Below, in pieces: positions 1-38,128 of a DNA stretch of 38,128 bases. Below the pieces are notes generated by a model that searched no databases, was not told the DNA's origin, and worked only from the letters and a program-made list of their open reading frames with translations. The first letter of the stretch is position 1. Each line of letters begins with the position of its first letter. Source of the stretch: Nitrospirota bacterium (GTDB taxonomy: Bacteria; Nitrospirota; Nitrospiria; Nitrospirales; Nitrospiraceae); assembly GCA_020027965.1 (NCBI GenBank), contig JAHRHE010000019.1, positions 1 through 38,128 on the forward strand, written 5' to 3'. A program made the translations under genes and the position numbers.

Positions 1-16
1 GATCCGGTTGAGGGCC

Positions 17-895
17 TTACTCGATATTCTGCACCTGTTCTCGAATCTTTTCCAGTTCGCCCTTCATGTGGATAACCAGAGCCGCGATCTCCGCATCATT
101 GGCTTTGGCCCCGATCGTGTTCACCTCTCGCCCCATCTCCTGTATGAGAAAATCCAGCGTCCGCCCGACGGCTCCCTCGCTCTTGAGCGACGTACTGAAC
201 TGCTCCAGATGAGAGCCTAACCGGGTCAACTCCTCAGACACATCGCACCGATCAGCGAAGAGCGCCAGTTCCTGGGTCAGGCGCGCGACATCGATCTGTC
301 CGGCACCGACCAGTCGCTCGATCCTTGCTTTCATGCGCTCGAAATGACCAGCGACCACCGTCGGGACTTTTTCTCTGATCCGCCTCGTCGCGTCAGCAAT
401 CTCGTCCACACGGGTGCGCGTATCACGGGCAAGCACCGCGCCCTCCCGTCGACGCATCGCATCCAAATCCGACAACGCGCCGGCGAGAAGCCGCTTCACG
501 ACACGCTGCAGCCCTTGATTCTCCACAGGCTGGTCTGAAATCGAGATAATCTCGCGGAAGCCGGCGAGAAGCGCCAGGTCAATAGTGCCGCTCAGGCGGA
601 GCTCGCGTTTGAGTACTGCGAGCAGTTGATGGTACTGCTTTGCGACCGCCCGGTCAAGGCTCAGCGTTTTTCCGGTGTCCCTGGCCCCCGTGAACGAGAC
701 GGTGAGGTCAATCCTCCCCCGTGTGCAGCGACGTTGGATGGTTCGCTTGAATTCTTCCTCCAGGCTCACCAGAGGTCGAGGCAGGCGTGCGACGACTTCG
801 CAAAAACGGTGATTGACGGCCCGGATTTCCACCGTGACCGACCCGCCGGCCCATGACGCCTCGCGTCTCCCATAGCCGGTCATGCTGCGGATCAT
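17..895 (-). CDS. yicC: YicC/YloC-family endoribonuclease
   Basis: This 292-residue protein opens with MIRSMTGYGR, the family's characteristic N-terminus, and closes with a DUF1732-type C-terminal half (DFLIQEMGREVNT, then GAKANDAEIA). Family members are cytoplasmic metal-dependent endoribonucleases that act in RNA turnover. The length matches the family norm of about 290 residues. I placed the start at the ATG of MIRSMTGYGR rather than at an upstream in-frame codon because family alignment begins there. Its ATG shares bases with the nth stop codon (ATGA overlap at 892-895), which implies translational coupling. It is the last gene seen in the clpC-tsaD-hflX-nth-yicC run; gmk and rpoZ often follow yicC in bacteria but would lie outside the window. 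The family call is secure; the cellular target is unknown. Confidence 0.93.
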   Translation of the reverse strand: MIRSMTGYGRREASWAGGSVTVEIRAVNHRFCEVVARLPRPLVSLEEEFKRTIQRRCTRGRIDLTVSFTGARDTGKTLSLDRAVAKQYHQLLAVLKRELRLSGTIDLALLAGFREIISISDQPVENQGLQRVVKRLLAGALSDLDAMRRREGAVLARDTRTRVDEIADATRRIREKVPTVVAGHFERMKARIERLVGAGQIDVARLTQELALFADRCDVSEELTRLGSHLEQFSTSLKSEGAVGRTLDFLIQEMGREVNTIGAKANDAEIAALVIHMKGELEKIREQVQNIE

Positions 896-1581
896 CGTGG
901 TCGCTTCCCTTCCCAAGCGCACTCCCGGTATATCGGACAGTCATGGCATTTCGGCGTTCTGGCCAGACACACGTAGCGACCATGAAGTAGCAGTCGCTGC
1001 GAGCCGGCAGTCCATTGCTCACGCGGAATCAACTCTTGCAACGCTTGCTCGATACGGCCTGGATCCTGGCTTCTCGACAGCCCGAGGCGCTGGGAGACCC
1101 GCTTGACGTGCGTATCCACCACGAGCGCCGGCTTCCCAAAGCAGTTGCCGAGAATCACATTGGCCGTCTTACGACCCACGCCGGGAAGCGTGACCAGCGC
1201 CTCCATGAAATCCGGGACGTGCCCGCCGAATCGAGCCGCCAGCTCACGCCCACACGCGATGATATGGCGTGCCTTGCTCTTGAAGAACCCGGTCGGCCGA
1301 ATGAGCCCCTCCAGCTCGGTCGGATTGGCCACGGCGTAATCCTCGGCACGGCGATACCGGGCGAACAATGCCGGGGTGACCCGGTTCACGCGTTCATCCG
1401 TGCATTGGGCCGAGAGGATCGTGGCCATGAGGAGCTCCAGGGGATTCTGATGTCCAAGCTCGACTCGAGCCGAAGGCATCGCGCGGCCGAGGGCGCGCAG
1501 GATCCTTCCCATCCGCCGCCGACCAGCGGGACCCGCTTTCGAGCCCACTTGGAGTCTGCCCCGCCGGCTCCCAATGCCCAC
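892..1581 (-). CDS. nth: Endonuclease III (DNA glycosylase/AP lyase)
   Basis: The protein removes oxidised pyrimidines from DNA and cleaves the resulting abasic site in base-excision repair. The helix-hairpin-helix LPGVGRKTANVIL carries the catalytic Lys, and VDTHVKRVSQRLGL carries the catalytic Asp. Four cysteines near the C-terminus follow C-X6-C-X2-C-X5-C and should bind a [4Fe-4S] cluster. The start is uncertain. The GTG at 1581 gives 229 residues with a 23-residue Arg/Gly-rich leader; the ATG at 1512 gives about 206 residues, nearer the family norm of about 210. Neither has a strong Shine-Dalgarno. It lies 14 bp after hflX and overlaps the yicC start, so all are probably co-transcribed. 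Confidence 0.94.
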   Translation of the reverse strand: MGIGSRRGRLQVGSKAGPAGRRRMGRILRALGRAMPSARVELGHQNPLELLMATILSAQCTDERVNRVTPALFARYRRAEDYAVANPTELEGLIRPTGFFKSKARHIIACGRELAARFGGHVPDFMEALVTLPGVGRKTANVILGNCFGKPALVVDTHVKRVSQRLGLSRSQDPGRIEQALQELIPREQWTAGSQRLLLHGRYVCLARTPKCHDCPIYRECAWEGKRPR

Positions 1582-1595
1582 GATCTCTCACTCAA

Positions 1596-3299
1596 TCAGC
1601 GCACAGCTCCCCGCTGCGACGCCACGGGTTCCGCGGAGGCGGCACGCTCAGCATCCCGTGCGTGCCGCCGACGCATGACTTCCGGCAGCATCCGGTCAAG
1701 AGCGTCACTGACCGGAGCCAACGTCTTAGGATGAAGCGCTGAGACACCTAATGCCGCATAGCGACGGCACAACGACTCTGCCTCACCCGCCGGCAAACGG
1801 TCGCACTTGTTGAACACGAGGAGGCGGGGAATCTGCGCCAGACCAAGCTCGGACAGGATGGTCTCGACGGCCTCCAGGTGACCCTGAGGATCCCGTGCGC
1901 TGGCATCCACCAGATGGAGCAGGATATCGGCATCCCGCAACTCTTCTAGCGTCGTGCGAAAGGCGCCCATCAGATCCTTCGGGAGATCGCGCATGAACCC
2001 GACCGTGTCCGTGATGATCACCTCTCGGTCGCGTGGAAAACGCAGCCTCCGGCTCGAAGTATCGAGGGTTTCAAATGGTCGATCCTGGGAGGGCACTTGG
2101 CTGTCCGTGAGCGCGTTCAAGAGCGTCGACTTACCGGCATTCGTATACCCGACGATCGAGACGATGGGGATCAACTTGCGGAACCGGCGGGCCCGGCGCT
2201 GGTCGCGATGACGCTCGAAGGCCGCCAGCTCGCGCTCGAGGTGGGCAAGACGATCGCGAACGCGCCGACGATCGGTTTCCAGCTTCGTCTCGCCGGGCCC
2301 TCTTCCCCCGATCCCGCCGCCCAACCGCGAGAGCGCGGTGCTCTTCCCGGAAAGGCGTGGCAGCAGGTACCGAAGCTGCGCCAGTTCAACCTGAATTTTT
2401 CCCTCTCGGCTGTGCGCCCGCCTGGCGAAAATGTCCAGAATGACCTGGGTCCGATCAACGACCTTCATCTCTGTCACTCCGGCGATCGCCCTGACCTGTG
2501 CCGGCGTCAGGTCTTGGTCGAAGATCAGGAGATTGGCGCCCCTGTGCAGGGCACGAATCACTACCTCCTTGAGCTTTCCGCTGCCCAGGACATACTTAGG
2601 ATGGATGTCCTGCGCACGCTGAACGACGGTCTCCAAAACGGTAATCCCATCCGAGCGGACGAGCTCAGCCAACTCCTCCAGTCTCTCCTGCTGTTCGAGC
2701 CGGCTTCGTTTCGAGGCGCTGACGAGGATCGCGGATTCCTCTCCGCCCTTCACCTCATGCCCGGGAGCGGCGCGTGCCGCCTCGGCTTCCAGCGCCTCCA
2801 CGAACTTATCGCATTCCAGATGAAAGGCATGAAATGGTCTTGGCTTCCAGACTTCACAAATCCGGCCTTGCGGGTTGGGGGGGAGGAGATGCGCCAGGTA
2901 CACCTCTGCGGGGAGCCCTTCAGCGCCGACCCCGATCGCCACCATCAGATCCAGTCGCAGCAGCGCCAAATCAGACAGATCATCTTGCGTCAACGGCTCG
3001 TTACGAAGGTGAGTATGGACGAGCCGGACCCCGCGCAGGGACCGCCGACCGAGACGGTGTTGCGAGAGGTCATTCAGGATGAGTTCCCGGCTGTCCCCGA
3101 CGATCACCTGGTCGATCGTTCCGCGCCTGGTTAGGAGGAGCCCGATTTGGCAGCGGATTTCGTGGGAGAGTTCTGTGCAGGCTCTGGCCAGCTCCGGCGT
3201 GACGACCTTATCGACGGGAACTCGACGACGATAGAGATGCTCCAGTCGCAACAGTTGGCTGGCTTTGAGGCCATGGACATGTCCGTGGACCGTAGGAAT
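1596..3299 (-). CDS. hflX: GTPase HflX, probable ATT start
   Basis: HflX is a ribosome-associated GTPase that splits or rescues stalled ribosomes under stress. Visible are the HflX N-terminal domain, the glycine-rich segment GGGIGGRGPGETKLE, and a G domain with G1 GYTNAGKST (about residue 384), G3 DTVGF and G4 NKCD. The first ATG/GTG/TTG-type start in frame is a TTG at 3251, but homology runs upstream: codons 3299-3252 encode a segment containing HGLKASQLL that precedes RLEHLYRRRVP, as in long HflX proteins. The frame meets a stop (TGA) just upstream, and the only plausible initiator is ATT at 3299-3297, eight bases after a GAGGAG Shine-Dalgarno. This gives 567 residues. The gene follows tsaD by 23 bp and precedes nth by 14 bp. 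Function is secure; the ATT start is a well-supported inference. Confidence 0.93.
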   Translation of the reverse strand: MPTVHGHVHGLKASQLLRLEHLYRRRVPVDKVVTPELARACTELSHEIRCQIGLLLTRRGTIDQVIVGDSRELILNDLSQHRLGRRSLRGVRLVHTHLRNEPLTQDDLSDLALLRLDLMVAIGVGAEGLPAEVYLAHLLPPNPQGRICEVWKPRPFHAFHLECDKFVEALEAEAARAAPGHEVKGGEESAILVSASKRSRLEQQERLEELAELVRSDGITVLETVVQRAQDIHPKYVLGSGKLKEVVIRALHRGANLLIFDQDLTPAQVRAIAGVTEMKVVDRTQVILDIFARRAHSREGKIQVELAQLRYLLPRLSGKSTALSRLGGGIGGRGPGETKLETDRRRVRDRLAHLERELAAFERHRDQRRARRFRKLIPIVSIVGYTNAGKSTLLNALTDSQVPSQDRPFETLDTSSRRLRFPRDREVIITDTVGFMRDLPKDLMGAFRTTLEELRDADILLHLVDASARDPQGHLEAVETILSELGLAQIPRLLVFNKCDRLPAGEAESLCRRYAALGVSALHPKTLAPVSDALDRMLPEVMRRRHARDAERAASAEPVASQRGAVR

Positions 3300-3322
3300 G
3301 GTCTGCGCTCCTCAGTTCGCGT

Positions 3323-4459
3323 TCAGGCGTGGGGACGACTGCGATGGGCTTTCCGACCAGCAGTGACGGCGACCCGTCCGGGGCGTGACGATTCGGGCCT
3401 CGGGCCGCAGGCCAGCTCATCCAACCGGACAGCCATGTGGGTCTCCGGCAGTGTCCATTCCGCATCGGCCTCCATGTCCCATGCATTGAACCGGCCCTTC
3501 GCGTAGGCCCAGTGCCCCGCCTTGGCGATCATGACTGCATTGTCGGTGCAGTAGGCGGCGCGAGGAAGTGAGAGACGGACTCCCGTGGCCCTCGCGCGCT
3601 CGGCAAGCAGTGCCCGGAGCCTCGTGTTGGCTGAGACCCCTCCGACCACTGCCAAGGCATCAACGTGGAAGCGCCGGACAGCCTCAAAGCCCTTGTCCAC
3701 CAGGACTTCAACGATCGCCTCCTGAAATCCGGCCGCGATATCGCTCACCGCCCTGGGCTTCCCAGACCGGTCCACATCACGCAGGTAGTACAACAGGGCG
3801 GTCTTGATCCCGCTGAAGCTGAAATCCAGGTTGCTCCGCATGCGGTAGGGACGCGGAAAGCGGATGGCAGCCTTATTCCCGATGCGGGCCATCCGGTCAA
3901 TCGCCGGCCCGCCTGGGTAGCCGAGGGCCAGCATCTTGGCCGCTTTATCAAAGGCCTCACCGGCCGCGTCATCCAGCGTTCGACCGATGAGTCGGTAGCT
4001 TCCGGGTGACTCGACCAGAAACAGGTGTGTATGGCCCCCCGAGACCACGAGGACGATGCAGGGTGTGGGAAAGTCGGGCTCATCGATCCAGGCGGATGCC
4101 AAATGCCCTTCCAGGTGATTCACACCGATCAGGGGAATCTTCAGGGCGTAAGCCAGCGCCTTGCTGAAACAGACGCCGACCAGCAGGGCCCCGGCCAGCC
4201 CAGGCCCACGAGTGACGGCCACCGCACTCAAGCTTGACCAGGGAAGGCCGGCCTGCTGCATGGCGTCTGCCACGATACTCTCCACCGTCTCGATGTGCCG
4301 GCGCGAGGCCAGTTCCGGAACCACGCCGCCGTACTTGCCATGCACATCATGCTGCGAAGAGAGCACACTCGAGGCCACACGCCCGTCGCTGTCGACGACC
4401 GCAGCAGCGGTCTCGTCGCAGGAGGTCTCGATTCCCAGGATCAGGGGTCTGGGGTACAA
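3323..4459 (-). CDS. tsaD: tRNA N6-threonylcarbamoyladenosine transferase TsaD
   Basis: TsaD transfers the threonylcarbamoyl group to A37 of ANN-decoding tRNAs, working with TsaB, TsaC and TsaE. The protein begins LGIETSCDETAAA and contains the metal-binding HLEGH, the nucleotide-binding VVSGGHTHL, then GGVSANTRL and CTDNAVMIA, all diagnostic. It starts at a TTG (4459); a GAGG stretch about nine bases upstream could serve as ribosome binding site. At 378 residues it is some 35 longer than usual, because of an Arg/Pro/Ser-rich tail after the last conserved block (ACGPRPESSRP onward). That tail may be disordered and has no recognisable domain. It sits between clpC (103 bp upstream) and hflX (23 bp downstream) in the same direction, consistent with one transcript. 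Confidence 0.95.
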   Translation of the reverse strand: MYPRPLILGIETSCDETAAAVVDSDGRVASSVLSSQHDVHGKYGGVVPELASRRHIETVESIVADAMQQAGLPWSSLSAVAVTRGPGLAGALLVGVCFSKALAYALKIPLIGVNHLEGHLASAWIDEPDFPTPCIVLVVSGGHTHLFLVESPGSYRLIGRTLDDAAGEAFDKAAKMLALGYPGGPAIDRMARIGNKAAIRFPRPYRMRSNLDFSFSGIKTALLYYLRDVDRSGKPRAVSDIAAGFQEAIVEVLVDKGFEAVRRFHVDALAVVGGVSANTRLRALLAERARATGVRLSLPRAAYCTDNAVMIAKAGHWAYAKGRFNAWDMEADAEWTLPETHMAVRLDELACGPRPESSRPGRVAVTAGRKAHRSRPHA

Positions 4460-4562
4460 CCTAGGGCCTCATGGAGGAGTGAGTGGCTGAGGCGTCGGGT
4501 ACGCTCCGGACCGGAGAAGGCGAGGAAATCGACAGGGCGCGGACCGGTGGGAACGATGCGAG

Positions 4563-6992
4563 TCAAACTCCCGCCAGGGCCTCTTCTTCCACAAACAAGG
4601 GGGAGTCGTCCCGCAGCACCACTTTGATCTTCCGGGCATCTTTGAAGCGGCCCTTGATCAACTCTTCCGAAAGTGGGTCGCCGAGGTTCTTCTGGATGGT
4701 TCGCCGCATCGGGCGGGCTCCGTACAGCGGCTGATACCCTTCCTTGATCAGCCACTGCTTCACGTCTTCGCCCACCTCCAGTTGAACACCCCGCTCCACC
4801 AACCGGCCATTCAATTCCTTGATCAGGATGTCCAGGATCCCGCAGAGGTGCTCTCTTTCAAGCTGGTGGAACACCACCACTTCGTCGATGCGATTCAAGA
4901 ATTCCGGGCTGAATGCCCGGCGCAACTCACCGAGCACTTCGTCCTTCATCCGTCGATTGGCCTCGGTCTGCTCCGCGCGGTGGAATCCGAGCGAGACGCC
5001 CTTCTGGATCAGCTTGGTTCCCAAATTGGAGGTCATAATCACGACGGTATTCTTGAAATCAACTTTCCGGCCAAGGCTATCGGTCAAGACACCGTCATCC
5101 AGCACCTGGAGCAGCACGTTAAAGATGTCGGGATGGGCCTTCTCAATTTCATCGAACAGCACCACCGAATAAGGCCGGCGACGCACCCTCTCGGTCAACT
5201 GACCACCCTCCTCGTATCCGACGTATCCGGGAGGCGCTCCAAACAGGCGGGAACTGGTAAACTTCTCCTGATACTCGGACATGTCGATGCGAACCAGGGC
5301 ATCCTCGGTGTTGAAGAGAAACTCGGCCAACGCCCGCGCCAGTTCCGTCTTGCCGACTCCGGTGGGTCCCAGGAAAATGAACGACCCGATCGGTTTCTTC
5401 GCCTCCTTGAGGCCGGCGCGGGACCGCCGGATCGCCCGACACACGGCGGAGATCGCCTCTTCCTGACCCACAATTCTCTTGTGGAGAAATTCCTCCATGT
5501 GCAAGAGCTTGCTGGATTCCTCTTCCTCCAGCTTGAATAGCGGAATGCCCGTCATCTTGGAGACCACGTAGGCGACGTCTTCCTTCGTGATGACCGGTTT
5601 GTGTTTTTCCTGGTTCTTCTTCCACTCTCGCTTCGATTCATCGAGGAGTTTTCGCAACCGTTCCTCTTCCTCCCTGAATCGCACCGCTTCTTCGAAGTTC
5701 TGGAGTGAGATGGCCAGCTCTTTCTCACGCGACACTTTTTTGAGCTCCTGCTCAAGGGCCTTGAGCTCTCCGGGCAGCGCGTACGTTTGCAGCTTGGCAC
5801 GTGACCCGGTCTCGTCGATCAGGTCGATGGCCTTGTCTGGCAGGAACCGGTCCGTGATGTACCGGTCGGACAGCTTGACGGATTCAATGATGGCCTCTTC
5901 GGTGATCTCCACCCCGTGGTGATCCTCATACCGATCCCGGAGGCCCTGGATGATCCGGATCGTCTCCTCGATATTCGGTGGCTGGACGTAGATCGGTTGG
6001 AAGCGTCGCTTCAAGGCGCCGTCCTTTTCGATGTGCTTGCGGTATTCATCCAGCGTGGTCGCGCCGATACACTGGATCTCTCCGCGAGAGAGGGCCGGCT
6101 TGAGCATGTTCGACGCGTCGATCGAGCCCTCCGCGGCCCCGGCGCCCACGAGCGTGTGGAGCTCGTCGATGAAGATGATGATGTTCCCCGCCTGGACGAT
6201 CTCCTTCATGACGACTTTCAGGCGTTCTTCGAACTGGCCACGGTACTTCGTGCCGGCCACCAGCGATCCGAGGTCCAACGCAATGACGCGCCGTGACAGG
6301 AGGTTATCTGGAACCTCGGACATCACAATCCGCTGCGCCAGGCCTTCCACGATCGCCGTCTTCCCGACTCCCGATTCGCCGATGAGGACCGGATTATTCT
6401 TGGTCCGGCGACTGAGGATCTGAAGCACGCGCTCGATCTCGTCCATCCGGCCAATGACGGGATCCAGCTGTCCCTCCTGGGCCAACTGGGTCAGATCTCG
6501 ACCGAATTCATCGAGTGCCGGCGTGTTGCTCTTTCGATCCCGTTCCCGAGGGGCGGACTTGCGGAGAAAGGTGACCGTCAATTGTCTGGCCGTGAGCAGA
6601 TTGGCTCCGAGGCTCCGGAGGATCTTTCCGCCGATGCCCTCCTCTTCCCGCAGCAAGCCCAGGAGCAGATGCTCGCTACCGATGTGATTGTGCCCCAGCA
6701 GACGGGCTTCCTCGACCCCGTATTCGATGACTTTCTTGACGCGGGGGCTAAAGGGGATTTCGCCGAAGGTCATGGTGGTACCGCCGCTCGGGAGATTCCG
6801 TTCGATCTCAAGTCGGATCTGCTCAGCGGACAGCCCCATCTTCTTGATGATCATCAGGGCGATTCCGTCTGACTCACGGAGAATGGCCAAGACCAAGTGT
6901 TCCGTCCCCAGGTAGTCATTCTGGTGACGTTCGGCCTCTTCTCGTGCCAGGATGATGATCTTCCGACCCTTATCCGTGAATCGTTCGAACAT
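4563..6992 (-). CDS. clpC: ATP-dependent Clp protease ATPase subunit ClpC
   Basis: ClpC is a AAA+ unfoldase that feeds substrates to ClpP and handles misfolded or regulated proteins. It has two N-terminal Clp-N repeats (about residues 1-145), AAA1 with Walker [10 protein letters not shown] (about 205-213) and Walker [11 protein letters not shown], a middle region with a UVR-like [16 protein letters not shown], and AAA2 with [11 protein letters not shown] and [11 protein letters not shown]. The 809-residue length fits ClpC. The start [10 protein letters not shown] is preceded by AAGGAGG five bases away, which excludes the longer upstream frame. A consensus promoter (7070-7098) lies about 80 bp upstream. 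No ctsR or mcsAB is next to it, unlike in Firmicutes. Confidence 0.97.
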
Positions 6993-7069
6993 CCTGCCTC
7001 CTTCGATGACGGGGATCAGTTCACTCTTCAAACGGCCCGACGAACGCAACTCTCGAAAAATCTGTCGTA

Positions 7070-7098
7070 ATTCTATCGGTCCCCCGGTTCGGTGTCAA
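7070..7098 (-). promoter_or_regulatory. Sigma70-like promoter for the clpC operon
   Basis: On the minus strand TTGACA (7098-7093) is followed after 17 bp by TAGAAT (7075-7070). Transcription should start near 7063, giving a leader of about 70 nt with AAGGAGG before the clpC ATG. The near-consensus boxes and optimal spacing make this the clearest promoter in the window. No CIRCE or CtsR-type repeat was noticed beside it. Confidence 0.75.
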
Positions 7099-7176
7099 GG
7101 CCTGTTGCTGCAGCGCGTCGGCCTCCCGCGCGTCCGCGGACCCATGTGTGCGCGAAAGTGCTCGCCAAGGCATTCA

Positions 7177-7206
7177 TTGACAAGAAATCAGGCCTACCGA
7201 TACAAT
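7177..7206 (+). promoter_or_regulatory. Sigma70-like promoter for nadK
   Basis: TTGACA (7177-7182), 18 bp, then TACAAT (7201-7206) point rightward to nadK, whose ATG is at 7266. It is divergent from the clpC promoter about 80 bp away. The predicted start of transcription is near 7213, leaving a leader of roughly 50 nt. Confidence 0.7.
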
Positions 7207-7265
7207 CCGGCACCCATTTCCACGCGCGGCGACGGCTCCGGACCGCTCGCTGCATCGAGAGAGCG

Positions 7266-8120
7266 ATGAAAACCATCGGCATCCTGACCAAGCCGAAGTT
7301 TCCCGATGTCAAGAGGATCGTGAAGGACCTGGTCGCCTGGCTCCGGGAGCGGAAGACAGATCCGTTGTTCGACAGCACGACGGCGGCCCTCCTCGGCGAA
7401 CCCGCCACAGCTCAGAAAGCCCAGATCGCGGCACTGTCCGATATGGTCCTCGTGCTCGGTGGCGACGGCACGATGCTGAACGCAGCTCGGCTGGTCTCGG
7501 AACGCGCCGTCCCGATCCTCGGCGTCAATATGGGGGGCCTGGGGTTCCTCACGGAAGTCAGCCTGGAACAGCTCTATCCCGCGCTCGAGAGAGTCTTCGC
7601 CCACGAGTTCTCTCTGGATGAACGCCTCATGCTCCAGGCGAGTATTCATCGCCACGGCGAGGACGTCGCCAGGGCCACTGTCTTGAACGATGTCGTGGTG
7701 AGCAAGGGCACCCTCGCGCGGATGATTGAGATCCAGATCACGGTCGACGGGCAGTTCGTCACGAGCCTGCGCGGCGACGGGGTCATCGTCTCGACGCCCA
7801 CGGGTTCGACGGCGTACTCACTGTCCTCCGGCGGACCGATCATGCACCCGTCGGTCCAGGCCTTGATCCTCACGCCCATCTGCCCGCACACTTTGACCCA
7901 TAGGCCTCTGCTGATTCCGAGCTACGTGACCGTGGAGGTGACGCTGACCAGTCGAGATGAGGGCGCCATGACCACCTTCGACGGGCAGGTGGTCGTCTCC
8001 ATAACCCAGGGAGACACGGTGACGATCCGGGCCTCGGACCATCGGACGCAACTCATCCGATTCCCTGACCGGACCTATTATGAGGTTCTTCGGAAAAAAT
8101 TAAAATGGGGAGATGGTTAA
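7266..8120 (+). CDS. nadK: NAD kinase
   Basis: The enzyme phosphorylates NAD to NADP using ATP and is the only known route to NADP in bacteria. The diagnostic GGDGTML lies about residue 65, followed by NDVVVSKG and the glycine-rich GDGVIVSTPTGSTAYSLS. At 284 residues it matches the family. The start MKTIGILTKPK has GAGAG just upstream; an in-frame extension back to 7092 would cross its own promoter and is rejected. It converges on the flavoprotein gene, and the two stop codons interlock in a shared TTAA (8117-8120). Confidence 0.96.
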   Translation: MKTIGILTKPKFPDVKRIVKDLVAWLRERKTDPLFDSTTAALLGEPATAQKAQIAALSDMVLVLGGDGTMLNAARLVSERAVPILGVNMGGLGFLTEVSLEQLYPALERVFAHEFSLDERLMLQASIHRHGEDVARATVLNDVVVSKGTLARMIEIQITVDGQFVTSLRGDGVIVSTPTGSTAYSLSSGGPIMHPSVQALILTPICPHTLTHRPLLIPSYVTVEVTLTSRDEGAMTTFDGQVVVSITQGDTVTIRASDHRTQLIRFPDRTYYEVLRKKLKWGDG

Positions 8121-9511
8121 CTCGCGGCGTGCGCGGTCGAGCCGGCGCCTCTGCGCTGGATCTGCGTAAGCATCTCCTCGTTGGTGGAAAACTTGAATTC
8201 GCCGATAGAGTCCGGGGGGGTTCGCTGCTGTTTTTCGACTCCCTCCAGCAGCCGGAGCGATTCCACATCGACGACCTGGACCTGACGGGCGTTCAGCAAA
8301 GCCCTGAGCGGACGCAGCGCTCCCTCGATCGTGTTCCGGTCACGCGGCGCCTGCCTCTCTAGGAAGCGGGTCACGACCTCCGCGCACCATTCACCGTCCC
8401 GCTTGGCGATGCCCACCAGCCCTTCGCTGGCTTTGCGTGCCCACCCGGTGAGGAACACTCCCTCGATCACCTTTCCCGTTGCCTCATCGTAGGCCTGAAA
8501 GAGGGAGTCGTCCGGATCATTCTCGGTCGGCGCCGGGCAGGTGACGAAGGCACCGTTCTTATACGGGAGGCCGACGGTCTCGTCCACTCGGTCTCCCACC
8601 GCGAACACCACACTATCGCACGGGAACTCGTAGTACTGCTTCAGCCCGACGGCGGCGAAGTCCTGACCCTTGGGCTCGAGTCTGTTTTCCTCAATTTCGA
8701 GACCGCGGACCCGATTGTTGGCATCCGTCAGGACCCGGCGCGGCGAGGCCAGGAATCGGAACCCGACCTTTGTCTGGCTGTTCGCGGGGTCGCATTTGGT
8801 GAATTCGTCCACCATCCCCTTGAGAATCTCGTCCGGCTTCTGACCGGCCGCCTCCAGCCGGGGGCCAATCCGGGAGAACTCCTGCGTCAACGCCTCCTGA
8901 TCGACGTTGGCGCAGACTGCCCGGATCTCCTTGGGATTATACTTCCGTTCCGCCGGTCCTCGGCGGGCAATGGCGGTCACTCGCTCGACCTTCTTATACC
9001 GCACGAGCCAATGGCTGATGTCCACCATCACATCGCCGACCCCGATGATGGCCACGCGGCGTCCCATCTCGAAGCGGCGCTCGCTGAAACTGGGGAGCTG
9101 ATTGAAGTGATAGACGACATCCTTGGCGTGATAGACCCCGATTGCGGAATCTCCTTCTACTCCGATGGTCTTGGTCCCCTGCGCCCCCGTGGCGAACACC
9201 AGGGCGCTCGCGCCCACGCTGCGGAGTTCGTCCACGGTGAGATCCTTGCCTCGGCCCACGCAAACGTTCCCGAAGTAGTGCACGTTGGGACGTGCAAGGA
9301 TCTCCCAATAGGTTTTCCTGAGTCCCCCGCGCAGCTTGAGCTTGCTCGGAAAAATTCCGTATTCTGCGAGCCCGCCGAACTTGATGTCTCGATTCAAGAT
9401 CACTACGTCATGGCCGGCTTTGGACAGGATGTTCGCCAGTGCCATTCCCGCCGGTCCCGCTCCGACCACGATGATCACGTGGCCGCCTGCCCCCCCCATC
9501 GAAGTCGCCAT
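8117..9511 (-). CDS. Adrenodoxin reductase-like FAD/NAD(P)-dependent oxidoreductase
   Basis: The 464-residue flavoprotein has an FAD-binding GAGPAG near residue 17 and a second nucleotide-binding site, IIGVGDVMVDISHWL, followed by ARRGPAERKYNPKEIR. That segment resembles the NADPH site of adrenodoxin reductase/FprA ferredoxin-NADP reductases and the small subunit of glutamate synthase. A third segment, VFLTGWARKASEGLVGIAKRDGE, is the conserved C-terminal FAD-contact region of that group. It probably shuttles electrons between NADPH and a ferredoxin; the partner is not encoded nearby. I chose the ATG at 9511 because GGAGAG precedes it and the upstream GTG (9547) has no ribosome binding site. 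It faces nadK tail to tail. Confidence 0.82.
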   Translation of the reverse strand: MATSMGGAGGHVIIVVGAGPAGMALANILSKAGHDVVILNRDIKFGGLAEYGIFPSKLKLRGGLRKTYWEILARPNVHYFGNVCVGRGKDLTVDELRSVGASALVFATGAQGTKTIGVEGDSAIGVYHAKDVVYHFNQLPSFSERRFEMGRRVAIIGVGDVMVDISHWLVRYKKVERVTAIARRGPAERKYNPKEIRAVCANVDQEALTQEFSRIGPRLEAAGQKPDEILKGMVDEFTKCDPANSQTKVGFRFLASPRRVLTDANNRVRGLEIEENRLEPKGQDFAAVGLKQYYEFPCDSVVFAVGDRVDETVGLPYKNGAFVTCPAPTENDPDDSLFQAYDEATGKVIEGVFLTGWARKASEGLVGIAKRDGEWCAEVVTRFLERQAPRDRNTIEGALRPLRALLNARQVQVVDVESLRLLEGVEKQQRTPPDSIGEFKFSTNEEMLTQIQRRGAGSTAHAAS

Positions 9512-9580
9512 CGTCTCTACTCTCCGGTCATCAGCTCGCGACGACACTTAATCTGGCCGGAACCTGAGAATTTCCGCGAC

Positions 9581-9608
9581 ATTAGCACAGGCGCTTTCCA
9601 GTTGTCAA
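9581..9608 (-). promoter_or_regulatory. Sigma70-like promoter for the flavoprotein gene
   Basis: On the minus strand TTGACA (9608-9603), 16 bp, then GCTAAT (9586-9581), lie in the gap between fumC and the flavoprotein gene. Transcription would start near 9574, about 60 nt before the ATG at 9511. Confidence 0.5.
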
Positions 9609-9671
9609 AGCCCAAGTTCTCTCCCGGAGCATCGGCAGGAGCATCCAGGGCCGGCCCCTCACTGGACCGGA

Positions 9672-11192
9672 TTACCGCTTGGGTGGCTCTCCCTCAGGCT
9701 CCGTCATTCGCCACGGATCGAGCAGGATCTCCAACCGAGCCTCGGGCAGGACGCGTCGGCTCCGGGCGATCTCGCGCACGGTCTTTCCCGTTTGATACGC
9801 CTCCTTCGCGATGGCAGCGGCCGCGTCGTAGCCGATCTCCGGAGCCAAGGCCGTGCACATGGCCAGGCTCTCCTCGATCGAATCCCGGCACCGCTCCGCA
9901 TTGGCGGCGATGCCTTCAACGCACCGCACCGCAAGATTCTCGACGGCGCGCGCGAGCAGTTCGATGGATTGCAGGAGGTTGTAGGCCATGACCGGCAGCA
10001 TCACAATCAGTTCGAAATTGGCCGACTGCCCCGCCACCGTGATGGTGAGGTCGTTACCAATGACCTGTGCCGCAACCATCGTCACCGACTCCGCGATGAC
10101 GGGGTTCACCTTGCCCGGCATGATGGAGGAGCCGGGCTGTGTGTCGGGAATGAGGATCTCGCCGAATCCACAGCGGGGGCCCGACCCCAGCCACCGGATG
10201 TCGTTCGCGATCTTCATCAGGCTCACGGCGACCGTGCGGAGCTCGCCGCTGGCTTCCACCACGGAGTCCTGCGTCGACTGCGCCTCAAAGTGGTTGGCCG
10301 CTTCCTTCAACTGGCATCCGATCTCTCGGGAGACCAGCGCGAGCACCCGGCGCGCAAACTCGGGGTGCGTGTTGAGGCCGGTCCCGACTGCCGTCCCGCC
10401 CAGGGCCACCTCGCTCAAGGCCGTGATGGCCTGCCTGACCCGCGCCGAGCCGAGCTCGATCTGGCGAGCGTATCCACCGAATTCCTGGCCCAGCCGGATC
10501 GGCGTCGCGTCTTGGAGATGGGTTCGCCCGACCTTGACAATCGGATCGAATTCCCGCCCTTTCGCGGCAAGGGCCTCATGCAGGTGCTTCAGCGCCGGCA
10601 CAAGCTGGCGCTGCATCATTTCGATCGCCGCGACGTGAATAGCGGTCGGGATGACGTCATTGCTTGACTGACCGAGATTGACGTGGTCATTCGGATGGAC
10701 GAGCTTGCTGCCCCTGGCGCCCCCGAGCAGTTCGGCCGCCCGGTTGGCGATAACCTCGTTGGCGTTCATATTGGTGGAGGTACCCGAACCAGTCTGGAAG
10801 ATGTCGACGGGGAACTCTCCATCCCATCGGCCGTCCACCACCTCCTGACTGGCGTTCCGAATCGCCTCGGCGAGCTTCTTGTCCAGCAGCCCCAGGGCCT
10901 CATTGACCGTCGCACCAGCCCACTTGATCAACCCCATGGCCCGAATAAAGGATCTGGGGAAGCGGAGCCCACTGATGGGGAAATTGTGCACCGCCCGGGC
11001 GGTTTGGATCCCGTAGTACGCGCTGGCCGGGACCGCTAACTCTCCCATCGTATCCCGCTCGACCCGCGTGCCGTACGCGCTGGCCCGATTGGGTCTGGAC
11101 TGGAAGGGCATCGTCCGGCGGGAGGCCGGCGCGGTTCTGATTCGCCCCCGCTTGCCCTGCCGACGCTTGACCCTTTTCCCTCTGCGTGGCAT
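9672..11192 (-). CDS. fumC: Fumarate hydratase class II with basic N-terminal extension
   Basis: This TCA-cycle enzyme interconverts fumarate and malate. It has the ERDTMGE opening of the fold, the active-site region TGSGTSTNMNANEVIANRA, and the superfamily signature GSSIMPGKVNPV. The family usually starts a few residues before ERDTMGE, giving about 460 residues. Here 506 residues are predicted because about 40 precede it, very rich in Arg and Lys. The ATG at 11192 is preceded by AAAGGAAAG; the internal ATG at 11111 lacks a usable site and is less likely, though it would give a more normal length. The tail might bind nucleic acid or be disordered. Citrate synthase and malic enzyme are encoded within 15 kb, but not in the same operon. 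Confidence 0.93.
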   Translation of the reverse strand: MPRRGKRVKRRQGKRGRIRTAPASRRTMPFQSRPNRASAYGTRVERDTMGELAVPASAYYGIQTARAVHNFPISGLRFPRSFIRAMGLIKWAGATVNEALGLLDKKLAEAIRNASQEVVDGRWDGEFPVDIFQTGSGTSTNMNANEVIANRAAELLGGARGSKLVHPNDHVNLGQSSNDVIPTAIHVAAIEMMQRQLVPALKHLHEALAAKGREFDPIVKVGRTHLQDATPIRLGQEFGGYARQIELGSARVRQAITALSEVALGGTAVGTGLNTHPEFARRVLALVSREIGCQLKEAANHFEAQSTQDSVVEASGELRTVAVSLMKIANDIRWLGSGPRCGFGEILIPDTQPGSSIMPGKVNPVIAESVTMVAAQVIGNDLTITVAGQSANFELIVMLPVMAYNLLQSIELLARAVENLAVRCVEGIAANAERCRDSIEESLAMCTALAPEIGYDAAAAIAKEAYQTGKTVREIARSRRVLPEARLEILLDPWRMTEPEGEPPKR

Positions 11193-11230
11193 CCGTCTTT
11201 CCTTTTAGTTGTCGGACCCCGGCGGGCCCG

Positions 11231-11548
11231 TCACTTTCGCTTGGGCTTCGAAGACCAGACCTCTCGCAGCAGTTCTCGCCACTCAGCGCGGGAAACCGCC
11301 GGCATCGTGGTGATCTTGATGTGACCTAACGAAGAATTCAGCACGGCCGCCTTCATGGCCGCACGGTTGTTGGGAAACTCCAGCACCGCCACCACATCAT
11401 ATTCACCCAGGCAATAATAGGCATCCAGGAGACGTCCCCCGAGAGATTCGATGTTGCGCTGAACGGATTCGGAACGGGCAATGCCCTGTTGTTTCAGGGT
11501 AGTAATTCCGTGCTCGGTAAACTTCACGAGGCTGATATAGACCGGCAT
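11231..11548 (-). CDS. GYD-domain protein
   Basis: The 105-residue protein starts MPVYISLVKFTEHG and contains RNIESLGGRLLDAYYCLGEYDVVAV in its middle, the pattern of small GYD-domain proteins with a ferredoxin-like alpha/beta fold. Their biochemical role is not established. AAGGAGG sits four bases before the ATG at 11548, so the upstream in-frame Met is rejected. Its stop is 38 bp from the fumC start, so the two may share a transcript. It is separated from hsp20 by a terminator. Confidence 0.78.
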   Translation of the reverse strand: MPVYISLVKFTEHGITTLKQQGIARSESVQRNIESLGGRLLDAYYCLGEYDVVAVLEFPNNRAAMKAAVLNSSLGHIKITTMPAVSRAEWRELLREVWSSKPKRK

Positions 11549-11708
11549 GAGGCCTCCTTTCGGCTGCGAGGTGCAATGCGGCTGGGCGGCCATCTTAATC
11601 TATCGAGCATCTACGCACAAGTCCCTTGCCGGCCAGGCCGGCGCAATGTTCGGCACCGTGTCGGCAAGGCGCCGCCCCTCGCCCCATGACCTAGCTGGCG
11701 AGGCCACG

Positions 11709-11745
11709 AAAAAGAAAGGGCCCGCCACCGCAGTGGCGGGCCCTT
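11709..11745 (-). terminator. Rho-independent terminator after hsp20
   Basis: A perfect 13-bp stem (11716-11728 with 11733-11745) around a CGCA loop is followed on the minus strand by TTTCTTTTT (11717-11709). It lies 27 bp past the hsp20 stop and separates hsp20 from the GYD gene. Confidence 0.85.
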
Positions 11746-11772
11746 CTCAGTGTCTCACGTGTTCGGGGCGGC

Positions 11773-12222
11773 TTACCCGACCTTGACCTCGATGGCCTTC
11801 GGCTGGGTCTTCTCCGACTTCGGCAGGTGAAGGTTCAGGATCCCTTCCTTGAATTCCGCCTTGACCTTGGTGTCGTCCACATAATCGGGCAAGGTGAAAC
11901 TTCGCACGAAGCGCCCGTAGGACCGCTCCACGCGATGGTATTTCAAGCCTTTCTCTTCCTTCTCCTGCTTGCGCTCTCCCTGTATCGTCAGCACGCCTTC
12001 GTGGACCGTCACCTTCACGTCCTCTTTCTTCACATCCGGAAGTTCGGCCTTGATCACGTACGCGCTCTCAGTCTCACTGATATCCACGATCGGTATCCAG
12101 TCGGCGACGGTCAACAGCTCCTTGCCGTTCTCGCGACGCGCGGCTGGGCGCCCAAACATCCGGTTGAGTTGCTCTGTTACGTCCTCCAGTTCACGAAATG
12201 GATCCCAACGTACCAGGTTCAT
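11773..12222 (-). CDS. Hsp20/alpha-crystallin small heat shock protein
   Basis: The 149-residue protein begins MNLVRWDPFRELEDVTEQLN, typical of bacterial class A small heat shock proteins. The alpha-crystallin domain runs from about residue 45 to 135 and includes VIKAELPDVKKEDVKV and FVRSFTLPD. The C-terminal AIEVKV supplies the I-x-V motif used in oligomer assembly. It is an ATP-independent holdase for unfolding proteins. The ATG at 12222 has AAGGAGG in the right place; the longer frame upstream is rejected. Its own terminator follows, and the upstream gap holds a candidate promoter, so it is probably monocistronic. No ROSE-like thermometer was established. Confidence 0.95.
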   Translation of the reverse strand: MNLVRWDPFRELEDVTEQLNRMFGRPAARRENGKELLTVADWIPIVDISETESAYVIKAELPDVKKEDVKVTVHEGVLTIQGERKQEKEEKGLKYHRVERSYGRFVRSFTLPDYVDDTKVKAEFKEGILNLHLPKSEKTQPKAIEVKVG

Positions 12223-12323
12223 GGTCACCCCTCCTTGTCTAGCTGTGAAGTGCTTGTTCAGTGGGCTTACCCCTGTGCTCGCCGGGCTGTTGCTCCGGCC
12301 CAGCACGCCGGGGTCTGCGCATA

Positions 12324-12351
12324 TGAATAACCTCCATCGGAGTCTCGTCAA
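12324..12351 (-). promoter_or_regulatory. Possible hsp20 promoter
   Basis: On the minus strand TTGACG (12351-12346), 16 bp, then TATTCA (12329-12324), lie about 100 bp before the hsp20 ATG. The -35 is good and the -10 is weak. A heat-shock sigma factor could use it, since CTTGAC resembles the start of a sigma32 -35, but no CCCCAT-type -10 is present. Confidence 0.3.
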
Positions 12352-12398
12352 GAGGCCCGACGTGGTTCCCCCTCGTCTGACTTGCGTTCGCGAGGGGC

Positions 12399-12426
12399 TT
12401 GACTTTTCTCGAGACGGGATTATACG
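12399..12426 (+). promoter_or_regulatory. Orphan rightward promoter in the hsp20-gltA gap
   Basis: TTGACT (12399-12404), 16 bp, TATACG (12421-12426) resemble a sigma70 promoter. Downstream on the plus strand there is no credible gene, only the inverted repeat at 12506-12590 and then the 3' end of citrate synthase on the other strand. It may drive a small RNA, or it may be chance. Confidence 0.35.
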
Positions 12427-12505
12427 GCGGCTGGTTGGGGATCAGCGGGAAGGGCGGGCCCTTCGACCCCTTGACCCGTCGAGAGCCTCTGGGTCGAACG
12501 ACGGA

Positions 12506-12590
12506 GCTCGGGGTGGTGAGCCTGTCCCTCGACGCCTCGACCTCGCTCGGGACCCTGAGTTTGTGGTTCGACAGGCTCACCACCCTGAGC
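12506..12590. repeat. Inverted pair of a dispersed palindromic repeat
   Basis: Arms 12506-12526 and 12570-12590 are complementary over 21 bp with one mismatch, around a 43-nt loop. The left arm matches 37544-37564 exactly in the acr3 3' end. Further related fragments (TTCGAC, GGGTCGA, CTCAGGGCAAG) spread over about 12465-12640. This is an intergenic repeat family, not a gene; in-frame translations across it are spurious. Confidence 0.75.
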
Positions 12591-12705
12591 TTTATCGAAG
12601 GGTCGATGGGTCGAACCACTGGACTCAGGGCAAGCCCGACAGGCGGGTTCATGGGGACCAGGCTCTGGAGGGACTGATCTTCGCGACCGACAGGGCACCA
12701 GCCGA

Positions 12706-13839
12706 TCACCGATTCTCGATCGGCACGTAAGGCCGGTTGTGTTCTCCCTCGTAAATCTGATCGGGGCGATAGAGTTTGTTTTCTCGCAGTTGTTCGAACC
12801 AGTGAGCCAGCCAGCCCGCGACCCGCGCTATTGCGAAGATGGGCGTGAAAAACTCCACTTCGATGCCCATCTTGTCGTAAAGGATCCCCGAGTAGAAATC
12901 GACGTTCGGATGCACGCTCTTGCCGGCCAGTAGCTCGGCCGAGATCCGCTCCACTTCCACGGCCACTTCGTAAAGTGGCGAGGTCCCACACTCCTTGAAC
13001 AGGCGCTCGCAAAGCCCTTGGAGAATCGTGGCGCGCGGGTCCTTCACCTTGTACACCCGGTGCCCGAAGCCCATGATCTTCTGCTTGTCCTTCAGTTTGC
13101 GCTCCAGATAGGGGCGGACGCGCTCGGGCGTCCCGATCTCCTTCAGCATCTCCACCACTTCCTCATTGGCGCCTCCGTGCAGGGGACCCTTCAAGGCTCC
13201 GATGGAAGAGGCGACCACGGTGTAGGGATCTGCAAGAGTGGAAGCCGTGACCATGCCCGCAAAGGTCGAGGCGTTCATTGTGTGTTCCGCGTGCAGAATG
13301 AGGCAGACGTCCAGCGTCTGAGCCGAGAGCCGGTCCGGCACCTGATCCGAAACCATGTAAAGAAAATTCTCGCAGAAGCTCAGGTCGTCGCGGGGCGGGA
13401 TGTGATCATCACCGCGTCGAAGCCTCGCATAGGCGGCGACGATCGTGGGCAGCTTGGCGATCAGCCTCACGGCAGACCAGTAGTTGTTCTCGACATCCTT
13501 GACGTTTCGCCCCGGGTAGAACATCCCCAGCGCGGCCACCGCGGCCTGCAGTGCATCCATCGGATGCCCCTGCTCGGGAAGGCATTTGATCAGATCCACG
13601 ATCCGATACTTAATTCGGCGGTGGTGCGTGAGGTCATTACTGAACCGGTCCAGTTCAGCCTTGCTCGGAAGCCGGCCGAACAGCAGGAGCCACGTGGTCT
13701 CAAGAAAGGAGGACTTCTTGCACAGGTCCTCCACCCGGATCCCCCGGTACTCCAGGATGCCCCGCTGTCCGTCGACATCGCTGATCGCCGACCTGGCTGC
13801 CGGGACGCCCGCCAACCCTGGCATGAAATCATGCGGCAT
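12706..13839 (-). CDS. gltA: Citrate synthase
   Basis: The enzyme condenses acetyl-CoA and oxaloacetate to citrate. The 377-residue protein has the catalytic His region LILHAEHTMNASTFA, the second His in LHGGANEEV, GFGHRVYKVKDPRA for substrate binding, and VDFYSGILYDKMGI with the catalytic Asp. It belongs to the shorter citrate/2-methylcitrate synthase group, and specificity cannot be fixed from sequence alone. The ATG at 13839 has GGAGG five bases upstream. A 71-bp gap separates it from the hydrolase gene upstream, so it may be read from that promoter or from its own. Confidence 0.94.
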   Translation of the reverse strand: MPHDFMPGLAGVPAARSAISDVDGQRGILEYRGIRVEDLCKKSSFLETTWLLLFGRLPSKAELDRFSNDLTHHRRIKYRIVDLIKCLPEQGHPMDALQAAVAALGMFYPGRNVKDVENNYWSAVRLIAKLPTIVAAYARLRRGDDHIPPRDDLSFCENFLYMVSDQVPDRLSAQTLDVCLILHAEHTMNASTFAGMVTASTLADPYTVVASSIGALKGPLHGGANEEVVEMLKEIGTPERVRPYLERKLKDKQKIMGFGHRVYKVKDPRATILQGLCERLFKECGTSPLYEVAVEVERISAELLAGKSVHPNVDFYSGILYDKMGIEVEFFTPIFAIARVAGWLAHWFEQLRENKLYRPDQIYEGEHNRPYVPIENR

Positions 13840-13910
13840 GGTTACCTCCGGCGAAGGACACTCCCATCACTTCCTAACCCATTACCACCAAAGTTTCAAC
13901 TTTTCACTTG

Positions 13911-14750
13911 TTACGTTTCACTCGGGTGACCGCCCTGTGCGACCATCTTCAACTCCAGGAGCGCGTCATGCCGCCGGACGAACTGAAAGACCGCTTCGTT
14001 GAAGAGGGCCGGCCGCTCCAGCGGGCAGACGTGGCCGCAGGCCGGCAGGATCATCAGCCTCGTGCCTGGGATCAGATCCGCCAGCCGGCGAGCCACGTCC
14101 AACGGCGTGAGTCGGTCCTCCTCGCCGACCACGACCAGTGTGGGCGCTCGGATCGATCCCACCTGCTGTTCCAGGTTGTGTTCCAGGGCGCCCAACGCCA
14201 AGTGACGCAGCGCGCTGATCGGTTGCCGGTCCACGGCGGCCCGGAGGCCCTTCAGCACCTCAGGATACCTGTCGACGTAGCCACGGGAAAACAGGAGCGG
14301 CTCCGCGCCACGAAAGGCCTGGGCCCCTCCCTCCTCCTCCAGTGTTCGGACCCAAGTCTTGAGGAACCGCTCGAGCCCGACGGACAGTCGCGAGACGGCG
14401 CTGCACAGGACCAATGCCCCGGTCTGGGCAGGATACTTGAGGGCGAAGGCCTGAGCGATCATCGCGCCCAGTGAGAGCCCCACCACGTGGAGGCGGCGGA
14501 GACCGAGACCGATCACCAGCCGGTGCAGGTCATCGGCGTGCTGCTCGATACGATAATCCTGATCCGGTTTTCCGGATCGCCCCTGCCCACGGCAGTCATA
14601 GGTAAGGACCCTGTAGCGGGTCGAGAAGGCCTTCGTCTGCGTGCGCCAGCCCGACGCCTCCATCGTCAGCGCATTGATCAGGACCAGGGGTGGACCATGC
14701 CCCGTCAGTTCGTAGTGCAGGGCAATATCATCCAGCCCATGCGTCGCCAT
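13911..14750 (-). CDS. Alpha/beta hydrolase (PcaD-like), probably leaderless
   Basis: The 279-residue protein has an alpha/beta hydrolase fold with nucleophile elbow GLSLGAM (Ser near residue 93), the acid in GEEDRLTPLDVA, and the His in CGHVCPLERP. It most resembles 3-oxoadipate enol-lactonase-type or esterase members, but no other aromatic-degradation genes are here, so the substrate is unknown. A good promoter (14758-14787) places the transcription start within one or two bases of the ATG at 14750, and no Shine-Dalgarno is present, so translation is probably leaderless. Citrate synthase lies 71 bp downstream in the same direction. Confidence 0.85.
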   Translation of the reverse strand: MATHGLDDIALHYELTGHGPPLVLINALTMEASGWRTQTKAFSTRYRVLTYDCRGQGRSGKPDQDYRIEQHADDLHRLVIGLGLRRLHVVGLSLGAMIAQAFALKYPAQTGALVLCSAVSRLSVGLERFLKTWVRTLEEEGGAQAFRGAEPLLFSRGYVDRYPEVLKGLRAAVDRQPISALRHLALGALEHNLEQQVGSIRAPTLVVVGEEDRLTPLDVARRLADLIPGTRLMILPACGHVCPLERPALFNEAVFQFVRRHDALLELKMVAQGGHPSET

Positions 14751-14757
14751 CGGCTGG

Positions 14758-14787
14758 ATTCTACGGGTCGGTCTTTCTATGCGTCAA
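14758..14787 (-). promoter_or_regulatory. Promoter adjoining the hydrolase start codon
   Basis: On the minus strand TTGACG (14787-14782), 18 bp, TAGAAT (14763-14758). The predicted transcription start is 14751-14752, directly beside the ATG at 14750. Confidence 0.6.
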
Positions 14788-14995
14788 GAAATCAGGCCCA
14801 AACGCCACGACTTGCAATGACCACACCCCTCCAGCATACTAGTCTCGATACGCAACTCCCGAGCCTGGTGTCTCAGCCGGGTGGTCAGATGCGGCGAGCT
14901 GTTCAACTGCGGATGCGCGACGGGGTGCCTCGGTGGATTCCGGAGACCGCACTCTCTGTCATCGGCCAAGATCAGGGGATCCCGAAGGGAGGGAC

Positions 14996-15391
14996 ATGAC
15001 GACGAAAAGCGGAACGGGATCTGTGACCGGAGCGGGGTTGGCGCTCGTGCTCGCAGCCTCGTTGGTCCTCGCACAGGAGGATCCGCTGGCCATCTTTGCC
15101 GTCGTCATCAAGGTGCCGAAGGATAAGAAACAGGTGACGGCTCACCTCTCCGTCGGCGGCGACGTGAGGGAAGGCACCCTGATCGCAAGCGAGGACATCC
15201 TCGGCAACCCAATCTGGAGGAAGCTGGAGATCTGTCATTCCCTGAAGGTGGAGGCCTGGAAGAGCCAGGAGGGCTATCGAGTGGTCTCCGTCAAAGTCTT
15301 GGAGGCCGGAATGCTCCCGATGCCCTTGCAGGGAGTGGCGGGTGATTGTCTGGTCAAGAAGGCGGTGGAAATCGCGCCATTGGCTGAGTAG
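14996..15391 (+). CDS. Small secreted protein of unknown function
   Basis: The 131-residue protein starts with a signal peptide: basic TTK, then a hydrophobic stretch GLALVLAASLVLA and a likely cleavage after AQ. The mature part is about 100 residues, hydrophilic, with two cysteines (in LEICHSL and GDCLVKK) that could form a disulphide. I do not recognise the family. AAGGGAGGG precedes the ATG at 14996, which sets the start. It is divergent from the hydrolase gene and ends about 30 bp before the convergent zinc-ribbon gene. Confidence 0.7.
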   Translation: MTTKSGTGSVTGAGLALVLAASLVLAQEDPLAIFAVVIKVPKDKKQVTAHLSVGGDVREGTLIASEDILGNPIWRKLEICHSLKVEAWKSQEGYRVVSVKVLEAGMLPMPLQGVAGDCLVKKAVEIAPLAE

Positions 15392-15423
15392 TGCGGCGCT
15401 CACCCCTGGGAGGGTCCCGTAAG

Positions 15424-15789
15424 CTAGCGGCATTCAGGGCACGCGGTCGGTTCTTTCTCAGCGTTGAGCTCCTCAGTGGTGAGCGGGAACTGCTGCTCGC
15501 ATTGCTGACACTGCCGAATCTCAAACTCGGCCACACCCTTTTCGTCAATATCAGTCGGCAGCAACAACTCCCCTGGGTCATACCCGAGGAGCACCCCGTC
15601 AGAGAACTTGACGACCGCGAGGCGGACATTGAAGAGCTCGAAGGTCGCTTCCTGACCCTTACGTTCCAGGACATGCCCCACGACGTAGACCGGCTGCCCC
15701 TTCCGCTTCGTCCGCAGATCTCTCAACGTGCGCTGCGTCGCGGTCGTACAAGCAAAGTTTCCGCTTGAACTGGTCCCCGCTGTCAGCAT
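15424..15789 (-). CDS. Zinc-ribbon protein of unknown function
   Basis: The protein ends with paired cysteines, CQQCEQQF and later ACPECR, a C-X2-C...C-X2-C zinc ribbon of about 27 residues. Before it is a beta-rich segment (KGQPVYVVGHVLERKG, then LAVVKFSDGVLLGYDPGELL). No family is recognised; it looks cytoplasmic. The start is unclear: the ATG at 15789 is used here (121 residues), but the frame is open to 15936 with other starts and none has a good ribosome binding site. The first 20 or so residues are poorly conserved in character, so the true start could even lie further in. Confidence 0.55.
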   Translation of the reverse strand: MLTAGTSSSGNFACTTATQRTLRDLRTKRKGQPVYVVGHVLERKGQEATFELFNVRLAVVKFSDGVLLGYDPGELLLPTDIDEKGVAEFEIRQCQQCEQQFPLTTEELNAEKEPTACPECR

Positions 15790-16013
15790 ACTCAGAGTCC
15801 CGACCTGACTGTCGGCGGCTTCCACGCCCCTCGCCCCTCGCATCGTGCCCGCATCTCGATGTGCTTGTAACACGCGGCGGGAAACGTCGTCAAGACGGCT
15901 AACAACACTGACAAAACCGAACCAGTGTGGCGTCACGCGCGCAAGAATTCGACTCTCACCCCGATTGCCGATCGCCGATTTCCGATCGTCGCCGCTCCCA
16001 CGCCCACATGACC

Positions 16014-17399
16014 TTATCGCACCTCCCGCAACGCCGCAAAGGTTATTCCGAGCTTGAGCTGCTCGGTGAGTGGCAATTGATCGACGCGAACTTCCTTGCC
16101 CGATGTGGTGATCAGCGCAAGCGTCGAAGCTCCACCATATTCCGCCACCACCATGACCCGTTCGATGGGCTCCCTGTCAATCTCGGGCACGAGGCTTGCC
16201 AGTTGGGGCAGCGTAAAACTGCCTTGCGCCAGGAGCAGGCTCACTTCTCCGGTCGGGAAGGTGACGTTGGCGGTCGCCGTGGCTGTATCAAACGTGCCGC
16301 TCGAGGCTGAGGTGGACACAGTGCTAATGGCGTTCAGTTGAGGGATCACTTTCACGGTGAAGACGGTCCCGACCGGGATGTTGTTGGCGGTCAGGACGAG
16401 ACCGACCGGATTAGTTGTGCCCGCGGGTAAGGAGACATCGGCGGCCGCATAAGAGCCCGTGGGGGTCGTGGGACTGGCGATCCCGCCAATGGAGGCGAAC
16501 GTCAGCCTGGGCGCATTGACCAACGCGGGCGTGCTGGCCGGGGTCACGGGCCCCGGCGCTGTGGAGAGTGATGCGGACGGAATGCTGGTCCCTACGAAGC
16601 CCGGTGTGAAGGCCTCAATTCGAATTCGGCCGGCTCCGGCCTTGACCGTACTAATTTGCTGCCCGCCGTCCGCTGAGAGGAACCCGGTCCCCGTCACCTG
16701 GGGCGCCACCAACCGAATGGCGCCGCCGCTCCCATTGCCTGCGAGCGATTGGAACCCGGCTGCCCCGCCATTGGCGTTAATCGACCCGGTCACCGTGATC
16801 TTCGTGGAGGAGGCAATGACGATGGCCCCACCACCGCCCCCGCCGCCCCCAGCGACGTTCGGGTCGCCCGGGTCGCCCCCTCCGCCAGAGCCCCCGAACA
16901 ACGGAATGAGGGAGACAAAGACACTCGGCGCGCCATAGCTCGCGTTGCGATCGGGTTGCGTGGGCCCGGCGGCCTCGCCCCCGCCCGGCCCCGACCCGCC
17001 AATCCCGGGGTTCCCCCTGATGCCCCCAGGGAAGCCCCCTGGACCTCCAGCCGCGGCGAAGGTCAGGGGGAGCCCGCCTTCTCCCGGATTGAGCCCTCTG
17101 AGCTCAATCGTGCCCGCGATGGTGACATCCCCCGTGGCCAACAGCGTGACCGGCGTGTTGGCAGCATTCGGCTGAAACTTTACGACCACCCCTTCGGGGA
17201 TCGTGACCGTCGTGAAGTTCAGCACGCCATCCGCAGGGAGTGTCACGGTGGTGTTGACGAAGGGAGTCAAGTCCCCGAGCGCCCCGGTGCTCCCACTGCT
17301 AAAGGTCTGGGCGGCCACGTGGCCCGGGCTGAGCACCCCCAGGGCCAAACTGATGACGCTCCAAAATCCTGCCGTGTGGCGCGTGTGCAGTGTTCTCAT
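16014..17399 (-). CDS. Secreted glycine-rich surface protein
   Basis: The 461-residue protein has a signal peptide (RTLHTRHTAG then a hydrophobic stretch ending HVAAQ). A beta-rich region (PFVNTTVTLPADGVLNF, VTLLATGDVTIAGTIEL) leads to a very Gly-rich segment of about 130 residues containing GGSGGGGDPGDP and an eight-Gly run, then more Ser/Thr/Val-rich beta sequence. Such designs occur in exported adhesin-like or parallel beta-helix proteins. No enzyme motif is visible. AAAGGAG precedes the ATG. It follows the kelch/TIG gene by 94 bp in the same direction and is probably co-expressed. Confidence 0.7.
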   Translation of the reverse strand: MRTLHTRHTAGFWSVISLALGVLSPGHVAAQTFSSGSTGALGDLTPFVNTTVTLPADGVLNFTTVTIPEGVVVKFQPNAANTPVTLLATGDVTIAGTIELRGLNPGEGGLPLTFAAAGGPGGFPGGIRGNPGIGGSGPGGGEAAGPTQPDRNASYGAPSVFVSLIPLFGGSGGGGDPGDPNVAGGGGGGGGAIVIASSTKITVTGSINANGGAAGFQSLAGNGSGGAIRLVAPQVTGTGFLSADGGQQISTVKAGAGRIRIEAFTPGFVGTSIPSASLSTAPGPVTPASTPALVNAPRLTFASIGGIASPTTPTGSYAAADVSLPAGTTNPVGLVLTANNIPVGTVFTVKVIPQLNAISTVSTSASSGTFDTATATANVTFPTGEVSLLLAQGSFTLPQLASLVPEIDREPIERVMVVAEYGGASTLALITTSGKEVRVDQLPLTEQLKLGITFAALREVR

Positions 17400-17493
17400 G
17401 GCTCACTCCTTTGCGTGCGGCGTTGTGAATCCGGTCTCGCGCTCCCCTTCACGACGTGGTCGCCTGTGTCGTAGGTGCCTTGCGCCCACCGAG

Positions 17494-20160
17494 TTACGGA
17501 GGCATCTGCACACTGGTGGGCGGGGTCACACTCATGCTGGCCCCCGCGGGAGCGGTCTGGGCCGGGAACGGCAGGAACACGCTGGCCTGCCCGAGGCCAA
17601 AGGAGGGCACCGCGGGCGTCACAGTGACAGTGACCGGGCCGCTGGCGGCCTCGCCCCCTGGGGTGCCCACCGAAAACGTATAGGCGCCCTCCGGCACCGA
17701 CGAGGCCGTGGTCACATTGACCGGCAGGGTGCTCGCGGTCGCACCCGAGACGATGGTGGCCGTCAGGCCCGGTTGGGTAAAGGTGACCGACGTCGCACTC
17801 GCTAAGTTGAACCCCGCAATGACCACCTGCATCGTTGTCCCCTGGGCGACGCGGGAAGGCTCGACCCCCACGATGATCGGGGGGACCAGCACGGTGAACG
17901 GGGCCGGGCTCGTCGTCGCCCCGTTCGCATTGCTAACCGTCACCGAGCCCGTGGTGGCGGCGGTCGGCACTGTGACAAGAAGCTCGGTGCTGGTGGCGCT
18001 CGTGATGGTCGCAATGGCGTTGCCGCCGAAGGTGACGGTTGTGCCGCCGGGCGTAGCATCGAACCCAGAGCCGGTGATCGTGACCGTCGTGCCGACGGGT
18101 CCGCTGGCGGGACTCAGACTCAGGATGGTCGGGCCCGTGCTTACGATGAAGTTCGTGGAACTCGTGGCGGTGCCGCCGGGCGTGGTCACGCTGATCGGGC
18201 CGGTGGTGGCACCCGGAGGCACGCTCGTGGTGATCCCGGTGGCGGTGGCTGCCGTCACAACGGCCAAGACGCCGTTGAACTTGACCTGGTTGTTGGCGGG
18301 CAAGGAATCAAAGTTTTCGCCGGTCAGAACTACGGTCGCGCCCACAATCCCGGTGCCCGGCGAAAATCCTGAGATGGCCGGCCGCGCCCCACCCGTGGTG
18401 AAGCGGCTGGTCAGCGGGGGCAACGGATTGCTCGCCCGATCGGTGACGCCCTGGAGGGCGAGTGTATAGGTGGTACCAGGGGTCAGTGGTGCGGTGGGGA
18501 GGAAGAAGGCGAGTAGACCTTCTTCTCCCGGACTCACGGTCCCGGGCACGAGACCCTGGGGGCCGGTCAGGGTCATCGTGGAGGGCTTGAGCGTGGTGAC
18601 GTTGATCGGCTCAGAGAACCGGATAGCCAAGAGGGGCGTGCTCGAGATGCCGCTGGCGGACGAGGCCGGCGTAATCTCCAGCACCGTGGGCGGCGTACTG
18701 TCGCGCCCCGGCTGAAAATACAGATCCGTGTCTTTGGTTGGGTCCCTGTCTTCATCCTCCCGGCCGCCCGCTAGGAGAATGTCTCCGCTGGGCAGGACCG
18801 TCGCCGTATGATTGAAGCGTTTCATTCGCAGTTTCGGCCGAACCTTGGCGAAGGTCTGGGTCTCCGGATCGAACACCTCCACCGAGCGCAGCGCGTCCTT
18901 TTTGGTCCGTCCTCCCGCTATCAGCAGCCGGCCGTCGTTGAGGAGATTCGCGGAATGGCGAGCGCGGGCGGTGTGAAGCCGCACGTCCAGCAGGTGACTC
19001 TCCCCTGTGGCAGGATCAAACAGCTCGGCGGAGCTCAAGACTTCGTCTTCATGCCGACCCCCGACGACGAGGATCAACCCGTTGGGCAGCAGGGTCGAAG
19101 TGTGGTTGTGCCGCGGCACCGCCAAGGCATGAGGCAGAACCGAGAACTGACCGCTCCGCAGATCGTAGAGCAGGCCGCTGGGCACTTCGAAGGCCTCCCC
19201 CTCCGCGAGGGCCATGTGCGAGGCATCCAGCCCTCCCAGAATTACGACCCGCCCGTCCGGAAGCAACGTCGCGGTATGGCCCACCCGGGCCACCTGCACG
19301 GTCGAAGACAGCGCCTCAAAGGTCTGGTTCAGGGTCCCGAGTTCCGCGCTGAACAGCACTCCGTGAGCGTCCCGCCCGGCCGCCACCAGCACCTCTCCAT
19401 TGGGTAGCAGGGTCCCGGTGTGCTCCGCGCGGGCCGTGGTCAGCTCGGCCGGGAGCCGTGCGCTGTTGAGCGTCCTGGGATCAAAAACTTCGGCGTTGTC
19501 CTGGATATCTTTGTCCTTGCCCCGGCCACCGGTGAAGAGCACGGTGCCGTCCGGCATTAAGGTCGCCGTATGGCCAGCCCGTGCCTGCGCCAGCTTGCCC
19601 AGTCGCATGACGCCGACGATGGCGAGGGTGATGTGACTCCCGGGATGGCCGTGCAGCTCGACCCGAAGGCGGTGGGGCCCTGGCGTCAGGCGCAGATGCT
19701 TTTCGATGACGTCTTCCCGCTTGTTCAGCTCTCGCCGGAAGACCACCTCGTGACCATCCACCAGCACCCGCCCGCTGGACACCGCCTCGGGATCCCTGTG
19801 CTCGTACTTCTTTCCGTGGTGCTCGTGGTGGTCGTCGTCTTCATCCTCATCATCCCGGTCGTACCCGCGGAGCTCGGGGATCTGACAGCGCTCCGCGCGG
19901 TCTTTTTCCTCATCTTTCTCATCCTGGTCGCCGTTGACGAGGCACAGGGTGAAGGCGGCAGAGGTTGAGGCCGGGACGGTGAAGGTGTGGCCGAAGGCTT
20001 CGGTCGCACCTGAGGTCTTCTCGAACACCTCGGGGCCAAAGACCGCGCGGCGTTGGTCCTCAGCCCCGAGGGGAGATGCCCAGAGGAAAATAAACAATGC
20101 CCCCGTCGCGAGAGGCAGCCACCGGCGGGGTGCGCTCGGCACGGAGGTGTCGTGGACCAT
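17494..20160 (-). CDS. Secreted kelch/Ig-like/TIG multidomain protein
   Basis: The 888-residue exported protein has a signal peptide (residues 1-33). A domain near 35-200 is interrupted by a strongly acidic, His-rich insertion at about 79-122, including DRDDEDEDDDHHEHHG. Next come at least five kelch/galactose-oxidase-like repeats (ARAGHTATLMPDGTVLFTGG and variants) that should form a beta-propeller. A Big_5-type Ig-like domain follows (PPTVLEITPASSASG, LLAIRFSEPI), then about three IPT/TIG domains (GFSPGTGIVGATVVLTGENF, LSLSPASGPVGTTVTITGSG). It probably acts at the cell surface in adhesion or glycan binding. The start at 20160 is fixed by the promoter at 20201-20229, which overlaps the longer open frame. 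Confidence 0.8.
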   Translation of the reverse strand: MVHDTSVPSAPRRWLPLATGALFIFLWASPLGAEDQRRAVFGPEVFEKTSGATEAFGHTFTVPASTSAAFTLCLVNGDQDEKDEEKDRAERCQIPELRGYDRDDEDEDDDHHEHHGKKYEHRDPEAVSSGRVLVDGHEVVFRRELNKREDVIEKHLRLTPGPHRLRVELHGHPGSHITLAIVGVMRLGKLAQARAGHTATLMPDGTVLFTGGRGKDKDIQDNAEVFDPRTLNSARLPAELTTARAEHTGTLLPNGEVLVAAGRDAHGVLFSAELGTLNQTFEALSSTVQVARVGHTATLLPDGRVVILGGLDASHMALAEGEAFEVPSGLLYDLRSGQFSVLPHALAVPRHNHTSTLLPNGLILVVGGRHEDEVLSSAELFDPATGESHLLDVRLHTARARHSANLLNDGRLLIAGGRTKKDALRSVEVFDPETQTFAKVRPKLRMKRFNHTATVLPSGDILLAGGREDEDRDPTKDTDLYFQPGRDSTPPTVLEITPASSASGISSTPLLAIRFSEPINVTTLKPSTMTLTGPQGLVPGTVSPGEEGLLAFFLPTAPLTPGTTYTLALQGVTDRASNPLPPLTSRFTTGGARPAISGFSPGTGIVGATVVLTGENFDSLPANNQVKFNGVLAVVTAATATGITTSVPPGATTGPISVTTPGGTATSSTNFIVSTGPTILSLSPASGPVGTTVTITGSGFDATPGGTTVTFGGNAIATITSATSTELLVTVPTAATTGSVTVSNANGATTSPAPFTVLVPPIIVGVEPSRVAQGTTMQVVIAGFNLASATSVTFTQPGLTATIVSGATASTLPVNVTTASSVPEGAYTFSVGTPGGEAASGPVTVTVTPAVPSFGLGQASVFLPFPAQTAPAGASMSVTPPTSVQMPP

Positions 20161-20200
20161 TGGCACTTTCTGGGCACTTCCTGAGGCGGGCAGGTTGCTG

Positions 20201-20229
20201 CTTATACGCCTGATCGGAAGGGGCGTCAA
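20201..20229 (-). promoter_or_regulatory. Sigma70-like promoter for the kelch/Gly-rich pair
   Basis: On the minus strand TTGACG (20229-20224), 17 bp, TATAAG (20206-20201). The transcription start should be near 20194, 34 nt before the ATG. Just upstream, CCCCTACCTAAGGAGGGG is an imperfect palindrome that could be an operator, though this is speculative. Confidence 0.65.
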
Positions 20230-20520
20230 CCCCTCCTTAGGTAGGGGGTCGCATAGGATTGAGTGCGTTCTTGGTTGTCCTTACCCTACAAAGCCTCCAA
20301 ATTAGTCAAAACTGGCTGAGAATGTGCTTTCACTATAAGAAACAGACAATTACGTTAAGTTTCAACCGCCCGTTGAAATCCGGGACCGGCCTAATACAAA
20401 GGACAGAATAGGCTGTCGCAAATCAGCTCACTGGAATGCTAAAAAGGAAGGGCTCAGAGCCTGGTCTCGATCCCGGTCTGGGTTCGACGAGGCCGTGAAC
20501 GCACGCGGAGGAACAGGGGT

Positions 20521-20871
20521 ATGACTGAGCTCACGATTTACCAGAAGCCGACCTGCAGCACCTGTCGCGAGGCCATCAAGATTCTACAGAGCAGCGGGCA
20601 GGAGTATACCTCAGTCAACTACTACGAGAGGCCCTTCACCAAACCGCAGTTGAAGGCCCTGCTGAAGAAGGCGGGACTCCAGGCGAAGGATGTGCTCAGA
20701 TCCAAAGAGGATATCTACAAAAAGCTCAAGCTGGCCTCGAAGAATCTCTCTGAGGACGCGTTGCTGGACCTGATGATCAAACATCCCGACTTAATCCAGC
20801 GGCCGATCGTGGAGAAGGGAGACAAGGCCCGGCTAGCCCGCCCGGCGGAGACGATCAAGCAGATGCTCTAG
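20521..20871 (+). CDS. ArsC/Spx-family thioredoxin-fold protein
   Basis: The 116-residue protein has the redox motif CSTC near residue 12 in YQKPTCSTCREA, then KPQLKALLKKAGL and a C-terminal HPDLIQRPIVEKGDKARLARP, which fits the glutaredoxin-linked ArsC/YffB/Spx group. It could reduce arsenate or act as a redox regulator. The Arg triad of true R773-type ArsC is not clear, and a dedicated LMW-phosphatase-type arsC is present at 37593, so arsenate reduction is not assumed. GGAGG lies upstream of the ATG. The 290-bp gap before it (20230-20520) contains an AT-rich patch with a TATAAG (20334-20339) but no convincing -35. Its TAG stop interlocks with that of rnd in CTAG. Confidence 0.8.
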   Translation: MTELTIYQKPTCSTCREAIKILQSSGQEYTSVNYYERPFTKPQLKALLKKAGLQAKDVLRSKEDIYKKLKLASKNLSEDALLDLMIKHPDLIQRPIVEKGDKARLARPAETIKQML

Positions 20872-22055
20872 GTTTGCGGAGTGAGGCGGAGCTTGCCCGT
20901 TCGGGGAGTGATGCTGACGAGGACGGTTCCCTCGAGCACGCGCAGCAACAGCTCGCCGGCCAACTGCCGACGCCAGCCGTGCAGGATCGGGAGCTCCAGG
21001 TTCTCTCGCTGCGCAGGCTTCGCGGCTACCAGGGCCTGCAGATCGGACGCACTGGCTAACAGGCTGGGGGCGATCTCTTCCTCCTCTGCGCGAGCCTTGA
21101 GCACCGCCTGAAGCAGATCCACCTGGCCGGCCGACTCCGGTTCGATCCGCCGCACCCGCGGGACCTCCGGCCATTCAGCCTCCGGAAGCGCAAGGCCGTG
21201 CCGGATGACTCCCAAGACGGCTTCCCCGTTGCGGTCGGCTTCGGACGGATGGAACCCTCTGGTCGCGCGCAGGGCCGCGACCGTCGTCGGCGTGCGACGC
21301 GCCAGCTCCAGCAGTACGTCATCTCTGATCACCCGACCACGCGGCACGTTCCGGCGCCGGGCCTCTCCTTCCCGCCAGGCGACCAGCTCTCTGAGCACGG
21401 CGGCCGACCGCGGCTTCAGGTTCTCCCAGCCGCGAATGCGCTGGTACCGATGGCGTGGGTCCCGCGCGAGTTCGCCGTGCTTCAATTCGAGACGCGCAAA
21501 CTCCTCGCGGACCCACTCCAGGCGACCAAGTGTCTCCAACCGGCGGCGGAGATGCTCATAGACCGGCAGGAGATACTGCACATCCTCGAGGGCGTAAGCG
21601 ATCTGATCCTGGGTCAAGGGACGTTGACTCCAGTTGGTCAACGTGTGAGATTTCTCGATGGTGGTGCCAAGCACGCGCTGCACCAGATGGGCGTAGGCCA
21701 TCTGAGTGCCGTACCCGACCATGGCTGCCGCGACCTGCGTGTCGAAGACCGGAGTGGGAACGCGGCCGCCGTGCGCGAACAGCAGCTCGAGGTCCTGGCG
21801 GCCGGCATGGACCACCTTCTCGGTGCCCGGATCGGCCAGCATCTCCATCACGCAATCAAGGGGACCGACCGCCGGCACGTCAATCACCGCGGCATGGTCA
21901 CCCGCGGCGAGCTGAATCAGCTCCAGGCGAGGCACGAAGCTGTCCTCGCCGACGAACTCCGTGTCCAGGGCAAGCCGATCCGTCCCGCGAATACGCTCGC
22001 AGAACATTTTCAGGTTGTTCGGATCGGCGATATAGTGGGTAAGCAGCGGTGTCAT
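20868..22055 (-). CDS. rnd: Ribonuclease D
   Basis: RNase D is a 3'-5' exoribonuclease that trims tRNA and other structured RNA ends. The DEDDy motifs are visible: LALDTEF (Asp31, Glu33), VVHAGRQDLELL, and YALEDVQYLLPVY. The C-terminal half is an HRDC-containing region (VAWREGEARRRNVPRGRVIRDD). At 395 residues it has typical length. No Shine-Dalgarno precedes the ATG at 22055, but it lies 46 bp after the J-domain gene and may depend on read-through from it. The stop codon interlocks with the convergent ArsC/Spx-like gene. Confidence 0.92.
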   Translation of the reverse strand: MTPLLTHYIADPNNLKMFCERIRGTDRLALDTEFVGEDSFVPRLELIQLAAGDHAAVIDVPAVGPLDCVMEMLADPGTEKVVHAGRQDLELLFAHGGRVPTPVFDTQVAAAMVGYGTQMAYAHLVQRVLGTTIEKSHTLTNWSQRPLTQDQIAYALEDVQYLLPVYEHLRRRLETLGRLEWVREEFARLELKHGELARDPRHRYQRIRGWENLKPRSAAVLRELVAWREGEARRRNVPRGRVIRDDVLLELARRTPTTVAALRATRGFHPSEADRNGEAVLGVIRHGLALPEAEWPEVPRVRRIEPESAGQVDLLQAVLKARAEEEEIAPSLLASASDLQALVAAKPAQRENLELPILHGWRRQLAGELLLRVLEGTVLVSITPRTGKLRLTPQT

Positions 22056-22101
22056 CGTGCAGGTGATGGGGGAGCAGCGGGCGCGATTGGCGCGTGGAGG
22101 C

Positions 22102-22707
22102 TCATCGCTCTCGAGGTGGCTCCGTCTGTGTCAAGCTCAAGTTGTCCTTGAGGTATTGATAGGCCTCAATGATCCGGCGCAGTTCCGGCTCCGAGCTCCG
22201 ATCCCCCTTTCGCACGTCGGGGTGCAGCATCTTGGCGCGCCGGCGGAAGGCGGCGGTGATGGCCGAGAGCGAGCTGCCGAATTCCAATCCCAGCACCTCC
22301 AAGGCCTCGGAGGTGCTATTGATCTCCCCGCGCATACTCGGGAGAGCTCCGCCGCCGCCCGCGGCCCTGAAGAAATCGGCGAAGTTGATCTTGCGCCGAC
22401 GTCTCCGTGGTCGCTCACGGACCTCGCTGTCGAGCTCCTCGAACCGGTCCTCCATGAACTCCAGGCGAGACTCCAGACGCATCGCGCCCGACAGGTCACA
22501 GATAAGACCAAGTTCCGCCTCGATCAGACCCAGGGTTTGATCGATTTCCCCCAGTCCCTCTTCCACCTTAAAGTAGGTATCGACTCGGTCCTGCAGCACG
22601 TGCTCCACCGCGAAATCGAGGGCCGCTTCAGTCTTATGCTTCAGCACTTCAATGCGCCGGCGCATCCCGTCCTGGTACTTCGCCCGCTTCCTTCCATCGA
22701 ATGCCAT
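22102..22707 (-). CDS. J-domain protein with helical N-terminal region
   Basis: The 201-residue protein carries a J domain at its C-terminus rather than the N-terminus: EALEVLGLEFGSSLSAI, FRRRAKMLHPDVRKGD with the essential HPD, and IEAYQYLKD (about 133-190). The first 95 residues are charged and predicted helical, with an Arg run RRRRRK near 100. Such proteins stimulate an Hsp70 and select its client, which is unknown here. GGAGG precedes the ATG. An extended -10 (TGCTAGAAT) lies upstream, and rnd follows 46 bp downstream. Confidence 0.82.
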   Translation of the reverse strand: MAFDGRKRAKYQDGMRRRIEVLKHKTEAALDFAVEHVLQDRVDTYFKVEEGLGEIDQTLGLIEAELGLICDLSGAMRLESRLEFMEDRFEELDSEVRERPRRRRRKINFADFFRAAGGGGALPSMRGEINSTSEALEVLGLEFGSSLSAITAAFRRRAKMLHPDVRKGDRSSEPELRRIIEAYQYLKDNLSLTQTEPPRER

Positions 22708-22742
22708 CCCGCCTCCACCGTGGCGTGAGTCCTCAGCGGGTC

Positions 22743-22751
22743 ATTCTAGCA
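22743..22751 (-). promoter_or_regulatory. Extended -10 promoter for the J-domain/rnd pair
   Basis: TGC then TAGAAT (22751-22743 on the minus strand) is an extended -10 element; no good -35 is seen. The predicted leader is about 28 nt and contains the GGAGG of the J-domain gene. Confidence 0.4.
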
Positions 22752-22769
22752 TAACTCCTCGTAAGCAGC

Positions 22770-22987
22770 ATTCAGCCATCAGTAGTGTCTTCAAGTCTGT
22801 TTCCGTCTGAACGGCTTCAAGTCCGAGCGTCGTCAAGGCATCGGGCCTTGGTCTTCGGAAGACGTTCGACGCGCGACTTGATGACGTGAAAACCGGCGTG
22901 CTAGACTCCAGCGGTATGTGCGTATTCAGCCATCAGCGAACAGCTTGGCCCCCACCCAGCCCTCCTCCCTCAAGGGGGAAGGCTGGG
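22770..22987. repeat. Repeats in the gap before the cytochrome gene
   Basis: The gap 22708-23088 has no gene. A 13-bp direct repeat, ATTCAGCCATCAG, occurs at 22770-22782 and 22924-22936. An imperfect hairpin follows, with outer arms CCCAGCC (22955-22961) and GGCTGGG (22981-22987). The Shine-Dalgarno GGAGG of the cytochrome gene lies at the right end. Confidence 0.5.
22878..22907 (+). promoter_or_regulatory. Possible promoter for the cytochrome c gene
   Basis: TTGATG (22878-22883), 18 bp, TAGACT (22902-22907) preceded by TGC as an extended -10. The leader to the ATG at 23089 would be about 175 nt and would include the hairpin at 22955-22987. Confidence 0.4.
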
Positions 22988-23088
22988 GAAGGGGCACGGA
23001 AAGCTACGCGCTGAGTGCTACCCTTCTACCACGATTTTGAAAAAGGTGACAGCCACGGAGACCTTTTCCACACCCTTCTGGAGGTTTC

Positions 23089-23616
23089 ATGCGAAGTTTG
23101 AAGATGCTCGAATCGTTTCGCGGGCTTCTCCAGTTGTGGACAGGCATTCTGCTCGTTCTGTGGTGCAGTGCGGGAGAGGCTGCGAACCCGTCCGGATATG
23201 GCCAGCCCGGTGGGGAATTCGACATCCGCATCCCTCGCGTTCCTACTGCCGAGCTCGCGGCAGCAAAGGCGCAACAGCCCCCGTTTTCCGCCACGTCGGA
23301 AATTCTGGCCGAAGGCAAAGCGATCTTCCTCGGGCGCGGCACCTGCTTCCAGTGCCATGGCCCTGAGGGTAAGGGCAACGGTGGCGCCGCAAAGATCCTT
23401 CCGATCCAACCCCGCAACTTCACCAATCCCGCCTTCAAGAAGCTCCGGACTCCCGGTGAACTGATGTGGGTCCTTAAGAACGGCAGCCTGGGGCAATCCG
23501 GCGAGGTGCCGGGAACCGGCATGTTGCCCATCGTGGGTCAGTTCCTGAGCGAAGAGGACGGCTGGAAGGTGCTGCTGTACGAGCTGAGTCTGGGGAGCAC
23601 TCCAGTAGGAGAGTGA
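23089..23616 (+). CDS. Monohaem c-type cytochrome, exported
   Basis: The 175-residue protein has an N-terminal signal (hydrophobic LLQLWTGILLVLWCSAGEA) and a single haem site CFQCH (Cys86, Cys89, His90) in a class I cytochrome c context (AEGKAIFLGRGTCFQCHGPEG). A likely axial Met is Met145 in GTGMLP. It should carry electrons in the periplasm; its redox partner is not in the window. GGAGG precedes the ATG. It stands alone, with the malic enzyme gene converging 72 bp downstream. Confidence 0.9.
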   Translation: MRSLKMLESFRGLLQLWTGILLVLWCSAGEAANPSGYGQPGGEFDIRIPRVPTAELAAAKAQQPPFSATSEILAEGKAIFLGRGTCFQCHGPEGKGNGGAAKILPIQPRNFTNPAFKKLRTPGELMWVLKNGSLGQSGEVPGTGMLPIVGQFLSEEDGWKVLLYELSLGSTPVGE

Positions 23617-23688
23617 GGAGTGAAGAGTGAGGAAGTAAAGGGGAAGAGAGTGCAGACCCAGTAGGGATCACGCCTTACGATTCACGTT

Positions 23689-25110
23689 TCACGTCTTCGG
23701 GAGGCGGCGGGCTATTCCGGTGTCACGCGCCGCCGCGGCGACGGCCAGGGACACCTGATGCACCACCTGCTTGTCGAAGACGCTGGGGATAATGTAGTCC
23801 TCACTGAGCGCGTTCTCGGGGATGATGTCCGCAATCGCCTCCGCAGCAGCCAGCTTCATGGCCTCGTTGATGTCGCGCGCCTGCACGTTCAGCGCGCCTC
23901 GAAAGATCCCCGGGAAGGCCAGCACGTTATTGATCTGGTTGGGGTAATCCGACCGGCCCGTCGCGAAGATCCGGCATCGCGGGACGGCCTGATCCGGCGC
24001 GATCTCGGGGTCCGGATTCGCCATGGCGAACACGATGCGATTCTTGTCCATCAAATCCAAGTCAGCCGGCTGCAAGATATTACCCACTGAGAGGCCGATG
24101 AACACATCCGCGCCCTTCAGCGCATCCTGAAGGGTTCCGGAGGGCCGCCCGCGCTGAACAGACGCGGCCAGGGCAGATCGGTTGGCCCGGAGACGCTCCG
24201 GATCGCCCGAGAGCACGATCCCCTCCCGGCTGCAGCCGATCAGGCGAGTCACTCCCGCCGCCAGGAGGATCTGGCAGCACGCCATGCCGGCCGCCCCGAG
24301 GCCGTTGACCACGACCTGAACCTCCTCGAAGCGCTTTCCAACCACCTTCAGCGCGTTCCTGAGCGCTGCGAGAATCACCACGGCCGTCCCATGCTGATCG
24401 TCGTGCATCACCGGAATATCCAGCGCGGCTTTCAATCGGCGCTCGATCTCAAAACACCGCGGCGCGCTGATGTCCTCCAGGTTAATGCCCCCGAAACCGG
24501 GGGCGATGCCCTGAACGATCCGGACGATCTCGTCAGGATCCTGGGTGTTCAGGCAGATCGGCCAGGCATCGATGTCGGCAAACTCCCTGAATAGCATGGC
24601 CTTCCCTTCCATGACCGGCAGGGCCGCCTCCGGCCCAAGGTTGCCGAGACCCAGCACCGCCGATCCATCCGTGACCACCGCCACGCTGTTGCACTTGGTC
24701 GTGAAAGCATACACCTTCGACCGATCCTTGGCGATTGCCTGGGAAACCCGTCCGACGCCCGGGGTGTAGACCATCGAGAGCGTGTTCCTCGTGGTCAACG
24801 GCAACTTGCTTTCGACGCGAATTTTTCCTCCCAAGTGCATCAGGAAGATCCGGTCGGAAGCGTTCAGGACCTTCACGTCCGGCAAGCCGTTCAGCCTGGC
24901 CAGTACCTGCTCCGCGTGCTCCTCGGACTTGGCATCGAAGGTCACATCCCGGATGATCTTGTCCCGGGACGCCGACACGATGTCCACCGCCCCCAGGTTG
25001 CCGCCCTCCTCGGCTAAGGTCGTCGCCACGCGGGCGAACATGCCGGGGCGGTTCGCGAGCTCGAGCCTCACCGTCATGCGATAGTTGGAATAGGGACCGA
25101 GGTCGGTCAT
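23689..25110 (-). CDS. NAD(P)-dependent malic enzyme with ACT domain
   Basis: The enzyme decarboxylates malate to pyruvate. Residues 1-85 form an ACT domain ([21 protein letters not shown]), a ligand-binding regulatory module found in part of this family. The malic enzyme core follows: [43 protein letters not shown] with metal-binding Asp residues, [13 protein letters not shown] for the cofactor, and [10 protein letters not shown]. At 473 residues it is complete. AGGAG lies eight bases before the ATG. Cofactor preference cannot be read securely. Gene names maeA, maeB and sfcA are used for relatives, so no symbol is assigned. Confidence 0.93.
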
Positions 25111-25377
25111 GGTCAGACTCCTGGGTCAGCGCATCTTCGTTTATATTATCCCATATCTTTGCCCCGTTGAGTATCTTCCCGGCGATTCTCGCCCCGGTAC
25201 TTCTTGCGCCTCTCAGCTCGGGTGGCCCTGATCCCCCTCACCGCCTTCCCGGTCCGAATTCCCTTCCGGCCAGGCCGAAATCCGATGTTGACTTTCGTAG
25301 AGAGTTTGGATTAGGGTTGCGCCTCGGCAGGGCGGGGTCCCTGCCGGAGAGCTCTCGCGGGAAGGGGGTGATGATCG

Positions 25378-25599
25378 ATGAAGCGGATGTTGGCAACACT
25401 CGTGGCGGTGACGTTTCTGGCAGGATTCACCGGCCTGTCCTTCGCGGACGAAAAGGCCGGCGGCGCTCCCGCAGGTGAAATGAAGGGTGAGATGAAAGGC
25501 GAAAAGCACGACGAGATGAAGGGTGAGATGAAGGGCGAGATGAAAGGCGAAAAGAAAGCTGCGACGAAGGGCGAGAAGAAAAAGAAGGAGAAAAAGTAA
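25378..25599 (+). CDS. Small secreted MKGE-repeat protein
   Basis: The 73-residue protein has a signal peptide (MKRMLATLVAVTFLAGF, likely cut after SFA) and then almost nothing but Lys, Glu, Gly and Met: at least five copies of MKGE, ending KKKKEKK. The mature part of about 50 residues is highly charged and should be disordered. The function is unknown; Met- and Lys-rich periplasmic peptides can bind metals or polyanions, but that is only a thought. GGAAGGGGG sits upstream of the ATG. A hairpin terminator follows, so it is probably a single-gene transcript. Confidence 0.7.
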   Translation: MKRMLATLVAVTFLAGFTGLSFADEKAGGAPAGEMKGEMKGEKHDEMKGEMKGEMKGEKKAATKGEKKKKEKK

Positions 25600-25650
25600 A
25601 TCGGCTCTCGCTCTGCGGAGCTCAACTGCTCTATTAATCTCGATAGAAAG

Positions 25651-25697
25651 CGGCCCGCGCTCGGCATAAGGCTGAGTCCGCGGGCCGATTCTTTTCC
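25651..25697 (+). terminator. Terminator after the MKGE-repeat gene
   Basis: A 9-bp GC stem (25651-25659 with 25679-25687) contains an inner stem, CTCGGC with GCTGAG, and is followed by ATTCTTTTCC. It ends the small gene before the large fusion gene begins. Confidence 0.65.
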
Positions 25698-25721
25698 GGC
25701 CCACAGCATCAATCCTCGGTG

Positions 25722-25751
25722 TTGACCAGGGCTTTCGCAGGGTGGTACGGT
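25722..25751 (+). promoter_or_regulatory. Possible promoter close to the fusion gene start
   Basis: TTGACC (25722-25727), 18 bp, TACGGT (25746-25751). If used, transcription would begin within a few bases of the ATG at 25760. The -10 is weak. Confidence 0.3.
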
Positions 25752-25759
25752 GAGAGCCC

Positions 25760-28700
25760 ATGTCGCATGAAGCCCCGACGCGCCCCGCCAACCGTCTGAT
25801 CCGGGAAACCAGCCCTTACCTGCTACAGCATGCCTACAACCCCGTGGACTGGTATCCGTGGGGGGAGGAAGCGCTCCGCCGCGCGCGGGACCTGAACAAG
25901 CCCATCCTGCTGTCCATCGGGTACTCGGCTTGTCACTGGTGCCACGTGATGGAGCGCGAATCGTTCGAGGACGACAAGATCGCGGCGATCATGAACGAAC
26001 ACTTCATTTGCATCAAAGTGGACCGGGAAGAGCGGCCCGATTTGGATGAAATCTACATGCAGGCCACCCTCACGTTGAACCAGGGGCAGGGGGGCTGGCC
26101 GATGACCGTCTTCCTGTCGCCCGAGCAGGAGCCGATCTACGCCGGCACCTACTTTCCTCCGACCGACCGCTGGGGCCGGCCCGGGTTTGCGACGGTGCTG
26201 GAGAAAATGGCCGAGTTCTGGCGCAAGGATCCCGACGGGCTCCGTCGCCAGGCGGCGCAATTGACGGAGCGGTTGAGGGACGCCATGCGCGTCGGGGCGC
26301 CGATGGCGGTGGGCGACGAGGAACTCCAGGCCGCTGCGGCCCAGTTCGCGGAAGACTTCGACCCGCGGTATGGCGGCTTTGGCGGCGCGCCCAAGTTTCC
26401 ACCCGCGACCGGACTCTCCTTCCTGCTGCGACGATATCGGCGGACCGGCGACGCCCAGTTGTTACACATGGTCCGGAAGACACTGGATGCGATGGCCGCC
26501 GGCGGCATGTACGATCAGATCGGCGGCGGCTTTTCGCGCTATTCAACTGACGAGCGGTGGCTCGTTCCCCACTTCGAAAAAATGCTCTATGACAACGCCC
26601 TGCTCGCGCGCACCTATCTCGAAGCCTGCCAGGTGACCGGCGATCCGGCCTACCGGCGGGTGGCGACCGAGACACTGGATTACATCCTGCGCGAGATGAC
26701 CGCGCAGGAGGGTGGATTCTACTCAGCCACTGATGCCGACTCGGAAGGCGTTGAGGGCAAGTTTTTCGTCTGGACGCCGGAGGAGATCCGCCAGGCAGTC
26801 CCGACCGAAGAAGACGCCCGGCGGTTCTGCGCCTATTACGACATCACGCCCAGCGGCAACTGGGAGTCAACGAGCATTCCCCATATCCCTCGTCCGATGG
26901 AGGCGGTCGCCCGCGATCTGGGGATCTCCGTCGAAGAGCTGCAGGACACGATCAGCCAGGTCCGGCCGATGGTCTATGAGACCCGACGCAAACGGGTGCC
27001 TCCTGGCCTTGACGATAAGGTTCTCACCTCCTGGAATGGCCTGATGATCAGCGCGATGGCGGAGGGCGCGCGGGCCTTGGGCGATCCCCGTTACCTCCAG
27101 GCAGCCACACGAGCGGCTGACTTCCTGTTGGGCCCCCTGTCCCGTCCGGACGGCGGCCTGTACCGGACCTATCGGACCGGAAGAGCCCACCTGCATGCTT
27201 GCCTGGAGGACTATGCCTATTTCGTCGAGGGACTGATTGATCTGTACGAGGCCGGGGCTCCTGATCGGTATCTGACGGAAGCCGTCCGTTTGGTCGAACG
27301 CCTTGTCGCCGACTTTTCGGACAGCGAGCACGGCGGCTTCTTCACGACTGCCAAGGACCACGAGTCGCTGATCGTTCGGAGCCGCGAGGGGCCGGACGGC
27401 GCGACTCCGAGCGGAAACGCGGTCGCCGCCTCTGTGCTGGCGAGGCTCTCCTTCCATTTTGGGCGTGAAGATCTCCGTGAAGCGGCGACCGCCGCCGTTC
27501 GCGCCTACGGCCGGCAGATCGCCCGCTACCCCCGGGCCTTCGCGAGGACCCTGATCGTCGTGGACTTTCTCCTGACCGGCCCGGTGGAACTGGCCTTCGT
27601 GGGCAGGCCCGGCGAGGGGGGCTACGAAGCGCTCCGCAAAGAAGCGACCCGCCATTACCTGCCGAATCGGATCATCGCTCAGTACGACCCCAGCAGGCCT
27701 CCCACGACGCATCCACTGCTGATGGGCAAGGGACTGGTAAGGGGCCACGCCGCACTCTATATCTGCCGCAACTTTAGCTGCCAAGCTCCGATCACCGAAC
27801 CGGCCAGCGTGGCCCAGGCCTTGACAAGCGAGCTTCTGAGCTCGGCCGGCGTCGGCAGGACGAAGGCTCTTCAAGGCGCACGGCTTCCCGGGTTCGCCAC
27901 GACCGGGGGGACCGCCGCCTATGCCGTCCAGGCAGTCAGCAGGCCGGCACGACCGACTGAGGCCGCGCAGGGATATGTCCCGCTGGGCTCGACCGGTCTC
28001 ACCACCAGCCGGCTCGGCTTTGGCGGTTACCGGATCGATACGGAGGACCCGGAGCATCGCGAAGCACTCCTGAAGGCAATACGCGGAGGCTGCAACCTGA
28101 TCGACACTTCGACCAACTATGGGGATGGGGACAGCGAACGCCTCATTGGAACCGTGTTGGCTGAGCTAGTGAGCAAAGGGGACAGTCGGCGCGAGGAGAT
28201 CATCGTGGTCTCGAAGATCGGCTACATTCAGGGGCAGAACCTGAAACGCGCAGAAGCGCGGGAACGGGCAGGCCGGCCCTACCCCGAGATGGTCAAGTAC
28301 GGCGAGGGCATCTGGCACTGTCTGCATCCCGACTTTCTGGCCGACCAGCTCGAGCTGTCGCTTGACCGCTTGGGGCTTCAGACGCTGGATCTCTGCCTGC
28401 TGCACAACGTGGAGTACTTTCTCTCGGATGCCAAGCAGCGCGGGGTCGGTGATCTGGCCGGAGTACGCCAGGAATTCTACCGCCGCCTGCAGGCTGCCTT
28501 CGCGTACCTGGAGAGCCAAGTGGAGGCCGGCCGTATCCAGCATTATGGGGTCTCATCGAATACCTGCACGGTTGAATCGGATGATTCCGAAGCAACCTCG
28601 CTCGCCCGCATGCTGGAGTCGGCCCGGATCGCCGCGGCTGCCGGAGGGAGACCGGGACACCACTTTGCCGTACTCCAGTGCCCGATGAACCTGCTGGAGA

Positions 28701-29467
28701 CCGGCGCACTGCTCACACCCAACACCGGATCCGGCGGCACTCAGACGGTGCTGGAGCTTGCGCGTGCGGAAGGGCTGGCCGTGCTCGTGAATCGCCCGTT
28801 GAATGCGATCCTGGGCAAGGGGGCCGGAATGCTTCGGCTAGCTGAGCTGCCGCTCGAGCCAGCAGGCCTTTCCTTCGAGACACTGCGGGACCGAGTCGCT
28901 GCGCTAGAGGCGGACTACAAGCGCGCCATCGCTCCGCACGTCCAGCATCCCGGTCAGGGGCTCGCCCCCGAGGAGTACTTCCGCTGGGCGGCCGAGCTGA
29001 CGACGCTGCGGCCCCGTGTGGAAAGTCTGGAGCAGTGGGAACAGGTCGAAAATCACATGATTGCCCCCCACCTCAACCAAGTGCTGCGGGCCCTCACGCA
29101 ACACCTCACCGGCGACCTCGGTGATCGCTGGAAGTCCTGGCAGGAACGTTATCTCCCGGACTTGCTGGCGTTGCTCAAAGAGATGCGACGGGAAGCGACG
29201 GCCAGGAGTCGGAAAAAGACGGGGGCGTTGACCGCATGGATCGATCCGCTGTTCCCCGAGGCCAGGCGCCGCGCGTCGCTCTCCCAGAAAGCGCTCTGGG
29301 TCCTGGCCAGCACACCGGGCGTCACCTGCGTGCTGAACGGCATGCGCAGGCCTGCCTACGTCGAGGACTCGCTCGAGATCTTGAACTGGGCATTGCTTTC
29401 TGATCCCCGCCGGATCTATAAGACGATCTCTGAGACCATGCGGACGACCGGATCACGCCCGACCTGA
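25760..29467 (+). CDS. Fusion of a DUF255/YyaL-type protein and an aldo/keto reductase
   Basis: One 1235-residue open frame joins two proteins. Residues 1 to about 700 are a DUF255 (YyaL/spermatogenesis-associated 20-like) protein: [21 protein letters not shown], a thioredoxin-like [16 protein letters not shown] (Cys58, Cys61), then a six-hairpin alpha/alpha barrel ending in [11 protein letters not shown]. After a linker rich in Gly, Ala and Pro, an aldo/keto reductase starts near residue 737 ([17 protein letters not shown]), with the active-site Asp and Tyr in [16 protein letters not shown], Lys in VVSKIGYI, and His in LLHNVEY. No stop or likely internal start separates them. Substrates of both parts are unknown; a link in carbohydrate or thiol redox chemistry is plausible. 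GGTGAGAG lies upstream. Confidence 0.88.
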
Positions 29468-29733
29468 TCTCCCGAGCATCCCCTGCCCTCTCCAGAATTT
29501 CGCCCTGCGCATGATCAAACAGACCTTCTCAGACCCTTGAACTCAGTCTTGTGCCTCCCCGGCCGGTCTTTCTTGCCTATCTTTCGGCCCTGCGGCCCTA
29601 TAGAGCCCAGACAAAATTAACAGCGATTTTACCGCCCGTTGATGGCCATGGAACATTGGCCAGTGATACTTGGACGCAGTGCGTACCAGACGTCTATCTG
29701 AAATCTGGTCTGACGGTATCCTTGGAGACCCGT

Positions 29734-29931
29734 ATGTTCGAACTGTTGGCCTGGCTATTGTCGATGGTCGTGTGTGCTGGTCTCGTGGTCCCACTCCTGT
29801 ACGCGTTGGGCACGCTTCAAGGAATGCGGGAGAAGCGCATCTATCCCCTGCTGCGTCTGAGAGAGCGAGATGGTCAAGTCTCGTCCCTCACGGTGACAAG
29901 ACACGACGCCCTGCGGGTGAGCGGCTCGTGA
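29734..29931 (+). CDS. Small single-pass membrane protein
   Basis: The 65-residue product has one strongly hydrophobic segment at its N-terminus (MFELLAWLLSMVVCAGLVVPLLYALG) followed by a basic, Arg-rich cytoplasmic tail. GGAG lies seven bases before the ATG at 29734. The upstream extension of the frame to 29551 looks like non-coding sequence. No family is recognised. It is 54 bp before the CBS gene in the same direction and could be co-transcribed. The 266-bp gap before it (29468-29733) shows nothing else. Confidence 0.5.
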   Translation: MFELLAWLLSMVVCAGLVVPLLYALGTLQGMREKRIYPLLRLRERDGQVSSLTVTRHDALRVSGS

Positions 29932-29985
29932 TGCCCACGTGACTCTTCTGGATGGAGGGGCAGACTGAACGGAGGAGGATTCGCC

Positions 29986-30369
29986 ATGGTGAAGGTGATG
30001 CAACTCATGAAGCGCGACCCCGTGTGTGTGCAGGCAGGGACCTCGGTCGTGGACGCAGCCAAAGTGATGCGCGAGCGAAACATCGGCAGCGTCTTTGTGA
30101 GACAGGACCACCGGATCGTCGGCATTGTCACCGAACCGGACATCGTGCGCAAAGTAGTGGGCGCTGACCGTGGGCCCTACTTCATCCCGGTCGACGACAT
30201 CATGAGCAGCCCCGTGGTTGGCATTGACGAGCACCGGCCGATTACCGAGGCGGCCGACCTGATGGAGCAGCATCACACTCGTCATTTGGCGGTCTTAAAG
30301 GGGGGCACGATCGTGGGAATCGTCTCGGTCCGTGATCTCTTACATCCGGTGTCAATCGATGAGTTCTGA
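29986..30369 (+). CDS. Tandem CBS-domain protein
   Basis: The 127-residue protein consists of two CBS domains: VMQLMKRDPVCVQAGTSVVD to GIVTEPDIVRKVV, then DDIMSSPVVGIDEHRPI to GIVSVRDLLHPV. Stand-alone CBS pairs bind adenine nucleotides and act as energy sensors or modulate partners. No catalytic domain is attached. GGAGG precedes the ATG. It lies 18 bp before the small Cys protein and is likely in the same transcript. Confidence 0.9.
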   Translation: MVKVMQLMKRDPVCVQAGTSVVDAAKVMRERNIGSVFVRQDHRIVGIVTEPDIVRKVVGADRGPYFIPVDDIMSSPVVGIDEHRPITEAADLMEQHHTRHLAVLKGGTIVGIVSVRDLLHPVSIDEF

Positions 30370-30387
30370 CAGAAGGAGGCAGATCCC

Positions 30388-30591
30388 GTGAAGTGCCCTT
30401 ATTTCGTGGATTGGCTCGCCACCGGCACCACGTCTCAATGTTTCGGAGTGGTGGTGCCGTTCGAGCCGAGCTCGATGGACCAACGTGATTTCTGCACCTC
30501 AGGCCGGCACCGGCATTGTCCGTTGTACCGCCAGGCGGGCAATGATCTGTCCTTGGAGATTCATCGCGAGGTTGCGCGGGCAATCGGATAG
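30388..30591 (+). CDS. Small cysteine-containing protein, unknown
   Basis: The 67-residue protein starts at GTG with an excellent AAGGAGG eight bases upstream. It has four cysteines (MKCPYF, TSQCFG, DFCTSG, RHCPLY) and several His, so it may bind a metal, but the spacing fits no motif I recognise. It follows the CBS gene by 18 bp. The strong ribosome binding site is the best evidence that it is real. Confidence 0.65.
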   Translation: MKCPYFVDWLATGTTSQCFGVVVPFEPSSMDQRDFCTSGRHRHCPLYRQAGNDLSLEIHREVARAIG

Positions 30592-30643
30592 CCCACTGAT
30601 TCAGCAAAGAATTTTCGCGTCTTCGCTATTGATGAACCCGCTG

Positions 30644-30671
30644 TTGACTTGTTGACACTCCACACTCTAAG
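30644..30671 (+). promoter_or_regulatory. Promoter for the ppx-kinase operon
   Basis: TTGACT (30644-30649), 16 bp, TCTAAG (30666-30671). A second TTGACA overlaps at 30653-30658. Transcription would start near 30678, only about three bases before the ATG at 30681, which has no Shine-Dalgarno. Confidence 0.5.
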
Positions 30672-30680
30672 CTGCGTTTC

Positions 30681-32079
30681 ATGACCAAGCTCGCTGTTCT
30701 GGACATCGGGACGAACTCGATTCACATGATCCTGGCGGAAGTCCAGCCCGATTTCTCCTACAAGATCCTGGATCGGTTCAAGGACATGACGCGACGGCGA
30801 GTTCATCGAAGAGGTCGCGCGGCAGACCGGCCTGACGGTGCGAATCGTCACCGGCCAGGAAGAAGCCCGGCTGATCTACTTGGGCGTGCGAAACAGCATG
30901 GACCTGTCTGATCAGCCGACGCTGGTGATGGACGTGGGGGGAGGTTCCGTCGAGCTCATGGCCGGTAACCGGGAGAAGTTGCTGCATGGCCAGAGCCTGA
31001 AGCTCGGCGCGATTCGGCTCAAGGATCTCTACCTGAAGCAGGATCCGCCGACCAAGTCCATGCTCGAACGCATGCACAACCGGATCGACACGCAGCTCAA
31101 GTCCGCACTGCAGCAGTTCAAATCGAAAGAGTTCGACCGGGTCGTGGCCACATCGGGCATGGCCGGAAACCTCACGGAGATCGTCTATCTTCAGCGGACC
31201 GGCAAACCCTTACCACAGCTCAATCTCGCCACGGTCACGCTGAAGGAGGTGCGGGCTGTCGAGGAGCTCCTGCTCAGCTCCTCGTTCAAGGCTCGCCTGG
31301 CCATTCCGGGCTTGGATGCCAAACGGGTCGATACGCTCTTGCCGGCCACAGCCGTCATCCGGAGGCTGTTGGAACAGATCGAACACGAGGAGCTGACGCT
31401 CAGCGACAAGGCGATCCGGGACGGGCTCATTTATGATTTCATCGAACGCAACAGCGAAGAACTGAGAGCAGAACAGGACATTCCGAACGTCCGGCGACGC
31501 AACGTGCTCTACCTCGCCCGCCGGTGCCACTATCCAGAAACGCATTCCCACCACGTCGCGCAGCTTGCGACCGGGCTGTTCGATCAAACCCAACCCCTGC
31601 ACCAGCTCGGCGAACGTGAGCGCGAATGGCTGGAGTATGCGGCCCTCCTCCACGACGTGGGGTATCTGATCAATTCCCGGCAACACCACAAACACGCCTA
31701 CTACCTGATCAAGAATAGCGATCTGTCCGGCCTCACGGCCGACGAGATCGAGATGATCGCGAACATCGCGCGCTATCATCGCCGCGCGCTCCCCGACAGC
31801 AAACATGAATCTCTCAAGACGCTGCCCGCGAGGAACCGGAGAACCCTGGAGATGCTGAGCGCATTGCTGCGGATCGCAGACGGCTTGGACCGCAGCCATT
31901 TTTCCGTGATCCAGAGCCTCGACGTGGCCCTGGGCAAGCCGGTCACGATCAGGCTGCGGACGTCCGGCGACCCCGAGCTGGAGACCTGGGCCGCGCGCAC
32001 GCGCGCCGATCTCTTCGAAAAGGTGTTCAAGCGGCCGGTCAAGTTTGAGATCGCGCCGACACAGGCGAGGACCAGATGA
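30681..32079 (+). pseudogene. ppx: Ppx/GppA phosphatase with HD domain, interrupted
   Basis: Family members hydrolyse polyphosphate or pppGpp; this type also carries an HD phosphohydrolase-like domain. The first frame (30681 on) reads KLAVLDIGTNSIHMILAEV to ILDRFKDMT, then turns to nonsense. A second frame resumes at about 30790 with RDGEFIEEVARQTGL and continues to 32079 through TGQEEARLIYLGV, VMDVGGGSVELMAG and the HD region (THSHHVAQL, LLHDVGYL). About 50 residues that normally lie between, including the ATSAxREA motif, are missing, and the reading frame is shifted. The junction lies in CGCGA (30790-30794), which looks like microhomology. Either the gene is dead, or translation restarts at the GTG at 30838, or this is an assembly error. 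The stop overlaps the next start (ATGA). Confidence 0.8.
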
Positions 32080-32825
32080 CGCCCCTCCCGCTCACGTTCG
32101 ACCAGCCGCACCCGTTCCCCGGCAAGCTGATCATTGTCGAAGGCATCGACGGGTCCGGGAAGAGCACGCAATTGCTACTGCTCCAGAAGTGGCTGGAGGC
32201 GAAGGGCTTTAACGTCTTCTTCACCGAATGGAATTCGTCGGAGCTGGTCCGGGACACCACCCGTCGCGGCAAGAAAAGCAAGGCGCTCACGCCGACCACC
32301 TTCAGCTTGCTCCACGCAACCGATTTCGCCAGCCGGCTTTACCACAACATCCTCCCACCCCTCAAAGCCGGGATGCTGGTGCTGGCCGACCGGTACGTCT
32401 ATACGGCGTTCGCCCGTGACGCGGTCCGGGGCGTGTCTCCCGCGTGGGTGCGCAAACTCTACAATTTCGCCATCCGACCGGATATGGCTTTCTATTTCAA
32501 AGTTCCCATCGAGATCGCGATCGACCGTTTGCTGAAAGGTACGCGGGCCCAGCTCAAATACTATGAAGCCGGCATGGACCTTGGCCTCAGCCAGGATCTC
32601 ACGGAGAGCTTCCGCATCTTCCAGTCCCGGATTCTGGCGGAGTATGACAAGATCGTGGACGAGTACGGGATGATCACGATGGACGCCACCAAGGACATTG
32701 AGGTGCAGCAGAATCAGATGCGGCAGGTGGTCTCGGAGGCGCTGGAGAACTACAAGCCGAAGCGAGGGACGCATGGAAAGCGGACGCTATTTTGGCGACG
32801 GTTTAACGTACCTCGATCCGAGTGA
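32076..32825 (+). CDS. Thymidylate kinase-like P-loop kinase, intact Walker A
   Basis: The 249-residue protein resembles dTMP kinase. Walker A is GIDGSGKST (Lys29) and the DRY element is DRYVYTAFARD (Asp106, Arg107). Classical enzymes have DRxxxSxxAYQ there, so the nucleoside-contact positions differ and the substrate may not be dTMP. A segment EAGMDLGLSQDL before SFRIFQ, where the lid lies, is shared with the next protein and looks like a subfamily mark. The start overlaps the ppx stop in ATGA, and the end overlaps the second kinase gene by 53 bp, so all are translationally coupled. It phosphorylates an unknown substrate, perhaps a nucleotide. Confidence 0.85.
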   Translation: MTPLPLTFDQPHPFPGKLIIVEGIDGSGKSTQLLLLQKWLEAKGFNVFFTEWNSSELVRDTTRRGKKSKALTPTTFSLLHATDFASRLYHNILPPLKAGMLVLADRYVYTAFARDAVRGVSPAWVRKLYNFAIRPDMAFYFKVPIEIAIDRLLKGTRAQLKYYEAGMDLGLSQDLTESFRIFQSRILAEYDKIVDEYGMITMDATKDIEVQQNQMRQVVSEALENYKPKRGTHGKRTLFWRRFNVPRSE

Positions 32826-33522
32826 CCTCAAAGGAAAGCTGATTGCCATTGAGGGCACGGATGGAGTCGGACGCTCCACGCACATCGAGATGATCCAGGA
32901 ATGGCTCGAGGTGCAGGGATACGGCGTCGTCACGACCGGATGGACGCGGTCCAGCCTGATGTCGAAGACCATTGAGGTCGCCAAGCAAGGCAACATCCTG
33001 GACCGGTGGTCATTCAGCTTGCTCTACGCCACGGATTTCGCCGATCGCCTGGAACATCAGATCATTCCCGCGCTCCGCTCCGGGTTCATTGTGTTGGCGG
33101 ACCGCTACATCTATACGGCCTTCGCGCGGGACTTCGTGCGAAGCGGCGATCGCGCCTGGATCCGCAATGTGTTCGGCTTTGCGCTCGTGCCGGATCTGGT
33201 CTGCTATCTGCGCATCGACGTGGACACCCTCGCCCTGCGGGTGATCGAGACCAAGGGCATGAACTTCTGGGAGTCAGGGATGGACCTGAAGCTGGGGACG
33301 GATCTTTACGACAGTTTTAAGAAATATCAGGCCCTGCTGATCGAGGAATTCGACAAGATGGCCGAAGAGTTTCATTTCGAGGTGGTGGACGCCAGAAAGC
33401 CACCGGAAGAAATCCAGGAGGCCCTCCGCGCCAAGATCCAGCCCATGCTGAAGAACGGCCGCCAGCCGGAGGCCGCCGGAGCCACCGTCGCCGAGACCCC
33501 TATCCCTTCCGCAGGCTCCTGA
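32773..33522 (+). CDS. Second thymidylate kinase-like protein, degenerate Walker A
   Basis: This 249-residue paralogue of the preceding protein aligns along its whole length (DRYIYTAFARD, ESGMDLKLGTDL before SFKKYQ, same size). Its P-loop reads GTDGVGRST: Arg34 replaces the invariant Lys. The codon is CGC, not a near-miss of AAG or AAA. Such a change usually cripples phosphoryl transfer while it may leave nucleotide binding, so this may be a pseudokinase partner. The start at 32773 lies inside the first kinase gene; MESGRYFGDG is taken because no better start exists before the conserved KGKLIAIEG. It converges on sixA with a 23-bp overlap. Confidence 0.83.
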   Translation: MESGRYFGDGLTYLDPSDLKGKLIAIEGTDGVGRSTHIEMIQEWLEVQGYGVVTTGWTRSSLMSKTIEVAKQGNILDRWSFSLLYATDFADRLEHQIIPALRSGFIVLADRYIYTAFARDFVRSGDRAWIRNVFGFALVPDLVCYLRIDVDTLALRVIETKGMNFWESGMDLKLGTDLYDSFKKYQALLIEEFDKMAEEFHFEVVDARKPPEEIQEALRAKIQPMLKNGRQPEAAGATVAETPIPSAGS

Positions 33523-34003
33523 GCTGGGCCGGAGTCAGCCACCAGCGTAACGCGCCCTGTCCTGCCTTGGGGGACTTCTCAAACTGGATGCAACAGGCGC
33601 CCGCCTTCTTGAGCGAGAGTCCCGGCGTGGGCTTCGCGAACAACATGATGCCAGCCGCTTCTCCCAAGTGCGGTTCGTGTCCTACGCACACCACGCAAGC
33701 GTCCTCAGGAAACCCGGCCAGCACCGTGAACAGCTTGTCCGGTGGAGCGTCCGGAAGGAGCTCATCGCATAGCTGGACATCCGCTCGCAGCCGAAACACC
33801 TGCCGAATCACCTTCGCTGTCTCCAGCGCACGGATGAACGGGCTGGACAAGAGATGGGTTGGAGTGATGTCGACTCGCAGGAGACCGGCGGCAGCCTGGC
33901 GGGTCTTTTCGGCGCCCTTCGGCGTGAGCGGCCGCTCAGCCTCTTGGCCGTCCCACACCTCTCGGGCAACCGCGATGCCATGCCGGAAGAGCACGCAGTC
34001 CAT
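33500..34003 (-). CDS. sixA: SixA-type phosphohistidine phosphatase
   Basis: The 167-residue histidine phosphatase superfamily protein opens CVLFRHGIAV (Arg7, His8, Gly9), has SSPFIRALETA with Arg58, and VGHEPHLGE with the second His (109). This compact form matches SixA, which removes phosphate from His of phosphorelay or PTS proteins; family members also act on other phosphate esters. GGAGG lies four to five bases before the ATG at 34003. A longer upstream frame is rejected. The gene faces the kinase pair and is divergent from the CHAD gene, so it shares the neighbourhood of phosphate genes. Confidence 0.88.
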   Translation of the reverse strand: MDCVLFRHGIAVAREVWDGQEAERPLTPKGAEKTRQAAAGLLRVDITPTHLLSSPFIRALETAKVIRQVFRLRADVQLCDELLPDAPPDKLFTVLAGFPEDACVVCVGHEPHLGEAAGIMLFAKPTPGLSLKKAGACCIQFEKSPKAGQGALRWWLTPAQLRSLRKG

Positions 34004-34025
34004 GGGGCCTCCGTAGAAGAGGTGG

Positions 34026-34034
34026 ATTCTAGCA
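34026..34034 (-). promoter_or_regulatory. Extended -10 promoter for sixA
   Basis: TGC then TAGAAT (34034-34026 on the minus strand), with a weak TTCCCG about 18 bp upstream. The leader would be about 16 nt and holds the GGAGG site. Confidence 0.4.
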
Positions 34035-34073
34035 CACGTCGCCGAGTCACGGGAAGGACCTTCATCGAACCCC

Positions 34074-34102
34074 TTGTGAGACCTCCCCTGGTCTGCTACA
34101 CT
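34074..34102 (+). promoter_or_regulatory. Promoter for the CHAD gene
   Basis: TTGTGA (34074-34079), 17 bp, TACACT (34097-34102). The predicted leader to the ATG at 34153 is about 44 nt. Confidence 0.45.
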
Positions 34103-34152
34103 CCCTTCCCTGCGACTCGAGCCCCACATCCTCCTGAGCTGGTCTGTCGGCC

Positions 34153-35163
34153 ATGGCACTCCCACAAACACAGGACCAGACGGCAGCCAGGTACCAGACC
34201 ATCGTCCTGCAATCCCTGGCCAGTTTGTCGGAGGGTGATACCCGCTCTCGAACGCTCCACCGCCTGCGCATCCACCTGAGGAGGCTGCAGGCTTATCTCC
34301 AACTCATTGGCGCAGACCTCAGTGCCGACATGATTGCCAAGTGTGTCTCCCGCCTCAGTCGTCTCAGAACGTGGCAGGTGTTCGAGCGGTATGTGGAGCG
34401 ACTCCACGACTCGGGGTCCGACCTGCGCAAGGTGCGGGACCGTGTGGAGAAGACTCGCCTGAAGCTCCGGGAGAAAGACGCCTACGGGCAGATCAAAGGC
34501 CTTGTCCTGACCTCCACGTCGCCCTCCGCCCTCGCTGCTTCGTCCTCGGTCAGCCATCGGTTAGCCGCCCTACGGATGATAAATGCCGAAAGCCTGGCGG
34601 AACTGATCGACAAGGCCCGCGTCAAACCGCGCCGCAGGAGGCTGCATGCGCTTCGACTCAAGATCAAGACCATCCGCTACCAGGAGGAATGGGCCCTGCG
34701 CGAGCACGATCCGCGGCCTGGGCTAGTGGAGCGACTGAAGGATGCGCAAGACGTGCTCGGCGAGTACGAGGATCTGGCCGAGTTCAGGAAGCTGGCTCGT
34801 CTCCTCAGTTTGGAATGTCGACAGCAGATTACCAGGGACTGGCGCAGGGTCCGTAAGCGGGCCCGCGCGCTCCCGGCGGAATTGAGCCGATTGAGCCACG
34901 CACTCTCGAGGAGACGCCTTCGGCTCGTCGGGTCTCAGTCCCGTGCGGCTCGCACGAGTCTGCGTAGCCTTGAGGGCACGAGAGGCGATGCTCACCCCCC
35001 CCCTCTTGACAAATCAATAATTGTTGATATATATCCACCATCATGCTCCAGAGGACGAAAGACCTTGGACGCACCGCCCGATGGTTCCATGCCTTGGCTG
35101 ACGAAACCCGTTTACGGATCATCGACTGCCTGCTTGAGTGCGAGCAATGCGTGTGCGATTTGA
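34153..35163 (+). CDS. CHAD-domain protein, frame runs into arsR
   Basis: CHAD domains are helical bundles lined with Arg, Lys and His that bind inorganic polyphosphate. The protein has two Arg-rich halves: HRLRIHLRRLQAYLQLIG (about 36-53) and LHALRLKIKTIRYQEEWALR (about 161-180). After about residue 275 the sequence loses this character (GDAHPPPLDKSIIVDIY) and is a translation of the arsR promoter and the first 40 codons of arsR. A run of nine C (34995-35003) lies exactly at this change. Loss or gain of one C would end the protein within ten codons, before arsR. So the natural end is probably near 35003-35030. It may pair functionally with ppx and sixA. Confidence 0.82.
   Translation: MALPQTQDQTAARYQTIVLQSLASLSEGDTRSRTLHRLRIHLRRLQAYLQLIGADLSADMIAKCVSRLSRLRTWQVFERYVERLHDSGSDLRKVRDRVEKTRLKLREKDAYGQIKGLVLTSTSPSALAASSSVSHRLAALRMINAESLAELIDKARVKPRRRRLHALRLKIKTIRYQEEWALREHDPRPGLVERLKDAQDVLGEYEDLAEFRKLARLLSLECRQQITRDWRRVRKRARALPAELSRLSHALSRRRLRLVGSQSRAARTSLRSLEGTRGDAHPPPLDKSIIVDIYPPSCSRGRKTLDAPPDGSMPWLTKPVYGSSTACLSASNACAI
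35006..35033 (+). promoter_or_regulatory. arsR promoter with overlapping ArsR operator
   Basis: TTGACA (35006-35011), 16 bp, TATATA (35028-35033). Within the spacer lies the palindrome ATCAATAATTGTTGAT (35013-35028), of the ATCAA-N6-TTGAT form bound by ArsR repressors. A repressor there would block RNA polymerase. Transcription should start about 35040, two or three bases before the arsR ATG. Confidence 0.75.
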
Positions 35164-35366
35164 CTGATTCACTCCAGGTTGGGCAGTCCCGTCTTTCCTT
35201 CCACTTGAAGACGCTCAAAGATGCGGGCCTTCTCAAGGATCGGCGGGAGGGACGGTGGATCTACTATTCACTCAATCATGAGGCGATCGAGGAGCTCCAG
35301 GAGGCCATAGGCGCGCTGAAGACTCCAAGCCGCACGGTCGGGGGAACATCACGATGTTGCGACTGA
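35043..35366 (+). CDS. arsR: ArsR arsenite-responsive repressor
   Basis: The 107-residue winged-helix protein (WFHALADETRLRIIDCL, then VGQSRLSFHLKTLKDAGLL) has the As(III)-binding cluster ECEQCVCDL with Cys33, Cys36 and Cys38. This matches the ELCVCDL motif of arsenic-sensing ArsR proteins. Two further cysteines, Cys105 and Cys106, lie at the very C-terminus and could add ligands. It should release DNA on binding arsenite or antimonite. There is no Shine-Dalgarno, and the promoter predicts an almost leaderless mRNA. The 5' end overlaps the read-through frame of the CHAD gene by 121 bp. Confidence 0.93.
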   Translation: MLQRTKDLGRTARWFHALADETRLRIIDCLLECEQCVCDLTDSLQVGQSRLSFHLKTLKDAGLLKDRREGRWIYYSLNHEAIEELQEAIGALKTPSRTVGGTSRCCD

Positions 35367-35387
35367 GCCCTTTTTTTACCTAGAGCC

Positions 35388-35403
35388 ATCAAGAATTGTT
35401 GAT
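35388..35403. promoter_or_regulatory. Second ArsR operator, before arsM
   Basis: ATCAAGAATTGTTGAT (35388-35403) differs from the first operator by one base. It lies between arsR and arsM, 30 bp before the arsM ATG, which has AAGGAGG. No strong promoter overlaps it, so it may act as a roadblock or serve a weak internal promoter. Confidence 0.65.
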
Positions 35404-35432
35404 ATGTCGTCGCGACGAGGAAGGAGGCTGCC

Positions 35433-36305
35433 ATGACCAGCAAGACCATCAAAGAGCTCGTCAGGGAGGAATACAAGGAAGCGGCGTTGCAGGCCGCGGC
35501 CGGCGGGAGCACCTGCTGCAGCAGTTCGTGCTGCCGTGGGGACCGCACACGTCGAGATCACGAACCCATCACCTCCGATCTGTACCAGCCTGACGACACC
35601 GCCGGGCTGCCCGTGCAGGTAGTCGCGGCTTCGCTCGGCTGCGGCAACCCAACGGCTTTGGCCCAACTCCAGCCCGGCGAGACTGTGCTGGACTTGGGCT
35701 CGGGCGGCGGGCTCGACGTGCTGCTGTCCGCCAGGCGGGTCGGCCAAAGCGGGAAGGTCTATGGCCTGGACATGACGGATGAGATGCTGGCACTGGCCCG
35801 GGAGAACCAGCGGAAGGCGGGCATTCGCAACGTGGAGTTTCTCAAAGGGGAGATCGAACAGATCCCGCTGTCGGACAACTCCGTGGATGTCATCATCTCC
35901 AACTGCGTCATCAATCTCGCCGCCGACAAGGACCTGGTACTGGCGGAAGCCTTTCGCGTCCTCAAGCCGGGCGGCCGCCTGGCTGTGTCCGACGTGGTCG
36001 TACGTGGACGGGTTCCCGCGGACATTCGTCTCAGCGTGGAACTCTGGATCGGTTGCGTAGCGGGGGCGCTGGAGGAATCGGAGTACCGGACGAAATTGGC
36101 TCAAGCCGGGTTTGAGGGGATTGAGCTAGAGCCGACGCGCATCTATCGCGCGGATGAGGCCAGGGAGTTTCTCGAAGGCGCAGGATTGAACGTTGGAACC
36201 ATCGCGGCAGAGGTGGATGGCAAGTTCATGAGCGCTTTCGTGCGCGCTCGCAAACCAGCCTCTGTGAACTATAAGGTCCTTCGACAAGGCTCAGGACAAG
36301 CCTGA
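35433..36305 (+). CDS. arsM: Arsenite S-adenosylmethionine methyltransferase
   Basis: The enzyme methylates As(III) to volatile or less harmful methylarsenicals. The SAM-binding motif is [13 protein letters not shown] (about 87-98). The conserved arsenic-binding cysteines are visible as SLGCGNP (Cys70), SNCVINL (Cys158) and WIGCVAGAL (Cys208). The N-terminus also has paired cysteines (28-29, 33-34), as in many ArsM proteins. The usual end of the family is near SAFVRARKP; here 15 more residues follow, the last part (LRQGSGQA) encoded by a dispersed repeat that also supplies the stop. AAGGAGG precedes the ATG. It is second in the ars operon, between arsR and acr3. Confidence 0.93.
36283..36302. 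repeat. Dispersed repeat at the arsM 3' end
   Basis: TCCTTCGACAAGGCTCAGGA and the following bases belong to the family also found at 12506-12590 and 37494-37590. It covers the last codons of arsM up to its stop at 36305. Next to it, in the 95-bp gap before acr3, are CCCGCC/GGCGGG arms (36312-36317, 36333-36338). Confidence 0.6.
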
Positions 36306-36352
36306 GGCGTGCCCGCCTCCTCCGGGGGCTCCGGCGGGTCCGCTAGAGCCTG

Positions 36353-36366
36353 CGCTGCGCGCAGCG
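36353..36366. repeat. Perfect 14-bp palindrome before acr3
   Basis: CGCTGCGCGCAGCG is a perfect palindrome between arsM and acr3, about 35 bp before the acr3 ATG. There is no T-run, so it is not a classical terminator; it may be an RNA hairpin that tunes expression of acr3. Confidence 0.5.
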
Positions 36367-36400
36367 GCGGAAGCCGTAAGGAATCGAAAAAGGAGTCAGC

Positions 36401-37591
36401 ATGGAGCTCGCACTTGAAGCAGTACGGCCTCGCATCACGCAAAAACGGCTGAATCTGTTTGAGCGCTACCTGACGGTTTGGGTGGGCCTCTGCATGCTGG
36501 CGGGTTTGGGCCTGGGCACGTGGGCGCCCGGCGTGATTCATGCGCTTCGGGACCTGGAGCTCGGGCGCGGGAGCCAGGTAAACCTCCCGATCGCCATCCT
36601 GATCTGGCTCATGATCATTCCGATGATGATGAAAGTTGACATTGCCGCGATCGCCAACGTCGCCAGGCAGCCGCGCGGGCTGCTCGTCACGTTGCTGATC
36701 AACTGGCTGGTGAAGCCCTTCTCGATGGCGTTCATCGCCTGGCTGTTCTTTCGCCATCTCTTGACACCCTGGATCGGGCCCGGAGAAGCGGATCAGTATA
36801 TCGCCGGCCTCATTATTCTTGCCGCCGCTCCCTGCACGGCCATGGTGTTCGTGTGGAGCTACCTCACCGATGGAGATCCTGCCTACACCCTGGTTCAGGT
36901 CTCAGTCAATGACCTGATCATGCTGTTTCTGTTCGCGCCGATCGTCGTGCTGCTCGTCAGCGGAGCTTCCTCACTCACGGTCCCGTTCCCGGTCTTGCTG
37001 TACTCGGTCCTCGCGTTCATTGTAATTCCCTTGGCGATTGGAACGATCTTGCGCACTTGGCTCATTCGCCGGCATGGGCATCAGTGGTTCGAGGGGACGT
37101 TCCTGCCCAGATCCGCGCCCGTGACCATTGTGGCCCTGCTGGCCACCCTGGTGCTGATCTTCGGATTCCAGGCCGAGAACATCCGAGAAAAAACTCTTCA
37201 CGTCCTGTTGATCGCCATTCCCATCCTACTCCAAGTGTATTTCAACGCCTCGTTGGCCTATTGGCTGATGAAGCTTTTGAGGGTCCCCCATGCGGTGGCC
37301 GCACCTGGAGCCTTGATCGGCGCGAGCAACTTCTTCGAGCTGGCCGTCGCCACCGCCATAGCGCTCTTTGGGCCTGGCTCAGGAGCCGCCTTGGCGACAG
37401 TCGTGGGTGTGCTAGTGGAGGTCCCGGTCATGCTGTCTGTCTGTGCCGCCTGCAATCGGACACGGCATTGGTTCCCAGAAATGGCCGTGAAGTCCTTCGA
37501 CCAGGCTCAGAACAGGCGTGAGGCCCTTCGACCCCTCGACAAAGCTCGGGGTGGTGAGCCTGTCGAACCACGGGGCTCAGGGCAGGCGTGA
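36401..37591 (+). CDS. acr3: Acr3-type arsenite efflux permease
   Basis: This 396-residue inner-membrane protein of the Acr3 family exports arsenite. About ten hydrophobic segments are visible. The family's key sequence APCTAMVFVWSYLTDGD carries the essential Cys of segment 4, and NLPIAILIWLMIIPMMMKVD lies in the first half. AAGGAG precedes the ATG at 36401. The ordinary family ending is near RTRHWFPE; the last 30 or so residues (KSFDQAQNRREALRP onward, ending RGSGQA) are translated from the dispersed repeat at 37494-37590. It is followed at once by arsC. Confidence 0.95.
   Translation: MELALEAVRPRITQKRLNLFERYLTVWVGLCMLAGLGLGTWAPGVIHALRDLELGRGSQVNLPIAILIWLMIIPMMMKVDIAAIANVARQPRGLLVTLLINWLVKPFSMAFIAWLFFRHLLTPWIGPGEADQYIAGLIILAAAPCTAMVFVWSYLTDGDPAYTLVQVSVNDLIMLFLFAPIVVLLVSGASSLTVPFPVLLYSVLAFIVIPLAIGTILRTWLIRRHGHQWFEGTFLPRSAPVTIVALLATLVLIFGFQAENIREKTLHVLLIAIPILLQVYFNASLAYWLMKLLRVPHAVAAPGALIGASNFFELAVATAIALFGPGSGAALATVVGVLVEVPVMLSVCAACNRTRHWFPEMAVKSFDQAQNRREALRPLDKARGGEPVEPRGSGQA
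37494..37590. repeat. Dispersed repeat in the acr3 3' end
   Basis: Two tandem related units, 37494-37523 and 37525-37593, each start CCTTCGAC and end CAGGCGTGAGG. Positions 37544-37564 are identical to 12506-12526. The second unit supplies the acr3 stop and lies directly before the arsC start. Confidence 0.7.
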
Positions 37592-37592
37592 G

Positions 37593-38024
37593 GTGGAAGG
37601 GCTCGGGAAGAAAAAGACCGTCCTGTTCCTCTGCACTGGGAACTCCTGCAGAAGCCAGATGGCGGAGGGACTTTTGCGTCATCTTGCCGGAGAGCGGTTT
37701 GAAGTGGCCAGCGCGGGAACTCACCCTGCCGGTCTCAACCGGGGCGCGGTGGCAGTGATGAGAGAGCTCGGTATCGACATCTCACACCACCGCTCAAAAC
37801 TGCTCGCTGAGTTCCTCGGCCGGCGCTTCGAGTACGTGATTACTGTTTGCGACCGTGCGAGGGAAACGTGTCCCGTCTTCCCAGCCGCCTCCTCCCTGCT
37901 GCATTGGAGCTTCGATGACCCTGCCTCGGCCCACGGCTCGTCTGAGGAACGCCTCGCCGTCTTTCGCCGGGTCCGGGATGAAATTGCGGAGAACCTACGC
38001 CGATTCATTGAGCAAAAGACTTGA
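37593..38024 (+). CDS. arsC: Arsenate reductase, LMW-phosphatase type
   Basis: The enzyme reduces arsenate to arsenite using thioredoxin. The 143-residue protein has the phosphatase-like loop CTGNSCR (Cys14, Arg20) and the redox pair in VCDRARETCPVF (Cys86, Cys93), the three catalytic cysteines of this class. It starts at GTG 37593, two bases past the acr3 stop, with a weak ribosome binding site; a GTG at 37518 inside the repeat would add repeat-encoded residues and is less likely. It completes the ars operon by making the substrate for Acr3 and ArsM. Its end overlaps a convergent regulator gene by 20 bp. Confidence 0.94.
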   Translation: MEGLGKKKTVLFLCTGNSCRSQMAEGLLRHLAGERFEVASAGTHPAGLNRGAVAVMRELGIDISHHRSKLLAEFLGRRFEYVITVCDRARETCPVFPAASSLLHWSFDDPASAHGSSEERLAVFRRVRDEIAENLRRFIEQKT

Positions 38025-38128
38025 GTGCGTATCCGACGCCGCGGGCCGCAACCAGGGCCCCGGGAAAACCCGGATGGCTTTCGATCTTCCGCTTCAGCCC
38101 CTGAACATACCGGTCTAGTTGTCCTTCA
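38005..38128 (-). CDS. Response regulator, OmpR/PhoB type, C-terminal fragment
   Basis: Only the last 40 codons are in the window. They read LDRYVQGLKRKIESHPGF, then ARGVGYALKSFAQ and a TGA. This is the recognition helix and wing of an OmpR/PhoB winged-helix domain (compare the family pattern of LRRKIE...VRGVGYRL). The gene continues off the right edge. It is convergent with arsC and overlaps it by 20 bp. The signal it answers cannot be told. Confidence 0.75.
   Translation of the reverse strand, partial: EGQLDRYVQGLKRKIESHPGFPGALVAARGVGYALKSFAQ

Follow-up and report, generated by a model that had tools for sequence, protein, structure and literature searches.

Where does translation of hflX begin when no ATG, GTG or TTG lies between the nearest upstream stop codon and the conserved N terminus of the protein? 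This question is raised by the hflX gene of a Nitrospirota bacterium, which lies in the 38,128-nt stretch of DNA that we analyzed (the window; contig JAHRHE010000019.1). The gene is on the minus strand, as are all features described below, and encodes a long-form GTPase HflX of 567 amino acids when read from an ATT (gene, 1596–3299; ATT, 3297–3299). The protein scored 429.1 bits against TIGR03156 (cut-off 216.75), a model that begins approximately 190 residues into it, and contains the GTP-bdg_N, GTP-bdg_M and MMR_HSR1 domains (PF13167, PF16360 and PF01926). From the upstream stop, the frame reads TGA GGA GCG CAG ACC ATT CCT ACG GTC CAC GGA and continues CAT GTC CAT GGC CTC AAA GCC AGC CAA CTG TTG. 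The TGA (3312–3314), five codons 5′ of the ATT, overlaps a Shine-Dalgarno (SD) sequence, GAGGAG (3308–3313), which is 8 nt 5′ of the ATT and forms an anti-SD duplex of −8.4 kcal/mol. No ATG, GTG or TTG occurs between the TGA and the ATT, and the first conventional in-frame start is a TTG (3249–3251), 16 codons downstream. The minus strand thus carries exactly the arrangement of ATT, GAGGAG and distant conventional start that the original prediction had described. Codons 2–16 (3252–3296; PTVHGHVHGLKASQL), which contain a conserved GxxxGL motif, are missed when ATG, GTG and TTG are the only starts allowed. With its in-frame, well-spaced SD, the ATT is almost certainly the hflX initiator, to be read as fMet. 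The upstream neighbor, tsaD (3323–4459), ends with a stop codon 23 nt before the ATT and itself appears to start with TTG (4459). An Rfam scan of the window gave no matches.

The original prediction had asked whether relatives keep the ATT. It is present in L006, the nearest named relative (78% identical), and in close relatives an SD is followed by either ATT or ATC; none of these has the ATG or GTG at the same place that would point to an error in our sequence. We extended the comparison to long-form HflX generally; the short form, which is common in Acidobacteriota and in the phylum of G154 (an "Armatimonadetes" genome), was left out. A scan of genome contigs gave 571 confirmed hflX loci, and nearly all of the best 80 start with ATT, ATC or ATA, four to five codons before the G of GxxxGL, behind an AGGAG-type SD. 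HflX was found in 140 of 148 Nitrospirota genomes, from which we took 70 loci besides that of the window (30 ranked best and 40 selected to spread across families). In Desulfobacterota, 136 of 148 genomes matched HflX, the match including the N-terminal part in 112, and 90 loci were taken. Matches in 76 of 80 Acidobacteriota genomes and in all 58 genomes of the G154 phylum yielded 23 and 19 long-form loci, respectively. The phylum of G151 is represented by one genome, and that of G155 is the same as that of G148. All 283 loci were located, and removing eight with identical start regions left 275 distinct loci. Start calls were rule-based, the sampling is uneven and non-random, and many of the genomes are draft assemblies. 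Seven ambiguous starts (L086, L096, L099, L122, L152, L198 and L238) were counted in n and kept outside the class tests.

Across the 275 loci, the start codon was ATC in 102, ATT in 72, ATA in 48, ACG in six, ATG in 22, GTG in nine, TTG in nine and ambiguous in seven. This corresponds to 228 near-cognate starts (222 ATT, ATC or ATA and six ACG) and 40 canonical ones, so the assignment of the window's ATT to the same near-cognate class as that of infC holds for most relatives as well, and the predicted near-cognate start is much broader than originally supposed. Non-canonical starts made up 80 of 92 in Nitrospirota, 65 of 85 in the Desulfobacterota sample, 24 of 25 in Acidobacteriota, eight of 19 in the G154 phylum, one of one in Tectomicrobia and 50 of 53 among other named loci, mostly titled Deltaproteobacteria. 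A further eight Desulfobacterota loci comprised six non-canonical starts, one ATG and one ambiguous start. When the third base of the start was compared with internal Ile codon usage, ATA was in weak excess (48 observed, 35.7 expected, sd 4.9), to which we give no weight. ACG, found in L048, L063, L066, L123, L124 and L285 of the main set and in L402 of the further set, seemingly initiates hflX in three or more separate lineages; to our knowledge, bacterial ACG starts have seldom been described. The near-cognate feature is not universal, since the long-form hflX of Fusobacterium has an annotated ATG start, two codons further in. The short-form hflX of E. coli has a TTG start in its annotation, and a match from Acetoanaerobium (Clostridia) proved to be short-form.

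Several observations were made alongside these counts. In five loci of the G154 phylum (L293, L294, L296, L299 and L300), hflX starts with GTG, has almost no SD and has a stop codon shortly upstream; this clade swapped a near-cognate codon and a strong SD for GTG and no SD. Several genomes of the window's family (G091:C2, G048:C1, G097:C62, G075:C5 and others) encode a second, N-terminally divergent HflX-like GTPase, whose frames are mostly ~480–530 amino acids and which matches only positions ~64–349 of TIGR03156. All three sampled genomes of Nitrospirota family f13 (G006, G016 and G025) gave no HflX match at 1e-90, and infC is present in them.

What sets the codon at this position can be read from its context. 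Of the 228 near-cognate starts, 92.1% have a correctly spaced SD core; among 6902 internal Ile codons the proportion is 19.2%, and among 908 sites shifted upstream it is 17.4%. When the N terminus is one codon shorter, as in many Desulfobacterales, or two codons longer, as in L269, L270, L272, L273 and L275, the near-cognate codon shifts together with the SD (offsets 4–7). The Thr codon ACG can replace the Ile codon, and in scattered lineages ATG, GTG or TTG occurs at the same place or one to two codons away. An upstream stop is visible in 226 non-canonical loci; the interval from it to the start contains no ATG, GTG or TTG in 163 of them, and in six (L089, L110, L149, L207, L209 and L276) the stop is immediately followed by the start, making an upstream start in that frame impossible. 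As a rough negative control we used der (engA): 23 of 30 loci have ATG or TTG three to five codons before the P-loop motif, two have ATG ten codons before it, four have none within ten codons (N-terminal extension) and in one the motif was not found. The SD placement, the shifts with the SD and the replacement by ACG argue that the hflX start codon is governed by initiation and not by the identity of the residue.

We weighed three other accounts of the start. One is that translation begins at TTG 3251, the first conventional in-frame start, and that the 16 codons upstream are conserved for another reason. Nine Nitrospirota sequences (L001 and L006–L013) bear on this. Over codons 2–16, mismatches at the three codon positions are 0.23, 0.11 and 0.50, and in-frame codon differences are 166 synonymous to 189 non-synonymous; the corresponding ratios for the other two frames are 29:339 and 24:346. 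In the 24 nt 5′ of the ATT, the mismatch is 0.57. G6, G10 and L11 are invariant among 18 aligned proteins. The site of the TTG reads TTG, TTG, TTG, GTG, CTC, CTT, ATG, CTG and CTG in these nine, so that four of nine have no start codon there, and the TTG lacks an SD (duplex of −0.1 kcal/mol, against −8.4 for the ATT). More generally, the median distance from a non-canonical start to the next in-frame ATG, GTG or TTG is 38 codons, which falls within the conserved domain. The lack of conservation and of an SD at the TTG, together with coding constraint 5′ of it, means that HflX must start upstream, and initiation at the TTG, which the original prediction had named as the outcome that would count against it, is very improbable.

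Much the same can be said of the idea that the ATT is an internal Ile codon, with the true start further upstream and reached by stop-codon readthrough, frameshifting or fusion to the upstream gene. The start position is mostly an Ile codon, and some relatives do have an open frame with ATG, GTG or TTG further upstream, but in-frame stops lie close upstream in most loci, the SD is spaced for the ATT codon, and codons for other residues substitute there. The upstream gene also varies. tsaD occupies this position in 28 of the 176 loci with more than 700 nt of upstream sequence, all of them Nitrospirota relatives; we therefore rejected coupling to tsaD, which cannot account for the general start pattern, and consider an upstream start hardly credible. 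A sequencing or assembly error that converted ATG or GTG to ATT is less credible still. The window's genome is indeed a fragmented assembly of 263 contigs, but the start pattern is independent of that assembly: the same SD context, with ATT or ATC, recurs in independent assemblies of the nearest relatives, and no error is needed to explain the ATT.

Initiation at the ATT being the reading we adopt, we examined how such starts have evolved using a FastTree tree of 268 hflX sequences, many represented by the N-terminal part only. Parsimony places a non-canonical start at the root, followed by 17 changes of class, ~15 to canonical and two back. About 60 changes are inferred among ATT, ATC and ATA and ~10 to ATG, below the one third expected with equally likely changes at the third position (binomial P = 0.0005, a value that is approximate given unequal mutation rates and parsimony counts). 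The near-cognate start is thus probably an old feature of long-form (~550 amino acid) HflX that has been retained across the greater part of several phyla. Comparison of the 17 canonical-start clades with their non-canonical sister groups shows the canonical SD to be the weaker one in 16 cases (sign test, P = 0.0003), indicating that codon strength and SD strength compensate for each other; the raw comparison of the two classes gave P = 2.6e-13, a figure not corrected for the tree.

We also examined infC in the same genomes. In the window's genome, infC (L329; G000:C94, near 5146–5643, minus strand) starts with ATC after AGGAGGTG. Of 50 infC loci from Nitrospirota, 42 start with ATT, ATC or ATA behind an SD; six others (L327, L332, L379, L381, L382 and L384) are unclear or ATG, and in L380 and L383 the motif was not found. 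In Nitrospirota, infC and hflX therefore share a start design. The infC of the genome that carries L080 (L161) appears to start with ACG. Looking for co-switching of start class between the two genes among Nitrospirota genomes, we found no co-variation. In four genomes (G001, G011, G020 and G029), a canonical start of hflX coexists with ATC in infC, so that a switch in one gene is not matched in the other; in G056 and G113, hflX starts with ATT, and the only nearby start candidate for infC is an ATG, nine codons before the motif and with no SD.

How might such a start be used? IF3 is described as repressing starts other than ATG, GTG and TTG, with infC autoregulated by this route (PMC5472188), and E. 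coli HflX is described as splitting 70S ribosomes, IF3 being an anti-association factor that blocks reassociation of 30S subunits (PMC9067457). The codons used by hflX (ATT, ATC, ATA and ACG, with ATG under-represented) are the class needed for IF3 control. As in infC and sigR, the start is other than ATG, GTG or TTG in the window and in most relatives, it is positioned by an SD with no usable canonical start nearby, and it has been retained in evolution, yet 17 clades are canonical. We propose that IF3 would destabilize 30S initiation complexes on the hflX ATT. Like infC, hflX would be held low while IF3 exceeds 30S subunits and be derepressed when free IF3 is short. Since HflX splits ribosomes into subunits and IF3 holds the subunits apart, this wiring would match splitting capacity to the supply of IF3. 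We infer IF3 control and its homeostatic purpose from the start codon, the SD and their conservation, which are read directly from sequence. Given that the start belongs to the IF3-sensitive class, repression by IF3 is a step that we moderately favor. Taken as a whole, we assign a probability of roughly 0.75 to the reading that hflX is translated from an SD-placed ATT, that this is an old feature of long-form HflX and that IF3 repression is the most likely mechanism.

The main rival to IF3 control accepts the near-cognate start and holds that it merely keeps HflX scarce, with IF3 a fidelity background and not a signal. A strong SD with a weak codon, or a weak SD with a strong codon, would then give the same low, constant level. 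The weaker SDs of the 16 canonical clades, which look as though output were held constant, are expected equally under this account, and the GTG-start loci L293, L294, L296 and L299 have no SD core at all. As ~17 clades have ATG, GTG or TTG, responsiveness to IF3 appears dispensable there, and selection may act on nothing more than a low expression level. Against this, the pairing of a strong SD with a near-cognate codon has endured across most of several phyla, even though a single substitution to ATG with decay of the SD would give the alternative, and in infC the same design, in the same genomes, is regulatory. Scarcity alone is therefore a serious possibility, but one to which we give somewhat less than even odds. 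Repression by IF3 remains our preferred reading. The chances seem evenly divided as to its furthest extension, in which long-form hflX and infC would form an ancient two-gene regulon of near-cognate starts, the ancestral long-form hflX start being already near-cognate and the availability of IF3 setting both genes.

We know of few bacterial genes whose starts are sensitive to IF3, and infC is the sole broadly conserved one that we could name. If IF3 control is correct, hflX, whose product splits ribosomes at a step adjacent to IF3, would be the second such gene, conserved across several phyla, and regulation would link initiation to recycling through a conserved choice of start codon. Many genome annotations are also likely to give the wrong N terminus for HflX and to omit the conserved GxxxGL segment; gene finders restricted to ATG, GTG and TTG would truncate or extend long-form HflX in most members. 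The claim can be tested directly in culturable members of these phyla.

Among open-access papers, searched by title and the opening of the abstract, we found no report of a non-canonical hflX start. E. coli pcnB is another gene besides infC that starts with ATT; its product, unlike HflX, is a poly(A) polymerase. The closest parallel is infC itself, which starts with ATT in E. coli and ATC in Streptomyces and which, like hflX, is a gene of the translation machinery whose near-cognate start and strong SD are kept across taxa. Autoregulation of infC by its own product is experimental (PMC5472188), whereas hflX would be a second target, acted on in trans. Streptomyces sigR, like hflX, is a gene other than infC with a non-canonical start that was misannotated to a nearby canonical codon; it differs in that its start is GTC, its product is a stress sigma factor, and its repression by IF3 was tested by IF3 overexpression and with infC mutants (PMC5472188). 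Translation-linked control of HflX has also been described for Listeria hflXr, where it operates by leader-peptide transcription attenuation (PMC6310831), and for hflX of Bacillales, where it involves a uORF motif (PMC8632094); in long-form hflX, the link to translation would instead lie in the start codon.
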